NCBI GenBank assembly: GCA_003212335.1
Contig: QCQA01000001.1
Span: 186,001 to 250,000 of the forward strand
Direction: 5' to 3'
From: SAR86 cluster bacterium AG-447-A08
GTDB lineage: Bacteria > Pseudomonadota > Gammaproteobacteria > Magnimaribacterales > Magnimaribacteraceae
DNA: 64,000 nt
Both the position numbers and the translations under genes were made by a program. The notes under the pieces were generated by a model, which was not told the origin of the DNA, did not search any database, and saw nothing but the letters and a program-made list of their open reading frames with translations. Of this stretch, positions 1-64,000 are shown piece after piece. Positions within the stretch are counted from its first letter, which is position 1; every line of letters begins with the position of its first letter.

Positions 1-641
1 GCCTTGATGACATCTTCCATCTTACCACCAGTAGCTTCAGCAATTTCTGTTGCAGCCCTCTCCCACATAGCGGTATGAATAAGACCAGGAAGAACAGAAT
101 TAATAAGGACTCCATCTGATCCATACTTTTTTGCCAATGATTTTGATATAGAAATCATGGCAGCTTTAGTAGCTCCATAATCAATTAATGCTGCATTAGG
201 ATACTTTCCTGCCGAACTAGAAATCATAACAACTCTGCCCCATTTATTTTCTCGCATAGCAGGCAGAAATGCTCTTGTACATCTTACAGCAGACAAAAGA
301 TTAAGTTCATGCAATTCTTGCCAATCTTCATCAGTCATATATAAAAAATTTCTAGATGGTGAAGCGCCAACATTATTAACTAAAATATCAACTTCACCTT
401 CAGATAAAGTACTATCTATAAAAGATTGCGTTGACTCTTTGTTACCCATATCAGCAACAAAGCCCTTTATAGAGCCCTTATTGACTTCTAAAGATGCTAA
501 CTTCTTAACTGACTCTTCTGTTCGAGCACAAAAGAAAACATCAGCTCCATGTTCGGCAAGCATCTTCACTGTTGCTTCACCGATACCTAAACTTGCACCT
601 GTTACAACTGCCTTTTTACCACTTAGGTCTAAATTAATCAT
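1..641 (-). CDS. SDR family oxidoreductase (3'-truncated by window)
   Basis: NAD(P)-dependent short-chain dehydrogenase/reductase; substrate unknown. The start codon is at 639-641 with GGAGAGG just upstream, and the gene runs off the left edge, so about 213 N-terminal residues are visible. The Rossmann glycine motif TGASLGIG is at residues 14-21, followed by an NNVGA motif, the catalytic serine region ISSSAG and the catalytic YGATK (YxxxK). A classical SDR is about 250 residues, so only the C-terminal substrate lid is missing. The start overlaps the stop of the upstream acetyltransferase gene by 8 nt (ATGATTAA), so it is the distal gene of the apt operon. Family is certain; substrate is not inferable. 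Confidence 0.9.
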   Translation of the reverse strand, partial: MINLDLSGKKAVVTGASLGIGEATVKMLAEHGADVFFCARTEESVKKLASLEVNKGSIKGFVADMGNKESTQSFIDSTLSEGEVDILVNNVGASPSRNFLYMTDEDWQELHELNLLSAVRCTRAFLPAMRENKWGRVVMISSSAGKYPNAALIDYGATKAAMISISKSLAKKYGSDGVLINSVLPGLIHTAMWERAATEIAEATGGKMEDVIK

Positions 642-1113
642 TTTCCTCTCCTAAAATTAAATTCATTTTTGTATTTCCCCTATCATACCTATCATCGTCG
701 TTAAGTTCATTTAATACAAAGCCAGCTGAGAGGTATAGATTTAAAGCAGGTTTCAATACATCGTTGGTAATTAAGAAAATCTCACTCGCGTTCTTTTCTA
801 TTGAGAAGTCTATACAACGTCTTAATAGTTTTTTTCCAATGCCTAGTCCTTGAAGATTTTTTGCAACAGCCATTTTTGCTAACTCATAAACACCGTTACT
901 TGTTGGAATCATTGCTGCAGTGCCAACTACATCATCATTCAAAATAGCAAAAAAAATCTCGCCTCCCTTTTCCATTACATAAGACTCAGGATTTTGAAGT
1001 GTTTTAAGATCTTCTTCCTCCATGACAAAATACTCTTCTATCCATTGTCTGTTTAGGTATTCAAAATCTGATTTGTAATCTAGCTTAAAAGGAACTATTT
1101 TTAGATTATCCAT
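634..1113 (-). CDS. GNAT family N-acetyltransferase
   Basis: Acetyl-CoA-dependent N-acetyltransferase of the GNAT fold, 159 residues, the usual size. The acetyl-CoA pyrophosphate-binding motif A (QGLGIG, residues 88-93) follows a beta strand ending in ELAKMAV. The C-terminal NLYLSAGFV region fits motif B (usual form YxxxGF). The acceptor is unknown. It is translationally coupled: its ATG overlaps the stop of the nucleosidase gene by 8 nt and its stop overlaps the downstream SDR start by 8 nt. Probably cytoplasmic and expressed with apt. Confidence 0.88.
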   Translation of the reverse strand: MDNLKIVPFKLDYKSDFEYLNRQWIEEYFVMEEEDLKTLQNPESYVMEKGGEIFFAILNDDVVGTAAMIPTSNGVYELAKMAVAKNLQGLGIGKKLLRRCIDFSIEKNASEIFLITNDVLKPALNLYLSAGFVLNELNDDDRYDRGNTKMNLILGEEND

Positions 1114-1666
1114 TGAGAGATTCCAAATAAATTTGAAAAGCTTTGCTTCCGTTGGTTACATTCTTTTTCCAATCATCAGATGCACCTTCATTAGCTTGAT
1201 CACTAATGTATTTGAAACAAAAGTAGTTAATTTCTTCTTTTAGGCAAAGCTTCGCAAGTGCGTATGCTTCCATGTCATATAAATCAGTTTTAATTTCTTG
1301 GTTTGTAGTAACGAAATTATCTCCCGTACCACAACTCAATCCAGGTCTATCTAAAGTAATATCATTTATCTCATCATTGAGAGTTACACCAAGCGGTAGC
1401 CCTATATCCCTTAAGTCCATGTCTCTTTGCTTGAAAGTAGTTACTTCGTGTAGACCTTGCAAATCTGACCTCGAAGAACCTGCAGTTCCAAAATTTATAA
1501 TATTAACCGGCTTATCTTCCTTCAATGCCCGGTAAACTGAGATTAAAGCATTCACTTTTCCAATCCCGGTATAGACAATCCTCCATCCATTCGCTTGTTC
1601 TAAATTGAATTCCTCTTCCATTGCAATTGCAATGAGAGTATTTTCTTTTGTTAAGCTAGTCTTCAT
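1106..1666 (-). CDS. MTA/SAH nucleosidase-like purine nucleosidase
   Basis: Member of the PNP/UDP phosphorylase fold closest to 5'-methylthioadenosine/S-adenosylhomocysteine nucleosidases, which release adenine from MTA or SAH. At 186 residues it is shorter than E. coli MTAN (about 230), but the key positions are present: Glu in MEEE (about 17-19), the GTGDNF loop (113-118), the nucleoside-binding DME (131-133) and the catalytic Asp in ISD (about 156). It overlaps the apt stop by 11 nt. Adenine released here could be recycled to AMP by the adjacent apt product, which supports an MTA/SAH salvage role. Exact substrate is inferred. Confidence 0.82.
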   Translation of the reverse strand: MKTSLTKENTLIAIAMEEEFNLEQANGWRIVYTGIGKVNALISVYRALKEDKPVNIINFGTAGSSRSDLQGLHEVTTFKQRDMDLRDIGLPLGVTLNDEINDITLDRPGLSCGTGDNFVTTNQEIKTDLYDMEAYALAKLCLKEEINYFCFKYISDQANEGASDDWKKNVTNGSKAFQIYLESLNG

Positions 1667-2171
1667 AGCTTATGAGGCTGATAATGGGCATATTGAGAGC
1701 AGATGAACCCTTAAGAGACTTCAGTTCAATGACAACAGCCCCTGCTACTACATTGGCACCAAGAGACTCTAATAGTTCTTTAGAACATTGCATTGACCCT
1801 CCTGTTGCTAACAGATCATCTACAATAACTATTGATTTACCCTCTAGATCTTTCTTTTGAACAGTTAATGAATTACTGCCGTATTCAAGCTCATAACTCT
1901 TTTCAATGAGCTCTCCTGGAAGCTTATTGGGCTTTCTTATCATTAATGCACCTTGGCCCAAGTTTTCTGCAACTAAAGTACAAAATAAAAAACCTCTAGC
2001 ATCGATACCTGCAACATAATCGGCATTGAGAGGTTTAATGGTTTCTATGAAGCGATCCTTTAATAGACTTAAAGCTTTCGGTTCGGCCAACAAAGGGCTT
2101 ATATCTCTAAATAGAATTCCTTTAGAGGGGAAATCAGGGTAACTCTTAATCCATTTCTTAAGATCTTCCAT
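1656..2171 (-). CDS. apt: adenine phosphoribosyltransferase
   Basis: Converts adenine plus PRPP to AMP. It is 171 residues, typical for bacterial Apt. The type I PRTase signature IVIVDDLLATGGS (about 114-126) binds the PRPP ribose-phosphate. The N-terminal YPDFPSKGILFRDISPLL and AGIDARGF segments are diagnostic for Apt rather than other PRTases. It lies four bases downstream of a membrane hydroxylase gene and overlaps the nucleosidase gene downstream, giving an adenine-generating and adenine-using pair in one transcript. Cytoplasmic. Confidence 0.95.
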   Translation of the reverse strand: MEDLKKWIKSYPDFPSKGILFRDISPLLAEPKALSLLKDRFIETIKPLNADYVAGIDARGFLFCTLVAENLGQGALMIRKPNKLPGELIEKSYELEYGSNSLTVQKKDLEGKSIVIVDDLLATGGSMQCSKELLESLGANVVAGAVVIELKSLKGSSALNMPIISLISYED

Positions 2172-2175
2172 GAAT

Positions 2176-3378
2176 TCACGCTCTTTTTAAGAAGGGTAGA
2201 AAGGCAATATTTAAAAATAAATAAGTAAGCAAGACATTAAAAAGGAGAACTTCTGGGCTGAAAGTATAAAGGTAACAGAGACCAATAGTAATTATTCCTA
2301 ACTTAAAGTATTCCAGTTTTAGTATCTTTTCTGCATCCAACCATTTTGCTGTGCAGTACATAGAAAAAATAACTACGCAAAGGAGAACGATACCATGATC
2401 GTAATCCATATTTTTGTCTGCAAAAAGAACTACAGCTGCGTAAGTCATGCATAAGAATTGTATCAGCGCATAAAGTTTTGTAGATAACGGAACAACTGGA
2501 TCATGCTTCTCAAATTCTTCATGATTAAACTTTTCCTTAGATGAACCTTCAGTAGATCCATTTGGTGACCAACCAGTTTTTGCTGTTAAAACATTATAAA
2601 AATTTTTGAAAGAGATAGAAAAAGTTAGGTCTTTTAAAATTTTTTGATAAATATGGATGTTAGCCTTTACAGGATCGAATGTCTTTATTGCCCCCCTTAT
2701 TCCATAAATACACTCTTGATCGTCTTGTTCTTCTTTGAAGGTAGAAAAAAGACGATCCCAAACTATAAAAACTCCCCCATAATTCTTATCTATATAGATA
2801 TCATTCTGGGCATGATGAACACGGTGATTGGAGGGAGTGACAAAAAATAATTCGTACCACCCGAGTTTAGGGATGTGTCTAGAGTGAACCCAAAATTGAT
2901 ATATCAAATTGATCGATGCTACTGATACCATCACGTATGAAGGAACACCGATTAAAAATAAAGGAATATAGAAAATCCAGGATATAAAAAATCCGGTTCC
3001 AGTCTGCCTTAGTGCAGTAGATAAATTGTATTCTTCACTTTGATGATGGGCTACATGCGATGCCCAAAAAATTTGTCTCTCATGACTTATTCTATGAAAC
3101 CAATAATAAAAAAAGTCATAGGCAATGAAAGCAAAAATCCACGTAACCCAAAGATCACTATCCATCCGCCAGAGAGCAAAGTGTGTTTCAATTTGATAAT
3201 AAATATAGCCACTAAAACCAATTTTGAGTATTCCGCTAGTGCCTCTCAAAGAGCCCATAAAAAGGCTACTTATTGTGTCATTCAATCGATAAGTATTATT
3301 GTTGATGAATTTCCCGTAAGCCAATTCTAAAATTAAAGCCAATAAGAAAAAGGGTACTGCAATTTCAACGTAGTCCAT
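2176..3378 (-). CDS. fatty acid hydroxylase / sterol desaturase family membrane protein
   Basis: Integral-membrane di-iron oxygenase of the fatty-acid hydroxylase superfamily, 400 residues. Histidine clusters that would bind two irons are seen at H95-RIS-H99, HVAHH (108-112), H165/H168 and NHRVHH (H185, H188, H189). Hydrophobic segments lie before and between them, with an additional hydrophobic C-terminal third (about 300-400) resembling the alkylglycerol-monooxygenase/TMEM195 type rather than short sterol desaturases. Likely oxidises a lipid or sterol-like substrate in the inner membrane. It sits between two GST genes upstream and apt downstream with gaps of 2-4 nt. Substrate is unknown. 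Confidence 0.87.
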   Translation of the reverse strand: MDYVEIAVPFFLLALILELAYGKFINNNTYRLNDTISSLFMGSLRGTSGILKIGFSGYIYYQIETHFALWRMDSDLWVTWIFAFIAYDFFYYWFHRISHERQIFWASHVAHHQSEEYNLSTALRQTGTGFFISWIFYIPLFLIGVPSYVMVSVASINLIYQFWVHSRHIPKLGWYELFFVTPSNHRVHHAQNDIYIDKNYGGVFIVWDRLFSTFKEEQDDQECIYGIRGAIKTFDPVKANIHIYQKILKDLTFSISFKNFYNVLTAKTGWSPNGSTEGSSKEKFNHEEFEKHDPVVPLSTKLYALIQFLCMTYAAVVLFADKNMDYDHGIVLLCVVIFSMYCTAKWLDAEKILKLEYFKLGIITIGLCYLYTFSPEVLLFNVLLTYLFLNIAFLPFLKRA

Positions 3379-3380
3379 AT

Positions 3381-4160
3381 TTACATTTCATACCAATCTA
3401 GATAAGAACCCATGACATCTGAAAATTCTTTTTTATTACAAAGAGATTTAAAGTGTTTGAAGGTTAATGGGTACTCAGTTTGGAAGTTTTTACTTATAAG
3501 GCTTAGGTTCTTGCTTTCCAACTGCTGCAAATAGTGACCTTCCCTTAGGAATTGTGCGAATTCACAAGCAAAAGATATATCTGCAATAGTTAACTGATCT
3601 CCAGCAATAAAGCTAGAAAGAGATAAAGATTTTTCTAAGCCGTCTAAATAAAACTCATATGCAGCTTTAGTTCTTTCGTAAGTATATTGAGTAATATCTT
3701 CAAGCTCTAAGAGATAAACTTGAAATTCTCTTGAGAAAACAAGGTTAGCATCTAAAAAACTATCTATTCTAGATGTTAAGTTTATGTCTTCACCTCCATA
3801 AAGAGATTTATCTTTACATTCCCTAGCAACTGCTCTCAAGATACTATTGGATTCAAATATCCCCACTCGCTCATTGCCAATAAATCCAGCTGGAACTGTC
3901 CCGAAAGGATGTTGTTCTGTGAATTTATCTGTCTTGTAAAGAGAGCCCTTAAAACCTCTTTTACTTTTGATTTCAAATGATTTAAGTTCAGATTTATCTT
4001 CCTCTGATATTGGTTTGGCATCAAAATCCCATAACCAATTTGGCATATTATTTGGCTTATCCCCTATAACCTCAATATCTATACCGCCTATTTTTGCGGT
4101 AATGATCGACTTCCATACCCTAGGGTTAGGAAGATAGGAAAATATCCTTATCTTGCTCAA
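3381..4160 (-). CDS. glutathione S-transferase family protein
   Basis: 259-residue GST-fold protein. The N-terminal thioredoxin-like half contains the cis-Pro region FGTVPAGF followed by the glutathione-binding ESNSILR (usual form ESxAI). The C-terminal helical half has the capping motif LTIADISFACEF. It has an insertion in the N-terminal domain (about residues 35-80) compared with short bacterial GSTs, somewhat like the eEF1B-gamma GST clade. It follows another GST gene by 3 nt. Substrate and whether it truly uses glutathione are unknown. Confidence 0.8.
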   Translation of the reverse strand: MSKIRIFSYLPNPRVWKSIITAKIGGIDIEVIGDKPNNMPNWLWDFDAKPISEEDKSELKSFEIKSKRGFKGSLYKTDKFTEQHPFGTVPAGFIGNERVGIFESNSILRAVARECKDKSLYGGEDINLTSRIDSFLDANLVFSREFQVYLLELEDITQYTYERTKAAYEFYLDGLEKSLSLSSFIAGDQLTIADISFACEFAQFLREGHYLQQLESKNLSLISKNFQTEYPLTFKHFKSLCNKKEFSDVMGSYLDWYEM

Positions 4161-4163
4161 AAT

Positions 4164-4775
4164 TTATTGAGTCTCTATGGCTTTTTTAAAAGCAGGTCTA
4201 GCTTCTAATTTTTCAACATATGCCTTTATATTGCTCATTTCATCTGAAACGCATCCTAATCGGTTACTCATGAAACAAGAATGTCCAAGCATGATATCGG
4301 CACCTGAAAAATCACCTATCAAATAATCTTTTCCTTCCAGATTCTCATTAACAGGTTTCAAGGCATTAGTAAGAAGCCGTTGTGCTTGTCCTAAAACTGT
4401 CTCATCTCTCCTTTCAGGCGGAAGAAGGACAGTATGAACAACAATGGTATTCATAGGAGGCATCACCATTCCTTCACAATAATGAAACCACTGAAGATAT
4501 TTAGCAAAATGTTCAGAGTCTACGGAGGGTTTCAATCCACCATTTTTGTGTTTTTCCAAAATATAGTCAGTTATTGCTCCAGATTCCCATATTTGGGTGT
4601 CTCCATCCTCTAAAACTGGCACTCTTCCTAATGGATGTCTTGCTCTATGTTCATCAGACTTTAGGTCAGTCGGACTGAATGCCATCTTATTTAATTCATA
4701 AGGTAGTTCGAGTTCTTCGAGGAGCCAAAGTATCCTTCCGGCTCTAGAATTAGGTGCAAAATGTAGCTTCAACAT
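4164..4775 (-). CDS. glutathione S-transferase
   Basis: Canonical 203-residue bacterial GST. The thioredoxin-like domain shows NSRAGRILWLLEEL at the active-site helix, HPLGRVPVL around the cis-proline and the gamma-glutamyl-binding WESGAI. The C-terminal helical domain has the N-capping motif LIGDFSGADIMLG. A Shine-Dalgarno-like AAGGAGAAAG precedes the ATG, and this is the first gene of the run that continues through the next GST, the hydroxylase and apt. Probably conjugates or reduces an electrophile in the cytoplasm; substrate not inferable. Confidence 0.88.
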   Translation of the reverse strand: MLKLHFAPNSRAGRILWLLEELELPYELNKMAFSPTDLKSDEHRARHPLGRVPVLEDGDTQIWESGAITDYILEKHKNGGLKPSVDSEHFAKYLQWFHYCEGMVMPPMNTIVVHTVLLPPERRDETVLGQAQRLLTNALKPVNENLEGKDYLIGDFSGADIMLGHSCFMSNRLGCVSDEMSNIKAYVEKLEARPAFKKAIETQ

Positions 4776-4830
4776 AACTTTCTCCTTTTGTGTATATTCA
4801 TTATAAGCATAAAAATTGGAGTGAGAAATC

Positions 4831-5244
4831 TTAAGAACTTCCTATTGAAGAGATAATTTCTAGAGCCAATTTAGCTTTATCAATTGGTATAAAAATATGA
4901 TCATGAAAATATCCTGAGAAAACGTTTGCAGGTATGTTGTTTTTAAATAATTCGCCAGAAATTGTTGCTATTAATCCACTCATCTCCAAGCTAGAGTGCA
5001 CTCCTAAAGAGATACAATTAAAAACAGTGTCATACTGGATAGAATTCTCATCTGCTATTGCTTTTGTAATTACTAAAGTAGAACCCTCATTTTCAGTAAA
5101 TGTTGCAACAGGGTTTAAAGAATTAACTAAAACATTAATAGGCTCTTTAGTTGTAATAAAGATGTAAGATTCATCAACCAATGAAGGATGAAGGTTTTCC
5201 AGAATGTCCTCTAAATCTGTTTTTGCTGGCATTGTTAATGACAA
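4831..5244 (-). CDS. ACT domain-containing protein
   Basis: 137-residue protein resembling the stand-alone double-ACT family. The region IPANVFSGYFHDHIFIPIDKA is the characteristic C-terminal ACT signature, and an EGSTLVITKAIA stretch corresponds to the first ACT-like lobe. ACT domains bind amino acids and regulate enzymes, but no enzymatic partner is encoded nearby, so the ligand is unknown. Its start overlaps the end of the DUF4396-like membrane gene by about 10 nt, suggesting coupled translation. Confidence 0.72.
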   Translation of the reverse strand: MSLTMPAKTDLEDILENLHPSLVDESYIFITTKEPINVLVNSLNPVATFTENEGSTLVITKAIADENSIQYDTVFNCISLGVHSSLEMSGLIATISGELFKNNIPANVFSGYFHDHIFIPIDKAKLALEIISSIGSS

Positions 5245-5690
5245 GCTATGTTATATTTTTTAAGCCTATAATAATTGTAAGGTAGTGGTGTGAGGAAACC
5301 CGCCAATAGCATGTAGGGTATCACCCACCATACTAAGACGCCCCCGGCAAAGACTACATCCACGGTATTCATGGCAACCTCCATAGATATCATGGATATT
5401 AAAGACATTCCTGTGGCAGTATTGAATGCCTCCCTTAAATTCATTTGTCGTGAAAGAATGATTGTCTCAAGAATAATTGATGTGATTAAGCCATTAATTA
5501 TTGCAAGAGTCATAATGCCCAACATGGGAAAAGCTATCTCATTTATTTGAAAGAATAAAATGGTCCCAAAGTCTCCTATCGAGCATCCAAGCAAGCACCA
5601 AAGTGTGTTGATTGAAGAACGCTTCCAAGTATGGCGACATTTCCAAGATATACTTTCATCTTTTGAATCCTTTAGCTGCGAGTCATTCAT
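5235..5690 (-). CDS. DUF4396-like membrane protein
   Basis: About 151 residues with an N-terminal WKCRHTWKRS segment and four predicted transmembrane helices, matching the general layout of DUF4396 proteins. I chose the ATG at 5688-5690, which overlaps the photolyase stop as ATGAATGA, rather than the longer frame starting at 5714, which would lie inside the photolyase end. No catalytic motif is evident. Function unknown; the family assignment is from memory of the sequence pattern. Confidence 0.65.
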   Translation of the reverse strand: MNDSQLKDSKDESISWKCRHTWKRSSINTLWCLLGCSIGDFGTILFFQINEIAFPMLGIMTLAIINGLITSIILETIILSRQMNLREAFNTATGMSLISMISMEVAMNTVDVVFAGGVLVWWVIPYMLLAGFLTPLPYNYYRLKKYNIACH

Positions 5691-7122
5691 TATTATCTTT
5701 CTTTGTTGTGGCAAAGGCTTCTAAAGCAATATCTCTGGAAATCTTTAAGTCGACTATGGGTTCCGGATAATTCTTACCCAATTCAACTCCTGCAGATTCA
5801 AGAACTTCTTTAGGAGCTTCCCAGGGATTAAACAAGTATTTACTCGGCATATTGCTTAATTCAGGCACATATTTTTTTGTGTAGTGCCCTTCGGGATCAA
5901 ATTTTAAACCCTGAGTTATTGGATTAAAAATTCTAAAATAAGGGGCTGCATCCGCACCTGAACCAGCAACCCATTGCCAACTTGCACTATTGCTGGCTAA
6001 ATCAGCATCTACAAGACAATCCCAAAACCATTTTTCACCTTCCCTCCAATCTATAAGCAAATTTTTAACCAAAAAGGATCCGACTACCATTCTGAGTCTA
6101 TTATGCATATAACCTGTCTGCCAAAGTTCTCTCATTCCAGCATCTACTATTGGATATCCTGTCTGTCCTTTTTGCCAAAGTTTTAAAAGTTCTTTATTTT
6201 TTTTCCAAGGAAAAATATCAAACTTGCTTTGAAAATTTGTCTTAGGAAGATCAGGGAAATGATAAAGAAGGTAGTAAGAAAACTCTCGCCATCCCAATTC
6301 ACTATGGAAATGCGCTAAGCTTTTTTCTATTCCATTAGTTGTTTCTTTTGTTTTTGCTCTATACCAAACTTCGTTGGGTGATATTTCTCCAAAATGTAAA
6401 TGTGGCGACAATCTGGAAACGAATTCCTGGGAAGGGAAGTTTCTTCCTTCCTTGTAATTGATTAGACCTTGGCTCAGAAATTTGTCTAGATTGTATTCTG
6501 CTCCTTCCTCTCCTGGATTCCAGTCGTCTTCTAGCCCACCGTACCAATTAATATCTGGTAAGAGAGATAAATTATCCAAACCGTCAGACATCACATTATT
6601 TGAGTAGATATTCTCAAGATTAGGGGCTTGAATAGGAAACCTAGGCTCATCTGAATTAAGACATCCTTTTTTGTAGTAAGGCGTAAAAACTCTATAAGGA
6701 GTTCCATCATCTTTTGAGATATTCCAAGGTTCCCAAAGTAAGGAGCCACAAAAACTTTCCACTTTTATATTTTGCTCCTCCAATTCCTTTTTTATATCTT
6801 TATCCCTTTCTATTCGCCAAGGTTCGTAACAACGATTCCATGAAATGTGGGTTATTTCATTTTCTTCTATTAACTTCTTAAGAATTTCTGAAGGGTTGCC
6901 TTTATAAATCAATAATTTTCCATTTAAATTTTCATTAAGTTTTTTTAAGGAATGATGCAACCACCATCGACTTGCAGCACCCATGGAAAATTCTCCTGAA
7001 TTAACATCATCAAGAATATAAATAGGTAAAAAGGTATCGAATTGACTTGCTGAGTTTAGAGAGGGGTTATCATTAATCCTTAAATCTTGTCTAAACCAAT
7101 GAATAGATTTTTTTACAGTCAT
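5683..7122 (-). CDS. phrB: deoxyribodipyrimidine photolyase (class I cryptochrome/photolyase family)
   Basis: Blue-light-driven repair of cyclobutane pyrimidine dimers. 479 residues, the usual class I length. The N-terminal antenna domain begins with WFRQDLRINDNPSL. The FAD-binding catalytic half contains GYPIVDAGMREL, MHNRLRM, and the tryptophan-rich DLASNSASWQWVAGSGADA, which match CPD photolyases of the PhrB type. It starts directly after the stop of an SDR gene with no spacer and overlaps the following membrane protein gene by 8 nt. Presence fits a sunlit-water organism. A DASH cryptochrome is less likely from these motifs. Confidence 0.93.
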   Translation of the reverse strand: MTVKKSIHWFRQDLRINDNPSLNSASQFDTFLPIYILDDVNSGEFSMGAASRWWLHHSLKKLNENLNGKLLIYKGNPSEILKKLIEENEITHISWNRCYEPWRIERDKDIKKELEEQNIKVESFCGSLLWEPWNISKDDGTPYRVFTPYYKKGCLNSDEPRFPIQAPNLENIYSNNVMSDGLDNLSLLPDINWYGGLEDDWNPGEEGAEYNLDKFLSQGLINYKEGRNFPSQEFVSRLSPHLHFGEISPNEVWYRAKTKETTNGIEKSLAHFHSELGWREFSYYLLYHFPDLPKTNFQSKFDIFPWKKNKELLKLWQKGQTGYPIVDAGMRELWQTGYMHNRLRMVVGSFLVKNLLIDWREGEKWFWDCLVDADLASNSASWQWVAGSGADAAPYFRIFNPITQGLKFDPEGHYTKKYVPELSNMPSKYLFNPWEAPKEVLESAGVELGKNYPEPIVDLKISRDIALEAFATTKKDNNE

Positions 7123-7890
7123 TTAAGCAGTAAACCCTCCGTCTATAGTATGTACCGATCCAGTGATGAACTCACTTTCATCACCTGAGAGAAATAACAT
7201 CAATTTGGCTATTTCACTTGCATCGGCGTATCTTCCTAAAGGAATCTGACCCTCAAAGGCTTCTTTAGCATTTTCCTCCCCATTAACCTCGGAAATGCCA
7301 TCCTCAAGTATGCGCATCATTTTAGTTTCTACTGGAGAAGGATTAACAGAGTTAACCCTGATGTTCATTTCGGCGCATTCTCTGGCAGCAGACTTAGTCA
7401 AGCCAACTACAGCATGTTTGCTCATCACATAAGGAGATAATAGAGAAGCTCCGGTTAACCCTGCAACACTAGAGGTTATTACGACACTCCCTCCTCCTCT
7501 TTCTGATAAAGCTGGTATAGCTGCCTTTAAACCTAAAAAAGGTCCTTTGGCATTTACTTCCATGACTCTATCAAAGGTTTTTTCATCGTACTCAGTAATA
7601 GGAAGAATCTCGCCAGCTACTCCCGCATTAGCTATAAAAATATCTAAACCCCCATATCTTTCCTTAGCCAAGTCTACTGCTCTTTGATTATCAGATAATA
7701 AAGTTACATCACCTTGGAAATAACTTAATTTATTTGAATTAATCTCGTTTGAGACCTCAACAAGATCATCCTCGTTAAGATCAACCATCAGGACATTAGC
7801 TCCCTCTTTTAGAAACAGTTCTGTTGCAGCCTTTCCTATACCTCCAGTAGCTCCAGTAATAATGGCTACTTTGTCTTCTAGTCTATTCAT
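7123..7890 (-). CDS. SDR family oxidoreductase
   Basis: Classical 255-residue short-chain dehydrogenase. TGATGGIG binds the dinucleotide near the N-terminus, VDLNEDD at the end of beta-2 suggests NAD(H) preference, and IANAG, the catalytic SSVAG serine, YVMSK (YxxxK) and the C-terminal GSVHTIDGG tail are all present. A stop codon immediately precedes the photolyase start, so the two genes are on one transcript without functional relation being evident. Substrate unknown. Confidence 0.92.
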   Translation of the reverse strand: MNRLEDKVAIITGATGGIGKAATELFLKEGANVLMVDLNEDDLVEVSNEINSNKLSYFQGDVTLLSDNQRAVDLAKERYGGLDIFIANAGVAGEILPITEYDEKTFDRVMEVNAKGPFLGLKAAIPALSERGGGSVVITSSVAGLTGASLLSPYVMSKHAVVGLTKSAARECAEMNIRVNSVNPSPVETKMMRILEDGISEVNGEENAKEAFEGQIPLGRYADASEIAKLMLFLSGDESEFITGSVHTIDGGFTA

Positions 7891-7920
7891 ATATCTTTCT
7901 GTATAAGCCCTATTTCCCTA

Positions 7921-8673
7921 CTACTGAGATAATAAAAATAGGCCTCGAATAATAAAAACGGTTCCGACAGATAAAACTATAATTTGAGTCCATCGGAAGA
8001 AAATTTCATCATCTATTATATCTAAAACTTTCTTCCCTAGAGTAGTTCCAATAACCGAAAAAATAATGGCAAAAATAAGCAACACGGGATTCGGCCAATT
8101 TTCAAAACTAAAAGAAACAACAAGGCCTCCAAAAAAAATAATTTTAGATATGTGCCCTATGGTCTGAGCGATTGCTTTAGTGGCTACAACTTGGTGTCTC
8201 GTCATTTCTACTCTTTGGAAGAAGACATCGAGCAAAGGCCCTCCCACGCCTGCCACAAGATTGGTTCCAACTACCACACCACCAGCTAGTACTCCAATTG
8301 CCGGTTTAGTAACATCTAAGGAAAGTTCTTTAGGAACTAACCAGGCAATATAAGGCAATAAACCTAGAGCAAAAATAACCAAAATTTGGCTAGGTTGAAA
8401 TGCTATAAAGAATAAAATTACTAAAGAAATGAAACTACCGATAAGCATAGTTAATATAATCTTCCATTGAATGTCTGCTCTGTTCAACCAGGCTCGATAT
8501 CCATTTGAAGTTGCTTGTATCAATCCATGCAAAACCATTGCAGGTCCAACAGAAAGAAAACTTATCAATATTCCCATAAGGATTAGGCCACCTAACATTC
8601 CAAAAATTGAAGATAAAAATGCAGTGCCAAAGGTAGCTATGAGAATTAAGAATAAAATTAAATCTATTTCCAT
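7921..8673 (-). CDS. TauE/SafE family sulfite/anion exporter-like membrane protein
   Basis: 250 residues with about eight hydrophobic segments arranged as two similar halves, as in the TauE/SafE (DUF81) permeases. The FLSSIFGMLGGLILMG segment near the N-terminus and the VVVGTNLVAGVGGPLLDVF segment in the second half are the repeated glycine-rich signatures. Members export sulfite, sulfoacetate or related organic anions; the substrate here is not inferable. It lies between a GST-like gene and an SDR gene on the same strand. Confidence 0.82.
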   Translation of the reverse strand: MEIDLILFLILIATFGTAFLSSIFGMLGGLILMGILISFLSVGPAMVLHGLIQATSNGYRAWLNRADIQWKIILTMLIGSFISLVILFFIAFQPSQILVIFALGLLPYIAWLVPKELSLDVTKPAIGVLAGGVVVGTNLVAGVGGPLLDVFFQRVEMTRHQVVATKAIAQTIGHISKIIFFGGLVVSFSFENWPNPVLLIFAIIFSVIGTTLGKKVLDIIDDEIFFRWTQIIVLSVGTVFIIRGLFLLSQ

Positions 8674-8680
8674 CTACTAT

Positions 8681-9532
8681 TTACTTTGGCAGGAAATTTG
8701 TAATACCTCTTCCTTTTATTTTTAGGACTAAAGCATATAAATAGATAATCAATTTCATTATCGAAGGGATTTGTACTTCGTCTTTAAATTTTTTATTTTT
8801 ATATAGTCCTATATACCACTCATGAACATTAGGATGTCTATCTTGAACCGGGTAATTTGCGTGTTGGATTCTAGTTACATATATAAACCAAGCTATATCG
8901 ATTACTGACAAATTTGAACCTAATATATAGTCATTTTCATTGAGAATTGAATCTATATTCTTTAATGCATTATTCATTTTAATTAATGATTCCTTTACAT
9001 CTTCATCTTTTATCCCAAATTCTTCGTATTCTTGCCAAAATTTTCTATTTGCGTCATCAAGCGGATCGACTTCTCCATGCAAAGTCGCCTTGTCATTAGA
9101 TTTTGGTTTAGCTTTCTTTCCTTTATTCAAGAGTTTAGGGACCATAAATCTAAAAGTAATGTTTCTTATGTCGATATGTAGGTCATCTTCAAAACTTAAT
9201 AGCTCAGATACTTGGGTTTGTTTATCTGCCGGTATTAGTGGGTTGTTTTTAAAACACCCTTCTAGATACTGAAGAATATCATTACTTTCTATGTGAACAT
9301 CTCCGTCATGAATTAAAACTGGAACTAGAGATCTGGGATTAATCCCTTGAAACCAAGGCGAAAAATTTTCTCCGGCAGATAGGTTAATTTGATGTGACTT
9401 AAATGGTATGTTCTTCAAGTTCAAATAAATTCTTGTTTTCATGGAGCAAGCTGAAAACTGATAATTTAAGAGATGGATTCCTTTCCATCCTAGAATTTCT
9501 CTTGTCTTTATATCGGAGTCTAATAATTTCAT
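8681..9532 (-). CDS. glutathione S-transferase-like protein
   Basis: 283-residue GST-fold protein. The N-terminal lobe shows YQFSACSMKTRIYLNLKNI with a Ser/Cys active-site region, INPRSLVPVL at the cis-proline and the ESNDIL glutathione contact. The long C-terminal half contains the capping motif LGSNLSVIDIAWFIY and a basic insertion around residue 130. Its ATG overlaps the stop of the PhoD-like phosphatase gene in an ATGA, indicating coupled translation. Its length is greater than a typical 200-220 residue GST. Substrate unknown. Confidence 0.82.
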   Translation of the reverse strand: MKLLDSDIKTREILGWKGIHLLNYQFSACSMKTRIYLNLKNIPFKSHQINLSAGENFSPWFQGINPRSLVPVLIHDGDVHIESNDILQYLEGCFKNNPLIPADKQTQVSELLSFEDDLHIDIRNITFRFMVPKLLNKGKKAKPKSNDKATLHGEVDPLDDANRKFWQEYEEFGIKDEDVKESLIKMNNALKNIDSILNENDYILGSNLSVIDIAWFIYVTRIQHANYPVQDRHPNVHEWYIGLYKNKKFKDEVQIPSIMKLIIYLYALVLKIKGRGITNFLPK

Positions 9533-11124
9533 ATAGAAATAATCTCCTGAGACAATATCTTTCCAGTATCGCCATTTTCTGGATTATGTCCTCCGCAAGA
9601 AATTATTTCTGCAAGTGCTTTATCGTTGTCTATTTGAAAAAAGGTAAAACCATTTTCTTCTTTTATAGAATAAATAGTCTCACATTTTAGATATTTTGGA
9701 TTTTCAGCTGTTATGCCTCGTGCAAATGAGGGCCAGGTTCCGGTAGAACTGCTCACAGGTCCAACTAAAAAGGTCTTTACAGCTCTTTCTAAGCTCTCCT
9801 CACCTGATTTAATTATTGAAGATGCGCCTATAGCATGAATATCTCCTGAAAAAATAAACCTAGAACCTTTCCTTTCAGCTATAGATTTGAGTAGTCGTTG
9901 ATGCTGTAGAAACCATCCACTTTGCCACAAATATTTATTTACATCTGTAGTCAAAGATCCACTCCTTCCTGATAATAATTCATTTACTACAGTGCCTGTA
10001 GCTCCTTCTTCCGCCACCACATCGGGGTACCACTCCCTCCACTTGCCTGCTGTATAACCAAGTGGGTGTGAAGGAATAAATGCCAAATGTTTCGCTTTAG
10101 ATTTTTTTATTCTTGAGAGAATCCATTCTTCATCTTTATTAGAAATTAGAACAGCATTCTTATCACCCAATGTCATATTGCCTGCACAATCTGCTATTAA
10201 ACCTTCAAAAGCGTCACCATATCTTATTCTGCCAATGCTTCTCCCAGGCAAGTCGTCAGGTGTATCTAACAAGGGTGGATAAAATAAATCAGCCATTTTT
10301 CTAAAAGCATCTTTACTAAATTTATCTGCAGGAAAAGTTACGATTTCTTCTTCGGCATCGTCATTTTCAAAATAATCATGATCATCAGGTATAAAGAAAA
10401 TTGGTGTACTCTTAAATCTAGTACCGTATAGAGATGCTATCTGCTCATTCCCTATTTTTTTTAAAACGCTTTCATTAGTCTTGCTATCGGCGCTTTCTAG
10501 CCTGTTGAATGAACCATATCTAAGTCTTAAGTAACCTCCAAGAAAGAACTTAATCAATTTACTATTACGTCCAACCGGCGGAGAACTTTCACCCCTCAAA
10601 TCCCAATATACGTGATCGCCAATAGCTATTGCGAAATCAGGATTCTTTGATAAACCTTGATTAAAAATGTTCTGTCTAAAAGAGAAGGGCTTGAAAAATT
10701 CTCTTCCAGAGGCCCTAAAAGCATCGCCACCGCCTGGACAAGTGAATGACATAAAAGAAAGCTTCTTAATTTTTGCTTCAGGATCAGGGAAGGTTTTTAT
10801 CGTCCATCTTTTATAAATTGGCTCATTTTCAGATATGAGCTGGAGTTCATAAGATTCATTTGAAATAAGCTTATTTGAAAGAAATTGCCAATGCTTTCCC
10901 TCTTTGTCGGTCTTTCTGCCATCAATTAAGTTGCTACCATTGAGTAGAAGTTCTAATTTTGAAGTAGATTTAGATAAAGACAGAGAAATACCTAACCTTT
11001 CATGACTAGCAGAAGATAAAATATGTTTAACATTAGGAACGCCTGAAGATTTAAAGAAATAACCACCAGCAACTAAAGCAGTTATTGAAGCCGATATTTT
11101 TAAGAAGGTTCTTCTTGAGTACAC
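9529..11124 (-). CDS. PhoD-like metallophosphatase, Tat-exported
   Basis: 531-residue alkaline-phosphatase-D-like phosphoesterase. The N-terminus carries a twin-arginine signal (SRRTFLKI, residues 3-10) followed by a hydrophobic stretch, so the folded enzyme should be exported to the periplasm. Metal-ligand motifs are IGDHVYWD, PDDHDYFEND and the C-terminal SGDIHAIG. The start is GTG with AAAGAGA just before it, five nt after the aminotransferase stop. Family members hydrolyse phosphate mono- or diesters in the presence of Ca/Fe; a phosphate-scavenging role is plausible but there is no Pho-box evidence here. Confidence 0.85.
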   Translation of the reverse strand: MYSRRTFLKISASITALVAGGYFFKSSGVPNVKHILSSASHERLGISLSLSKSTSKLELLLNGSNLIDGRKTDKEGKHWQFLSNKLISNESYELQLISENEPIYKRWTIKTFPDPEAKIKKLSFMSFTCPGGGDAFRASGREFFKPFSFRQNIFNQGLSKNPDFAIAIGDHVYWDLRGESSPPVGRNSKLIKFFLGGYLRLRYGSFNRLESADSKTNESVLKKIGNEQIASLYGTRFKSTPIFFIPDDHDYFENDDAEEEIVTFPADKFSKDAFRKMADLFYPPLLDTPDDLPGRSIGRIRYGDAFEGLIADCAGNMTLGDKNAVLISNKDEEWILSRIKKSKAKHLAFIPSHPLGYTAGKWREWYPDVVAEEGATGTVVNELLSGRSGSLTTDVNKYLWQSGWFLQHQRLLKSIAERKGSRFIFSGDIHAIGASSIIKSGEESLERAVKTFLVGPVSSSTGTWPSFARGITAENPKYLKCETIYSIKEENGFTFFQIDNDKALAEIISCGGHNPENGDTGKILSQEIISI

Positions 11125-11129
11125 TCTCT

Positions 11130-12350
11130 TTACAGACTCTCGAAGGCCTGTCTTGCTGCCGATTCTATAAAATCAATATCTTCTTCTTTGTGAGCTAGCG
11201 AAATAAAATGGTTATGATAAGAAAGCATATAAACTCCCCGCTTCACGCATTCGTCTATCCATTTAATATGGGTCTCGAAGGTCTCGCCTTCTAATCGATA
11301 ATACGGCATTGAAGAAACGCCAGAAGATATAAGATTAAAACCCTTTTCAGAAGCAACTGCTTCTAATCTTGAGTTGAGGTTTTTTCCGTAATCTATTAAT
11401 TTTTTAGGAGCATCTACTTTTTCTAATTCATTTAAAGTTGCAATAGCTGCAGCCATAGGTGGAGCACTAAAAAATTGTGTTCCAGTAAAATAAACCCTTT
11501 CTGCAGCTTTCCTAATTTCTTCTTTACCAACCAAAGAAGCTAAAGGATGGCCGTTAGCAATAGCCTTTCCAAAGCAAATCATGTCAGGGCTAAACCCAAA
11601 TGCCACATTAGAGCCTTTTAAGTTTATTCTAAATCCAGACCTAACATCGTCTACTATTGTTAGGATTCCATGAGTTTTACATAAAGAAGTTACTTTTTCC
11701 CAGTAACCTTCTTTTGGTAATGAATTATCTCTAGAAACCGGATGGTCATAGGGTGATGAAATAAAGCAAGCTATATCATTATTACCTTGGCTTAAAACAT
11801 TTTCTAATTCCTCAAAATCATTCCACTTTATCTTAATGACATGTTCACTATCTGAAGCAATAACACCAGGTCGATTTTTGTCTTGCATCCATGGAGCAAC
11901 TCCATGGTAACCGTCATCTATCTTTATTATCTTTTTCTTTCCAGTAAATTCGCGAGCTATCATCACTGCTAAACTTGTAGCATCACCTCCATTTTTACCG
12001 AATAGCGCCCAATCAGCTATGTCGACCATGTCAACTAATTTAGATGCAAGATCAACCATTACAGGCGATGCGATACTAACAGTGTTGCCTTTATCAGATG
12101 ATGACTTAAAGGCCTCCTCTACTTCCGGATGATTATATCCAAGTATTGACGGCCCATAACCGCACATTAAATCTACATAGCGGTTATCGTCTAAGTCCCA
12201 GAAATATGCGCCTTCAGATTTCGAAAAAAATTTAGGACCAGATTCTCTTACAGCGTATTTGTAATGACCGAAGATTCCACCAGGTATGACTTTTTTAGCT
12301 TTGGCAAAATACTCATCAGATTTTTTTACTTCGTAAGTTGTGTTCTTCAT
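11130..12350 (-). CDS. class III PLP aminotransferase (glutamate-1-semialdehyde aminomutase-like)
   Basis: 406-residue fold-type I PLP enzyme. The PLP-lysine is in CFGKAIANGHPLASL, the pyridine-N aspartate in IVDDVRSGFR (the second residue is Asp where most relatives have Glu), and the phosphate-binding area in GKNGGDATSLA. Similarity is to GSA aminomutase-like transaminases rather than the housekeeping HemL, since the active-site context differs and a second paralogue is present in the window. It follows a CmcJ/GA4-desaturase-like gene by 7 nt and precedes the PhoD-like gene by 5 nt. Substrate unknown. Confidence 0.85.
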   Translation of the reverse strand: MKNTTYEVKKSDEYFAKAKKVIPGGIFGHYKYAVRESGPKFFSKSEGAYFWDLDDNRYVDLMCGYGPSILGYNHPEVEEAFKSSSDKGNTVSIASPVMVDLASKLVDMVDIADWALFGKNGGDATSLAVMIAREFTGKKKIIKIDDGYHGVAPWMQDKNRPGVIASDSEHVIKIKWNDFEELENVLSQGNNDIACFISSPYDHPVSRDNSLPKEGYWEKVTSLCKTHGILTIVDDVRSGFRINLKGSNVAFGFSPDMICFGKAIANGHPLASLVGKEEIRKAAERVYFTGTQFFSAPPMAAAIATLNELEKVDAPKKLIDYGKNLNSRLEAVASEKGFNLISSGVSSMPYYRLEGETFETHIKWIDECVKRGVYMLSYHNHFISLAHKEEDIDFIESAARQAFESL

Positions 12351-12357
12351 TCAACTG

Positions 12358-13164
12358 CTAATCAAAAAAGCAAACTGCTCTAACTTCAATACTCTCTCTT
12401 GGAGTTACTCCTTGAGGAGTATCAGGATAATCAAAGGCACTATGCAGAGTAGGAATGAAAGGCTTTTCATCTGAATCATATGTCTTGAACATCAATACTT
12501 CGTCTTTAGTCATTTCTGGATAAAAATACCATTTATGAGATTCGCTATGAGAAGACTGGCAAATCTCTACTGTCAAGGCTTCTGGTTGATCAGGTAAATA
12601 ATTAAATAAATCTGTAGGAATTAATTCTTTCTCCGAAACGGATCTCTTGTCACACACTGCAAAAGGAGTGTCTACTCCATCCTGATCAAATCTTCTCCAT
12701 AGATTGTAGACTACGATTCTTGAGGGATTGATACCAGTCTCTTTCAAAAAAGGGTCAAGAGTAGATCCAAAATTAGTAGTGAAATCATTATGGACCAATC
12801 TATGTCCGCCTTTTCTTTCTCCCGACTCAGCTTGAGCCTCATTTCTTGTTATGTGAGAAAATATTTGGACAGTGCTTGCACCAACTTTTTCTTTAACATA
12901 ACTAGCCATTTCATCGTAGTAAATATTTACCACTTGCTCATCATTATAGAAGTCCTCTACCGAAGAGACATGATTAATGAGCTCAAAACCCCCCATCGTG
13001 ATGTCGAAATTAGATTCTCTAGCATTGTGTACTGTTTTTTTGAAAGCTTGAAGGTATTCAGGTAAGACATTAGTATCTTCATTTGGTTCTTCGAGACCAT
13101 ATGCAGGTTTTGCCTCATTTTCCTTTAGCGGTTTTCTATAATTAAAATCTGCTTCTATATTCAT
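12358..13164 (-). CDS. CmcJ/NvfI / GA4-desaturase-like oxidoreductase
   Basis: 268-residue protein resembling the CmcJ/NvfI family, a mostly fungal and actinobacterial group of Fe/2-oxoglutarate-like enzymes and cephamycin accessory proteins. Diagnostic parts are VVYNLWRRFD in the middle and the C-terminal HSAFDYPDTPQGVTPRESIE followed by VRAVCFFD, which contains the histidine and arginine expected of this family; a VHNDFT motif gives an H-x-D pair. Paired with a class III aminotransferase in the same operon, so a tailoring or catabolic oxidation of an amino compound is plausible. Function is not established for marine bacterial members. Confidence 0.75.
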   Translation of the reverse strand: MNIEADFNYRKPLKENEAKPAYGLEEPNEDTNVLPEYLQAFKKTVHNARESNFDITMGGFELINHVSSVEDFYNDEQVVNIYYDEMASYVKEKVGASTVQIFSHITRNEAQAESGERKGGHRLVHNDFTTNFGSTLDPFLKETGINPSRIVVYNLWRRFDQDGVDTPFAVCDKRSVSEKELIPTDLFNYLPDQPEALTVEICQSSHSESHKWYFYPEMTKDEVLMFKTYDSDEKPFIPTLHSAFDYPDTPQGVTPRESIEVRAVCFFD

Positions 13165-13258
13165 AACTAAAATGTTTTTTATAGAAGCATATTACAACAT
13201 TTTTTATTGATAAATCATCAATATAGGAGGGATAGAAATAGCTCTAATTATTATGAGA

Positions 13259-14566
13259 TCAGAAACTTTTCCAATACTCTTGATATCTTTTAGCAGCATC
13301 CTTCTCGTTTCTTTGATACTGAAGAAAAGCTTTAAAAACACCGAGATTCAAATTAGGGTCTAAATCTTCTCCCATTCTAATAAGATTTAAACACCAAAAT
13401 GCCTGCTGACCCCATCCATTGATACCTTTTATCATTGAAAAAGGTGAATTAAGTCCAAGCACACCAGGACCAACTTGCATTGTTTTTTCTAAAGTTGGAG
13501 TTTCTGAAATATCTTTACTTAGAAGTTTATTTGCTATTTGAGGATCAATGCAAAAAGGTCTTGCTATTCCAATAACGTCACATGCATTTTGATTTAAAGC
13601 ATCATTCATTCCTTGAACACTTCTAAATCCTCCAGTTACCATCAAAGGACCTTTAAAAACATTTCTAATATCATTTGCGTAGTCCAAAAAATAGGCCTCT
13701 CGAGCAATTGTACTCTCACGTCTTACTTCTGCTCGTTCAGGATTCAAGCCCATATCAATTCCAACTAAATGTGGTTGTTCGTAAGTACCACCAGAAATTT
13801 CGAGAAGATCCAACCCTTCCTCATTTAACCATGAGGCAACTTGAATGGCATCTTCATGCGTAAATCCACCTTTTTGAAAATCAGCAGAATTAAGTTTAAG
13901 GGATACAGGAAAACTATCTCCCACTGATTTTCTAACTGATCTAACAATTTCTAATAAAAACTTTGACCTCTTTTCTAAGCTTCCGCCCCAGTTATCGTCT
14001 CTTTTATTAATATCAGGTGAAAGGAATTCAGATATTAAGTACCCATGAGCTCCGTGTATTTGCACCCCTGTAAAGCCTGTTTCTTTGGCTACTGATGCGG
14101 TGTGAGCAAATTTTTGAATAATATCCAAAATTTCTTCATCAGATAAAGAACGAGGCTTGCCAAACTGAGCTCCAGGCATTTGTAGCTGAACTTCTGAAGG
14201 CGCCACAGGAGTTTCTGCAACCGAAGCTGGTGTTTGCCTTCCAGCATGAGAAATTTGCATCCATAAATGGGTATTATTTTTAGTACCTGCTTCAGCATAA
14301 GCAGTTAATCTTGATAATTGTTCGTTAGTTTGTTGTCCTTCAATAACTACATTACCAGGTCTTTCAAGATATCTATGATCAACTTGTACATTACCAGTGA
14401 GAAGTATTCCCGCCCCTCCATCAGACCAGCGATTATATAAATTGATATGTTTGGAAGTAGCCCTATTTTGTTCGTCGGCTAAACCTTCAGTCATTGCCCC
14501 CTTGCATATACGGTTTTTAATCTGAACTCCACAAGGAAGGTCAAGTTTATCTGTTATCTCTGTCAT
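13259..14566 (-). CDS. NADH:flavin oxidoreductase (old yellow enzyme family)
   Basis: FMN-dependent TIM-barrel ene-reductase, about 435 residues. Motifs include NRICKGAMTEGLAD near the N-terminus, WMQISHAGRQ, GVQIHGAHGYLISEFLSP with the substrate-binding histidine pair region, and MVTGGFRS at the phosphate-binding end. I prefer the ATG at 14564-14566, 4 nt after the SDR stop; a longer frame from 14587 would overlap the SDR end by 17 nt but has AGAGAGG only one base upstream. It is long relative to single-domain OYEs but lacks the FeS/FAD domain of 2,4-dienoyl-CoA reductase. Confidence 0.88.
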   Translation of the reverse strand: MTEITDKLDLPCGVQIKNRICKGAMTEGLADEQNRATSKHINLYNRWSDGGAGILLTGNVQVDHRYLERPGNVVIEGQQTNEQLSRLTAYAEAGTKNNTHLWMQISHAGRQTPASVAETPVAPSEVQLQMPGAQFGKPRSLSDEEILDIIQKFAHTASVAKETGFTGVQIHGAHGYLISEFLSPDINKRDDNWGGSLEKRSKFLLEIVRSVRKSVGDSFPVSLKLNSADFQKGGFTHEDAIQVASWLNEEGLDLLEISGGTYEQPHLVGIDMGLNPERAEVRRESTIAREAYFLDYANDIRNVFKGPLMVTGGFRSVQGMNDALNQNACDVIGIARPFCIDPQIANKLLSKDISETPTLEKTMQVGPGVLGLNSPFSMIKGINGWGQQAFWCLNLIRMGEDLDPNLNLGVFKAFLQYQRNEKDAAKRYQEYWKSF

Positions 14567-14570
14567 AATT

Positions 14571-15464
14571 TTAGTATTTCTCTCCATCCTCTCTTGGAGA
14601 AAAGAATTTGGCTATTTCTTCTTCAGAATTGCGTTGTATTTCTTTCCTTGAAAGTATATTTTCATAATGAGACCTCAAAGTATCATCCCAAGCAGGGTGA
14701 GATAGAATATAAAAAATATTTTCTTTTATGGCCTCAAAAACAATCTCAGCTATCACTTCGGGTTTCTTACCTTGGCGAAGCATAGAAGACATAATTTCTG
14801 CTCCCATATCATTTATATCATTTGTAGCCTCTTGAGGTTTTCCTAAGTGACTTGGACGATTTCTTTCGGATTTATCAATATTAGTGTCTACGAAACCTGG
14901 GCATAAAACAGATGCGTTAATCTTTGCATTTCTAGTAATAAGATCTCTACTTAATGCCTCAGTTAAGGCCATGACAGCATGTTTGCTTACTCCATAAGTA
15001 CCGGCACCAGGAAGTAGTCCTGCCATAGAAACAGTAGTTACTACATGCCCCTCTTCTCCGTGCTCCAACATATGAGGAAGGAAGGTTTGAATGCCCTTAA
15101 GTACTCCTTGATAATTTACTCCCATGACCCAATCCCAGTCATGCTTATCTATCTCCCATATAGCTTTGTTTCCTGAATTAGCTCCGATGCCAGCATTGTT
15201 GCAAAGAATATGAATATTTCCATACTCTTCTTTCGCTTTAGTAAATAACTCATCAATTGACTCTTCTATCAAAACATCAGTTTTGATACCAATAACGCGA
15301 TGTTGATACTGTCTTAAGTTATCAACTGTTTTTTCAAGAGCCTCTTCCTCAATATCAGCTAAAACCACTTGCATTTTTTCTTGTGCAAACTTTTCTGCAA
15401 GTGCTTTTCCTATTCCGCTTGCTGCTCCAGTGACAACTGCTGTTTTTCCTTCAAAATTTCTCAT
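14571..15464 (-). CDS. SDR family oxidoreductase
   Basis: 297-residue short-chain dehydrogenase. It has TGAASGIG at the N-terminus, LADIEEEAL suggesting NAD preference, LCNNAG, the serine in VSMAG and the YGVSK catalytic pair, then a C-terminal extension of about 40 residues (YILSHPAWDD) typical of a clade with extended lids. It lies between a GST gene and an OYE-family gene in one minus-strand run; the trio would suit reduction of an unsaturated ketone or glutathione adduct, but that is inference. Confidence 0.9.
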   Translation of the reverse strand: MRNFEGKTAVVTGAASGIGKALAEKFAQEKMQVVLADIEEEALEKTVDNLRQYQHRVIGIKTDVLIEESIDELFTKAKEEYGNIHILCNNAGIGANSGNKAIWEIDKHDWDWVMGVNYQGVLKGIQTFLPHMLEHGEEGHVVTTVSMAGLLPGAGTYGVSKHAVMALTEALSRDLITRNAKINASVLCPGFVDTNIDKSERNRPSHLGKPQEATNDINDMGAEIMSSMLRQGKKPEVIAEIVFEAIKENIFYILSHPAWDDTLRSHYENILSRKEIQRNSEEEIAKFFSPREDGEKY

Positions 15465-15471
15465 ATTTTTA

Positions 15472-16209
15472 TTACATATTAATTATCTTTTCTTGAATAA
15501 CCTTAAAAGCTTTCTTATTAGCGTTAATAATCGTTTCCATTGTAGGAGCCTCTTTACTTAGGTCTCCTAACTCGTATAAAGCGACATGTATATCATCATG
15601 ACACTCTATATTTTGCATATTATTTAACCATCTCTGTATATTTGGATAAGGTTCAAAATTATATACATTTGTAAATATACTTTGTAACTGTCCTATCTCA
15701 ACGTAAGCCGAGATATCTGCAATCGTCATAACCTCTCCAACTAAATAGCTTGAATCATTCAACCAACCATTTTCAATAGCATTAAATGCTTTTTCTATAT
15801 TAGCTTTGGAAGTTGCTAAAAAATCCTTAGAAAATTTAAGGTCCTTTCTCACTTTTGGAGCAACAAGGCCTATTGATGCCTCTCTGACATTTCTATGATG
15901 TAAATGTAAATAAGAATCTACTTTCGCTCTATCTTCTAGATTGCTGGGATATAGATCATGCCATTTATATTTATTACACAAGTAACACATAATTGCATGC
16001 GATTCTGACAATACAAATCCTGTTTTTGGATCTTCTAAACTGGGAATTGTTCCACTAGGAAACTTTTTTAAATAGTCAGGATGGCGACTTCCTCCTTCTG
16101 AAGAGGAACCAGGATTTATCAACCTTAGCTCAAAAGGGAAATTTTTAATTAACAATAACCACATGACAGCTCTGACAGGTTGCGAAAATGGGACTCCATA
16201 AATTACCAT
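15472..16209 (-). CDS. glutathione S-transferase (theta-like)
   Basis: 245-residue GST. VPFSQPVRAVMW carries a serine in the active-site position as in theta and related classes, FPSGTIPSLED holds the cis-proline and SESHAIM the glutathione gamma-glutamyl contact. The C-terminal domain includes LHLHHRNVREA and the capping motif VGEVMTIADISAYVE. The layout resembles eukaryotic-type theta GSTs. First gene of the GST-SDR-OYE run. Electrophile unknown. Confidence 0.86.
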   Translation of the reverse strand: MVIYGVPFSQPVRAVMWLLLIKNFPFELRLINPGSSSEGGSRHPDYLKKFPSGTIPSLEDPKTGFVLSESHAIMCYLCNKYKWHDLYPSNLEDRAKVDSYLHLHHRNVREASIGLVAPKVRKDLKFSKDFLATSKANIEKAFNAIENGWLNDSSYLVGEVMTIADISAYVEIGQLQSIFTNVYNFEPYPNIQRWLNNMQNIECHDDIHVALYELGDLSKEAPTMETIINANKKAFKVIQEKIINM

Positions 16210-16248
16210 ATGTATTGGTTCCTTATTCTAAAAAGCTATTTTATTAAT

Positions 16249-17460
16249 TTAAACCCTTGAATCAGGGAATAATCTCAAGAAATTTTCCGAATAGAATAAA
16301 TTTTTAATATTTTCATCGTAATCCTTCAAAAATCTTTCAAATCTTCCTATAGGATCTGTTGTGCCCTCAACATGAGGATAATCACTTGAGAAAAGATAAA
16401 GTTCAGGATGTGAAGTATCTATTAACATGCCTACATCCTCGTGATGGAAAGGAGTAAATGCCATTTGCTCTGTTAACTGCTCTGAAGGCTTTCTTTTTAT
16501 CTCACTAAGATTTTTATCTACTCGACTCCAAGTTTTCACAACATAATCTAAGCGCTTTAACATTTCAGGGACCCAACCGGCCCCAAGCTCAACACTTGCC
16601 CCCCTGAGCTTAGGGTGTCTTTCAAAGACACCATCTAGAACCATCATTGAAATAAAAGTTTCGGGACCTTGATGCATTACCACCATATCTTTAGCTCTTA
16701 CATTTTCTCCTCCGCCCATCCAGTCCTTACTAGGTGGCTTGCCATTATCAGACCAGCTCTTATCTAGTTGTAAAGGTGAGCCTCCAACATGCATTAAGAA
16801 AGGTATTCCTTCTTGAGATAACTTATCCCAAAAAGGGTCTAGAGCTACATGACCTGGAGATCTATCTCCGCAAGCATAATGAGGAATCCAAATAGCCTCT
16901 AAACCAGACTTTATTGCAAAATCTAATTCCTTCATTGCGAGTTCCGGTTCATGTAAAGGAATAACTCCAACTCCCATTAATCTGTTATCTAAAGAACAAA
17001 AATCTGACATAGCCCTGTTATGAGCCCTTGTTGCCCCATACCTAAGTTCAGGTGTAACTTTTACTCCTTGTTTATCTACATATTTAGCTTTTCCCCTAAG
17101 ATCTCTGAAGGGTGTAACTACACTATGTGTTGCAAACACTAATTGTTTTTTAAATCCAAGCATATCCATAGCAATACTTCTATCTTCACGATTAAATGCG
17201 CCTAGAGCTTGAATTTCTTTTGATTCAGCAATCAGTCGATCACCTAAAGCAATTTGAGCATCTACGTGTTCTTTACTATGTTTGCCTCCATTTTTAACAA
17301 TTATTTCAACCTCTTCATCAGTAACCAAACTAGCCTTATAGTTAACAGGTGGTATTAAATCTTTGAATTCTTTATCTGCGTAATCAATTATAAAATTTGG
17401 TAATTCCATGACATGGCTATCTGCGTCATAGAAATTTCTATTGTCTGGTGCGTAAGTCAT
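16249..17460 (-). CDS. amidohydrolase family protein (amidohydrolase_2)
   Basis: 403-residue metal-dependent TIM-barrel hydrolase or decarboxylase of the amidohydrolase-2 (ACMSD-like) group. The N-terminal DADSHVME supplies an Asp/His ligand set, LMHVGGSP the central histidine and LFSSDYPHVEG the catalytic aspartate near the C-terminus. Members hydrolyse or decarboxylate aromatic and lactone compounds. The gene stands alone with an 86-bp leader and AGGGAGAAAT before its ATG. Consistent with an aromatic-compound catabolic repertoire, but substrate is unknown. Confidence 0.86.
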   Translation of the reverse strand: MTYAPDNRNFYDADSHVMELPNFIIDYADKEFKDLIPPVNYKASLVTDEEVEIIVKNGGKHSKEHVDAQIALGDRLIAESKEIQALGAFNREDRSIAMDMLGFKKQLVFATHSVVTPFRDLRGKAKYVDKQGVKVTPELRYGATRAHNRAMSDFCSLDNRLMGVGVIPLHEPELAMKELDFAIKSGLEAIWIPHYACGDRSPGHVALDPFWDKLSQEGIPFLMHVGGSPLQLDKSWSDNGKPPSKDWMGGGENVRAKDMVVMHQGPETFISMMVLDGVFERHPKLRGASVELGAGWVPEMLKRLDYVVKTWSRVDKNLSEIKRKPSEQLTEQMAFTPFHHEDVGMLIDTSHPELYLFSSDYPHVEGTTDPIGRFERFLKDYDENIKNLFYSENFLRLFPDSRV

Positions 17461-17545
17461 AATTTCTCCCTTTAGAGTATATTATCACCCAAGAGGATAA
17501 GAACTAAAGTGTTGGAGTAATTTTCTCCAGAGAATATTTAAGGAG

Positions 17546-18109
17546 CTAAAGTTTTGGTGTTATTTTATCTAGAAGTTCTTTTAGTTCTGGTTTATTTTCA
17601 ATGATTTCCTTTGCAGACAAACCTTCTAATTCGTGAGGAAACACTAACCATTTATCTGTTTCATGAAGATAATAATCTGGCTTTCTGTCGGTCTTATTTT
17701 GCGAAGGTTTGAAATATGGGGTAGCTATACGAATTTCAGGAGTATTTTTTTTACAGGCTGTCTTTAAATCTAGAACTATTTGATCTATGGATTTGCCGGT
17801 ATCAAAAACGTCATCAACAATTAATAAAGAATCTTCAGATTCCAATTTCTTGATTAAATAACTTAATCCATAAACCTGAACACTATCATTTCTCTGGCCC
17901 ATACCGGAGTAGTAAGAGGTTCTTATAGCAATATGATCCGAATTAACTCCTAGAACATCAAATAACTCTTGAACAGCTATACCGATTGGTGCGCCGCCGC
18001 GCCATACGCCAACTATATAATTTGGTCTGTATCCACTTTCATACACTTCCCAAGCCAACTTAAAAGAGTCTTCAAGTAGTTCAGTAGCTCCGATGTAGTG
18101 TTTTTCCAT
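17546..18109 (-). CDS. phosphoribosyltransferase (hypoxanthine/guanine type-like)
   Basis: 187-residue type I PRTase. The PRPP-binding signature LLIVDDVFDTGKSID is clear, and GVWRGGAPIGIAVQELF forms the loop I region, as in xanthine/hypoxanthine-guanine PRTases. Compared with E. coli Gpt/Hpt the C-terminal hood has a WLVFPHEL motif, also seen in Gpt-like enzymes. Probably salvages an oxopurine base to its nucleotide in the cytoplasm. Gene is monocistronic on the minus strand. Several purine genes (apt, AzgA-type permease, guaBA) occur in the same window. Confidence 0.8.
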   Translation of the reverse strand: MEKHYIGATELLEDSFKLAWEVYESGYRPNYIVGVWRGGAPIGIAVQELFDVLGVNSDHIAIRTSYYSGMGQRNDSVQVYGLSYLIKKLESEDSLLIVDDVFDTGKSIDQIVLDLKTACKKNTPEIRIATPYFKPSQNKTDRKPDYYLHETDKWLVFPHELEGLSAKEIIENKPELKELLDKITPKL

Positions 18110-18169
18110 AATTAATTGCTTTTACAGAAAGGATAATACATGAAGTGAGTAGCTTTTGGATTGGAGAAG

Positions 18170-18203
18170 AGCCTTCCTCTTGCTGTGCAGCGCGAGGAAG
18201 GCT
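18170..18203 (-). terminator. hairpin after the TonB-receptor gene
   Basis: Ten-base perfect inverted repeat (AGCCTTCCTC at 18170-18179 and GAGGAAGGCT at 18194-18203) with a 14-nt loop, starting 9 nt past the receptor stop codon. The U-tract on the minus-strand transcript is weak (CTTCTCC), so termination efficiency is uncertain. Confidence 0.65.
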
Positions 18204-18211
18204 TTAAAGAC

Positions 18212-20551
18212 TTAAAAGTTATAACTAACTCTGCCCATAATTTGTCGAGGTGGTATAAATTCTATACCTGTACCAGCGACTCCAAAGACATCTGTCATGC
18301 TAGAGTTCATACCATCCTTATCTCCTGCGTTAAGGAGCATCAAATCTATACCCCATTCATCACCTGTAAGGTCTAGGCTTGCTGTGAAATTCACTATTGA
18401 GTATGAGTCAACCTGATCAACAATAGGATTATTGAAGACTCTCTGTTGAAAATCTCCTCGATAAATCAGTTCAGCAGTCGTAGTAAGAAGTCCATATTGA
18501 GTATCGGTTATGTACTCAATACCAAAGTTAGCTGTTAATTCAGGACTTTTAGCTAATTCATTTCCTCTAAGATTTTCTCTCAAAGAATAACGAATTGGTT
18601 CTTCACCAAAGAAATAAAGTTCTGCTTTTAGGTTATCAAGTGCCTCGTATGAAGAAGTTATCTCAGTATCTAGATAAGCTACCCTCAAATCAAATGATAA
18701 TGATTCAGAAACTAATCCTATTAATTCTAGCTCAATTCCTTTCATCTCAGATTCAGGTATATTGGCTACACCACCTCTATAAATATCTGGATCAGTAGAT
18801 TGGAATTGGAGGTTTTCATAGTCATAAGTAAACGCGGATACATTTGCTCTCATACGACCGTCAAGAAAATCAGATTTCAAACCAACTTCAAATGCATCAA
18901 TCATTTCACTATCGAAAATAGGGAAAATAAGTTGAGGTGCTGGAGCAGCCCCAAAACCTTCATTATCCATAGGGTATCCGTAGGTTAAATTACTTCCTCC
19001 TGGCTTAAATCCTTTTGTGTAAGAAACATAAACCATTGTATCTTCGTTAAGATCTCGTTCGTAAGCCACTCTTCCTGTAGTTTCGTCTAAGTCATCAGAA
19101 GGTGTAAATCTTTGAAGTCCAAAAAAGTTAGTTACGTCACTTGCGAATTCATCTTCGGTATATCTCAAACCAAAAATTACTCGATTAGAATCATCCACAT
19201 TCACTGTTGCTTGACCATATAGAGATTGAGATTCTCTAGTAGGATAAGCTTCTGAAACGAATCCTAGTTCAGCATCGTATGCTGCAAAACAAGGACCTGC
19301 AAAAGGATTAGAAGCACAAATAGGATCATGCACATATGGCGTAAATTGACCATCCATGAGATCGGCTTGCTTGTTGTTATTAACATCTTTGACTTCGTAT
19401 ATATTATTTTCAATTTCGTGGTCAAAATAGAATGCACCTAAAATCCAGTCAGTGTTACCAAACAAAGGCTCGTTTGAAATAAGATTAACTTCAAAAGTCG
19501 TTGTTTCTACGAGAGAAGTTTCAGGCCTATATTCTGCCCTATTGTATGGGAAGCCAGCCATGGGTCCATTAGCGTGAACATCTCCAAAATTATGTCTGTC
19601 ATTATCTCTACTGACGTATATATCGTCCTCCTGCATGCTGGCTAATATCTTCAAATTTGCAAAACCTAGATCGGTATTGAAGATTCCAGCAAAAATTTCT
19701 GAAGTAAGTTCATATACGGAAGGAGAATCCTGTCTTAACTGTCTTGGATCAGGAGTTGGATCATCGAGGCCTTTCATTGCTGCACCATTATTTTCAGCTT
19801 CAAAATATTGTGCAAATAGTCTAAGGCTTGAAGTATCACTTAAATCAAAAAGCCAATCAGTTCTGAGGGTAGTGTGATTAGTATCATCTAAATCCTGACC
19901 ATTCACTAGATTTTCTGTAAAACCATCTTGATCAGTTGTTACCCAAGAGAAACGTGTAGCAACAGAATCTGTAAGAGGAATATTAATTCCTCCTCTTGCT
20001 TTGGCTAAGTCATAGTCTCCTAATGTTAGATCTACCTTTCCGCTCAACTCATCAAAGGAAGGTAAAGTATTTATTACATTAACCGTACCTCCGGTAGAGT
20101 TCTGACCAAATAATGTACCCTGAGGACCTCTTAAGACCTCTATTCTGTCCAGATCTATAAAGTCAGTTCTTAGAGAGAACTTAGAAGCTATGAAAATACC
20201 ATCCATATGCAAAGCAACCGATGGAGCTGCTATAGCATTTTGGTTAGTCTCATCTCCGACACCTCGAATAGAAATAATAGTTTTGTATCCTTCGTTCTTA
20301 GCAACTGTAACTCCCGGAGCTATAGCGCTTAAACCTACAAAATCTACTATATTTTTTCTTTCAATCTCATCATTGCTCAAAGCTGTAACAGCTTTAGAAA
20401 CGTCTTGTAAACTTTCAACTCTTTTCTCTGCCGTAACAATAACTTCATCTATAGCTAACTCGTTAGAGAAGACATTAAGACTTATTGAGGTTATTGAGAG
20501 CGCAAGAGAAATTGAGAGGAAAGACCTAAAAAGGGAATTTGATAATTTCAT
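18212..20551 (-). CDS. TonB-dependent outer-membrane receptor
   Basis: About 779 residues. Signal peptide begins MKLSNSLFRSFLSISLALS; the ATG at 20549-20551 has AAGGA six bases upstream, so I prefer it to the longer frame at 20575. The TonB box region is IDEVIVTAEKR right after the signal, followed by the plug domain (RGVGDETNQN, LRGPQGTLFGQNSTGGTVNV) and a 22-strand-type barrel ending in an aromatic residue (VSYNF). Imports an unknown ligand using TonB energy. No TonB/ExbBD or siderophore genes are adjacent; divergent from a purine permease gene. Confidence 0.93.
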   Translation of the reverse strand: MKLSNSLFRSFLSISLALSITSISLNVFSNELAIDEVIVTAEKRVESLQDVSKAVTALSNDEIERKNIVDFVGLSAIAPGVTVAKNEGYKTIISIRGVGDETNQNAIAAPSVALHMDGIFIASKFSLRTDFIDLDRIEVLRGPQGTLFGQNSTGGTVNVINTLPSFDELSGKVDLTLGDYDLAKARGGINIPLTDSVATRFSWVTTDQDGFTENLVNGQDLDDTNHTTLRTDWLFDLSDTSSLRLFAQYFEAENNGAAMKGLDDPTPDPRQLRQDSPSVYELTSEIFAGIFNTDLGFANLKILASMQEDDIYVSRDNDRHNFGDVHANGPMAGFPYNRAEYRPETSLVETTTFEVNLISNEPLFGNTDWILGAFYFDHEIENNIYEVKDVNNNKQADLMDGQFTPYVHDPICASNPFAGPCFAAYDAELGFVSEAYPTRESQSLYGQATVNVDDSNRVIFGLRYTEDEFASDVTNFFGLQRFTPSDDLDETTGRVAYERDLNEDTMVYVSYTKGFKPGGSNLTYGYPMDNEGFGAAPAPQLIFPIFDSEMIDAFEVGLKSDFLDGRMRANVSAFTYDYENLQFQSTDPDIYRGGVANIPESEMKGIELELIGLVSESLSFDLRVAYLDTEITSSYEALDNLKAELYFFGEEPIRYSLRENLRGNELAKSPELTANFGIEYITDTQYGLLTTTAELIYRGDFQQRVFNNPIVDQVDSYSIVNFTASLDLTGDEWGIDLMLLNAGDKDGMNSSMTDVFGVAGTGIEFIPPRQIMGRVSYNF

Positions 20552-20754
20552 TAAAAATCCTTGTCTTGCAACCAAAAATATATTCTAACGTTGAATATTT
20601 CACTTGCAATAGCTGTAGTGAAGAAAGCTAAAAATTTATGTTATTTTTCCCTAAATATTCCTTTTTTTCACTAATTGTTACTTTTTTTAGAAGAATTCTG
20701 TAGTAACAAATAAATAAATCTTTAAAGTAGACCTTAAGGAGATTCCATCAAATC
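20552..20754. promoter_or_regulatory. divergent intergenic region with inverted repeat
   Basis: A 203-bp spacer between the receptor gene (minus) and the permease gene (plus), very AT-rich, so both promoters should lie here. It contains an 8-bp inverted repeat TTGTTACT (20675-20682) and AGTAACAA (20702-20709) 46-80 bp before the permease ATG; this could be an operator or a leader hairpin. An AAGGAG Shine-Dalgarno sequence precedes the permease ATG. No consensus for a known regulator was recognised. Confidence 0.45.
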
Positions 20755-22053
20755 ATGAAGTCATTATTAGAGCAATTTTTTGAAGTTTCAGAGCATCAAA
20801 CGAGCATACAGAAGGAAATACTGGCCGGTATAACTACTTTTATCACAATGGCTTACATAATATTTGTTAACCCTCAAATGATGGCCCAATCTGGAATGGA
20901 TTACGGTGCTATATTTGTTGGTACATGCTTGGCAGCTGCAGTCGCTTGCCTTTTCATGGGACTCTTTGCAAATTGGCCGGTTGGCTTAGCTCCCGGTATG
21001 GGATTGAATGCATTTTTTACTTATACAGTAGTTGGGGAAATGGGTTATTCGTGGGAGGTAGCCCTAGGAGCAGTCTTCATAGCAGGAATTCTATTTTTTA
21101 TCATGAGCATAACCCCCTTGAGAAGGTGGATGTTAGACAGTATTCCTTTGAATCTTAGGATTGCGATGGGTGCGGGAGTTGGTCTATTTATTGGATTTAT
21201 TGGTCTCAAGAATGGGGGAATAATTGTTGCAAATGGGGCAACTTTTTTAAGCTTAGGAGACTTCACAAATCCAGGAACTTTATTAGCTGGCTTAGGATTT
21301 TTGCTTATATCTATACTCTCAATAAGAAAGATACCTGGAGCAATCATTATTGGAATATTATCCGTAACACTAATAAGTATCTTTTTAAACCTAGTTGAGT
21401 TTGAGGGTGTCTTTTCTATTCCTCCTGATGTAACTCCAGTACTTATGAAATTAGATATCCTTGGAGCATTAGATGTAGCCATGATAAGCGTCATCGTCTC
21501 GTTTCTTTTTGTAAATTTATTTGATACAGCGGGGACTTTATTTGGTGTAGCAACACGGGCAAACCTAGTCACTGAAACAGGCAATATTAAAGATTTAGAT
21601 AAAGCTTTGAAGGTAGATAGTAGTTCAAGTGTATTTGGCTCTTTCCTAGGTTGTGCCCCTGTAACAAGTTATGTCGAAAGCTCTGCTGGAATAGAGGCTG
21701 GCGGCAGGACAGGCATAACAGCTGTAGTCGTTGGGGTTTTATTTCTTTTAGCAACATTCTTATCACCGCTCGCGGCGGCTGTCCCTGCTTACGCCACAGC
21801 AGGAGCTTTGATTTATGTCGCAATCTTAATGTTGAGTGGCATGGAAAGGCTCAATTGGGACGATCAGTCAGAATTGTTACCAGCTTTGATAATGATAGTG
21901 ATGATCCCACTAACATTCTCGATAGCAAATGGAATAGCTTTAGGATTTTTAGCCTATGTATCCATAAAAATATTTATAGGTGAAACCAGAAATATTTCTT
22001 CGGGCGCGTGGTTCTTGACTTTAATATTTGTAGCTAAATTTATCTTTCTTTAA
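20755..22053 (+). CDS. NCS2 family permease, AzgA type (adenine/guanine/hypoxanthine)
   Basis: 432-residue inner-membrane purine transporter of the AzgA-like branch. Signatures: EILAGITTFITMAYIIFVNP in the first membrane helix, GLAPGMGLNAFFTYTVV, the NLFDTAGTLFGVA region in TM8 and SYVESSAGIEAGGRTG in TM10, all characteristic of proton-coupled adenine/guanine/hypoxanthine permeases. About 12-14 membrane segments. It provides substrates for the apt and HPRT-like enzymes encoded elsewhere in the window. Convergent with the next GST gene, 3 nt apart. Confidence 0.92.
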   Translation: MKSLLEQFFEVSEHQTSIQKEILAGITTFITMAYIIFVNPQMMAQSGMDYGAIFVGTCLAAAVACLFMGLFANWPVGLAPGMGLNAFFTYTVVGEMGYSWEVALGAVFIAGILFFIMSITPLRRWMLDSIPLNLRIAMGAGVGLFIGFIGLKNGGIIVANGATFLSLGDFTNPGTLLAGLGFLLISILSIRKIPGAIIIGILSVTLISIFLNLVEFEGVFSIPPDVTPVLMKLDILGALDVAMISVIVSFLFVNLFDTAGTLFGVATRANLVTETGNIKDLDKALKVDSSSSVFGSFLGCAPVTSYVESSAGIEAGGRTGITAVVVGVLFLLATFLSPLAAAVPAYATAGALIYVAILMLSGMERLNWDDQSELLPALIMIVMIPLTFSIANGIALGFLAYVSIKIFIGETRNISSGAWFLTLIFVAKFIFL

Positions 22054-22056
22054 ATA

Positions 22057-22905
22057 TTAAATTTTAATGTCACTAGCGTCATGCCTTTCCAATATTGCCT
22101 TATCGTCAGGACCGCTTGGCTTTCTATTAACCAAAGAGCCTCGTTTATATGCTTGGCGTTCAGCAATCTGATTTGTCCAACGTTTTAGATTTTCATAGGA
22201 ATCCACATCGAGAAATTCAGCAGAATTGTATAGATTTTTAAGAAGTAAAGTACCGTACCATGAATGAACTGCAATATCGGAGATATTATAATCGTTGCCA
22301 CACAGATATTCCCGAGATGAGAGGTTTCGATCAAGAACATCTAATTGACGTTTTACTTCCATAGCGTAACGATTGATGGGATATTCAAATTTCTCCGGAG
22401 CATATGCATAGAAATGGCCAAAACCACCACCTAAAAAGGGAGCACTTCCCATTTGCCAAAAAAGCCAGGACATGCATTCAGCTCTTTGTGCAGGGTCAGA
22501 AGGTATAAACTCACCAAACTTTTCAGCAAGGTAAACCATTATGGCCCCTGATTCAAAAACCCGAATATTAGGATCTGTTGAGGTATCTAATAACGCAGGG
22601 ATTTTAGAATTTGGGTTTAAGTCAACGAATCCACTACTAAATTGTTGGCCCTTTCCTATATTTATTAAAAAGGCATCGTATTCCGCACCTTCATATCCAA
22701 GAGCTAATAGCTCTTCTAATAAAATAGTTACCTTAATACCATTCGGCGTGCCTAAAGAATACAGTTGAAGAGGATGAGTTCCAATGGGCAATTCTTCCTG
22801 ATGAGTTGCTCCAGCTATTGGTCTATTAATATTGGCGAAATTTCCTTCGTTTTCCTTATTCCACATCCAAACTTTGGGTGGCACATACTCTGAAGAATTA
22901 CTCAT
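22057..22905 (-). CDS. yghU: YghU-like glutathione-dependent disulfide-bond oxidoreductase (nu-class GST)
   Basis: 282 residues, same size as E. coli YghU. The N-terminal extension (VPPKVWMWNKENEG, INRPIAGATH) before the thioredoxin domain is diagnostic, followed by LYSLGTPNGIKVTILLEEL with the glutathione-contacting TPNG, and LNPNSKIPALLD. YghU-type enzymes bind two GSH molecules and reduce organic hydroperoxides and disulfides. The C-terminal domain (GGGFGHFYAYAPEKFEYP) is also conserved in the family. Possible role in peroxide defence in a light-exposed cell. Confidence 0.9.
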   Translation of the reverse strand: MSNSSEYVPPKVWMWNKENEGNFANINRPIAGATHQEELPIGTHPLQLYSLGTPNGIKVTILLEELLALGYEGAEYDAFLINIGKGQQFSSGFVDLNPNSKIPALLDTSTDPNIRVFESGAIMVYLAEKFGEFIPSDPAQRAECMSWLFWQMGSAPFLGGGFGHFYAYAPEKFEYPINRYAMEVKRQLDVLDRNLSSREYLCGNDYNISDIAVHSWYGTLLLKNLYNSAEFLDVDSYENLKRWTNQIAERQAYKRGSLVNRKPSGPDDKAILERHDASDIKI

Positions 22906-23067
22906 TCAAGCTCCTTGATAATTAATACATAGAATTAAACTTTAATAACTTTTTTCATTATTGAAAAGTTAAGGTAAAGAATAACTCACTCAAAGCATCT
23001 TTGTAAGATTTATTAGTAAATAACCTTGAAACATTGAAATTTTTAAGAAAATTGATATAAAAGATTT

Positions 23068-23517
23068 ATGAATCTACTCAATAACCAGGACTTAAAATGG
23101 AAGCATTATAAGGATGATAAAAATTTTTATTTCCCAATTGATTATTCTGATGCAGTTTTAGATGCACGAGAGGATGGAAGGCTAGAAATTTTAGTTAAGT
23201 GGGCACCTAATTCATTTTGTCACTTCCATCGACATACAGCTGAGACGAGTTCTGTTGTAATTCAAGGGGAGTTGCATGTCTCTGATATAGATCTTGAATC
23301 GGGAAAAAAAACTTCATCCAGGGTGAGAAAAGTGGGAGATTTTGTTCATAAAGAACCTGGAGATATTCATATGGAACAAGGCGGTCCAGAAGGTGCTTTG
23401 GTGTTATTTAATATCTATGCACCTGAAGGAGATGGATCTCTGGCTGAATCATTATCTCAAGATGGCAAAGTGTTAAGTGTCTCTACTATGAAAAAAATCC
23501 TTCAAAAAAGGGGTTAG
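23068..23517 (+). CDS. cupin domain protein
   Basis: 149 residues forming a single cupin. The metal-binding motif FCHFHRHTAETSSVVIQGEL (about residues 51-70) gives the H-x-H plus Glu/His pattern, and PGDIHMEQGG gives the second motif with its histidine. It resembles ChrR-type or dioxygenase-like cupins, but there is no zinc anti-sigma domain. Divergent from yghU across 162 bp in which I see nothing distinctive. It is followed after 5 nt by an NTF2-like gene on the same strand. Function unknown. Confidence 0.78.
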   Translation: MNLLNNQDLKWKHYKDDKNFYFPIDYSDAVLDAREDGRLEILVKWAPNSFCHFHRHTAETSSVVIQGELHVSDIDLESGKKTSSRVRKVGDFVHKEPGDIHMEQGGPEGALVLFNIYAPEGDGSLAESLSQDGKVLSVSTMKKILQKRG

Positions 23518-23522
23518 TAGTT

Positions 23523-23969
23523 ATGGAGTCAAAGCAAATAGATGAGTTCCTGAGCTCTTGGTGTAAAGGTGTCATAGAGATTGGTAAGACACACCTTGAA
23601 GGTGGGGATTTTAACCAGAGAGCCGTTCATTTCCTCAGCACTCACTATGCTTTTGACGAAATGGACGTTTTATTTAAACCAACTTTTACAAAACAAGCTG
23701 TATTTAGAAACAATATAAAAGATGCTTTATCCTATTTTGTTGGAGGGGATATCTCTGAAGATAATGGCTTTGCACTTAAACCTTGGGAAGATATTCAGTT
23801 AGAAGAATTAAATCTTCTTCTCAAAACAGATCTTACTGTTGCAATGGGTACACTTAATTTTAAACCCTACGATTCTGAAGAAACTACTTTAGTTGCTTTT
23901 ACATTTATTTTTGTAAGAGTTGATGAAGGTTTGAAAATTCAAGTACATCACTCATCACCTGTGAGTTAG
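23523..23969 (+). CDS. NTF2-like fold protein, function unknown
   Basis: 148 residues. The N-terminal helical ISSWCKGVIEIG-like stretch, a central DVLFKPTF segment and the C-terminal VAFTFIFVRVDEGLKIQVHHSS resemble the NTF2/SnoaL and CaMKII-association-domain fold, whose C-terminal strand often ends in HHSS. Proteins of this type are small cone-fold dimers, sometimes enzymes and sometimes not. It follows the cupin gene by 5 nt and is probably co-transcribed; the pair could act on one metabolite. Fold assignment is tentative. Confidence 0.6.
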   Translation: MESKQIDEFLSSWCKGVIEIGKTHLEGGDFNQRAVHFLSTHYAFDEMDVLFKPTFTKQAVFRNNIKDALSYFVGGDISEDNGFALKPWEDIQLEELNLLLKTDLTVAMGTLNFKPYDSEETTLVAFTFIFVRVDEGLKIQVHHSSPVS

Positions 23970-23972
23970 TCA

Positions 23973-24170
23973 CTAGAAAGTGTAATGGTCCGAAAAGTGT
24001 TTCTCTCTTGACTCTTTATTCATTCCTGCGGTTTCGTCCATAAAACTATTTCTTTCTTCTCGGGTTTTGAATATCCATATGCATACACAATCATTACTGT
24101 GATAGATGGCCTTTAACTCGTCATCAATTTCACATATCTCTTCTGGTACTTCTACTTGTAAACAAATCAT
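23973..24170 (-). CDS. small conserved-looking protein, unknown
   Basis: 65-residue acidic protein that I do not recognise. Two cysteines (NDCVCIWIF region) and a C-terminal HFSDHYTF are visible; no signal peptide or membrane segment. Its ATG overlaps the stop of the enoyl-CoA hydratase gene as ATGA, which supports real translation by coupling. It converges with the NTF2-like gene 3 nt away. Function unknown; could be a small antibiotic-biosynthesis-monooxygenase-like stub. Confidence 0.55.
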   Translation of the reverse strand: MICLQVEVPEEICEIDDELKAIYHSNDCVCIWIFKTREERNSFMDETAGMNKESREKHFSDHYTF

Positions 24171-24958
24171 TTATTGAACTCCGGTTTTCTTTTTTCTAGA
24201 AAAGCAATCATACCTTCTTGTGAATCTTTGGTGCCGCTATTATCACGTACAGCCTGTCTTTCTGCTTTCAGAAGATCTTCTAGTTCCCTATCGGAGCTAT
24301 TAACAAGAACACTCATCATGCTTTTGACAGCCTGTGCTGGTTGCGAAGCTAGTTCATGTGCAAGAGATACGGCAGCAGATTTTAGTTCCTCTAAGGGCCA
24401 TAGTTCATGAACCAATCCTATCTCTAAAGCTTTCTTTCCAGATATTTTTTTTGATCTCAATATCATATCCATGGCTTGATTCTCCCCAACACACTTGGCT
24501 AAACGTGCACTACCTCCCCATGCCGGAACCGCTCCCAAGTCAAGCTCAGGCAATCCTATCTGAGCTCCCTCATCTGCTGCAAGCCGAAAATGACATCCTA
24601 AAGGCACTTCTAGACCTCCTCCTAAACAATAACCAAACATAGTGGCTATCCATGGTTTATGCATAGTCTCAATTGCTTCTATGACATTTAACCTTTGATC
24701 AAATAAAGCATCTGAACTCCCCTTCCTTTCAACTCCCTCTGGTAACTGTTTGAGGTTCATTCCTACTGAGAAGTTATCCAGTCCTTCAGCGGTTAAAACT
24801 ACAGCTCGAATAGAATTATCTTTTTCTATCTTAATTACCAATTCTTCAAGAGAATCCATGAAATCTAAGGACATGCGGTTATAAGGGGCATCATTTATTG
24901 AGATAATTGCTATCGCATCATCCCTTTCAAAAACAACACTTTCTTTCATTTTATTCAC
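24167..24958 (-). CDS. enoyl-CoA hydratase/isomerase family protein
   Basis: 263-residue crotonase-fold enzyme acting on an acyl-CoA. The oxyanion-hole segments are NFSVGMNL and MFGYCLGGGLEVPLGCHFRLA, followed by IGLPELDLGAVPAWGGSARLA, which contains the Glu of PELD expected at a catalytic position. The C-terminal helix GLVHELWPLEEL and KSMMSV region are typical. First of a two-gene unit with the small downstream gene. Hydratase versus isomerase cannot be separated from the sequence. Confidence 0.88.
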   Translation of the reverse strand: MNKMKESVVFERDDAIAIISINDAPYNRMSLDFMDSLEELVIKIEKDNSIRAVVLTAEGLDNFSVGMNLKQLPEGVERKGSSDALFDQRLNVIEAIETMHKPWIATMFGYCLGGGLEVPLGCHFRLAADEGAQIGLPELDLGAVPAWGGSARLAKCVGENQAMDMILRSKKISGKKALEIGLVHELWPLEELKSAAVSLAHELASQPAQAVKSMMSVLVNSSDRELEDLLKAERQAVRDNSGTKDSQEGMIAFLEKRKPEFNK

Positions 24959-24998
24959 CTAATTTTTTTGAACTTACAATACATTAGCAAAAGTATTC

Positions 24999-25658
24999 TT
25001 AATCAGAAGTTTGAGGCATTTGAATTAAACCCAACTTAAGATAAAGAGAAAATAAGTCAGTTAAGCCGCGTTGACTTATAATTTTGTCATTTTCCAAAGT
25101 AAGTATCGTTACGTCTCTGAAACTAACTTTTTCTTTTGTAGTTGGATGAGAGCCACTGATCTTTAGAATAACAATTACTTCCTTGTCAGCAATTAAAAGC
25201 TCTTCTATATCTTCTCTGTAATCTGGTAAATCTTCTCTTACCTTAAGCGCTAAATTTGTTACTCCTTCTAAACCCTCTCCCCAATCAGGAAAAGGATAGT
25301 CGGCCTTAAAGTTATCTGAATAAAATTCACCTACCCTCGATATATCTCCTTCAGTCCATATTACCCGCATCGCCTCTCTAACAATATCTTCTGAACTTTT
25401 AGAAAACTCTTCACCTGCCGCTTTATTCTGAAAGTATCCCCTTATCGCAATGTAAGTTTGGATGAGATTTGCAATTACAAAGGCAAATAAATCTACAAAT
25501 AGAAATATTATCGCTCCTGAAAATCTGCTTAAAGCGGTCATCAGATACCCTTTTAATCTTGTTTTATGCCTGACAGAGCTTACTAAATATAAAGCCAATA
25601 TGCTTAGCACCAGAATTAACCATTGACCGTATTCAAGTATAAAGAAATAGTCTTTCAT
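24999..25658 (-). CDS. membrane-anchored SnoaL/NTF2-like protein
   Basis: 219 residues in two parts: an N-terminal membrane region with two hydrophobic helices (about 12-30 and 48-72), then a soluble SnoaL-like domain (about 88-210) with the pattern VREAMRVIWTEGDISRVGEFY, DYPFPDWGEG and VSFRDVTILTLENDKI. SnoaL-type domains include polyketide cyclases and many uncharacterised ester cyclases. Linkage of this domain to a membrane anchor is uncommon. It follows the DoxX-like gene by 17 nt. Substrate unknown. Confidence 0.68.
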   Translation of the reverse strand: MKDYFFILEYGQWLILVLSILALYLVSSVRHKTRLKGYLMTALSRFSGAIIFLFVDLFAFVIANLIQTYIAIRGYFQNKAAGEEFSKSSEDIVREAMRVIWTEGDISRVGEFYSDNFKADYPFPDWGEGLEGVTNLALKVREDLPDYREDIEELLIADKEVIVILKISGSHPTTKEKVSFRDVTILTLENDKIISQRGLTDLFSLYLKLGLIQMPQTSD

Positions 25659-25675
25659 ATAATTTTATTTTTTGT

Positions 25676-26110
25676 TTAATTTGGAAGATTAGAAGGATTA
25701 AAAGATGGTCTAGTTACAGAATAGGCCCAGTAAAAGAAGAGAAATTGTAAAGCGAGACGAAAATATAAAGCTGAAATAGGTATATCAGGAAAAGCTTCAG
25801 GTGTAAGAGCCATATAAATATTTGCTGGATAAACGGCTACCAAAAGAGCAACCAATCCCCATCCAGAAAACCGTCTCAATCTTGGGATCAACACACCTAT
25901 TCCACCTAGTATCTCAAAAAAACCGCTTATATAAACCGCCTCAGCATGCAAAGGAAATGCTGGAGGCATAATGGATAGATAAAAATCAGGATTGATAAAG
26001 TGATCAATGCCTACGTTTATAAAAAAGGCTGAAAGTCCGATTAGAACAATCTTTCTCCATATACCCTTGGGCAATTCTAATTTACTAACCAGACTGTTTA
26101 AAGAAGTCAT
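25676..26110 (-). CDS. DoxX-like membrane protein
   Basis: About 144 residues with four predicted membrane helices. FFINVGIDHFINPDFYLSIMPP near the first helix, followed by YISGFFEILGGIGVLIP, is the DoxX/DoxD-like signature. I prefer the ATG at 26108-26110, because the longer frame (26170) would overlap the upstream methyltransferase end by 46 nt. DoxX proteins are small quinone-linked or redox-related membrane subunits; the partner is unknown. Encoded between a methyltransferase and the membrane SnoaL-like gene. Confidence 0.75.
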   Translation of the reverse strand: MTSLNSLVSKLELPKGIWRKIVLIGLSAFFINVGIDHFINPDFYLSIMPPAFPLHAEAVYISGFFEILGGIGVLIPRLRRFSGWGLVALLVAVYPANIYMALTPEAFPDIPISALYFRLALQFLFFYWAYSVTRPSFNPSNLPN

Positions 26111-26124
26111 TATAAAATTATAGG

Positions 26125-26751
26125 TTAAAGTGAAGCTTTTTTTCCTGTAACAACTAAAGTTCCGGCCCAATCTTCTGTTTTATTTACTCGCCAGCTTTCG
26201 ACTTCTATGAAACCAGCTTGTTCAAAAAGATGAACCCATTCAGATTCTTTTAACATCAACATAGGTGTATTTACTCTAGCTTCCCACGAGTGGGATTCTT
26301 TATTTTCATAATATAAATCTAATCCAATTATTAATCGTCCATCAGAATTCAACCATGACTCCTGGACCTTTTTAATAACAGATAACGGATCATTTAAGTA
26401 ATACATGACCTCCATGGAATGCACTAAATCAAACTTCATAGACGGTTGGTATGTTGTTAAATCAGCACAGATATAGTGACAATCTTTACCTTTCTTTTTT
26501 GCATTAGAGATCATTTGTTTTGCCCCATCTATACCTATTGCAAGTTTACAGAGAGGATCATTGATAAGTTTTCTTACTACCCAGCCATTACCGCAACCCA
26601 TGTCTAAGAAATTAAAACTTTTGCTGAGCAAGCTTCTTTCCTTTAAGGCGAATCTAAGTATTTCGTTTACAGAGGCAGCATGTCCTTTTTCCATCCCCTC
26701 ATCTTTTCCATTTTCAGCCCATTCTCCAAAAACTTCAGTAGCTTTTCGCAT
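26125..26751 (-). CDS. class I SAM-dependent methyltransferase
   Basis: 208 residues. SAM-binding motif I is FLDMGCGNGWVVRKL (about residues 47-61), followed by the acidic AIGIDGAKQM (motif II), ICADLT (motif III) and FDLVHSMEVMYYL (motif IV). The C-terminal WAGTLVVTGKK is typical of the fold. Acceptor unknown. It begins 4 nt after a GST-like gene and continues into DoxX-like and SnoaL-like genes, suggesting a small operon modifying one compound. Confidence 0.87.
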   Translation of the reverse strand: MRKATEVFGEWAENGKDEGMEKGHAASVNEILRFALKERSLLSKSFNFLDMGCGNGWVVRKLINDPLCKLAIGIDGAKQMISNAKKKGKDCHYICADLTTYQPSMKFDLVHSMEVMYYLNDPLSVIKKVQESWLNSDGRLIIGLDLYYENKESHSWEARVNTPMLMLKESEWVHLFEQAGFIEVESWRVNKTEDWAGTLVVTGKKASL

Positions 26752-26754
26752 TAC

Positions 26755-27570
26755 TTACAATAAATCACCACCTAAGATTGCGGGAGTTTCACAATAGTTT
26801 TTCAGTATGTAATGCTGATGATCTTGTATTCTATTGCTCAATACTTCTTTGATAGCTGGAATTTTTGAATTACCTTCAAACCACATCAACATGCCCTGAT
26901 TTTGTTCAGTTCTTGGCATGATTTCTTCAGGGGTAGGAAGTGTGCTCATAACCATCGTGGACCAATATATATCTGCAGCCGAAATTGAATTACCAACAAG
27001 ATATTTAGAACCTACTCTTTCTTGATCTTCTAAACGATTATCAATTAATCGAATTATCTCCACTATTTTATCTAGTGCGACCGCGCTGGCTTCCTCAGAA
27101 TATCCGTACTTTCTAGCTAAAGGATTGTCGCTCAATATCCTTATATTCCAGACAAGTCCATCTTCTCCCAATATGACTGCGCAAAGACCTAACATATCTA
27201 CGCGATCTTGGAGATTGTCTGGCATTAGTTTTGGGCTATCTGCACTTCCAATATTTTCAGCTAGAGAAAGTTGTTCAATCCAAACATTTCTAGGTCTTTC
27301 TTCATCATGAAACATGGTTGGCAAGCTTGTTTGGCTAGTTAGTTCATATAATCTTGCCTGCCTATCTTCTCCAGTTTCTTTATTTACACCCATGAGAGGA
27401 TGTAACGCTCTTATGAGAGGAACCTTTTTTACGTAACAAATGTTTTTTAGCGCTTCTGCATAAAGCGCTTGCATGCCGGGAATGAAAGTAACCCTTGTGC
27501 CACTTTTCATCGAAGCAGCTTCATCAAGAGATATAAATTTTACTTCTTCAGAATTGTCCTTTTCGCTCAT
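26755..27570 (-). CDS. GST-like protein, divergent
   Basis: 271 residues resembling GSTs mainly in the C-terminal helical half: SKYLVGNSISAADIYWSTM is the N-capping box region. The N-terminal half (GTRVTFIPGMQALYAEALKN, SLPTMFHDEERPRNVW) keeps a degraded thioredoxin-like layout with a cis-Pro in SLPTM, but the classical ESxAI motif is replaced by NVWIEQLSL. It may have lost glutathione use. Sits between a class III aminotransferase and a methyltransferase on one strand. Confidence in the fold is moderate. Confidence 0.7.
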   Translation of the reverse strand: MSEKDNSEEVKFISLDEAASMKSGTRVTFIPGMQALYAEALKNICYVKKVPLIRALHPLMGVNKETGEDRQARLYELTSQTSLPTMFHDEERPRNVWIEQLSLAENIGSADSPKLMPDNLQDRVDMLGLCAVILGEDGLVWNIRILSDNPLARKYGYSEEASAVALDKIVEIIRLIDNRLEDQERVGSKYLVGNSISAADIYWSTMVMSTLPTPEEIMPRTEQNQGMLMWFEGNSKIPAIKEVLSNRIQDHQHYILKNYCETPAILGGDLL

Positions 27571-27588
27571 AATCTTTCCAATTAATTT

Positions 27589-28959
27589 TTAAAAATATCC
27601 ATCTTCTCTTAAATCTTCAAAGGTATTTTTGAAAGCAAGTATGACTTCATCAATAACCTCAGGTTTATGAGCATAAGAAATAAAAGCTAAATGAATGCCT
27701 GGAACTATTACGTTATGCCCTAACAAATGCAGATAAAACTCTTTTTCTAGCTTATAGAGACTATGATCTATATCTCTAGAGGACTCTATCTTCTCTCCAC
27801 CAAAGATGAGATGCATCATTGAGCCTGCATTCATCATTTTTGCAGGTATATTGTTAGCATGACAAAAGTCGTTAATTTCATTTGCCAATCTATTTCCTTG
27901 TTCATGCAGATAAGGATAAATTTCTTCCTTATTTTCTTTAAGATATTCTATTGCTCCTATACCACTTGCCATTGTCAGTGGATTGCCACTAAAAGTTCCG
28001 CCAGCAAATATTGCAGGTGTGTCTTCAGCACCTGAAAATGTATTCATTATTCGTTGAGATCCGGCAACAACTCCAATGGGTAAGCCTCCACCTACAGCCT
28101 TTCCATAAGTGATTACATCCGGTTTTATATTGTAGTACTCTTGGCATCCACCATATTCAATTCTAAAACCTGTAATTACTTCGTCGAACATTAAAAGAAC
28201 ATCACACTCGGAACAAACCTCCCTTAACTTGTTTAGAAACTCTTGATTGTCGAGTCTTGGATTGGAGCTTTGAACTGGTTCAATTACAACCATCGCTAAT
28301 TCGTCTTTGTACTGTCTAATTAATTCAAAAGCATTCTCATCTCTATAAGGTAGCATCATCATTAAATCTTGAGAGACTTCGTCTGGTATTCCAGCTCCTA
28401 AAGTGATACTTGAAGGTGTTGATCTGTCACTCTTTAGATTAGCTCTTATAAGAGCGTAATCATGTATTCCATGATATGAGCCATCAAACAATGCTATAAC
28501 TCTTTTACCTGTTAGTGCTCTTGCAGCTCGGAAGGCAAACATAGTCGCTTCACTGCCAGAATTACAAAACATAACTTCATCAACGGCAGGTGAAGAGTCT
28601 TTTATCAATTCGGCTAAATAAGCCTGACCGTCACCGGGTATTCCGAAATGCCAACCCTTCTTTATTTGTGTGGCTAAAGCTTTTTCAACTGGCTCAGGTT
28701 TATTACCCAGAACATTAGGGCCGAAACCACCAGTAAGGTCTATGTAACGATTGCCATCTAAATCGGTCAGGTAAGGTCCTTGTGCAGACTCTATATAAAT
28801 AGGATGAGGAAGGTCTACAGTCTGAACAACTTCCTGTGCTAAAGCAGCCTGACCGCGATGAGATAACTTCTCACATTTTGCTGTTCTATTTATAAGCTTA
28901 GCTCTGACTAATTCAGATTTCTTTTTAGTCTGTGCCTCTACATGTTCAGTTGATTCCAT
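27589..28959 (-). CDS. class III PLP aminotransferase (GSA aminomutase-like)
   Basis: 456-residue fold-type I PLP enzyme, second of its type in the window. MFCNSGSEATMFAFRAARAL binds the PLP phosphate, LMFDEVITGFR supplies the aspartate, and ITYGKAVGGGLPIGVV contains the Schiff-base lysine. The lead sequence (IDLTGGFGPNVLG) matches GSA-aminomutase-like transaminases. It differs from the first copy in having the standard DEV rather than DDV. Begins a run followed by GST-like, methyltransferase and DoxX-like genes. Substrate unknown; not necessarily HemL. Confidence 0.88.
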   Translation of the reverse strand: MESTEHVEAQTKKKSELVRAKLINRTAKCEKLSHRGQAALAQEVVQTVDLPHPIYIESAQGPYLTDLDGNRYIDLTGGFGPNVLGNKPEPVEKALATQIKKGWHFGIPGDGQAYLAELIKDSSPAVDEVMFCNSGSEATMFAFRAARALTGKRVIALFDGSYHGIHDYALIRANLKSDRSTPSSITLGAGIPDEVSQDLMMMLPYRDENAFELIRQYKDELAMVVIEPVQSSNPRLDNQEFLNKLREVCSECDVLLMFDEVITGFRIEYGGCQEYYNIKPDVITYGKAVGGGLPIGVVAGSQRIMNTFSGAEDTPAIFAGGTFSGNPLTMASGIGAIEYLKENKEEIYPYLHEQGNRLANEINDFCHANNIPAKMMNAGSMMHLIFGGEKIESSRDIDHSLYKLEKEFYLHLLGHNVIVPGIHLAFISYAHKPEVIDEVILAFKNTFEDLREDGYF

Positions 28960-29033
28960 ACCTCTCTCCTTTTAAATTCTATCCACCAAATAACAATAAA
29001 TTAAAAGTAAAGAAGTATCAATTGAGGGTCTCT

Positions 29034-29537
29034 TTACCTAACATCAAAGTTGCCGATTACAAATTTTCCATTCTTTTGTATACCCGCTTCTCCCATTGGT
29101 CTTCCAAGTGCACTAGGCACATTACCAACATACAATTCATAGTTACCGGGTTTAATAGGAACAAAACTTACATGCGCTGATCCTATTTCATCACATTCAA
29201 TTGCATTAAAACTCAACCCTTGAAGATGAATCTCAATATCGCCAACTGTCACTAATCTAAGGTGTGAATTTCTTAATAAATCCTGCATCTCAATTCTCCA
29301 GCCTGTAAGGTCATCTTGCACATCAGGACAATTGATATTCAGACGATAATACTTTCCCGTTAGAAGGTTAACCACCTTGGGTTGCAGTTGAGGCATTCCA
29401 TCATCACCTGTAGTGATAGTTATATCTTTTCCAAGAGGAGGATATTGTGCAAGGTTTCCTAAAGATTGATTGCTGTTTATTACTGCAGAAAATATGCAGA
29501 TTACTGCTACGAAGAAAAAACTAGATAAATCAGACAT
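29034..29537 (-). CDS. exported protein of unknown function (cupredoxin-like?)
   Basis: 167 residues with an N-terminal hydrophobic stretch (SSFFFVAVICIFSAVIN) acting as signal peptide or anchor. The remainder has beta-rich character: YYRLNINCPD, DLLRNSHLRLVTVGDIEIHL and HVSFVPIKPGNYELYVGN, the last resembling the C-terminal loop of cupredoxin-fold proteins. No complete His-Cys-His-Met copper site is visible. Two cysteines (in NCPD and IECDE) could form a disulfide. Function unknown; monocistronic. Confidence 0.62.
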   Translation of the reverse strand: MSDLSSFFFVAVICIFSAVINSNQSLGNLAQYPPLGKDITITTGDDGMPQLQPKVVNLLTGKYYRLNINCPDVQDDLTGWRIEMQDLLRNSHLRLVTVGDIEIHLQGLSFNAIECDEIGSAHVSFVPIKPGNYELYVGNVPSALGRPMGEAGIQKNGKFVIGNFDVR

Positions 29538-29592
29538 CCATCAACAAATTTTTATTTATTTTATAAAGTTTGTTAGTAAAAACAAATTTTCT

Positions 29593-30501
29593 TCACAGTT
29601 TAGACTCTGCGACGACGAAATGTTCAAGCTTGAATATTTGATTTTCATTAAGAGCTCTTCCAACAGGAGAGAAGTATAAAGAATTGAGCTCCTCCAAAGT
29701 TACATTTTCTTTTATCGAATAACCATTTTGTAAAAGTAAGTCTTCTATTTCTGCATCGCTATAAAATGATATCCAAGGTTCACCAACTTTTTCCGACAAG
29801 CTTTTAATCAATTTGGCTTTTTTTGCAGGATTTGGATACCCCTCTCCAAAACAAGCTTCAGGATTTTTATCTAAAAGTTCGTCAACATAAGACATAAAGA
29901 AAATTGAATTGGTATCTCTTGTAAGCGAAGCCAGTTCTTTAATGGTAGAGCTCACGGCCTCTTTGGTGATGTACTGAGAAACTCCTTCAAGTGTAAAAAT
30001 GGTGGATTTTTTTTGATCGAATCCAGAACCAATAAGTTGTTCAGTTAAAGACTGATAAGAGAAATCAATATTCACATAAGTTACATTTTCTGCATTAGGT
30101 AACTCTTTGGGAAGTTTGGCCAATTTATTATCTGAAACTTCAGGCTGATCCACCTCAAAAATTTTTAGACATGACGGGAGTTCAAGTCTGTGCGCTCGAG
30201 AATCATATCCAGCTCCTAGAATGACGTACTGTTCAATTCCGTTAGAAGCACTCTTTTCGATTAGCTCATCTATAAATTTTGTTCGTGAAATTAGATGCTC
30301 ATGAAAACCAGGTGCAAGTTTTTCACTTAACCAGGCATTTAACTTATGCCCCATTAATTTAATAAACCCAGAACCGATTACAAAGTTATCGGCATAAGGG
30401 TCATTTATTACACGTTTATCAGGGCCGGCTATGGTTTCAATTAAACGTTGTTTTGCTACTCCTTGAGCTGTACCGTCTTTTACAAAAATTGAGTTACTCA
30501 T
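29593..30501 (-). CDS. class I SAM methyltransferase, leucine-carboxyl-methyltransferase/TIGR00027-like
   Basis: About 302 residues. YVILGAGYDSRAHRLE is the characteristic SAM-binding motif of the PPM1/LCM-type family, preceded by DPYADNFVIG and followed by FEVDQPEVSDNK and FTLEGVSQYI. I prefer the ATG at 30499-30501, which has GGAG eight bases upstream; the longer frame overlaps the phosphatase stop by 4 nt. Family members methylate carboxyl groups or polyketide-like compounds; substrate unknown. Encoded directly after a tyrosine phosphatase gene. Confidence 0.85.
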   Translation of the reverse strand: MSNSIFVKDGTAQGVAKQRLIETIAGPDKRVINDPYADNFVIGSGFIKLMGHKLNAWLSEKLAPGFHEHLISRTKFIDELIEKSASNGIEQYVILGAGYDSRAHRLELPSCLKIFEVDQPEVSDNKLAKLPKELPNAENVTYVNIDFSYQSLTEQLIGSGFDQKKSTIFTLEGVSQYITKEAVSSTIKELASLTRDTNSIFFMSYVDELLDKNPEACFGEGYPNPAKKAKLIKSLSEKVGEPWISFYSDAEIEDLLLQNGYSIKENVTLEELNSLYFSPVGRALNENQIFKLEHFVVAESKL

Positions 30502-30518
30502 ATTTTGATCTCCAAAAC

Positions 30519-31271
30519 TCATTCAAGAAAATTATCACGTATCTTATTCATTTGGTCTTGGGTTATTCCTATTTTTTGAAGGTATTCAACAACGCTACCC
30601 CACTTGGATTCCACACCGTCTAAAAAATCTTTCATTGCATCTTGTGGAACTCCTGCAATAGTTATCATTTTCTCTCGATCATATCCTTCTGGATATCCAA
30701 CTGTACTTTCGATGAAATCAGCTTGTCTTTCCGTATCAAGATTAGTGAGCAAATAATCTGCTTCAATAACTTCTCGACTGACGCCTAAAACGGACAGTAA
30801 GAAAGCCGTTGAAACACCGGTTCGGTCTTTACCTGCTGTGCAGTGCAAAAGCACAGGTAAATTTTCTTGCTCAGCTAAAATCCCAAATAATCTTAACCAA
30901 GAGGTAGGACCAAATTCTAAGTAACCTAAATATCTCTTTCCCGAAATACCGGTATCACCCACTAATTTATTTAATTTATCACTCCCGCCTTCAGGAATAA
31001 CAGCAATGTTTATATAGTTTGCTCCCATAGCTTCTAGAGGACCTCTTCCTTGATCCAAGACTTCTTCTTGCTTGCGTAAGTCAATTTGAGTTGAAATATT
31101 AAGTTCTGATAACTGAGCAAGATCCTTATCAGTCATTCTGTCTTGTCTTCCTGCACGAAAGTAAAGGCCTTTTTTTACTTTCTGACCATCTTGATTATGA
31201 TAGCCACCTATATCTCTGAAGTTAAAACAACCTTCGAAGGGATAATGTCTTTCTAAATAATCATCTATCAT
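30519..31271 (-). CDS. tyrosine-protein phosphatase family protein
   Basis: 250-residue dual-specificity-like phosphatase of the bacterial Y_phosphatase3 group. The P-loop HCTAGKDRTG provides the catalytic cysteine and arginine, FRDIGGY is the usual N-terminal motif, and LSELNISTQIDLR supplies the region before the general-acid loop. Similar proteins act on phosphotyrosine or phosphoinositides and sometimes on triphosphates. Likely cytoplasmic, since no signal peptide is seen. Followed by the LCM-like methyltransferase gene. Confidence 0.87.
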   Translation of the reverse strand: MIDDYLERHYPFEGCFNFRDIGGYHNQDGQKVKKGLYFRAGRQDRMTDKDLAQLSELNISTQIDLRKQEEVLDQGRGPLEAMGANYINIAVIPEGGSDKLNKLVGDTGISGKRYLGYLEFGPTSWLRLFGILAEQENLPVLLHCTAGKDRTGVSTAFLLSVLGVSREVIEADYLLTNLDTERQADFIESTVGYPEGYDREKMITIAGVPQDAMKDFLDGVESKWGSVVEYLQKIGITQDQMNKIRDNFLE

Positions 31272-31303
31272 TCTTTCTCCTAACCCTTTAAACCTAGTCC
31301 TGT

Positions 31304-33595
31304 TTAAAACCTATACCTCAATTTGACTGTAATGGTATCTGTTTCAGGATCATCCCAAGGTCTTTGGTATATCTCTCCTAAGTTATCCTCTTCATCATAT
31401 TGAACTACACGTCCACCTTTTGTATACACCAAATAGAAGTAAGAAAGGGGTTTTATTTCATACCTATATCGAATTTGAAAAGCCAAGTCACTTAATGTTA
31501 TGGGTGGTAAAGCAATATCAGCTCGAATCAAATCTCCGAAATTATTAGCCAAATAAGCTTTCGGCGATCTAGCTGTAAATGCAACCATCTGTGCCTTGAG
31601 CCTCAATTCATGTTTGTCTCCTTTAAACCAATTGATCCCTGCTACAGTTAGCCTTTGTCTTTTTTCGTAAGTCCCCAATAGATTATTTTCTAACCAATTT
31701 AGCCAATCATTCTCTCGTAAATCTTGATAAAAAATTGAATAGGAAATTGAGTCAGCTGGAGTGTACTCAAATAAAAAATCATAAGCTTTGTTCCAACCAA
31801 GAGCTGAGACGTACTCTTCACCTTTTCTTCTCACGAATCCGGCCATGTATCTATACTTCTTCCCAGACATATTCATATACTGAATTTCATAACCATAGCC
31901 TTTTGGCATATTAATATATGGAGACTCTTTGTATTTTCTAGTTATTTGATTGTCCCTACCTGAAGTTCTGAAGAAAGTCTTCAATTTCAAATCAGTGAAA
32001 TTTTTAAAGCCGTTATCTAATGTCATAGAAAAACTTGATGGTTCTTTATTCCAATCAGTATCAGTCATCAGTGCGTAATCAAGGGTATAATTCCTCTCTC
32101 TACTAAAAGAGCTCGAAGGTAAGTCTGTATTCTTAAATTGCGTTCTTCCTGTTAGCATTAAATAGTCATTCTTCCACAGATAGCCCATGTCGCTAAGATC
32201 AATACTGTCATCAAAATAGTAAAGACCCATCCCATTAGAGAAGTTTTTATTTGGATTATTCAAAAATCCAACTCTAAGCCCATATCCATTTTCATTATTG
32301 ATTTTTGAATTAAGCAGAGCACCATTTACTCTTACGTTCTCATTGGGTTTATACTCGAAATCACTAGCATGGACTGTCGCTTCTCTGTCTAAGACAGGTC
32401 TATCGACATGCGTACCTAAATAACCGATGGTTAGATTCTCTGAATTTTTTCTTAGTCTTAAGGCATAGAAATCCCTTCCTTGACTAAAATTTTCATCCGC
32501 TTCGCTTGCTCCTAAGAAACCAACATCTAAATTTTCAGTTTGTTGTATATATCTTAGAGCGAAATCTATATCGGTTGTTCCTATCTGGGTTTGGTTGCAT
32601 AAATCGGCATTTAAACCCGAAAGATTTGAACAGCTGTAATCTGGTGCAGCGCCTATTCTTCTAGTATTAATAACATAGAATGTCTCATAACCTTGAATAT
32701 TAAATAAAGACTGATTCTCTGCAAAAAAGGGTCTCTTATCTGAATAGTAAGTTTCATAAGCAGAAAAATTAACTACCAATTCATCACTCTCTACTTGGCC
32801 GAAATCTGGGTTAAAAGTAGCATTTAATTGTCTAGAAGAATCAATCTTCCAAAAAATCTCAGCTCCTCCTTTTGTATCGGAAAGTTCTGTTGCAGAATCA
32901 TCTGAGTAAGTGAGATACGGAAAAATATCTAGTTGAGAAGATTCATATTTCTTTACTTTTATTGTAGGAAAAATTGATAAGAACTTCTCTTGGTAAGGAC
33001 TACCTCTGCAAGTAGCAAACACTCTAAATTCGGAGATAATTAATCGATAAAAGCATATTCCAATTTCTCTTTCTTCAGTGCTTACTGATTTCATGGGTGC
33101 AATAGACCAGGGAATCAGTATTTCTGAGGTCCAGCCATTCTCTTGCACTGCAGTGGCTTGCTTCCAATCTCCATCCCAATCATCATTCATTTCGTTTTCG
33201 TTAACAACGACACCATCAATTATTGAGCCTCCTGCGTTTACGATGAAACGATAGCCTGTTCTTCTATCGTTATCGAAATCTAACGTCACACCATTTTGAT
33301 CTCCTATAGGCGGCCTGACACCTTGATCTCTTTGGTGCTGGTTAAGTCTAATGGTGTCTTTAGGCTGGGTGTTTATGAAACCAAAATACATACCATTCTC
33401 ATCTTCTCGAATGAGAATTTTTGTATCGTTATGTCCAGTATCTAAAGAATACGGATAAACTTCATAAAACTCGTTAATTTCTCTTGCGCTAGTCCATTCT
33501 TCTTCGTTCAGGAGGCCGTCTATAACTATTTCAGAGAAGAGTGCCGGGCAGAAAGCAATTAAAGATATTAGTAACCTTTGCTTCCGTGCTGACAT
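31304..33595 (-). CDS. DUF5916-type outer-membrane protein with CBM9-like domain
   Basis: 763 residues. A signal peptide (RKQRLLISLIAFCPALFS) is followed by a CBM9-like beta sandwich (about 20-210: IDGLLNEEEWTSA, LDFDNDRRTGYRFIVNAGGS) and then a long segment of alternating aromatic and polar strands ending in KLRYRF, as in beta-barrel outer-membrane proteins. This is the DUF5916 architecture. Family role is not established; suspected surface binding or transport of polysaccharide or other polymers. First gene upstream of the phosphatase and methyltransferase genes with a 32-bp gap. Confidence 0.82.
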   Translation of the reverse strand: MSARKQRLLISLIAFCPALFSEIVIDGLLNEEEWTSAREINEFYEVYPYSLDTGHNDTKILIREDENGMYFGFINTQPKDTIRLNQHQRDQGVRPPIGDQNGVTLDFDNDRRTGYRFIVNAGGSIIDGVVVNENEMNDDWDGDWKQATAVQENGWTSEILIPWSIAPMKSVSTEEREIGICFYRLIISEFRVFATCRGSPYQEKFLSIFPTIKVKKYESSQLDIFPYLTYSDDSATELSDTKGGAEIFWKIDSSRQLNATFNPDFGQVESDELVVNFSAYETYYSDKRPFFAENQSLFNIQGYETFYVINTRRIGAAPDYSCSNLSGLNADLCNQTQIGTTDIDFALRYIQQTENLDVGFLGASEADENFSQGRDFYALRLRKNSENLTIGYLGTHVDRPVLDREATVHASDFEYKPNENVRVNGALLNSKINNENGYGLRVGFLNNPNKNFSNGMGLYYFDDSIDLSDMGYLWKNDYLMLTGRTQFKNTDLPSSSFSRERNYTLDYALMTDTDWNKEPSSFSMTLDNGFKNFTDLKLKTFFRTSGRDNQITRKYKESPYINMPKGYGYEIQYMNMSGKKYRYMAGFVRRKGEEYVSALGWNKAYDFLFEYTPADSISYSIFYQDLRENDWLNWLENNLLGTYEKRQRLTVAGINWFKGDKHELRLKAQMVAFTARSPKAYLANNFGDLIRADIALPPITLSDLAFQIRYRYEIKPLSYFYLVYTKGGRVVQYDEEDNLGEIYQRPWDDPETDTITVKLRYRF

Positions 33596-33711
33596 ATGTA
33601 TTTCCCCTTTAGATTTAATGCTTTAAGAGAAGTTATGGTAAAGCAGAGGCTATTGAGAGTCATTATTTATTAGAGGTATAGTTTTGCATGTAAAACTAAA
33701 GAAAATTTCAA

Positions 33712-35073
33712 TCAGTGTATTCGAGCCCCTTGCTTGATTAATGCTTTTTGCACTTTTTTGATATCCACTTTGGAAACATCTTCATTTGTTTGGATCGAGG
33801 TTGCTGCCGCAACGCCTGCTCCTTGGCCATTAACAGCACAACACATCATATTTCGGACAGCAGCATGAGAGCCTTTATCTCCACCCACACATCGACCGGT
33901 AACTAATAAATTTTCTATACCTTGAGGTAGCATTGCTCTATAGGGCAATTGGAAATACCTTCCTGTTGTAGGCAAAACAAGAACTCCATAGCCATCAATA
34001 AATTCAGGAAATATACCAATACTATCCTCAAATTTAGCTTCATTATGAACATCATGAGCGGTCATGTTGTAAACAGCATCAATTTTTCTGGTATCTCTGA
34101 CCCCTAAAGTCATGCCGAAGTTTCTTAATTTAGCATCCTCGCAACCTGGGTTATATTCTTTTAGGGCTTTAATAGCCAACATTGCCTGTCTACGACCTTC
34201 CATCTCACCTTTTGTAAGATGATCGGGGTCAGTTGCATCAAGTCCTGCCAGATGAATTATATTCAAGTAACTCAGGTCACCCTGTTCGCTTATAGCTCCC
34301 CAAGTACCAGTGATAGTTGTTAAATTCTCTGGTATCAATCCTGATTTAATTGCTTTTTTAAATGGCTTTTTTAAATAAGGAGAAAATAAGTCATCTTCTT
34401 TTCCAGATGTTTTCATTGCCCATCCAGGACCAAACCAGTCGCTATAGGTATGTGGATCTGACTTAACATCCTCTATAAAACGACTTTTATCGACTCCATT
34501 CATTGAAAACATAACAGAAGCAGCCATCATTTCTTCAACGGGTGTTTTATTTACAATCGCTCCTGCTCTATAAGCGATATCAGCATCGCCTGTTGCATCT
34601 ATGATACGCTTTGCCAAAATAGCTTCTCGACCTGCCTTGCTTTCCACTATGACACCTTGTATTACATGGTTCTCAACAATGGTAGCTACCATTGTTCTAT
34701 GTAACATAGGAAAAATGCCAGCCTCTTCAACTAACACATCAGCTACATACTTGAAGGCTTCGCCGTCAATTGCATGGCTATTAGATTGAGGTTCTGGGTT
34801 TGATGCACCCATAGATTTTGCTCTCTCTTCAAATTCTATGCCGATCCCTTCACTATCAATAGTTTTGTCGTGACGGTACCAAGCAAGTCCTTCAACACCC
34901 ACTTGTGTGAGATTGCCCCCGAAGCAGCCATAACGTTCAAGCAAGGTGGTTTCTGCACCAGCTCTAGCAGAAGCTATAGCAGCAGCCAGTCCTCCGGGAC
35001 CACTACCAACAACCAACACTTCTGTACGATGAATTATTGGCGTTTCTCTTGCTAGTTCATTAATATTTTCCAT
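33712..35073 (-). CDS. FAD-dependent oxidoreductase (FAD_oxidored family)
   Basis: 453-residue flavoprotein. The dinucleotide-binding motif VVGSGPGGLAAAIASARAGA is at residues 21-40, followed by ERYGCFGGNLT, IIDATGDADIAYRAGA in the middle and a C-terminal NLLVTGRCVGGDKGSHAAVR that completes the FAD site. These are typical of the PF12831-type family linked to oxidation of organic substrates. No partner gene is adjacent. A small inverted repeat (TAGTTTT at 33679-33685 and AAAACTA at 33692-33698) lies 14 nt beyond the stop and may act as a weak terminator. Confidence 0.87.
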   Translation of the reverse strand: MENINELARETPIIHRTEVLVVGSGPGGLAAAIASARAGAETTLLERYGCFGGNLTQVGVEGLAWYRHDKTIDSEGIGIEFEERAKSMGASNPEPQSNSHAIDGEAFKYVADVLVEEAGIFPMLHRTMVATIVENHVIQGVIVESKAGREAILAKRIIDATGDADIAYRAGAIVNKTPVEEMMAASVMFSMNGVDKSRFIEDVKSDPHTYSDWFGPGWAMKTSGKEDDLFSPYLKKPFKKAIKSGLIPENLTTITGTWGAISEQGDLSYLNIIHLAGLDATDPDHLTKGEMEGRRQAMLAIKALKEYNPGCEDAKLRNFGMTLGVRDTRKIDAVYNMTAHDVHNEAKFEDSIGIFPEFIDGYGVLVLPTTGRYFQLPYRAMLPQGIENLLVTGRCVGGDKGSHAAVRNMMCCAVNGQGAGVAAATSIQTNEDVSKVDIKKVQKALIKQGARIH

Positions 35074-35131
35074 AAGTACCCTTCTTTGTTTCTAGTGTAT
35101 AGCTTTACTAATAACAGTCTTCATCTTTAAT

Positions 35132-36142
35132 CTAAATTCTATTTATACATTCTTTACCGCTCAACATATCTAAAAATAAATTCCACTGACTTTGATCCAA
35201 ATCACGACCTGTCCACCAAATCGCATGCTTAGCCAAGTCTTGCTGTTCGTCAATAACTAATCCCCACATTGCTTCGATTTCATTAGGTAACATTGAGTAA
35301 CGAACATCTGTTACTAAATTTTTTTCTTCATCAAAACCTAAATAGTCCTGAGAGAACCATCGAAACCTTTCAATATCTGTAGCTTGTTGACTTTTTTGAT
35401 CAAGACCTGGTAAATGTTTTTGATAGTCAAAAATGCTAATACTTTCTCCCAAACATACCGTTGAAGATTGAACCGTTCTGATTGCATCAACATAAAACAC
35501 ATCTTGATATTGATAAATGGATTTCCATAAAATTAAATTTCCGAAAGACGGTTTTAACGTAAGGCGTTCGGCATCATGTCCTCTTGATTTGGCTAATTCG
35601 TTGGCACCTGATAAAGCTCTTTCATATTGAACAAAACCCAAAGTAAGATAAAAAATAATCCATCCAATTGAAAAAAAACTAAATACTCTTTTTCGAGTTT
35701 TAATTGCGGTTCCGACAAGAATTAAGGCAGGAATAGTAAAGAGAGGATCAACAATAGATATATTGTTCCAAGTTATTCTCTCATTTGAAAAAGGCCAAAA
35801 AAGTAATGTCCCATAAGAAGTACATGCATCTAAAAGTCCATGTGTTGCATATCCCAATAAACTGGCTATGTAGACAGTCTTGAAGCTCATGGATTTCCTA
35901 ATTAAGGGAAAAATAAGAAGTGCAACAATGAAAGAACCAAAAGGAATAAAAAATAGTGAATGTGAGAATTGTCTATGGTATTCAAGAAATAATATCGGAT
36001 CAGTTGATGATTGAATCAATACATCCAAATCAGGTGCTAAGCCGGCAAGAAAACCAACAAGGCCTACCTTTAGAAGATTATTTTTGTTAGCACTGGATTG
36101 TGCAAAAGCTGCACCAACCGTACCTTGAGATAATGGATCCAT
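35132..36142 (-). CDS. YdjM/DUF457-like membrane-bound metal-dependent hydrolase
   Basis: 336 residues. The N-terminal MDPLSQGTVGAAFAQ and LAGLAPDLDV, then YHRQFSHSLFF and YATHGLLDACTSYGTLLFWP, are the conserved His/Asp motifs of the DUF457 (LexA-regulated YdjM-like) family, each lying next to a hydrophobic helix. Five or six membrane segments occupy the first two thirds, and the last 130 residues are soluble. Its biochemical role is poorly defined in general; a phospholipase-like activity has been suggested for relatives. Monocistronic. Confidence 0.8.
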   Translation of the reverse strand: MDPLSQGTVGAAFAQSSANKNNLLKVGLVGFLAGLAPDLDVLIQSSTDPILFLEYHRQFSHSLFFIPFGSFIVALLIFPLIRKSMSFKTVYIASLLGYATHGLLDACTSYGTLLFWPFSNERITWNNISIVDPLFTIPALILVGTAIKTRKRVFSFFSIGWIIFYLTLGFVQYERALSGANELAKSRGHDAERLTLKPSFGNLILWKSIYQYQDVFYVDAIRTVQSSTVCLGESISIFDYQKHLPGLDQKSQQATDIERFRWFSQDYLGFDEEKNLVTDVRYSMLPNEIEAMWGLVIDEQQDLAKHAIWWTGRDLDQSQWNLFLDMLSGKECINRI

Positions 36143-36204
36143 TTTATTTTATTTGAGATTAAGTCTATAAATTTAGAACAATTTGTTTATACAGTCTGAG
36201 GCAA

Positions 36205-36588
36205 TCATATAGATTTCATATGTAACTTTTCACTTAATTTTTTTAAGCCTTCGGTTTTCCCAAAATTACTTAAAGTTATGTTGTCTATTATTTCTATAAG
36301 ATCATTTTTAGTTTCTCCGATTACACACGGAAAACCGTAGTGTTTATCTAAAATTTTCTTCGGGAGTTCATTTCGATGTAGCACTTCTACTTTGTAATCT
36401 TTTTTTAGTTCTTTTATGAATTTTGACCATTCTGATCTCATAAATATTTTACCGTGAGAGATGTCGCATAGCTCACAAGCGGTTTCCCTTTTTAAAATAT
36501 TTTTATCAATCCAATATTTAATTTCATTAAATATTCCGCCATCGGCATTGTAGATAAAATAAATAGCCTTAAAGTTCTTCATAACCAT
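36205..36588 (-). CDS. hypothetical protein with CxxC motif
   Basis: 127 residues, basic and cytoplasmic by sequence. It opens with a beta strand AIYFIYNADGG and contains ACELCDISHGK (CxxC) and a C-terminal helical region. The N-terminal strand-loop-helix with a following CxxC is reminiscent of small thiol-related proteins, but the CxxC is not in a thioredoxin context. Two ATGs are possible (36588 and 36582). It is divergent from the enoyl-CoA hydratase gene across 98 bp. I do not recognise the family. Confidence 0.6.
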   Translation of the reverse strand: MVMKNFKAIYFIYNADGGIFNEIKYWIDKNILKRETACELCDISHGKIFMRSEWSKFIKELKKDYKVEVLHRNELPKKILDKHYGFPCVIGETKNDLIEIIDNITLSNFGKTEGLKKLSEKLHMKSI

Positions 36589-36686
36589 GAATTTAGAGAT
36601 AATAAAGTATCTGATAAAAGTTTGTCTCTAGTTTGTATCATTTTTTATGTATAGTATTTTTTATTGAGCATTAATAGGGAAATATT

Positions 36687-37409
36687 GTGATAACACTAGA
36701 GAAAAAAGATTCTATTTATTATTTAACAATGGATTCTGAGGAGAATCGTTGGAATACCACATTCGTAAGAGACATTGCTGAAGCGTTAGACGAAATTGAA
36801 AACGATGAAGGTCCTGGCGCATTAATAACCTCTTCTACAAATCCAAAGTTTTTTTCAAATGGCCTGGATCTTGATTGGATGCAATCACCTGAGAATTATC
36901 CCGATGGAGGAGATAGAGAGGTATTTGGCGAAGAGTTTATGTTTTTAATGGGAAGAGTAATCACACTACCAATACCAACAGTTTGTGCAATCAATGGTCA
37001 TGCCTTTGGTGCAGGCTTTATGTTTGCTCTTTCGCATGACATTAGAATAATGAGAGAAGACCGAGGATTTCTATGCGCCAATGAAATGCAGCTTGGCTTA
37101 CCAATCCCAAGACCGGAACTAGCATTGTTTAAGCACAAAGTACCGGCAAATGCTTTTTTTGAAACTGTTCAGTTATCTAAAAGATGGACTGGTGCTGATG
37201 CTCTTAATGCAGGAATCATTCAGGGGGTAAGTTCTCTAGAAGAGTTACCTGAAGTGGCCCAAAATAAAGCTACAGAGTTAGCGCCCCTTGCGAATAATAG
37301 AAAAAACTTTGGACATCAAAAAGAGGTGCTATACGGCGAAAATGCTGCTATTAATCTCTCTCATGGGCCTGCTCATATGCTCAAGAATTCGAAAGATTTC
37401 AAAGAATGA
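36687..37409 (+). CDS. enoyl-CoA hydratase/isomerase family protein
   Basis: 240-residue crotonase-fold protein. The oxyanion motifs are FFSNGLDLDWM and AINGHAFGAGFMFALSHDIR, followed by NEMQLGLPIPRPELAL. The usual second catalytic Glu region is altered, so it may be an isomerase (delta3-delta2 enoyl-CoA isomerase-like) rather than a hydratase. Starts with GTG preceded by AGGGA. It ends at a 32-bp palindrome. Divergent from the CxxC protein gene. Confidence 0.85.
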   Translation: MITLEKKDSIYYLTMDSEENRWNTTFVRDIAEALDEIENDEGPGALITSSTNPKFFSNGLDLDWMQSPENYPDGGDREVFGEEFMFLMGRVITLPIPTVCAINGHAFGAGFMFALSHDIRIMREDRGFLCANEMQLGLPIPRPELALFKHKVPANAFFETVQLSKRWTGADALNAGIIQGVSSLEELPEVAQNKATELAPLANNRKNFGHQKEVLYGENAAINLSHGPAHMLKNSKDFKE

Positions 37410-37440
37410 TTATGAAAGCGGCTTAAGCCGCTTTCATAAT
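37409..37440. terminator. 32-bp perfect palindrome, bidirectional terminator
   Basis: Half-site ATTATGAAAGCGGCTT is followed by its exact reverse complement, giving a 16-bp stem with effectively a TTAA loop. It begins at the last base of the enoyl-CoA hydratase stop and ends 10 bp before the stop of the convergent secreted-protein gene. A bidirectional Rho-independent terminator is the simplest reading. Confidence 0.8.
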
Positions 37441-37450
37441 TAAATAAAAT

Positions 37451-37867
37451 TTATTCTACTTTGAATACTTCTGCTTCCATTTCACCTGCAACCAAATCAA
37501 TAGTCCCACTTAAGAAATTTATACCATCAGTTACACTATCGACTGACTTAATATTTATCTTTGTGCCATCCATTGTCCACACACCCATTAAATCTCCTCT
37601 TGCAAGAACGCCATCTGGACTAATGCCTCTTCCATAACCGATCCATGTTCCTGAATTAGGTATATTTGGATTTGATGTCAAAGTATATGAAACATAGACT
37701 TTTCCATATTGACCAGTGTCTGCACTAGATAAATTAATGGTACTTTCTAATTTTCCAACAGTTATTGAGTCGATTTTCCATTTTGCTGTAAAACTATCTC
37801 CAGTAACTTCAAACGCATGTGAAGAAACTGCAAACATTAGAGCAATTGCAGATATATATTTTTTCAT
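37451..37867 (-). CDS. small secreted protein, unknown
   Basis: About 138 residues. Signal peptide MKKYISAIALMFAVSSHAFE with an Ala-x-Ala-like cleavage region. The mature part is beta-rich (FTAKWKIDSI, LESTINLSSADTG, NSGTWIGYGRG) and may be a small lipocalin-like or pilus-unrelated barrel. The ATG at 37865-37867 has AGGAG seven bases upstream, so the longer frame that begins within the guaA-like repeat is rejected. Its promoter lies just beyond that repeat. No family recognised. Confidence 0.68.
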   Translation of the reverse strand: MKKYISAIALMFAVSSHAFEVTGDSFTAKWKIDSITVGKLESTINLSSADTGQYGKVYVSYTLTSNPNIPNSGTWIGYGRGISPDGVLARGDLMGVWTMDGTKINIKSVDSVTDGINFLSGTIDLVAGEMEAEVFKVE

Positions 37868-37924
37868 TTTTTCTCCTTTTGTTAATAAATAAAAATTAAA
37901 AATATATTGTATGCCTAATTGATT

Positions 37925-37937
37925 TCCACTCAATAGT
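37925..37937 (-). repeat. guaA-3'-end-like repeat, copy 4 (distal)
   Basis: TCCACTCAATAGT, matching the end of guaA with the last codon changed (read on the minus strand: ACT ATT GAG TGG AAA, T-I-E-W-K). It lies 5.5 kb from the authentic guaA end, in the same orientation. The bases beyond it (GTCAACCATGACG) are similar to those beyond the 41.64-kb copy (CGACATGACTAG), as expected of related element ends. Confidence 0.7.
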
Positions 37938-37956
37938 GTCAACCATGACGCTAATC

Positions 37957-39258
37957 TTAATTGCTTTTGTAAGCTGCTGATTCAAAAGCTTGGAAAGTCT
38001 CAATTGATGCCTGATCAAAGAAAGGTGCTACTTGCGTAGCGAAGATTCCGTATATATCTGCTTCTCTATCTATCCAAAAATAAGTATTAAAAAGTCCTCC
38101 CCAAGATCCTGAATTTTTACCTCGTCCGAATTCAGTACCAGATGGATGAAGGAGTAATCCAAGACCGAAGCCTGCCTCAGCGCCGAAACTCATGTCGATA
38201 TCATTGGTGAATAATGGTGCTTGTGTTTCAGCAATACCTACGTTTGGTGAATTAATTTCACTTGTGAAAATTAAATCAACCGCAGCGCTAGAAAGAATTT
38301 TCTCCGTGCCATACACGCCCTCATTAAGAAGACATTGTAGTAATTTGGAATAATCAGGCAGCGTTGAATAGAGACTTCCTCCCCCGCTATAGTGATCACT
38401 ACTGTATTGTGCCGATGGGCTTGGAGAAGACATAAGTGGAATTTCAATCAGATCACTTTCAGAGAAAAGAGATAAAAACTTAAATAATATATTGCCATCA
38501 TCTCTAAAAAGTAAATTTGCAACACGCTCAATCTTGTCTTCTGGAATCTCATAGAAAGAATCTTCCATTTGTAATGGAGTAAAAATATTTTCCTCGAAGT
38601 ACTCGGCTAATGTCATACCAGAAACATTTTCTACAATGACACCAAGCCAATCAGTTCCTATACCGTATTCCCACTGCTCACCTGGTTCGAATGCAAGCGG
38701 AGCATTCACAATCATATCTTTACCTGACATGAGGTCGCCAGTAAGGCCTGCTTCTTCTGCAATCATTGCATTACGATTCCACATGCTGTAGACAAAACCC
38801 GATGTATGACTCATCAATTCTCGCACCGTCGGTCTTCTTTTTGGGGCAATTAGAATTGGTTCATTATCGTCATTAAATCCTGTGAGTATTTTTAATCCAG
38901 ACAAACTCTCAACATAAACATCAACAGATTCATCTATATCTAACTTGCCTTCTTCATAAAGCTGCAGAGCTGCAACAGTGGTGATCAGTTTCGTCATGGA
39001 TGCTATCGCAACTACTGAATCTACCTCAGCTGGAGTGTCTTTTGCGAGTGTAGTGAAGCCATGCGCTGACTGAAAAGTGATTCCCTCAGAATTCCCTAAC
39101 AAACCAATAGTCATGTTTAGGCGCTTCTCAATTACCGGTTTGCTCAAAGCATCATCCATAGAGGTTAAATCTAGTGCAAAAAGTCCGTTAGGAGCTATAC
39201 AAATCAATAGAAGGAAGAGTATTGAAGGGAATTTACAAAATTTTTTAAATCTATTCAT
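37957..39258 (-). CDS. beta-lactamase-fold serine hydrolase/esterase
   Basis: About 433 residues, exported. The signal peptide is in FKKFCKFPSILFLLLICIA. The SxxK nucleophile motif is SMTK within VVAIASMTKLIT; YGIGTDWLGVIVE is the Y-containing second motif of EstB-like enzymes; and GSWGGLF near the C-terminus replaces the KTG box. This pattern fits class C beta-lactamase-fold esterases rather than beta-lactamases. Three possible in-frame ATGs (39288, 39267, 39258) have no clear RBS; I list the one giving the best signal peptide. Last gene of segment C. Confidence 0.83.
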   Translation of the reverse strand: MNRFKKFCKFPSILFLLLICIAPNGLFALDLTSMDDALSKPVIEKRLNMTIGLLGNSEGITFQSAHGFTTLAKDTPAEVDSVVAIASMTKLITTVAALQLYEEGKLDIDESVDVYVESLSGLKILTGFNDDNEPILIAPKRRPTVRELMSHTSGFVYSMWNRNAMIAEEAGLTGDLMSGKDMIVNAPLAFEPGEQWEYGIGTDWLGVIVENVSGMTLAEYFEENIFTPLQMEDSFYEIPEDKIERVANLLFRDDGNILFKFLSLFSESDLIEIPLMSSPSPSAQYSSDHYSGGGSLYSTLPDYSKLLQCLLNEGVYGTEKILSSAAVDLIFTSEINSPNVGIAETQAPLFTNDIDMSFGAEAGFGLGLLLHPSGTEFGRGKNSGSWGGLFNTYFWIDREADIYGIFATQVAPFFDQASIETFQAFESAAYKSN

Positions 39259-39294
39259 ATATTTCATTATAAGAAATTGAATTTCCATTTAGAA

Positions 39295-40140
39295 CTATCT
39301 GCGAACCATAACCTTGGAATCCACATTTAGATCGCCATTCGGATCAACAAGATGTCCCGCTGGAAAAGACACAGCGGTGGCGGGCGTGGTTGTGTCCAGA
39401 CATAGAAAGTGGTTATTGTCGGCGTCGCCTAGATCTGCCAATGCTGCCGGACTCACCTCAGACCGAGAGCCATTGGCAGAGATGAGACTTACCTTATATA
39501 AGGTCCTCTGTGCCTCGCCCAACTCATCTCTATTGGGCAGTCTCACGCCACCTGTCCAGGTCACCCGCACCACCTGTTCGGTGGCAGTGGGGCAAGACGT
39601 TCCCCGACCTGACAGCGACCAGATATCCTTTGGCACCGCAGCAGCCAAAATAATCTCTGGGCCGGCTTCGAGAGGAATAACTGAGATTTGAGTACCACGA
39701 AAGTTCACCTGAGGACTGTCGGTGGCGTCTGAGAGTAAATCATCTACGATCAACACTTTAATTGGAGGGTCATCATCGGCATTACCGAATTCACCAATCA
39801 GCAAAACCGTCCGATTTTCATCCTTGTCTCCTGCTGGGCGTAGGGTGACACACATAGGTGTGTTAGTGGCTCCGGACTGCCTGACCACACGAAAGTCTTC
39901 AGCTTGCAGAGAATCTGGCTCAATGGTGTGACTTAAAACCACAGGCATACCGTCCTCGCCCCCCGCGCCTAAACACAAGACATTAGCACCAAAGGGCAGT
40001 TTGTTGTCTAACCCAAAGAAAGCTGAAAGCGGACGTGCTGATTGCTCCGCTGATAGTTGCTGAGTACCTTCTGCTACAACGAAGGATACATGAGCCAAAC
40101 CAAACAAGGCAGCCGCTAAACATAAACTATTCTTTTTCAT
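39295..40140 (-). CDS. exported protein of unknown function, high-GC island gene
   Basis: 281 residues with signal peptide KKNSLCLAAALFGLAHVSFVVA. The mature protein is beta-rich and acidic, with four or more cysteines (VLCLGAGG, PMCVTLRPAG, TSCPTATEQ, HFLCLDTTTP) spaced to form disulfides, and I do not recognise its family. Its ATG overlaps the dienelactone hydrolase stop (ATGA). Base composition is roughly 55% GC in long stretches, against about 36% around it, so it looks horizontally acquired. Probably periplasmic or surface-exposed. Confidence 0.68.
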   Translation of the reverse strand: MKKNSLCLAAALFGLAHVSFVVAEGTQQLSAEQSARPLSAFFGLDNKLPFGANVLCLGAGGEDGMPVVLSHTIEPDSLQAEDFRVVRQSGATNTPMCVTLRPAGDKDENRTVLLIGEFGNADDDPPIKVLIVDDLLSDATDSPQVNFRGTQISVIPLEAGPEIILAAAVPKDIWSLSGRGTSCPTATEQVVRVTWTGGVRLPNRDELGEAQRTLYKVSLISANGSRSEVSPAALADLGDADNNHFLCLDTTTPATAVSFPAGHLVDPNGDLNVDSKVMVRR

Positions 40141-40904
40141 AAATGACTACCAAAATATTGAATTACATTGTCCAGGGCCTCGCGTGTTGGATGCCCCGAT
40201 TGATCGACAAAATCTAGTGTTAATACAGAGTGACCTTTGCCCGGCAATGTTATCTCTTGAACTCTTATGTTGCCGTCATCATTAAAAGCGCGATGCACGC
40301 ATTTGGATTTTTCTTGCGTACACAGTGGATCATCCTCGAAACGTAAAACTCGCATGGGGCCTTTTGCATCGAGAGCGTTACGACTTTGTTCGATGTCATC
40401 AGACGACATATGCAAATTTCCCTGTTTGAAAAAAGGCATTGCAGGTTGTGATGCTACGGCTGCAAGGACACTGTCGTCACCAATGAGCTGTATCGCGAAG
40501 TTGCCCGTGAGGCACATGCCAATAACTCCTACGCCTTTAACACCCCGTTCATCCCTGACTTCTCTACAGAGCAGACGAACCCAATCGGCTATCGGACTCG
40601 ATCGATCGCTGGTCATTAATCGAAACTCCTTTCTGAGGCACATGACTCTAACAAGGTTGCCACCGATTGATGTTTTACCCAAAGGTCCGAATAAGTGTGG
40701 CATAACAACTTCAAAGCCAGCATTAACCAATTCATCCGCTAGAGACAGTGTTTCCTGACCGATACCCGGAAGCTCTTGGAGTAATATGACCGGGGCACCT
40801 GAACCTCTGCGATAGATATCATGTGTAATAAGATGTCCGTTAGACGCATGAGCCTCAAAGATCGTCTTTTGATAGTCACTGATCTGCGTTGCAGTATTTC
40901 CCAT
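40137..40904 (-). CDS. dienelactone hydrolase family protein
   Basis: About 255 residues, alpha/beta hydrolase with cysteine nucleophile: GVIGMCLTG (Cys), FEDDPLC (Asp) and GKGHSVL (His), plus the QELPGIG glutamate that activates the cysteine in dienelactone hydrolases. The ATG at 40902-40904 has AGGAG eight bases upstream; a longer GTG frame starting inside the guaA-like repeat is rejected. High-GC, unlike neighbours. It hydrolyses a lactone ring or related ester, as in chlorocatechol or muconolactone pathways, but no other pathway gene accompanies it. Confidence 0.85.
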   Translation of the reverse strand: MGNTATQISDYQKTIFEAHASNGHLITHDIYRRGSGAPVILLQELPGIGQETLSLADELVNAGFEVVMPHLFGPLGKTSIGGNLVRVMCLRKEFRLMTSDRSSPIADWVRLLCREVRDERGVKGVGVIGMCLTGNFAIQLIGDDSVLAAVASQPAMPFFKQGNLHMSSDDIEQSRNALDAKGPMRVLRFEDDPLCTQEKSKCVHRAFNDDGNIRVQEITLPGKGHSVLTLDFVDQSGHPTREALDNVIQYFGSHL

Positions 40905-40942
40905 TTGCTTTTCTCCTAGTATCTCGGCGCTTTGCGATCTAT

Positions 40943-40963
40943 TAACTACTCCCACTCAATAGT
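40943..40963 (-). repeat. guaA-3'-end repeat, copy 3
   Basis: Exact 21-bp copy of 43434-43454 (core CTCCCACTCAATAGT), including the guaA stop codon and three bases beyond it. Read on the minus strand it gives ACT ATT GAG TGG GAG TAG. It lies between the haem membrane protein gene and the dienelactone hydrolase gene, in non-coding DNA. Confidence 0.9.
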
Positions 40964-41014
40964 TACGTTACGAAAATAGCCTGTAAGATCAATACTTTAA
41001 AAAAGGCTTCAAAA

Positions 41015-41635
41015 TTAAACTTTGTAACTTTTTTGTAACTCTTTATCTTCATTCCTTGTTCTAAAAAAATGCAGCACTCTTAATGCAAAAGCACCAATGA
41101 TTATGCTGAATAACAAATTATATTCGACACTACTAAATTCTTCCCTTGTTATTCTACCTAGATAGGTAAACGCAAATATGAAAGCTATATAGTTAGCGCC
41201 TACCTTATGAATTAATTTCCATCTTTTAAATCCAATTTTTCTTACCGCATTATCATTTGATGTAAACGCCATGATATACATTGCTAAATAAGCTAAACCA
41301 CCACCTAAAACAGTATCAATATCGGGGTTTTGATTAGTAGTAACAAAAAAACTTGTCAAAGCGACTAGATGTATTGTGTGAGCTAAAGCAAAGGACAATC
41401 CGATATGTCTACGATTATTTCTTATAAAATTTGTTAGAGAATTAGATAAAAAATAATGTATCGAACTCGAAAGAAAACTAACTGTGAAAAAGAAAAAAGA
41501 TATTCGAGCTGTATATCTTGCCCAAAGAAATGTTTTGTCTTCAGTGTTATCAACTAAAAACAACCAAGCTATAAGCGTAATACTTATTGCTAGAACAGAA
41601 AGAAACCATTTTACTAAGTTATTGATTTTATTCAC
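41015..41635 (-). CDS. ferric-reductase/MsrQ-like haem membrane protein
   Basis: About 206 residues with six hydrophobic segments. Histidines in RRHIGLSFALAHTIHL and WKLIHKVGANYIAF fit the haem-binding pattern of the ferric-reductase-like transmembrane domain, MsrQ being the closest simple relative. No msrP methionine-sulfoxide reductase partner is adjacent. Start is uncertain: a TTG inside the guaA-like repeat (41650) or a GTG at 41633-41635; I list the GTG. The whole gene then lies between two guaA-like repeats. Transcribed away from guaA. Confidence 0.72.
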   Translation of the reverse strand: MNKINNLVKWFLSVLAISITLIAWLFLVDNTEDKTFLWARYTARISFFFFTVSFLSSSIHYFLSNSLTNFIRNNRRHIGLSFALAHTIHLVALTSFFVTTNQNPDIDTVLGGGLAYLAMYIMAFTSNDNAVRKIGFKRWKLIHKVGANYIAFIFAFTYLGRITREEFSSVEYNLLFSIIIGAFALRVLHFFRTRNEDKELQKSYKV

Positions 41636-41640
41636 TTTAT

Positions 41641-41654
41641 TCCCACTCAATAGT
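41641..41654 (-). repeat. guaA-3'-end repeat, copy 2
   Basis: TCCCACTCAATAGT, identical to 14 bp of the guaA terminus. Read on the minus strand an ATG-TCG lead is followed by ACT ATT GAG TGG GAA TAA, i.e. a regenerated T-I-E-W-E-stop with a synonymous last Glu codon and a different stop codon. Non-coding by itself except as the possible TTG start of the haem membrane gene. Confidence 0.85.
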
Positions 41655-41901
41655 CGACATGACTAGAACCCCAGTGTTTATAAGGGTTTCCAAGGTGGTT
41701 TTTACTAGTGTGTAGTAACTGTGTAGTAACTAGGGTAAATCTCCCCACCTTGTTGTTATCGTTTTTTACTGTCATATAAATATTTTACCATTTCCCTAAC
41801 TACACACTGTGTAGTTAATTTCTCTTCTTTTCTAGTCTAGCTTATAGATAAAGACTCCTCCCTACTCTTAACTATAAAGTTTGTTATAGAATAAAAAAGC
41901 T
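41655..41901. promoter_or_regulatory. leader of the HNH/integrase-repeat gene with iterated sites
   Basis: Non-coding 247 bp. It contains two head-to-tail TGTGTAGTAACT copies (41709-41720, 41720-41731), one ACCTTGTTGTTA (41748-41759) and a 21-bp palindrome with half-site TAACTACACA (41797-41817), so the half-site TGTGTAGT occurs four times. These are suited to binding by a repeat-containing DNA-binding protein; autoregulation by the downstream gene product or recombinase/Xis binding are both possible. The region also supplies the promoter. Confidence 0.55.
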
Positions 41902-43320
41902 ATGGCTAAAGATAGGAGGACAAATTTTCAGAAATTTAATCATCTATATAAATTATTTTGTCCAAATAAAGAATCCAGGTTTATATGTTTCTATTGCGGA
42001 CTGCCTGCTGGAACTGTAGATCATGTTCCTGCACTTAATAAAGTAGAAGAATTAAGAGCTGTATATGATTTACAGCACTATACAAAGGTTCCTTCTTGTC
42101 AAGAATGCAACGGCGTAGCTTCAGATGAGCCGCATGTTGATATATTCGAAAGAAGGAAATTTTTAAAGGACAAACTGCGTATCCGTTATAAAAAATACAT
42201 AAAACTTCCTGATTGGGAAGAAGATGAAATCGAAAGCTTAGGTTACTCCCTAAGGATGAATGTTGAATCAGCTATGTCCATTAAATACTTGATAGCTTAT
42301 CGCTTAACTTATGGAGAAGAGCAAAATATAAAAGCGAGCGATCTAGGGTATCTTCAATATGATCCGAGAAAAATATTTAAATATGCGAAGGCAGAAAACT
42401 GGGATAAATCCATTCAGAAAGTAAATGAAAAAGAAATTTCGCTTAAAGAAGTAAATGAAAGATTTAAGAAAATAGCAAAATTAAGGAACGAAGAAAAATT
42501 AATTCAAAAGAAGAATAAGAAAGAAGCAAACAAACTTAATAAGTTTTCCTTCATTGAAGCTAGAAGTTATGTAAGAAGTTTGAAATTAAGAAATGGACAA
42601 GGCTATAAAGAATGGAGAGAAAAAAACATAGGCTTACATGAAAGAGAGATGCTTCCACCCATCCCGCGAACTTTTTATGAATCTGAGTGGAAGGGTTGGG
42701 AAGACTTTATAGGAAACTCTTATACTTCTGCTTCCAAAGAATTTAGGTTACAAAGTAAAACCTTTTTAAGTTTTGATGAAGCAAAAAAACTTTTAGAAAA
42801 GCACAAAGAAGTAAGAAATTCACCTACTTACCTTCAATTTTGGAGAGAACACAAAAACATTTTACCTTCTGATCCTAAGCAATTTTATAAAAACAATTGG
42901 AATGGTTGGGAAGATTTTCTTGAAAAGAATTATAGGAATAAACAATATATTAAATCAGAAAATTTTCTGGAATTTGAGCAAGCAAAGAAACTTTTAAAGT
43001 CATTTAAATTAAAAAATGCTTCCGCTTACTCAATGGAATATCAAAAAATTTCAATCGATCTACCGAGTGTCCCAAAAAGACATTACGCTGATAAATGGAA
43101 TGGTTGGGATGATTTTTTAGGAAAAGACAATAAAGAATATATGTCGTATCAATTATTATCCTCCTTGGTAAAATTAGAGGGCATAAAGTCTAAAGAAGAA
43201 TATTTACTCTTTAGAAACTCCTCTGTTCAAAAAAATATCATTCCTTATGCTCCAGATATCGCCTATGAAAAAAATTGGAAGAACTGGAAAACATTTCTTG
43301 GAAGAAATTTAGGTGAATAA
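41902..43320 (+). CDS. HNH-like nuclease fused to four phage-integrase-type repeat units
   Basis: 472 residues, lysine-rich, no signal or membrane segment. N-terminal zinc/HNH-like motif: C29-x2-C32, DH at 40-41, C66-x2-C69-N70, an arrangement used by HNH nucleases such as McrA-type enzymes. A charged helical linker (about 80-210) follows. The C-terminal half has four repeats, about 213-272, 286-343, 353-408 and 414-469, each with an F-x-x-A-(K/R) helix, a Tyr/Trp-rich middle and a closing WxGWxDFLG-like motif, the pattern of phage-integrase repeat units (INT_rpt). No tyrosine-recombinase catalytic domain. Nuclease activity and function are inferred. Confidence 0.78.
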   Translation: MAKDRRTNFQKFNHLYKLFCPNKESRFICFYCGLPAGTVDHVPALNKVEELRAVYDLQHYTKVPSCQECNGVASDEPHVDIFERRKFLKDKLRIRYKKYIKLPDWEEDEIESLGYSLRMNVESAMSIKYLIAYRLTYGEEQNIKASDLGYLQYDPRKIFKYAKAENWDKSIQKVNEKEISLKEVNERFKKIAKLRNEEKLIQKKNKKEANKLNKFSFIEARSYVRSLKLRNGQGYKEWREKNIGLHEREMLPPIPRTFYESEWKGWEDFIGNSYTSASKEFRLQSKTFLSFDEAKKLLEKHKEVRNSPTYLQFWREHKNILPSDPKQFYKNNWNGWEDFLEKNYRNKQYIKSENFLEFEQAKKLLKSFKLKNASAYSMEYQKISIDLPSVPKRHYADKWNGWDDFLGKDNKEYMSYQLLSSLVKLEGIKSKEEYLLFRNSSVQKNIIPYAPDIAYEKNWKNWKTFLGRNLGE

Positions 43321-43365
43321 TTCAACATTCTTTAGGGTTACTTGTTGTGATCTATGCTTACTATT

Positions 43366-43377
43366 ACCTTGTTGTTA
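43366..43377 (+). repeat. ACCTTGTTGTTA element, guaA-side copy
   Basis: Exact 12-bp match to 41748-41759, near the opposite internal end of segment A. Two looser relatives (ACTTGTTGTGA at 43340-43350, GTTTGTTGTAAC at about 43377-43388) flank it. Likely arm-type protein-binding sites. Confidence 0.5.
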
Positions 43378-43433
43378 GTTTGTTGTAACTTTTTCTTAAA
43401 ATATTCAATAAAATCAATAACTTATAAGGTTAC

Positions 43434-43454
43434 TAACTACTCCCACTCAATAGT
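43434..43454 (-). repeat. guaA 3'-end attachment-like site (authentic copy 1)
   Basis: The true guaA terminus: codons for T-I-E-W-E, the TAG stop and three bases past it; the 21 bp are repeated exactly at 40943-40963. The guaA 3' end is a known integration site for tyrosine-recombinase islands in other Proteobacteria, which is the basis for calling this an attachment site. Confidence 0.8.
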
Positions 43455-44996
43455 AGCTGGTGGTTTACTAGAAATATCATAGGTTACCCGAGATACTTCA
43501 GGAATTTCATTGATAATTCTATTAGAAACTTTTTCTAAGAAAGTATGTGGAAGTTTAGCTGACTTCGCAGTCATAAAATCTATAGTTTCAACTGCTCTTA
43601 GAGCAATGACATATTCATAACGCCTTGCATCCCCTACTACTCCAACGGATTTGACCGGTAAAAATACTGCAAAAGCTTGACTTACTTTCTCATAGTAACC
43701 ACCTTTAACCAACTCATTAATAAAAATGTCATCAGCTAATTGAAGGGTTTGAATATAAGGTCTTTTGATTTCACCAAGAATGCGGACACCTAAGCCGGGA
43801 CCTGGAAATGGGTGTCTAAATAATATCTCTTTTGGCAAACCAAGCTCTAAACCAATCTTTCTGACTTCATCTTTAAATAGGTCCTTTAAGGGCTCTATCA
43901 CAGGAAGATTAAGATAGCTCGGCAGCCCTCCTACATTATGATGAGATTTTATTACATGCGCAGATCCATTCTTTGTGCCAGCTGATTCAATAACATCAGG
44001 ATAAATTGTCCCCTGTGCTAACCATTGAATTTTTTTATTTCTTTTTGCCTCTTTAAGAAAGACATCTATAAAAGTTTTTCCAATAGCTTTGCGTTTCTGT
44101 TCCGGATCTTTTTTTCCTTTCAAATCTCTTAAGAATTGATTACCAGCATTAGCTCTTTTTACTTTGATTCCAAATTTTCCTTTGAAGGTTTCCATGACTT
44201 GGTCACCTTCATTGAGCCTAAGGAGTCCATTGTCTACAAAGATACAGGTTAACTGATTGCCTATTGCTTTTGAGAGTAATGCTGCAACAACAGCAGAATC
44301 CACGCCTCCTGATAAACCTAATAATACTTCTTGGTCTCCTACCTGCTCTCTTATTTCACTTACCGCTCGATCAATTATATTTTTAGAATTCCACAAACCT
44401 TTGCACCCTGATATATCTCTAACAAAGTTTTTCAATATCTTCTTGCCTTGCGGTGTGTGGGTTACCTCAGGATGAAACTGAAGACCGAATATCTTTTTTG
44501 TTGGATGATGAAAGGCTGCTATAGGACTGTTGTTGGTTGTTGCGCAAACCTTAAAATCTTTAGGAAGTTTGGAAACATGGTCTCCATGGCTCATCCAAAC
44601 ACTGATTTTGTTATTGTTTATACCTTTAAAAAGTCCAGACCCTTTATTTTTCAATAATAGATCAGCATGTCCGAATTCTCTTTTATCCGCCAATTCAACT
44701 TTTCCTTTTAGTTGCTTGGCTATGGATTGCATGCCATAGCAAATACCAAGGAGTGGGATGCCTAAATCAAATACTTTGTCAGGTATTTTAGGAGAACCTT
44801 TTTGCTTAACGGTTTCTGGACCTCCAGACAGGATGATGCCTTTGGCGTTAAAGTCTTTAATAGATTTAAGAGAAGCACGATGGTTGTATATCTCGCAATA
44901 AACACCTAATTCTCTTACTCTTCTGGCAATGAGTTGTGTGTACTGTGAACCGAAGTCAATTATTAAAATCTTATCGGCAAGGATATTCTTTGCCAT
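43437..44996 (-). CDS. guaA: GMP synthase (glutamine-hydrolysing)
   Basis: Converts XMP to GMP using glutamine and ATP. 519 residues, full length. The class I glutamine amidotransferase domain has the nucleophile motif LLGICYGMQ and the [11 protein letters not shown] histidine/glutamate; the ATP-pyrophosphatase P-loop is [12 protein letters not shown]; and the C-terminal dimerisation domain ends with the highly conserved TIEWE. Located 5 nt after guaB in the same operon. Its last codons are the apparent integration target for the three segments downstream; the gene itself remains intact. Confidence 0.98.
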
Positions 44997-45001
44997 AGGA
45001 T

Positions 45002-46501
<1,500 letters not shown>

Positions 46502-46558
46502 TCACCTAGTACCTTTTATTGAAGATACTTGATGTATAGTACGCAAAAAAGGAGAAAT

Positions 46559-47533
46559 ATGATTTCAGAACAACAAAAACCAGTCAATTCAGGATTTGGA
46601 GCTAAAACTGAGCCGAGCGAAGTACTAGATGGAATAGATTTAAATGGAAAAGTAGCCTTAGTTACAGGTGGATATTCTGGTATTGGTCTTGAAACCGCAA
46701 GAGGTCTAAAAGATGCAGGAGCAAGAGTTATTGTTCCAGCCAGAAGAACAGATGTAGCTAGATCAGAACTTTCTGGAGTAGTTGATGAAGAGGATATCTT
46801 AGAAATGGACCTAGCCGATCCTGCATCAGTGAATCGTTTTGTCAGCAACTTTCAAAATTCAGAAACTTCCTTAGATATCTTAATCAACAATGCAGCAGTA
46901 ATGGCATGTCCTCAAATGCCCACAAAAGAAGGGTGGGATTTGCAATTTGCAGTCAATCATATAGGTCACTTTATTCTTACAAAGGGGTTACTACCTATAA
47001 TGGCTAAATCATCAGAAGCAAGGATTGTTACCCTCTCATCAACTGGTCATAAACTATCTGGAATCCAATGGGAAGATGTTCATTTTGAAGAGTCTTATGA
47101 TAAATGGAAAGCTTACGGGCAATCCAAAACTGCGGCTAGCTTATTAGCTGTAGAAATTAGCAACAAAATGAAAAATGAAGGTATAAAAACTTATTCGGTA
47201 CATCCTGGTGGAATATTTACCCCTTTGCAAAGGCATTTAGAAAAAGAAGAAATGATTGCTTTAGGTTGGTTGGGAGAAGACGGTGAACTTTCAGAAATGG
47301 CTGCAGCTAACTTTAAGTCAACCACTCAAGGGGCAGCCACTAGTCTTTGGTGCGCAACTAGCCCAATGCTAAATGATGTTAGTGGGGTATATTGCGAAAA
47401 TTGCGATGTGGCCGCAAGACAAGAAGATGGACCTATGGCGAGATATATAGGAGTTGCAGACTGGGCAGTAGATACTGACGAAGCATCAAAACTGTGGGAG
47501 TTAACTGAACACACTCTAGCCTCTTTGGGTTAA
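46559..47533 (+). CDS. SDR family oxidoreductase (retinol-dehydrogenase/WWOX-like)
   Basis: About 324 residues. TGGYSGIGLETARGL binds the cofactor, with PARRTDVAR after beta-2 suggesting NADP(H); ILINNAAVM, LSSTGHKL and YGQSKTA (YxxxK) follow. The lengthened middle (GIQWEDVHFEESYDKW) matches the retinol-dehydrogenase/WW-domain-oxidoreductase-type SDRs. The ATG at 46559-46561 has GGAG five bases upstream, so I prefer it to the longer frame at 46529. Followed by an MFS gene after 28 nt. Confidence 0.9.
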   Translation: MISEQQKPVNSGFGAKTEPSEVLDGIDLNGKVALVTGGYSGIGLETARGLKDAGARVIVPARRTDVARSELSGVVDEEDILEMDLADPASVNRFVSNFQNSETSLDILINNAAVMACPQMPTKEGWDLQFAVNHIGHFILTKGLLPIMAKSSEARIVTLSSTGHKLSGIQWEDVHFEESYDKWKAYGQSKTAASLLAVEISNKMKNEGIKTYSVHPGGIFTPLQRHLEKEEMIALGWLGEDGELSEMAAANFKSTTQGAATSLWCATSPMLNDVSGVYCENCDVAARQEDGPMARYIGVADWAVDTDEASKLWELTEHTLASLG

Positions 47534-47561
47534 AATAGATTACATCTCAAATAAACCTTTA

Positions 47562-48806
47562 ATGAACACTTTCTTAGGATGGCGTATGGTGGCTATAGCT
47601 ATAGCCATTGACTTCTTTGCGGTCGGTTTTGCTTTTCAATCCTATCCAGTCATTCAACTACATCTTGAAGAAGAGCTAAATCTATCTAGATTTGTAACTA
47701 CATTGAGTATCCCAATATTCATGATGTGTTCCGCGATATTTTTTCCCATAGTGGGAAGGCTTCTCGATCGATATTCAGTTAAGAAAATAATTGTATGGGG
47801 CGGGTTTATATATTCAATCAGCCTGATGAGCCTCTATCTCACGGTAAATTACCTAACTTTTATTATTATTTATGGTCTTCCAATTGCTTTAGGGGCAACC
47901 CTAATGGGTAACCTTGCAACTTCCAAGTTAGTTTCTTCATGGTTTGAGAAACAGGCAGGTAGAGCACTAGGTATAGCTGCTGTTGGTGTTTCATTCGCAG
48001 GTTTCATTTTTCCTAACTTAACTCAATACTTTTTAATGGATGTATTGCTCCTTGAATGGAGAGAGGTTTACCTTGTCTTTGGTTTGTTTTTATTAGTTAT
48101 CATAACCCCACTTATTTTTTTACTAGTCATAGATAAACCTGAAGATGTAGGACAAGAAGTTGATGGAGGTTTAGAGTTAGAAGGGATAGTGCCAGACGAT
48201 AATTACGGTATTGAATGGGAAATTAGAGATCTTTTAAAAGATAGAAATTTTTGGATCCTAACTGTTGTATTCTCTATGCAGTTTTCTTCAATGATGGCCA
48301 TTCTCGCCCACCTTACTTTTTATGCTGCAGAGAGAGGTTGGGCTGATCAAGCAGCTTTCATATTTGGGATGTATGCAATACCTGCTATGTTAAGCAAAGT
48401 AGTGTTCGGGTGGTTGGTTGAAAAGAAGCTTGATCCTAGAACGGCTGTTACTATCTCCCTGGCATTGCAAGCATTAGGCTTATTATTAATAACAGTTACC
48501 CAAACACCCGCACAATTAGCCATAGTCATAGCCTTATTTGGATTTGGTGGAGGGGCCGGTTTACCGATGAGTAATATTCTTTTCAGAAATACCTTTACTC
48601 CAAAAAGTTTTGGTACTTCTAGGGGTCTTTCTCAACCGTTTATATTTTTATTTCAAGCAATTGGTACGCCTGGAGTTGCCCTTCTCTTTCAACACTATGG
48701 CAGCTATGACAATGCTTTCTTGTTGCTTACTATCATGGTGGTGATAGCTATATTTGTAATTTGGTTAATGAAAAAACCTCAGGACGACTTATTAAGTAGT
48801 TCTTGA
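47562..48806 (+). CDS. MFS transporter (OFA/monocarboxylate-like)
   Basis: 414 residues with 12 predicted membrane helices in two six-helix halves separated by a hydrophilic loop (about 190-225, EVDGGLELEGIVPDDN). FFPIVGRLLDRYSVKKI is the loop 2-3 signature of the major facilitator superfamily, and LFGFGGGAGLPMSN lies in the second half. The arrangement resembles oxalate/formate-antiporter-like or monocarboxylate porters. Its 3' end overlaps the convergent hydrolase gene by 28 bp. Substrate unknown. Confidence 0.87.
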   Translation: MNTFLGWRMVAIAIAIDFFAVGFAFQSYPVIQLHLEEELNLSRFVTTLSIPIFMMCSAIFFPIVGRLLDRYSVKKIIVWGGFIYSISLMSLYLTVNYLTFIIIYGLPIALGATLMGNLATSKLVSSWFEKQAGRALGIAAVGVSFAGFIFPNLTQYFLMDVLLLEWREVYLVFGLFLLVIITPLIFLLVIDKPEDVGQEVDGGLELEGIVPDDNYGIEWEIRDLLKDRNFWILTVVFSMQFSSMMAILAHLTFYAAERGWADQAAFIFGMYAIPAMLSKVVFGWLVEKKLDPRTAVTISLALQALGLLLITVTQTPAQLAIVIALFGFGGGAGLPMSNILFRNTFTPKSFGTSRGLSQPFIFLFQAIGTPGVALLFQHYGSYDNAFLLLTIMVVIAIFVIWLMKKPQDDLLSSS

Positions 48807-49666
48807 ATAAGATTATCTAGATTCTCTATAAATGGTAATGGCTGATCTAACATCAGATGATGTTGAGCGTCCTTGAGGCCTAAAATTGGTGAACCCTCTG
48901 GCAGAAGATCCGCCATACCTTTTACTCCGGATCTAGCATTAAATTCAACAGTATGTTCGCCATAATAAAAGCCAACGGGACATTGGAGTTCAGATAAGAT
49001 CTTGGAATGATCTGATCCTATAACTAAGCCATCGTATGCTGATGGATCAAAGGTCCACGCCCATCCTTCTTCAGTTTCTCTAATAGAGTGATCTGCAATG
49101 TAATCAACTAAAAATTGATTAACACAAGACTGAGGAGGCATTAATCTAAATCTCTTAATAAGTTCATCTCTTTCTTTAACAATTCTTGGTGGTCTCGCAG
49201 GAGTTCGATCTTCATACCATTCATGATGTTCTTCAGGTGTGTAGACTACAAAATCTACCAGCAATAATCCTGCCATCTTGCTACTGTGTTTGGAAGCTGT
49301 GATTAAAGAAACCATTCCACCAAAACTATGACCTACTATTACAGGATTCTCCATTCCTGCATCATTAACAACTCCCCAGACATCATCAACAAAAGTATCT
49401 CTGGTATAAAAAGATCTCCAATCGCTTCCACCCATTCCAGAGAAGCTCATTACTACAAAATGATATTTATCAGACAGGATAGCTCCAATAAATTTAAACC
49501 AATGAGCATGAGCATTAGTGCCATGCAACATAATTACACTTTGATTTTCTGGATTGCCCCATTCCATATATTCAATGCGAGCTCCATTAACCTCAACGAA
49601 CTTACTTTTATGTTCTGTGTTTAAGGCTTTATCAAACCAATCGGGATTAGTTGTAATGAGTTCCAT
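48779..49666 (-). CDS. alpha/beta hydrolase
   Basis: 295 residues. The oxyanion-hole strand is SVIMLHGTNAHAHW, the nucleophile elbow VGHSFGGMVSL (Ser), and the catalytic histidine DAQHHLMLDQP near the C-terminus; a cap domain with WYEDRTPARPPRIV lies between. Similar to epoxide hydrolase/haloalkane dehalogenase-like esterases. Cytoplasmic. Convergent and overlapping with the MFS gene by 28 bp. Substrate unknown. Confidence 0.88.
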   Translation of the reverse strand: MELITTNPDWFDKALNTEHKSKFVEVNGARIEYMEWGNPENQSVIMLHGTNAHAHWFKFIGAILSDKYHFVVMSFSGMGGSDWRSFYTRDTFVDDVWGVVNDAGMENPVIVGHSFGGMVSLITASKHSSKMAGLLLVDFVVYTPEEHHEWYEDRTPARPPRIVKERDELIKRFRLMPPQSCVNQFLVDYIADHSIRETEEGWAWTFDPSAYDGLVIGSDHSKILSELQCPVGFYYGEHTVEFNARSGVKGMADLLPEGSPILGLKDAQHHLMLDQPLPFIENLDNLIQELLNKSS

Positions 49667-49724
49667 CTTCTAATTTAAAAAGCGACGATATTAGATGATT
49701 CTAAAGATTAATTGAACCTTTAAT

Positions 49725-50063
49725 TTAGGTATTTAAAGCATCAGTTTTGGCTGCTGCAATAAAATCATTTTTATGCAGGCCACCAATCTTATGAGTCCAC
49801 CACGTAACTTCAACTTTACCCCATTCTAGGAGAATTGCGGGATGATGATCCTCCTCTTCTGCCAAGGCGGCTACTTTTTGAGTGAATTCTAGGGATTTTG
49901 CATAATCTTGAAACTTAAATACTTTATTAAGCATTAGAACCGAGTCTTTTGTAATTGGCTGCCAATCAGGAATCTCTTTTAGTAGATCGGGTAGTTCATC
50001 ATCTGTAACTCGAGGTGCATCAGCTCTGCAAGCAACACACTTTTGTTTAAGTAAGTCTTCCAT
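49725..50063 (-). CDS. phhB: 4a-hydroxytetrahydrobiopterin dehydratase
   Basis: 112-residue pterin-4a-carbinolamine dehydratase. EEEDHHPAILLEWGKVEVTW and WTHKIGGLHKNDFIAAAK contain the three histidines of the active site and the family signature. It recycles the pterin cofactor of aromatic amino acid hydroxylases. No phenylalanine hydroxylase gene is in the window. It is located 2 nt after fumC on the same strand. Confidence 0.92.
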   Translation of the reverse strand: MEDLLKQKCVACRADAPRVTDDELPDLLKEIPDWQPITKDSVLMLNKVFKFQDYAKSLEFTQKVAALAEEEDHHPAILLEWGKVEVTWWTHKIGGLHKNDFIAAAKTDALNT

Positions 50064-50065
50064 AA

Positions 50066-51472
50066 CTATTTACTGATTCCTCCTTTGGTTAATTTAGAGG
50101 GATTTAATAACTTTTTGAGCTGTGCTTCGGTCAAATCAGTTTCTTCACTGGCAACTTCAATAATAGGCTTACCTAGCTTATATGCTTTTTTTGCAATCTC
50201 AGCTGCTTTTTCATATCCGATAATCGGATTGAGTGCGGTCACTAAAATAGGATTTCTCGACAAGGATGTTTCGAGATTTTTTTTGTTAACTTTAAAAGTC
50301 TTTATAGCTTTAGTGGCCAGTACATTCATGGCTCCAGATAAGAGATTAATACTCTTGAGTAGGTTATAGGCGATAACTGGAAGCATGACATTTAATTGAA
50401 AATTTCCTGCTTGAGCAGCAACCGTTATAGAAACATCATTTCCTATGACATCAGCAGAGGCCATTGTCACTGCCTCCGGTATAACGGGATTTACTTTACC
50501 TGGCATGATGCTACTTCCTGGTTGCAAGGCTTGTAACTCGATTTCAGATAAACCTGCTAACGGTCCACTATTCATCCACCGCAAATCATTTGAAATCTTC
50601 ATTAAAATGACGGCAAGATTCTTTAACTCTCCAGAGAGTTGAACAGAGCAATCTTGAGCGCTTAGCTCATGGAAGAAATTTGAGCTTGGAACACACTTAC
50701 AGTTACTTCCAGATAACTTAGTCAATTCTTGTGCAAAAATCTTAGCAAACTGCTTGTGAGCGTTTATGCCACTTCCAACAGCAGTGCCACCTTGAGGCAT
50801 TTCTAAAAATCTCTCCTCAATAACTCCTAGCATTTTACGCGATGCATTTAACTGGCTTGACCAAGCTTTAAGCTCATCAGAGAAGTCAACTGGCATAGCA
50901 TCCATAAGATGTGTTCTTCCTGTTTTTGCAATGCCTGAAACAGACTCAGCTTTCTTATCAATTTCATTTATTAATTTATCTAAAGCTGGATAAAGCTTTT
51001 TAGTTAGATCCATATGAGCAGAAACTTTGATCGCCGTTGGGATTACGTCATTGCTGCTTTGACTCATATTCACGTCATCGTTTGCTCCAATATCTAATTT
51101 AGAATTTTTTGATGCTAAATTTGCAATAACTTCATTAGCATTCATATTAGAGCTGGTTCCAGAGCCTGTCTGAAAAACATCTATAGGAAATTCATGATGA
51201 TGTTTTTCTTGCCAAACCTCCTTAGACGCTCTTGATATAGCCCTAGCTTTATTAGCAGGTAGTAATTTTAATTTGGAGTTAGCCCTTGCAGCAGCATCTT
51301 TAATCAATCCAAGAGAACTGACAAAAGATTTAGTGAAGGGAAAATCCATTTTTATTCCGCTAATGGGAAAGTTGTCTACTGCTCTTTGTGTTTGAGCTCC
51401 CCAAAGTGCTTTCTTAGGCACCTTAACCTCGCCTAAGCTATCTTTTTCAATTCTATAATTTTTTGTTGCCAT
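50066..51472 (-). CDS. fumC: class II fumarate hydratase
   Basis: Interconverts fumarate and malate in the TCA cycle. 468 residues, the usual length. The fumarase/aspartase signature GSSIMPGKVNPVIPE is present, with TGSGTSSNMNANEVIA and KTGRTHLMDAMPV forming the other two conserved regions; the order matches fumarase C. The AQAGNFQLNVMLP region is also characteristic, distinguishing it from aspartase. Oxygen- and iron-insensitive type. Confidence 0.96.
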   Translation of the reverse strand: MATKNYRIEKDSLGEVKVPKKALWGAQTQRAVDNFPISGIKMDFPFTKSFVSSLGLIKDAAARANSKLKLLPANKARAISRASKEVWQEKHHHEFPIDVFQTGSGTSSNMNANEVIANLASKNSKLDIGANDDVNMSQSSNDVIPTAIKVSAHMDLTKKLYPALDKLINEIDKKAESVSGIAKTGRTHLMDAMPVDFSDELKAWSSQLNASRKMLGVIEERFLEMPQGGTAVGSGINAHKQFAKIFAQELTKLSGSNCKCVPSSNFFHELSAQDCSVQLSGELKNLAVILMKISNDLRWMNSGPLAGLSEIELQALQPGSSIMPGKVNPVIPEAVTMASADVIGNDVSITVAAQAGNFQLNVMLPVIAYNLLKSINLLSGAMNVLATKAIKTFKVNKKNLETSLSRNPILVTALNPIIGYEKAAEIAKKAYKLGKPIIEVASEETDLTEAQLKKLLNPSKLTKGGISK

Positions 51473-51568
51473 TAATTTTCTTTTGTATTTTTGTACTACG
51501 GGATATATTTTAGCAAATATGCTAGATTAATAATCTGAATTTAATTTATCACCTTTATTGGAGAGAGA

Positions 51569-52366
51569 ATGATGGATATAGATGTAACAAAAGGAAAAAC
51601 AGAGCCAAGAAGTAAAGGCAATTTAAATCCTCCTGAATTTAATTCTATTGATGAAGAAAGAAGACATGGTTTAGAAAGATTAGCCAGCGCCTTTCGTATG
51701 TTTGCTCACTTTGGTTTTGATGAGGGGCTCGCTGGGCATATAACCCTTAGAGATCCGGAACACAAAGATCATTTTTGGGTAAATCCATTTGGTGTCCACT
51801 TTGGCCAAATGAAGGTTTCTGATTTACTTTTGGTAAGTCACGATGGAGATATCGTAATTGGAGATAGGCCAGTAAATAATGCAGCTTTTGCAATTCACTC
51901 AAGATTACACATGAATCATCCAGACTTAAATGCTGCAGCTCATTCCCATTCTATGTACGGAAAAACTTTCTCTACTATGGGTAGATTATTAGAGCCAATA
52001 ACTCAAGATTCGTGCGCCTTTTTTGACAATCATGTCCTATTTGATGACTTTACCGGTGTAGTCCTTGAGACAAGTGAGGGAGATAGAATTGCTGAGGCAC
52101 TAGGAGACAAAAAGGCAGCAATTTTGAAAAACCACGGTCTTCTAACTACCGGCAAAACTGTTGATGAAGCAGCATGGGGCTTCTTATCTATGGACAGATG
52201 CTGTCAATCTCAGTTGATGGCAGAGACTGTCGGTCAAATGCAACGAATACCGGATGATGTAGCTGAAGTAACAAGAGGCCAAGTTGGTTCCCCTTTTGGA
52301 ATGTGGGCAAGTTACCAGCCTATATATGACCTAATGGTAGAGAAAGACGATAGCTTTTTAAACTAG
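51569..52366 (+). CDS. class II aldolase/adducin family protein
   Basis: 265 residues. Metal-binding histidines occur in AAHSHSMYG and in LKNHGLLTTG, with the adducin-like lead FRMFAHFGFDEGLAGHITLR. Members include fuculose- and ribulose-phosphate aldolases/epimerases, but this clade is generally uncharacterised. GGAGAGAGA precedes two consecutive ATGs (51569, 51572). Its 3' end overlaps a convergent OYE gene by 4 bp. Substrate unknown. Confidence 0.88.
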   Translation: MMDIDVTKGKTEPRSKGNLNPPEFNSIDEERRHGLERLASAFRMFAHFGFDEGLAGHITLRDPEHKDHFWVNPFGVHFGQMKVSDLLLVSHDGDIVIGDRPVNNAAFAIHSRLHMNHPDLNAAAHSHSMYGKTFSTMGRLLEPITQDSCAFFDNHVLFDDFTGVVLETSEGDRIAEALGDKKAAILKNHGLLTTGKTVDEAAWGFLSMDRCCQSQLMAETVGQMQRIPDDVAEVTRGQVGSPFGMWASYQPIYDLMVEKDDSFLN

Positions 52367-53472
52367 GCTTTCTTTAAAGCTTCTTTCATTTTGTCATCGT
52401 AGCCTTCTACGAAACCCCAGTTAGACATATAGTCTATAAATTTGGGGGAAAGACCCTCATTGGCAAGATAATCTGCAGTTACAGGAACTGTCGGAGGAAT
52501 GAATTCAGGGTTCTCTTCATATAGCTTAGGAAAATTATGGTTAAGTATGGCCGCCCTTCCTAACATTACCCAATCAATATTTTCTTCCATAGCTTTAGTT
52601 GCATCTTGAGGTGTTCTTATATTCCCTGCCACTCCAAGTCGGGTATTGCCCTTTTTAAGTTCAGAGAAATGTTGTATCAGAGTTTTGTCTTTAAAATCTT
52701 CTTCTTGAGGTTCTTTAAAACAATCCCATAAAGACATGTCTAAAAAATCTAGTTTGTTTGAAACCATGAGTTGCTCAGCAAGTAGTTTGGACTCTCCAAG
52801 TTTGATACCAAATCTTTCAGAAGAGAGTCTGACACCCAACATGAAGTCCTTTGAGCACTCAGATCTAATGCCGTCAATTATTTCATTGAGTAAACGCGAT
52901 CTTCCTTCTAGATCTCCACCATATTCATCATCCCTGAGGTTTACTTCATCACTTAAAAATTGACATAAGATATATCCATGAGCACCATGGAGTTCGACCC
53001 CATGAAAACCAGCTTTTTCTGATCTTACAGCGCCTGAAATAAAATCATCTCTAAGTATTTTTACTTCATCTAGAGATAACGCTCTAGCAGAAAATTCTTC
53101 ATTAGCGGATGGACATACCGGATCTTCTCCGATGAGTTCCTTGGGAGAGCGCATACCAGCATGATGTAGTTGAACGATAGAGATACTATCCAAACTATTT
53201 ATTCTATTTGCTAACCTAGTTAATCCCTCAAGATGATCATCTGAAAAAACTCCCATTTGCCCAGGAAAGCCTTTTCCAATTGCCTGAACATGTGAAGCAC
53301 AAGTCATTGTTAAGCCAAAGCCCCCTTCGGCTCTCTTGGTAAGCCAATGAAATTCTTCCTCTGACATAATTCCATCTTCATGACTTTGTGAATTAGTTAA
53401 TGGAGCTAACATGAACCTATTCTTCATGTCAGGACCCCGAGTAAAATCTAATGGAGAAAGTAATTTACTCAC
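52363..53472 (-). CDS. NADH:flavin oxidoreductase (old yellow enzyme family)
   Basis: 369-residue FMN TIM-barrel. NRFMLAPLTNSQSHEDG begins the barrel, VQLHHAGMR carries a barrel strand, GVELHGAHGYILCQFLSDE holds the substrate-binding histidines, and LGVAGNIRTPQDA and WVMLGRAAILN complete the phosphate-binding end. Second OYE of the window and the shorter of the two. It ends 4 bp into the aldolase gene and its start overlaps the stop of the HCCA-isomerase-like gene by 8 nt. Confidence 0.9.
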   Translation of the reverse strand: MSKLLSPLDFTRGPDMKNRFMLAPLTNSQSHEDGIMSEEEFHWLTKRAEGGFGLTMTCASHVQAIGKGFPGQMGVFSDDHLEGLTRLANRINSLDSISIVQLHHAGMRSPKELIGEDPVCPSANEEFSARALSLDEVKILRDDFISGAVRSEKAGFHGVELHGAHGYILCQFLSDEVNLRDDEYGGDLEGRSRLLNEIIDGIRSECSKDFMLGVRLSSERFGIKLGESKLLAEQLMVSNKLDFLDMSLWDCFKEPQEEDFKDKTLIQHFSELKKGNTRLGVAGNIRTPQDATKAMEENIDWVMLGRAAILNHNFPKLYEENPEFIPPTVPVTADYLANEGLSPKFIDYMSNWGFVEGYDDKMKEALKKA

Positions 53473-54067
53473 TTAACTTTTCCTCCACCTGCCACAAATT
53501 ATCTTTACCAAAATACATTTCATCACCCACAAAAAAGGTTGGTATTCCAAAAACGCCTCTTTCTGCTGCTGCTTCGGTATTCGAAATGAGCTTTGCTTTA
53601 ACATCAGGATCTTGCATTTGTTCCATAAGCTTTTCGGCATCTAGGCCAGACTCTTCAAATGCCGCTTTGATTACTTCAGGATCATCCATTTTTTTTGGCT
53701 CTTCCCACATATGAACCAAGACTTTATCTATATAATCTTCAAGATAACCATCCATGTCTGCTGCAACTGCTCCTCTAATAATCTGCAAACTAATTACAGG
53801 AAAATGTGGATTCATCTGAAACTTTTGTAAGCCGTGCCTCTCTATAAAGCGTTGCATCTCTATATTTTGATATTCATTCTTATTTTTGACTCCAAAAAAC
53901 TGCTCCATAGGAGGTTTATTGTTTGTTAACTTAAAAATCCCTCCCAACAGCACAGGGATATAATTGACACTAGCGCCTGTTCTTTCTTTAATTGATTGCA
54001 TTACCTTATGGCTCAAATAAGCATTAGGACTTGCAAAATCAAAATAAAAATCTACTTCTTTAGACAT
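53465..54067 (-). CDS. 2-hydroxychromene-2-carboxylate isomerase-like (DsbA/GST-kappa family)
   Basis: 200 residues. The DsbA-like fold shows DFYFDFASPNAYLSHKVM with the SPN motif in place of a CxxC, RGVFGIPTFFVGDEMYFGKD at the cis-Pro (IPT), and a helical insertion. Members of this family isomerise hydroxychromene carboxylate in naphthalene breakdown using glutathione; related proteins act on other aromatics. Starts 13 nt after a carboxylesterase gene; the esterase, this protein and the OYE are contiguous. Confidence 0.85.
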   Translation of the reverse strand: MSKEVDFYFDFASPNAYLSHKVMQSIKERTGASVNYIPVLLGGIFKLTNNKPPMEQFFGVKNKNEYQNIEMQRFIERHGLQKFQMNPHFPVISLQIIRGAVAADMDGYLEDYIDKVLVHMWEEPKKMDDPEVIKAAFEESGLDAEKLMEQMQDPDVKAKLISNTEAAAERGVFGIPTFFVGDEMYFGKDNLWQVEEKLSE

Positions 54068-54079
54068 AACCTCTCTCCT

Positions 54080-55963
54080 TTAGTTGTCTTGACTATCTGA
54101 ATCTTCATCGTCAGATTCAATCATAGCAAGAATTTCTGAATAATCACGATCAGCGCATTCACCATTCATGAATTGATTAAATTTACTCACTGAAACTCCA
54201 TTACCATCTCCGTAAGATAGTCCAAATAAAGTTTCACATTTCTCTTTGTTATTAAGCCTTGAATCATTAGCTATTCTGTTGAGCAGATAATCTTGGGTGT
54301 ACTCAATATCAGACATATACACGCCCTTATCATTTTCAGAATCTAGAACTAAGTATTTATCACCATCTTGATTTGACCAGGAAGTCCATAAAGGTAAATC
54401 ACCTTCTCTTCCGCGACCCGGATTGCCTGTATAAGCAAATTCTGCCCAATAGGACTGAATTTGGTCTGATAATTTCTTTCCAGCCGGGTATGCGTCATCT
54501 CCAAATAGAAAATTTTTGACTATAAAGCTATCAAAAGAGCCAAAAACGAAAAGTATCTCGAGTGCGTGAGCTGCTCCTATCAACTTTGATAAATCCATAT
54601 CATTAATCGTGCTTAGCTCATCCCAATCAAAACGATAGGCGTAAGTATCTAGATGACCAGACTGAATTAGCTTTCTGGCAGGTGTATCAACTGCTCTTTG
54701 TTTCCAAAAAGAGGACCCATAGAAACTTATAGCATCATAATAGTCTGGATCTATTATCTCTAATGGCATCTCATCAACACCGACAGTTTTATATAAACCA
54801 GAAGCAGGTCCCCACTTCACAAAATTTCTATTTAAAGCATTAAAGAATTTATTTTCGTCTTTATTTGTCCCTGAAATAATGGGGACTCTTGTAAGGCTTG
54901 AATTATTGAAAGATTCCTCTATACCTCCCTTCAAAATGACATGACCATCAGGAAAAACTCTTGTCATTCCTCCTCTTTTAGGTCTTGCGTTATAAGATGA
55001 TTCCAGCAGAACGCTAGGGTCTTGTTCATATAAAACTAACCTAATCTCATCTTCACTCATTTGATTTTGCATTTTCTTGGCCTCTTCAAGATCAACTGCA
55101 GAATTATTAGCCACTAAAATATGATTAAAAACTTCAAGACCGCTTCTAGAAGGAGCTATACCACTTTCAGGAAGATAACTTTCAGCTGCCTCAATTGAAG
55201 AAGAGGACATTATTCCGCTCTGCACTATAACCTTATGATATAAACCTTCCGCTAAAGGAGAAGCAAATATAGCTGCAGCATTATGGCCCCCGGCCGATTC
55301 TCCAAATACTGTTACATTTCTTGGATCACCTCCAAAAGATTGGATATTTTTATTAATCCACTCCAAGGCCTTGATAGTATCAAGAGTTCCATAATTACCC
55401 GAAATATCTGACTTTGTTGAACTCGATGTCTCTAGGGCTGGATGTCTAAACCATCCCAATGGACCCATCCTGTATTGAATAGTTACAACTATGACTTTGT
55501 GCTTAGACACCAAGAGACTTGGATCGTATACATGTGCACTTCCTGTAGTATTACCCCCTCCATGAATCCACATCATTACGGGTAATTTATCTTGACTACC
55601 AGTTACTTGGTCTTGAGTTAACTGCGGAGTCCAAATGTTTAGATACAAACAATCCTCACTTCCACTCCATTGATCTTCGGTATCACCCTGAATTCTGCTT
55701 GACCCTTGAAAACACGCAGATTTAAATTCTATAGCTTCGTAAGTTCCTTCCCATGCAGGTGTATCTAGAGGAGCTTTCCATCTCAAATCACCAACTGGAG
55801 GTTGAGCAAAAGGAATACCTTTCCAAACAAAAGTATTGTTCTCTCCTTCCCTTCCAATTATAGAGCCCTCTTCGACCTCTCTTAAAGATTCTTGATCTAC
55901 TGATTGTCCGCAACTCACAATCAAAAATAAAGAAAAGATAGAAATCGTATTTTTTATATTCAT
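54080..55963 (-). CDS. carboxylesterase type B, lipoprotein
   Basis: About 627 residues. An N-terminal lipobox (LFLIVSCGQS) makes it a likely lipid-anchored periplasmic or outer-membrane protein. The catalytic serine is in VTVFGESAGGHNAA; PVMMWIHGGGNTTGSA forms the oxyanion hole; the acid residue and histidine of the triad should be in DENKFFNAL and GAAHALEI. The ATG at 55961-55963 is preferred over a TTG start 12 nt upstream that overlaps the SDR stop. Hydrolyses an ester; the C-terminal 80 residues are acidic and possibly a linker. Confidence 0.87.
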   Translation of the reverse strand: MNIKNTISIFSLFLIVSCGQSVDQESLREVEEGSIIGREGENNTFVWKGIPFAQPPVGDLRWKAPLDTPAWEGTYEAIEFKSACFQGSSRIQGDTEDQWSGSEDCLYLNIWTPQLTQDQVTGSQDKLPVMMWIHGGGNTTGSAHVYDPSLLVSKHKVIVVTIQYRMGPLGWFRHPALETSSSTKSDISGNYGTLDTIKALEWINKNIQSFGGDPRNVTVFGESAGGHNAAAIFASPLAEGLYHKVIVQSGIMSSSSIEAAESYLPESGIAPSRSGLEVFNHILVANNSAVDLEEAKKMQNQMSEDEIRLVLYEQDPSVLLESSYNARPKRGGMTRVFPDGHVILKGGIEESFNNSSLTRVPIISGTNKDENKFFNALNRNFVKWGPASGLYKTVGVDEMPLEIIDPDYYDAISFYGSSFWKQRAVDTPARKLIQSGHLDTYAYRFDWDELSTINDMDLSKLIGAAHALEILFVFGSFDSFIVKNFLFGDDAYPAGKKLSDQIQSYWAEFAYTGNPGRGREGDLPLWTSWSNQDGDKYLVLDSENDKGVYMSDIEYTQDYLLNRIANDSRLNNKEKCETLFGLSYGDGNGVSVSKFNQFMNGECADRDYSEILAMIESDDEDSDSQDN

Positions 55964-55968
55964 AATTC

Positions 55969-56691
55969 TTACCAATTTTCAGACCAAGGCCTTAAATCTA
56001 TTTCAAAGGACCAAGTACTTTTCTTTTGTTTATGAAGCATTAAAAAATTTTCCGCAATGCTATCAATATCTAATTTACCGTCTTCTCCCTTGCTGTTTGC
56101 AAAATCTGGGAATCTAAGATTCACCTTATCGCCATCTATAATTCCGTCAACAATGACATGAGCGACGTGTATACCTTGGGGACCAAACTCTTTTGATAGC
56201 CCTTGAGCTAATGATCTTTCAGCACTTTTTGCTGCAGCAAAAGCTGTGAATGGAGGTCTAGATCTAATGGAAGCTGTGGCTCCAGTAAAAAGCAATGAAC
56301 CGCCACTCTTCAGAAGTCTTGGGATTGCTTCTTGGGAAACTAAAAAAGCCCCTTTTGCACACACATCCCATAAGTCTTGAAAAAAATCTAGATCCATTTC
56401 AAGAAAAGGTTTAGCGTTATTATTTCCTGCGTTATAAATAACTGATTTTAGGAGCGTATCTGATTTATCTAATACTTTAAATATTTCTTTTACATCTTCA
56501 GGACTGGTTACATCGGCCACCAATCCTTCAATAGAACCGTTAGAGGTGGTTATGGCTTTTAGAGCTTCCATATTCTCTTTACTTCTACCACAGCCAAAAA
56601 CTTTATAACCTTCTTCAGCAAATTTTTTGCATAAGGCAACTCCTAGGCCTTGCTCAGGGCCAACTCCCAAAACTAAAACAGAATTATCCAT
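55969..56691 (-). CDS. SDR family protein with Tyr replaced in the catalytic motif
   Basis: 240 residues. Glycine motif variant VLGVGPEQGLGVALCKKFAE; NAGNN; the serine region LFTGATASIRS; and FAAAKSAERSLAQGL, where the position normally occupied by the catalytic Tyr is Phe. Because Tyr is missing, dehydrogenase activity may be absent or altered; the same pattern is known in some SDR subfamilies. Directly precedes the carboxylesterase with a 5-nt gap after its stop. Confidence 0.83.
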   Translation of the reverse strand: MDNSVLVLGVGPEQGLGVALCKKFAEEGYKVFGCGRSKENMEALKAITTSNGSIEGLVADVTSPEDVKEIFKVLDKSDTLLKSVIYNAGNNNAKPFLEMDLDFFQDLWDVCAKGAFLVSQEAIPRLLKSGGSLLFTGATASIRSRPPFTAFAAAKSAERSLAQGLSKEFGPQGIHVAHVIVDGIIDGDKVNLRFPDFANSKGEDGKLDIDSIAENFLMLHKQKKSTWSFEIDLRPWSENW

Positions 56692-56832
56692 TGTTGTGAG
56701 ATGATTATATGCAACTCTTCAATCTTTATAAGCATAAATGCAACTAAATACTTCTCCGTTTTAAGGCTTGCATGAACAACACTTGTTACGTAAATTAATG
56801 CAATAATAAGGAATAAAGAAGGAGATTAAGAA

Positions 56833-58050
56833 ATGCAAATATCACCCATACCCACTCTATCAGAAGAGATTAATGATATTCGTCTTAGAACTGCAGATAT
56901 TGTTGCAAATAGAATCATTCCTAACGAAGCAACTATTTACGCTGGCGGCGATAAGTCAAAGAAACTGAGAAAAGAAATCAATGAAGAAGTAAAAAAACAA
57001 GGTTTATGGGCTCCTCACCTGCCATCTGAATATGGCGGAATGGATAATGGATTTCTAGAGCTAGCTTATATGAATGAGATACTAGCTTGGTCTCCTTTGG
57101 GCAATAGACTTTTTGGAGTAATAGCCCCTAATTCAGGTAATCAAAAAATTCTCGTCAAATACGGAACAGATGAACAAAAGAAAAAATGGCTTATACCTTT
57201 AATTAATCAAGAGATGGAATCAGGTTTTTCTATGACCGAACCGGATTCTGCAGGATCAGATCCAAGATCTTTAAAAACCACAGCTGTAAGAGAAGGAGAC
57301 GAGTGGGTAATTAATGGACACAAGATCATGACTTCGAATGGTAATAGAGCTGATTTCTTAGTGGTCATGTGTAAAACAGAAGACGATAGTGATGACGGCG
57401 GTGCAAATTCTAAAATGACTCAAATCATTGTACCTACTGACACTCCTGGCTTAACTAAAGTTAGATCGGTGCCGATATGGGGTCATACTGGTGGAGATCA
57501 TATGGAAATCAAATACGAAAATGTTCGAGTTCCTGTGGAGAATGCTCTAGGAGCAAGAGGTTCAGGTCACCAAGCTGCACAAGATAGGCTTGGGGCTGGA
57601 AGAGTCTACCACTGCATGAATACTATCGGTCAAATGTGGAGAGCTTTTGACATTATGGTTAAATATTCCACAGAAAGAGAGGTGCATGGAGGAAAACTCG
57701 AAACTAAACAGTTTATTCAAGGATTTATTGCGGATTCTTACATGGATATTCAAGCATCAAGATTAATGACAATTCATTGTTCTGAGATCATGGATAAAGA
57801 AGGTGATGCTCGAGTAGATATATCAGCTATAAAAGTATTTGTCCCGGCAGCCGGAACCAGGGTAGTTGATAGAGCCATCCAAATTCATGGTTGGAGAGGT
57901 GTATCGAGCGATACGCCACTCGCAGGTATGTATCAAGGGTTTAGAACATTGAGGCTCGCAGACGGACCAGACGAAGTTCACAGAATACTAATCGCTAAGG
58001 AAATCTTGAATAGATATCACGACGGATTGTCTTGGGACTTTGGGGTGTAG
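56833..58050 (+). CDS. acyl-CoA dehydrogenase
   Basis: 405 residues, FAD-dependent alpha,beta-dehydrogenation of an acyl-CoA. GFSMTEPDSAGSDPRSLKT and WVINGHKIMTSNGNRADF bind FAD and substrate, QDRLGAGRVYHCM is in the central domain, and IQIHGWRGVSSDTPLAGMYQ together with LRLADGPDEVHRILIAKEIL forms the C-terminal four-helix bundle; the catalytic Glu cannot be assigned with certainty. ETF is not encoded here. Long enough for a single-subunit enzyme; substrate chain length unknown. AAGGAG precedes its ATG. Confidence 0.92.
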   Translation: MQISPIPTLSEEINDIRLRTADIVANRIIPNEATIYAGGDKSKKLRKEINEEVKKQGLWAPHLPSEYGGMDNGFLELAYMNEILAWSPLGNRLFGVIAPNSGNQKILVKYGTDEQKKKWLIPLINQEMESGFSMTEPDSAGSDPRSLKTTAVREGDEWVINGHKIMTSNGNRADFLVVMCKTEDDSDDGGANSKMTQIIVPTDTPGLTKVRSVPIWGHTGGDHMEIKYENVRVPVENALGARGSGHQAAQDRLGAGRVYHCMNTIGQMWRAFDIMVKYSTEREVHGGKLETKQFIQGFIADSYMDIQASRLMTIHCSEIMDKEGDARVDISAIKVFVPAAGTRVVDRAIQIHGWRGVSSDTPLAGMYQGFRTLRLADGPDEVHRILIAKEILNRYHDGLSWDFGV

Positions 58051-58052
58051 GT

Positions 58053-58469
58053 TTAGCTGCGAGGAACCAATCTAACTGTTGAAGTAGCACTAGCTACAAG
58101 AACACTTTCTTGATAAAGCTTACTCGTCATAAATGCAGTACTTTTTCCTAGCTGCAAGACTTCAGCTATACAATTGAGTTTTCCTTGACGTGTAGGAGCA
58201 AGGAAGCTGACATTTATATCTAATGTCATAGGGACTATCTTAAAATCAAACAAACCCATTAACAAATGTGCCATCGGTGCATCTAACATTCCTGTTACAA
58301 ATCCTCCCTGCACTACTTGACCATCTGAATGAGTAAAATCGTGGATGGCTTCAAATTCCATTTCTATTTCAGGTGGTTCGGAACTAAAGCTCGTTACTTT
58401 TGCCCCCAAAGTTTCTGTGCAAGGAGCTGAGTCAGATTGAAGTGCCTTTAAGATCTTTAAGTCATCCAT
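58053..58469 (-). CDS. PaaI-type thioesterase
   Basis: 138-residue hotdog-fold thioesterase. VVQGGFVTGMLDAPMAHLLM is the helix with the catalytic Asp/Gly-rich motif of PaaI-like enzymes, and NVSFLAPTRQGKLNCIAEVL is the conserved strand region. It would hydrolyse an acyl- or aryl-acyl-CoA thioester. Convergent with the acyl-CoA dehydrogenase 2 nt apart, so the two may serve one catabolic route. Its leader is the repeat-bearing intergenic region at 58.5 kb. Confidence 0.82.
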   Translation of the reverse strand: MDDLKILKALQSDSAPCTETLGAKVTSFSSEPPEIEMEFEAIHDFTHSDGQVVQGGFVTGMLDAPMAHLLMGLFDFKIVPMTLDINVSFLAPTRQGKLNCIAEVLQLGKSTAFMTSKLYQESVLVASATSTVRLVPRS

Positions 58470-58643
58470 AACTGAAGTAAGTTTAACTTAAGAAGATGTA
58501 GGGTGGTAGATGAAACTTTTTGCTGCGCCCAACCAAAAATTAATTTTAAAGCCCCACCTACCATAGAATGCAGGATACAGCTTAAATTCAGCTAGTGCAG
58601 CCTAAATGGGTGACAACTGCATCCTGCTTATGAACTGAGTGAG

Positions 58644-58679
58644 TTACCTTGGAGAGGTTATTTCTGGGGAGAATTAAAC
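58644..58679 (+). repeat. tandem unit copy 1 (TTACCTTGGAGAGG...)
   Basis: 36 nt beginning TTACCTTGGAGAGGT and ending GAGAATTAAAC. GAGAGGT (58652-58658) pairs with GTCTCTC (58680-58686) with two wobbles. A competing small hairpin ACCT-TGGAG-AGGT exposes GGA. Confidence 0.75.
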
Positions 58680-58711
58680 GTCTCTCAGTTACAAATTAAT
58701 ATCTAGAGGGC

Positions 58712-58748
58712 TTACCTTGGAGAGGTTTTTTTCTGGGGAGAATTAAAC
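58712..58748 (+). repeat. tandem unit copy 2
   Basis: 37 nt, same unit as copy 1 with one inserted T and one A-to-T change, 68 nt away. GAGAGGT (58720-58726) pairs with ACCTCTT (58749-58755) by six Watson-Crick pairs and one wobble; the two partners differ from copy 1 yet still pair, so the structure rather than the sequence is kept. Confidence 0.75.
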
Positions 58749-58908
58749 ACCTCTTAATATTGATGACAATTATATATAACTATAAATATTTTGTATAGTA
58801 CTATTGTAAAAAAAATTAAGGTATTTATTCTCTCTTTTTTCAGCCTCTTCTACCTTAGTCCTTTTTGGAAAATTGGGCTAATATAAAAGGAGATATGAGG
58901 AGTAAATT

Positions 58909-59535
58909 TTGAATCCAATTTTGGAGCTATGGGGAGCAGGCACGGCTAGAACTCTAAGACCGATTTGGATGGCCGAAGAATTAGGACTACCCTACGAGTT
59001 ATACCCTATTGGACCCAGAACAGGAGAAACTCAAACAGAAGACTATACCTCTCTTAATCCTAAACAAAAAATTCCTCTTCTACGTTATGGCAATTTCCTC
59101 CTATCGGAGAGTCTATCTATATGCAGATATCTGCAAGAGATTAGCAATTCGAAATTGCCGTTTGCTCCAGAAGACAAAGAACTTAAAGCTATGGAAGATC
59201 AATGGTGTAATTTTATATATGGAGAGCTGGATGAAACATCATTATATGTAATGAGAAGACACTATGACCTTAAGGATATATATGGTGATGCTCCTGAGGT
59301 TGTGCAAAGTTGTAGAGAGTACTTCAACAGAAACTTAAAAGTCATAGAAGATACTCTTAGTGCGCAGGAAGCAATATGTGGTTCTGATTTTAGCTTAGCA
59401 GATATTATTCTTGTCACCTGTCTTGATTGGGCTCTTGCATACAAATTTGAGCTACCTGTTAATACTTCCGAGTATCATAATAAAATGATAAAAAGAGAGG
59501 CTTATAAAAAAGCAGTACAAATAAACTACAAATAA
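58909..59535 (+). CDS. glutathione S-transferase, TTG start
   Basis: 208 residues. LWGAGTARTLRPIWMAEELG starts the thioredoxin lobe, LNPKQKIPLLRYG contains the cis-proline and SESLSICRYL the glutathione contact; the C-terminal lobe has the capping motif ICGSDFSLADIILV. The start is TTG at 58909-58911, with GAGGAG eight bases upstream; an ATG slightly before it is closed by a stop after five codons. It is followed after 3 nt by a CoA-transferase gene. Confidence 0.85.
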   Translation: MNPILELWGAGTARTLRPIWMAEELGLPYELYPIGPRTGETQTEDYTSLNPKQKIPLLRYGNFLLSESLSICRYLQEISNSKLPFAPEDKELKAMEDQWCNFIYGELDETSLYVMRRHYDLKDIYGDAPEVVQSCREYFNRNLKVIEDTLSAQEAICGSDFSLADIILVTCLDWALAYKFELPVNTSEYHNKMIKREAYKKAVQINYK

Positions 59536-59538
59536 AGA

Positions 59539-60726
59539 ATGGGACCACTTGAAGGCGTAAAAATATTAGATCTAACCAGCATGATATCAGGACCGATGGG
59601 AGCTATGATTCTAGCTGATCAAGGAGCAGAGGTTATTAAAGTAGAGCCAATAGCAGGAGAGCAGCTCAGACATATGGCGTCACCCCATAATGGCGTAAAT
59701 GCACCTTTCTATTCATGCAATAGAGGTAAAAAATCTCTAGCTATTGATCTCAAATCTGAAGAAGGGAAAGAAATATTACTTAAACTTGTTAAAGAATCAG
59801 ATGTCTTTATGCAGAACTTCAGACCCGGGACGATAGACCGCATGGGGTTCGGATACGAAACGCTAAAAAAAATTAATTCCAATCTTATATATTTATCGAT
59901 TAGTGGTTTTGGTGATAAAGGGCCATATGCTAATTCAAGAGTTTATGATCCTGTTATCCAAGCTTTATCTGGTGCTACAGATATTCAAGCAGATAGAGAG
60001 TCAGGCACTCCTAAGATGTTCAGAATAGTCGTTGCAGATAAAGTAACTTCCTTAACTGCTGCTCAAGCAGTTTCTTCGGCGCTCTATGCAAGGGAAAAAA
60101 ATAGTTTCGGTCAACACATCAGGCTATCTATGTTAGATTCAGTCATAGCTTTCTTCTGGCCTGAAGGAATGACGGGACTAGTATTTAAGGATAACGAATT
60201 TGATGTTAGAAAACTACAAGGTTCACAAGATCTAATTTATAAGGCTAAAGACCGTTATATAACCGCAGGAGCAGTATCAGATGCTGAATGGATTGGAATG
60301 TGCAATGCATTGAATATGCAAGATTTAGTAGAAGATGAGCGATTTGCAACATCAGCTGCCAGAGTTGTCAATGCTCAAGAAAGAAAGGAGATAACAGGCA
60401 AGGAAATAGCTAAATGGCATAGCGAAGAAATTCTTGAGAGGTTTCAAATAGAAGGAGTGCCTAGTGCTCCTCTTCTAGATAGGATGGAATTAATGGATCA
60501 TGAACAAATTATTGCTAATCAAACAATTCTTAGGGATATGTACGAAGGATTCGGAGAAGTGAGACAAGCCAGGCCAGCGGCTACATTTGAAAAAACACCA
60601 AGCCAAATCATTAGACCTGCGCCTAAATTAGGGGAACACGGAAAAGAGATATTAGATAACCTTGATATCGGTCGAGAAGAGCAAAAGAGATTATCAAAGG
60701 AAGGGAAAGTAATTATTCTGGAGTGA
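59539..60726 (+). CDS. CaiB/BaiF family (class III) CoA-transferase
   Basis: 395-residue CoA-transferase. VKILDLTSMISGPMGAMILA is the N-terminal signature, GAEVIKVEPIAGEQLR and CNRGKKSLAIDLKSEEGK bind CoA, and the catalytic Asp lies near SRVYDPVIQALSG. Class III enzymes transfer CoA between carboxylic acids or act as racemases. Linked to an upstream GST gene and to acyl-CoA catabolic genes on the other strand. Followed by the tRNA-Pro gene in the opposite orientation. Substrates unknown. Confidence 0.9.
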   Translation: MGPLEGVKILDLTSMISGPMGAMILADQGAEVIKVEPIAGEQLRHMASPHNGVNAPFYSCNRGKKSLAIDLKSEEGKEILLKLVKESDVFMQNFRPGTIDRMGFGYETLKKINSNLIYLSISGFGDKGPYANSRVYDPVIQALSGATDIQADRESGTPKMFRIVVADKVTSLTAAQAVSSALYAREKNSFGQHIRLSMLDSVIAFFWPEGMTGLVFKDNEFDVRKLQGSQDLIYKAKDRYITAGAVSDAEWIGMCNALNMQDLVEDERFATSAARVVNAQERKEITGKEIAKWHSEEILERFQIEGVPSAPLLDRMELMDHEQIIANQTILRDMYEGFGEVRQARPAATFEKTPSQIIRPAPKLGEHGKEILDNLDIGREEQKRLSKEGKVIILE

Positions 60727-60738
60727 CAAACCAGAAGC

Positions 60739-60815
60739 TGGTCGGGACGGCTGGATTTGAACCAGCGACCACCACACCCCCAGTGTGGTGCGCTACCAGA
60801 CTGCGCCACGCCCCG
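60739..60815 (-). tRNA. tRNA-Pro(GGG)
   Basis: Complete cloverleaf on the minus strand: acceptor CGGGGCG/CGTCCCG, D arm, anticodon loop CTGGGGG giving anticodon GGG, T arm GCTGG-TTCAAAT-CCAGC, and an encoded CCA. 77 nt including CCA. Located between the CoA-transferase end and the MerR gene. Confidence 0.95.
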
Positions 60816-60819
60816 ATTA

Positions 60820-61140
60820 TTAAATTTTACTCAAGAGTGCTTCAAGATCATCTATTACATTTTTAAGCTTGTTGTCTTGAGGTTCTTCTCTAAGGTTGGA
60901 TTGTAAATTTTTTTTTGCTCCAGCGATTGTCATACCTTCCTCGTAAAGCAAGGATTGTATTGTCTTAACGAGCTGAATATCTTCAGCTTGATAGTATCTT
61001 CTATTGCCCTTCCTTGTTATTGGTTTTAAATCTTTAAATTCTTTCTCCCAAAATCTCAAAGTATGAGATTTAACGTTACAGAGTTCTGAAACTTCACTTA
61101 TAGAGTAATATTTTTTGTTTTGAATTATTTGGCTATCCAT
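60820..61140 (-). CDS. MerR family transcriptional regulator
   Basis: About 106 residues, an N-terminal winged-helix MerR DNA-binding domain: [25 protein letters not shown] with [18 protein letters not shown] following. There is no clear C-terminal effector domain, only a short coiled-coil-like dimerisation helix. The ATG at 61138-61140 overlaps the ihfA stop by 8 nt. The ihfA-merR order and closeness to tRNA-Pro are common in Gammaproteobacteria, though this regulator's target is not established. Confidence 0.9.
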
Positions 61141-61429
61141 CAAATGAAGCTATTTTTTTTCTTAATTTGTTTCCTGCTCTAAAGGTTACAACTCTTCTAG
61201 CACTAATTGTAACGTCCTCACCTGTTTTAGGATTTCTTCCAGGTCTTGCTTTTTTGTCTAAGAGTTCAAAATTGCCAAAACCAGAAAGTTTTACCTCTTC
61301 GTTGTTAATCAAAGCAGTTTTTATTTCATTGAAGAAATCTTCAACTAAAACCTTGCATTCACTCTTATTTAGGCCTAAGTCTTTATGAAGGTGCTCTATT
61401 ATGTCAGCTTTAGTAACAGTCTTGCTCAT
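61133..61429 (-). CDS. ihfA: integration host factor subunit alpha
   Basis: 98 residues, HU/IHF fold. The signature [20 protein letters not shown] with the DNA-intercalating proline in RNP, and [13 protein letters not shown] at the end, match IHF-alpha. The heterodimer with IhfB (not in the window) bends DNA. It lies directly after pheT, as in most Gammaproteobacteria, and before the MerR gene. IHF is also used by many tyrosine-recombinase elements, which may bear on the guaA site upstream in the window. Confidence 0.95.
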
Positions 61430-63463
61430 TCAAACTCTCAGTTCTCCGTCTAATTGATTTTTTACTGAGTTTACAATCTTTGTAACAGCATCATCAATAT
61501 CAGAATCTTTTAATGTATCATTTAAAGATTGCCAAGTAACTGAAATAGCAAGGCTCTTCTTATCTTCATCAATGCCCTTTCCTTCGTAAACATCAAATAT
61601 CTGAATCTCTTTAAATGATTCTCCTGCATTAGACTTTATTACTTCTTCAATGTCACCAGCATTGACTGTCTTATTAACTATAAAAGCGAGATCTCTTGAG
61701 CTTGTGGGATACTTTGAAAATTGCTTGTAAGTTTTTGTACTTTCAAAGCTAAGATTCTCGATTTCAAGAGAAAAAATAAAGAGGTCTTTCTTTAGACCCA
61801 GGCTATCCAGGTGTGAGGGATGCAATGAACCTATAAATCCAATCACCTTGTTTTTATGTTTGATATTACTCGACATACCAGGATGTAAAAAATCCAAATT
61901 ATTTTCTTCAAAACTAAATGTACCTTCAGCTTTTGATAGTAAATCTTGGACAACTCCTTTGAGGTCATAGAATGAAATATCTTGTGATTTGCCCTTCCAA
62001 GTTGATTCAGAGATTTTGCCACTCATTAATCCAGCAATTATTTTCTTCTCTGAGGCTTTTTTAGAATTTTTAACGATGAAGATATTTCCCGCTTCAAATA
62101 ATTTTTGGTTTTCTTGACCGTGATTTAAGTTATGTAAATAAGTATTCACAAGTCCCGAGACAAGGCTTGTTCTCATTATCGTCATATTCTGAGATATAGG
62201 ATTCTCAACTTTTAAAGTCCCTTCTCCTTGGCCAAACAAAAGATGGTCTTGTTCGCTAATAAATGAGTAACTAATAATTTCGTTGAATCCTTTTGAGACT
62301 AAGGTTTGACTTAAATGATTAGCATTATCTAACTTGGCTTTTTTATAAACAGGTGCTAAAGACTGTAAAGGTAGAGAATCATAGCCTTCTAATCTAGCCA
62401 ACTCTTCAACTAGATCTGCTTCAATATTTATATCGTAGCGCCAAGATGGAGAAACTACGGATACTGAATTTTTCTTAGAGCTCTTAGGATCAAGTCCTAA
62501 ACCCTCTAAATAACGAATTGCTGATTTCTTCGAAATATTTGTTCCAAGTATTTTGTTTGATCTTTCTAGATCTAGACTTATTTCCTTATGTTTAGGAAAT
62601 TGATTTTTCAAGCTTGAAGAAGCCACAGAGCTAAAATCTCCACCTACGGTTTCTTTTAAAAGGGCACTAGCTCTTTCGAGAGCAAGTTCTTGAATTTTAA
62701 AATCGACACCTCTTTCAAATCTAAGTGAAGCATCTGTCTGAAAACCATAACGTCTGGCCTTACCTCTAATAGAAGAAGGTTTAAAGTAGGCGCTCTCGAG
62801 AAAAATTGACTTAGTAGAATTAGAAACAGCAGTCTCTTTTCCACCCATAATACCTGCAAAAGCAACTGCACCCTTATCATCGGAAATAACGAGACAATCA
62901 CTATCAAGCTCTACCTGTTGATCATCAAGTAAAGTTATTTGCTCTTTATTCTGAGCAGTTCTAACAGAAATGTTTCCATTCAGTGTATCTCTATCAAAAG
63001 CATGAAGAGGTTGTCCTAGTTCAAGCAAAATATAATTAGTTATATCTACAACAGGATCTATAAGCTTTTGATCACTTAACTTTAATCTTTCGGCAATTAA
63101 TGGTTGTGTTTTAGAATCGATAGAAATATTTTTAAGAGTTCTGCCAAAATAGGACGGTCCTTCAGGACAAACTTTTATTTTTATACTATCTTTAAAAGTG
63201 TCATGAACTTTGGGTATTTCAGGCAAGTGTAATTTTAAATTATTAATAACGGCTAATTCTCTTGCAACTCCCAAAACACTGAAACAATCTCCTCTATTAG
63301 GGGTTATGTCTAGCTTAATTATGGAGTCTTTTCCAGTAATCTTGGAATTGATGTTTTCAAACCCATCTACTTCAAGGCCTGCCATAGTTAATTGGGCACA
63401 GATATCTTCAGTAGATAAATCGATATCAATAAAATCTTTGAGCCAATTCTTACTAAATTGCAT
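61430..63463 (-). CDS. pheT: phenylalanyl-tRNA synthetase beta subunit, lacking the tRNA-binding domain
   Basis: Pairs with PheS to charge tRNA-Phe. 677 residues, against about 795 in E. coli. The N-terminal part is MAGLEVDGFENINS, and the next conserved block, LDITPNRGDC (about 51-60), follows directly, so the OB-fold tRNA-binding domain (about 39-148 in E. coli) is missing. The B3/B4 region (GQPLHAFD), the B5 and core domains (FERGVDFK) and the C-terminal FDX-ACB anticodon domain (about 585-677, KYPTSSRDLAFIV) are present. Editing and core parts look intact. Gap of 1 nt after pheS and 0 nt before ihfA. Confidence 0.94.
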   Translation of the reverse strand: MQFSKNWLKDFIDIDLSTEDICAQLTMAGLEVDGFENINSKITGKDSIIKLDITPNRGDCFSVLGVARELAVINNLKLHLPEIPKVHDTFKDSIKIKVCPEGPSYFGRTLKNISIDSKTQPLIAERLKLSDQKLIDPVVDITNYILLELGQPLHAFDRDTLNGNISVRTAQNKEQITLLDDQQVELDSDCLVISDDKGAVAFAGIMGGKETAVSNSTKSIFLESAYFKPSSIRGKARRYGFQTDASLRFERGVDFKIQELALERASALLKETVGGDFSSVASSSLKNQFPKHKEISLDLERSNKILGTNISKKSAIRYLEGLGLDPKSSKKNSVSVVSPSWRYDINIEADLVEELARLEGYDSLPLQSLAPVYKKAKLDNANHLSQTLVSKGFNEIISYSFISEQDHLLFGQGEGTLKVENPISQNMTIMRTSLVSGLVNTYLHNLNHGQENQKLFEAGNIFIVKNSKKASEKKIIAGLMSGKISESTWKGKSQDISFYDLKGVVQDLLSKAEGTFSFEENNLDFLHPGMSSNIKHKNKVIGFIGSLHPSHLDSLGLKKDLFIFSLEIENLSFESTKTYKQFSKYPTSSRDLAFIVNKTVNAGDIEEVIKSNAGESFKEIQIFDVYEGKGIDEDKKSLAISVTWQSLNDTLKDSDIDDAVTKIVNSVKNQLDGELRV

Positions 63464-63464
63464 A

Positions 63465-64000
<536 letters not shown>

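Follow-up and report, generated by a model that had tools for sequence, protein, structure and literature searches.

Genomic islands are known to use the 3′ end of guaA as an integration site: GIsul2 integrates at the core 5′-GAGTGGGA-3′ at this gene end, and a third, internal att site lets a sub-unit of the island move (PMC9376610). An array in SAR86 cluster bacterium AG-447-A08, analysed here within a 64,000-nucleotide stretch of DNA (the window), resembles GIsul2 and related guaA islands (PMC9376610) in that the core GAGTGGGA is duplicated at the borders and in that more than two att sites are present. GIsul2, however, is a single island that brings along an integrase, resistance genes, and transfer genes, whereas the window holds an array of single-gene cassettes, and such arrays are mostly without an integrase. 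Since the third att site of GIsul2 moves a sub-unit, the chemistry of guaA cassette movement has a precedent. Integron cassettes are likewise tandem units of one to few genes that share one chromosomal location and each end in a recombination site; unlike in integrons, no intI was seen beside the array, and its borders—repeated guaA ends, direct repeats, and IHF-consensus sites—are phage-att-like.

The protein encoded in the guaA-proximal cassette shares its two parts with different described families. With HNH_5/HNH endonucleases (PF14279, PF01844) and phrog_36777, the window protein has in common the order CxxC, DH, CxxCN in a small zinc domain and, in the model, a beta-beta-alpha order; it differs by Thr in place of the middle Asn, by a conserved extra helical tail (ERxxxL..YKK..W..E), and by a Pfam score below cut-off. 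With VPA1269/GmtZ of the gamma-mobile-trio (PF14882), it shares tandem units of 55–60 residues ending WxGWxDFLG. GmtZ-type proteins, however, extend into a recombinase-like portion and have GmtY as a neighbour, whereas the window protein has neither and carries a nuclease head instead; gmtY, gmtZ, and gmtX, which together make up the trio, are not what the window's single-gene cassette contains. Free-standing homing endonucleases, in which an HNH or GIY-YIG nuclease is joined to NUMOD-type modules, are alike in having a small nuclease followed by recognition-like modules within a mobile insertion, but the window protein has a different repeat family, cassette ends of integrase type, and no intron or intein. 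The window protein is thus a new domain combination of known kinds: HNH nuclease, INT_rpt protein, and guaA-integrating element. The reading preferred here, to which a probability of about one half is given, is that of a site-directed HNH-type nuclease carried as the passenger of a cassette that is moved in trans, and directed at foreign DNA or competing elements.

The integration gene, guaA (GMP synthase; 43437–44996, minus strand), is intact. The core at its 3′ end (ACTATTGAGTGGGAG; 43440–43454, minus strand) forms the proximal border of the HNH cassette. A second core with one mismatch (ACTATTGAGTGGGAA; 41640–41654, minus strand) serves both as distal border of the HNH cassette and as proximal border of a ferric-reductase-like cassette, and a third (ACTATTGAGTGGGAG; 40949–40963, minus strand) is shared in the same way between the latter and a cassette encoding a dienelactone hydrolase (DLH) family protein. 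The guaA end CTCCCACTCAATAGT is exact in the first and third positions and differs by one base in the second; no further copy of the last 15 bases of guaA (ACTATTGAGTGGGAR) occurs in the 1.54-Mb assembly. Between the first two cores, a single open reading frame (ORF; 41902–43320, plus strand, ATG start) is the sole gene of a 1.8-kb cassette, and the first-pass annotation was correct in calling it the only gene of a guaA-bounded cassette. The neighbouring cassette encodes a 211-residue ferric-reductase-like membrane protein (41015–41650, minus strand), the frame of which starts at the core, and the DLH frame follows at 40137–40955 (minus strand).

Beside the distal core of the HNH cassette lies an imperfect inverted repeat (GAACCCCAGTGTTTATAAGGGTTTC; 41666–41690), followed by two tandem copies of an 11-nucleotide, arm-type-like direct repeat (TGTGTAGTAAC; 41709–41730), and both features recur in other cassette ends. 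An IHF-consensus site (AATCAATAACTTA) is present at the proximal end of the cassette (43412–43424, plus strand) and again just past the second core, in the next cassette (41615–41627, minus strand), so that the HNH cassette carries all three features. Upstream of the ORF, at 41799–41815, there is also a perfect palindrome, ACTACACACTGTGTAGT, built of the word ACTACACA, which is that of the arm-type direct repeats. The ends of the HNH cassette are akin to those of cassettes in other genomes, matching over 91 bp at 94.5% identity in one (G059) and over approximately 160 bp at 76%–79% in two others (G040 and G074). A direct-repeat pair 9–13 bases apart with nine of nine matches was found in 33% of 27 distal ends, compared with 1.9% of random stretches. 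A perfect IHF-consensus within 110 bases after the core was found for 11 of 51 cores, at +13 to +16 or +69 to +71, against a background of 1.9% of random stretches and 16% of intergenic stretches, the latter set including these ends. The inverted repeat beside the core is visible by eye and weakly enriched (37% versus 19%). A further segment, TATTGAAAGTCATAAGT, located some 123 bases past the core, is conserved in seven of eight cassettes (L174, L176, L181, L182, L184, L193, L047, and L053); lying ahead of differing genes, it is possibly a shared cassette promoter.

These end features bear on one alternative, in which the repeats of the window protein would bind the arm repeats of the cassette ends while the head nicks DNA for excision or integration, or in which the bound protein would block rival integrases at guaA. 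The direct repeats and the palindrome upstream of the ORF fit such a role, as does the presence of INT_rpt units in GmtZ, the neighbour of the GmtY recombinase. Arm repeats are, however, common to cassettes that lack the protein, and no INT_rpt protein was seen in other cassettes or in the integrase-bearing islands of two relatives (G018 and G001), which leaves a role as helper or blocker of recombination improbable.

Comparable arrays extend across the order (L046–L073 and L157–L196, beside the window array at 40949–43454). In the window's family, the guaA-end pattern was found in 25 of 35 genomes, ten of which have at least two copies on one strand; in the order as a whole, two or more cores, usually within a few kilobases, are present in about 50 of 202 genomes (counted by eye from a table), and a reversed control pattern gave scattered single matches. 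Two genomes (G160 and G161) form an empty/filled pair, in which a 584-bp insert lies between two cores and the flanks are 92%–95% identical. In three more (G175, G173, and G169), the flank past the last core is shared (89%–97%) and the cassettes before the last core are unrelated. Individual cassettes also recur between families: DNA of the DLH cassette is 94%–95% identical in G018 and G029 of another family, with two cores bounding it in G029, and a 577-bp cassette encoding a 160-residue protein without a Pfam match is 99.8% identical in four genomes of two families (G172, L051; G173, L052; G075, L170; G088, L172). The guaA proteins of G172 and G173 are 93%–97% identical to that of the window, and those of G075 and G088 approximately 60%; near-identity of the cassette despite such divergence of guaA points to recent transfer. 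These are draft assemblies, in which a mis-join is possible in any single case, and the recurrence of sharing argues against this as a general explanation. No account of small guaA cassettes being exchanged across an order was found in the literature searched.

A source of integrase is suggested by relatives of the window's genome. In three of these (G166, L063:515–1792; G018, L122; G001, L123), the gene that follows guaA encodes a tyrosine integrase of 411–438 residues, a candidate helper of the cassettes; in G018 and G001 a serine resolvase lies behind the integrase. The window's genome, which is 88% complete, encodes two Xer-like tyrosine recombinases only, with no guaA-slot integrase in the cassette or in the assembly. 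Because an integrase fills the slot in three relatives and the window's genome has only these two Xer-like recombinases, the HNH cassette looks to be mobilised in trans. The slot integrase (P0002) had no relative in the plasmid collection or in viral contigs; cores in viral contigs are guaA ends or unrelated DNA, and no clear candidate for a phage that uses an att site of guaA type emerged.

The ORF encodes 472 residues, comprising an HNH-type zinc head, a helical linker, and four INT_rpt units. The HNH-type domain spans residues 28–136 (41983–42309, plus strand), with C29xxC32, D40-H41, and C66xxC69-N70 followed by the conserved helical tail, and the ORF translation places C29, C32, D40, H41, C66, C69, and N70 exactly where they had first been reported. 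In an alignment of the window protein with seven remote homologues (from phages S-CBP4, S-RIP1, and VLCpiS13d; plasmids of Propionimicrobium, Catenovulum, and Agrobacterium; and a class-mate genome), C29, Y31, C32, G33, D40, C66, and C69 are invariant, and H41 and N70 are likewise invariant in an alignment with nine phage-contig relatives. The window protein thus has the zinc ligands CxxC...CxxC, the catalytic-type DH, and the Asn after the last CxxC. The first-pass annotation had called this head HNH-like, and profile searches bear it out: the head matches phrog_36777 at 2.3e-12 in PHROGs, and, although the window protein itself has no Pfam HNH match at the cut-offs, a homologue from a Klebsiella phage (L140) passes those of both HNH_5 and HNH. 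Judged by sequence, the head is a member of a phage/plasmid family, one member of which passes the Pfam HNH cut-offs. Its best PDB profile match, the HNH endonuclease 4h9d, is weak (E 0.043) but has the C/DH/C/N residues in register. In a full-length AlphaFold model built from nine sequences (mean pLDDT 65.5, medium confidence), short strands lie around the initial zinc ligands, with a helix from residue 67; this predicted order is that of a beta-beta-alpha-metal fold, at medium pLDDT and with no PDB fold match. Neither the full-length model nor one of the repeats only matched a solved fold in comparison with PDB structures, and comparison with a viral library returned mainly sequence homologues that were already known. 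Two phage relatives of the head adjoin a terminase/maturase gene.

The classical middle HNH Asn is absent from the window protein, Thr61 standing at that place in the 4h9d alignment. This absence raises the alternative of a degenerate passenger, that is, a former nuclease that is now a non-cutting DNA-binding protein, or a gene being lost. Two homologues would fit such decay, one in G547 (L116) having lost the DH histidine and the Agrobacterium copy having R in its place. Yet the 472-codon frame is intact, all zinc ligands as well as D40, H41, and N70 are present, and the phage family also lacks the middle Asn while keeping the rest, so that degeneration seems rather improbable.

No recombinase domain was found in the window protein with Pfam, NCBIfam, PHROGs, or PADLOC, which agrees with the first reading of the sequence, and PADLOC and NCBIfam gave no match of any kind. 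A GmtZ or integrase fragment was considered and rejected, because the nuclease head stands where the recombinase region would be. Close homologues of the whole protein are limited to one partial relative in species-genome contigs, with none in viral contigs, and no full-length homologue was found in 203 genomes of the order or 369 of the class. Homologues of its parts occur in phages, plasmids, and gamma-mobile-trio elements, and the guaA loci of relatives have no counterpart, on which ground an ordinary core gene was rejected.

The four INT_rpt units were located with an independent hidden Markov model (HMM), made from only 13 units of three other, unrelated proteins with the window protein left out. 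They span residues 216–271 (42547–42714), 287–340 (42760–42921), 354–407 (42961–43122), and 412–467 (43135–43302), all on the plus strand, with i-Evalues of 2e-12 to 2e-9. The whole protein has an E-value of 6e-42, whereas the best-scoring of 200 shuffled copies reaches 0.078, and chance repeats were rejected on this ground; the four repeats first seen by inspection are thereby recovered from a model of other proteins. The match to Pfam INT_rpt (PF14882) is 2e-4 at 22 bits, just below the 26.5-bit cut-off. A search of the window's own genome with PF14882 gave nothing at threshold, yet the window protein has weak units, rendering this search uninformative. PF14882 figures in a 2021 modelling study as a repeat family of no known structure, its score being among the lower ones tabulated there (PMC8078820). 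In the repeat-only model obtained here (mean pLDDT 70.1), each unit is predicted as two helices of about ten residues and then short ones, the first unit reaching a pLDDT near 88.

The earlier supposition that such repeats are typical of the inside of integrases needs amending, as they are not integrase-specific. INT_rpt units are present in GmtZ-type proteins (L041 and L115), and a 592-residue protein of the 485-kb jumbo phage LR745208 (L138:3002–4780) has about five units with zinc-ribbon-like CxxC pairs and a homing-type HNH motif (ASVDRIDSDGAYTIDNIQWVH), read by eye and without a Pfam HNH match. In a betaproteobacterial protein of 675 residues (L006:5974–8001), units flank a DUF559/MTES_1575 PD-(D/E)xK domain on both sides, and two genomes related to the window's have one or more units behind an Mrr-like nuclease and helicase. 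A stretch of G169 (L076:6814–15013) combines an Mrr-like nuclease, a helicase, HA domains, and one INT_rpt unit near two DNA-adenine-methylase-like ORFs, and it resembles a defence locus. A Catenovulum plasmid protein (P0001) has the window-type HNH head and one recognisable unit, its repeats being divergent, and stand-alone INT_rpt proteins with no nuclease domain seen were also found. Because the common thread of these partners is the cutting or moving of DNA, INT_rpt looks like a portable DNA-recognition array.

Part of the cargo of sister cassettes is of restriction type. Cassettes at guaA carry a type II restriction–modification (R-M) pair, consisting of an EcoRI-type methylase and a GmrSD_N-HNH enzyme (G103, L179); a type III R-M pair (G171, L062); an MrcB_N-NucS protein (G093, L174); an HNH_2 enzyme (G011, L158); two DNA-methyltransferase-like proteins accompanied by one that has an HNH-like motif (G040, L165); a pair of proteins in the guaA-proximal cassette of G176, whose HNH-like motifs were read by eye; and a GIY-YIG protein (P0003; G018, L122:532–1593) that seems to have HTH-like repeats at its C-terminus. 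Further cargo includes a glyoxalase, an acetyltransferase, DLH, a Zeta-toxin-like kinase, and unknown proteins. Homing, exclusion, and anti-phage roles cannot be separated by sequence; the restriction-type cargo tilts the role of the window nuclease towards defence or exclusion.

Homing would mean cleavage by the nuclease of cassette-free guaA 3′ ends or att junctions, followed by repair that copies the cassette in, with no integrase being needed. A nuclease head with DNA-recognition-like repeats is the build of free-standing homing endonucleases, and no methylase accompanies the window nuclease; the homing-type motif of the jumbo-phage relative, the terminase/maturase neighbours of the two phage relatives of the head, and the GIY-YIG and HNH-like proteins in the guaA cassettes of G018 and G176 are all consistent with this. 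Set against it, most guaA cassettes of like build have no nuclease and a tyrosine integrase fills the slot of three relatives, making nuclease drive unnecessary for mobility; both ends of the cassette have att features of integrase type; insertion restores the core, so that the target would need to span core and flank; and the HNH–INT_rpt protein was found in no other guaA array, 38 further guaA loci having yielded neither another INT_rpt protein nor an HNH protein of this type. Homing-like drive is thus considered unlikely.

On the preferred reading, that of a passenger nuclease, a tyrosine integrase acting in trans would insert the short, integrase-less, single-gene cassette at the 3′ end of guaA and would also excise it. 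Once expressed, the four INT_rpt units would hold a specific DNA sequence and the N-terminal zinc HNH head would cut DNA, such that incoming phage or rival mobile elements with the recognised sequence would be cleaved and the host and its resident array protected. The sequence itself shows how the protein is composed, where the cassette begins and ends, that its ends are related to those of other cassettes, that cassettes have spread between families, that an integrase fills the slot elsewhere, and that sister cassettes have restriction-type cargo; that the protein cuts DNA, that its repeats bind a specific sequence, that the cassette is moved in trans, and that the role is one of defence or exclusion are each presumed in this scheme. 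Counting against it, the HNH cassette has no methyltransferase or immunity partner, unlike the R-M cassettes; no PADLOC model matches, Thr61 replaces the middle Asn, the structure models are of medium confidence, no published measurement of INT_rpt units binding DNA was found, and many guaA cargoes are not defensive.

The setting is a larger surprise than the protein, given that small guaA cassettes are exchanged throughout the order. As a tentative proposal, held at somewhat short of even odds, the guaA 3′ end of the whole order would be an integron-like platform, at which mostly single-gene, integrase-less cassettes of phage-att type circulate between families and are moved in trans by an occasional guaA integrase. 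Their cargo would be partly DNA-cutting and would include a nuclease aimed by INT_rpt, itself a portable DNA-recognition module for HNH, PD-(D/E)xK, helicase, and recombinase partners. INT_rpt arrays stand beside several unrelated domains that cut or move DNA, and would constitute a modular targeting system should every unit recognise a few bases. Bacteria with small genomes may trade single genes, restriction enzymes included, via guaA cassettes instead of classical integrons.
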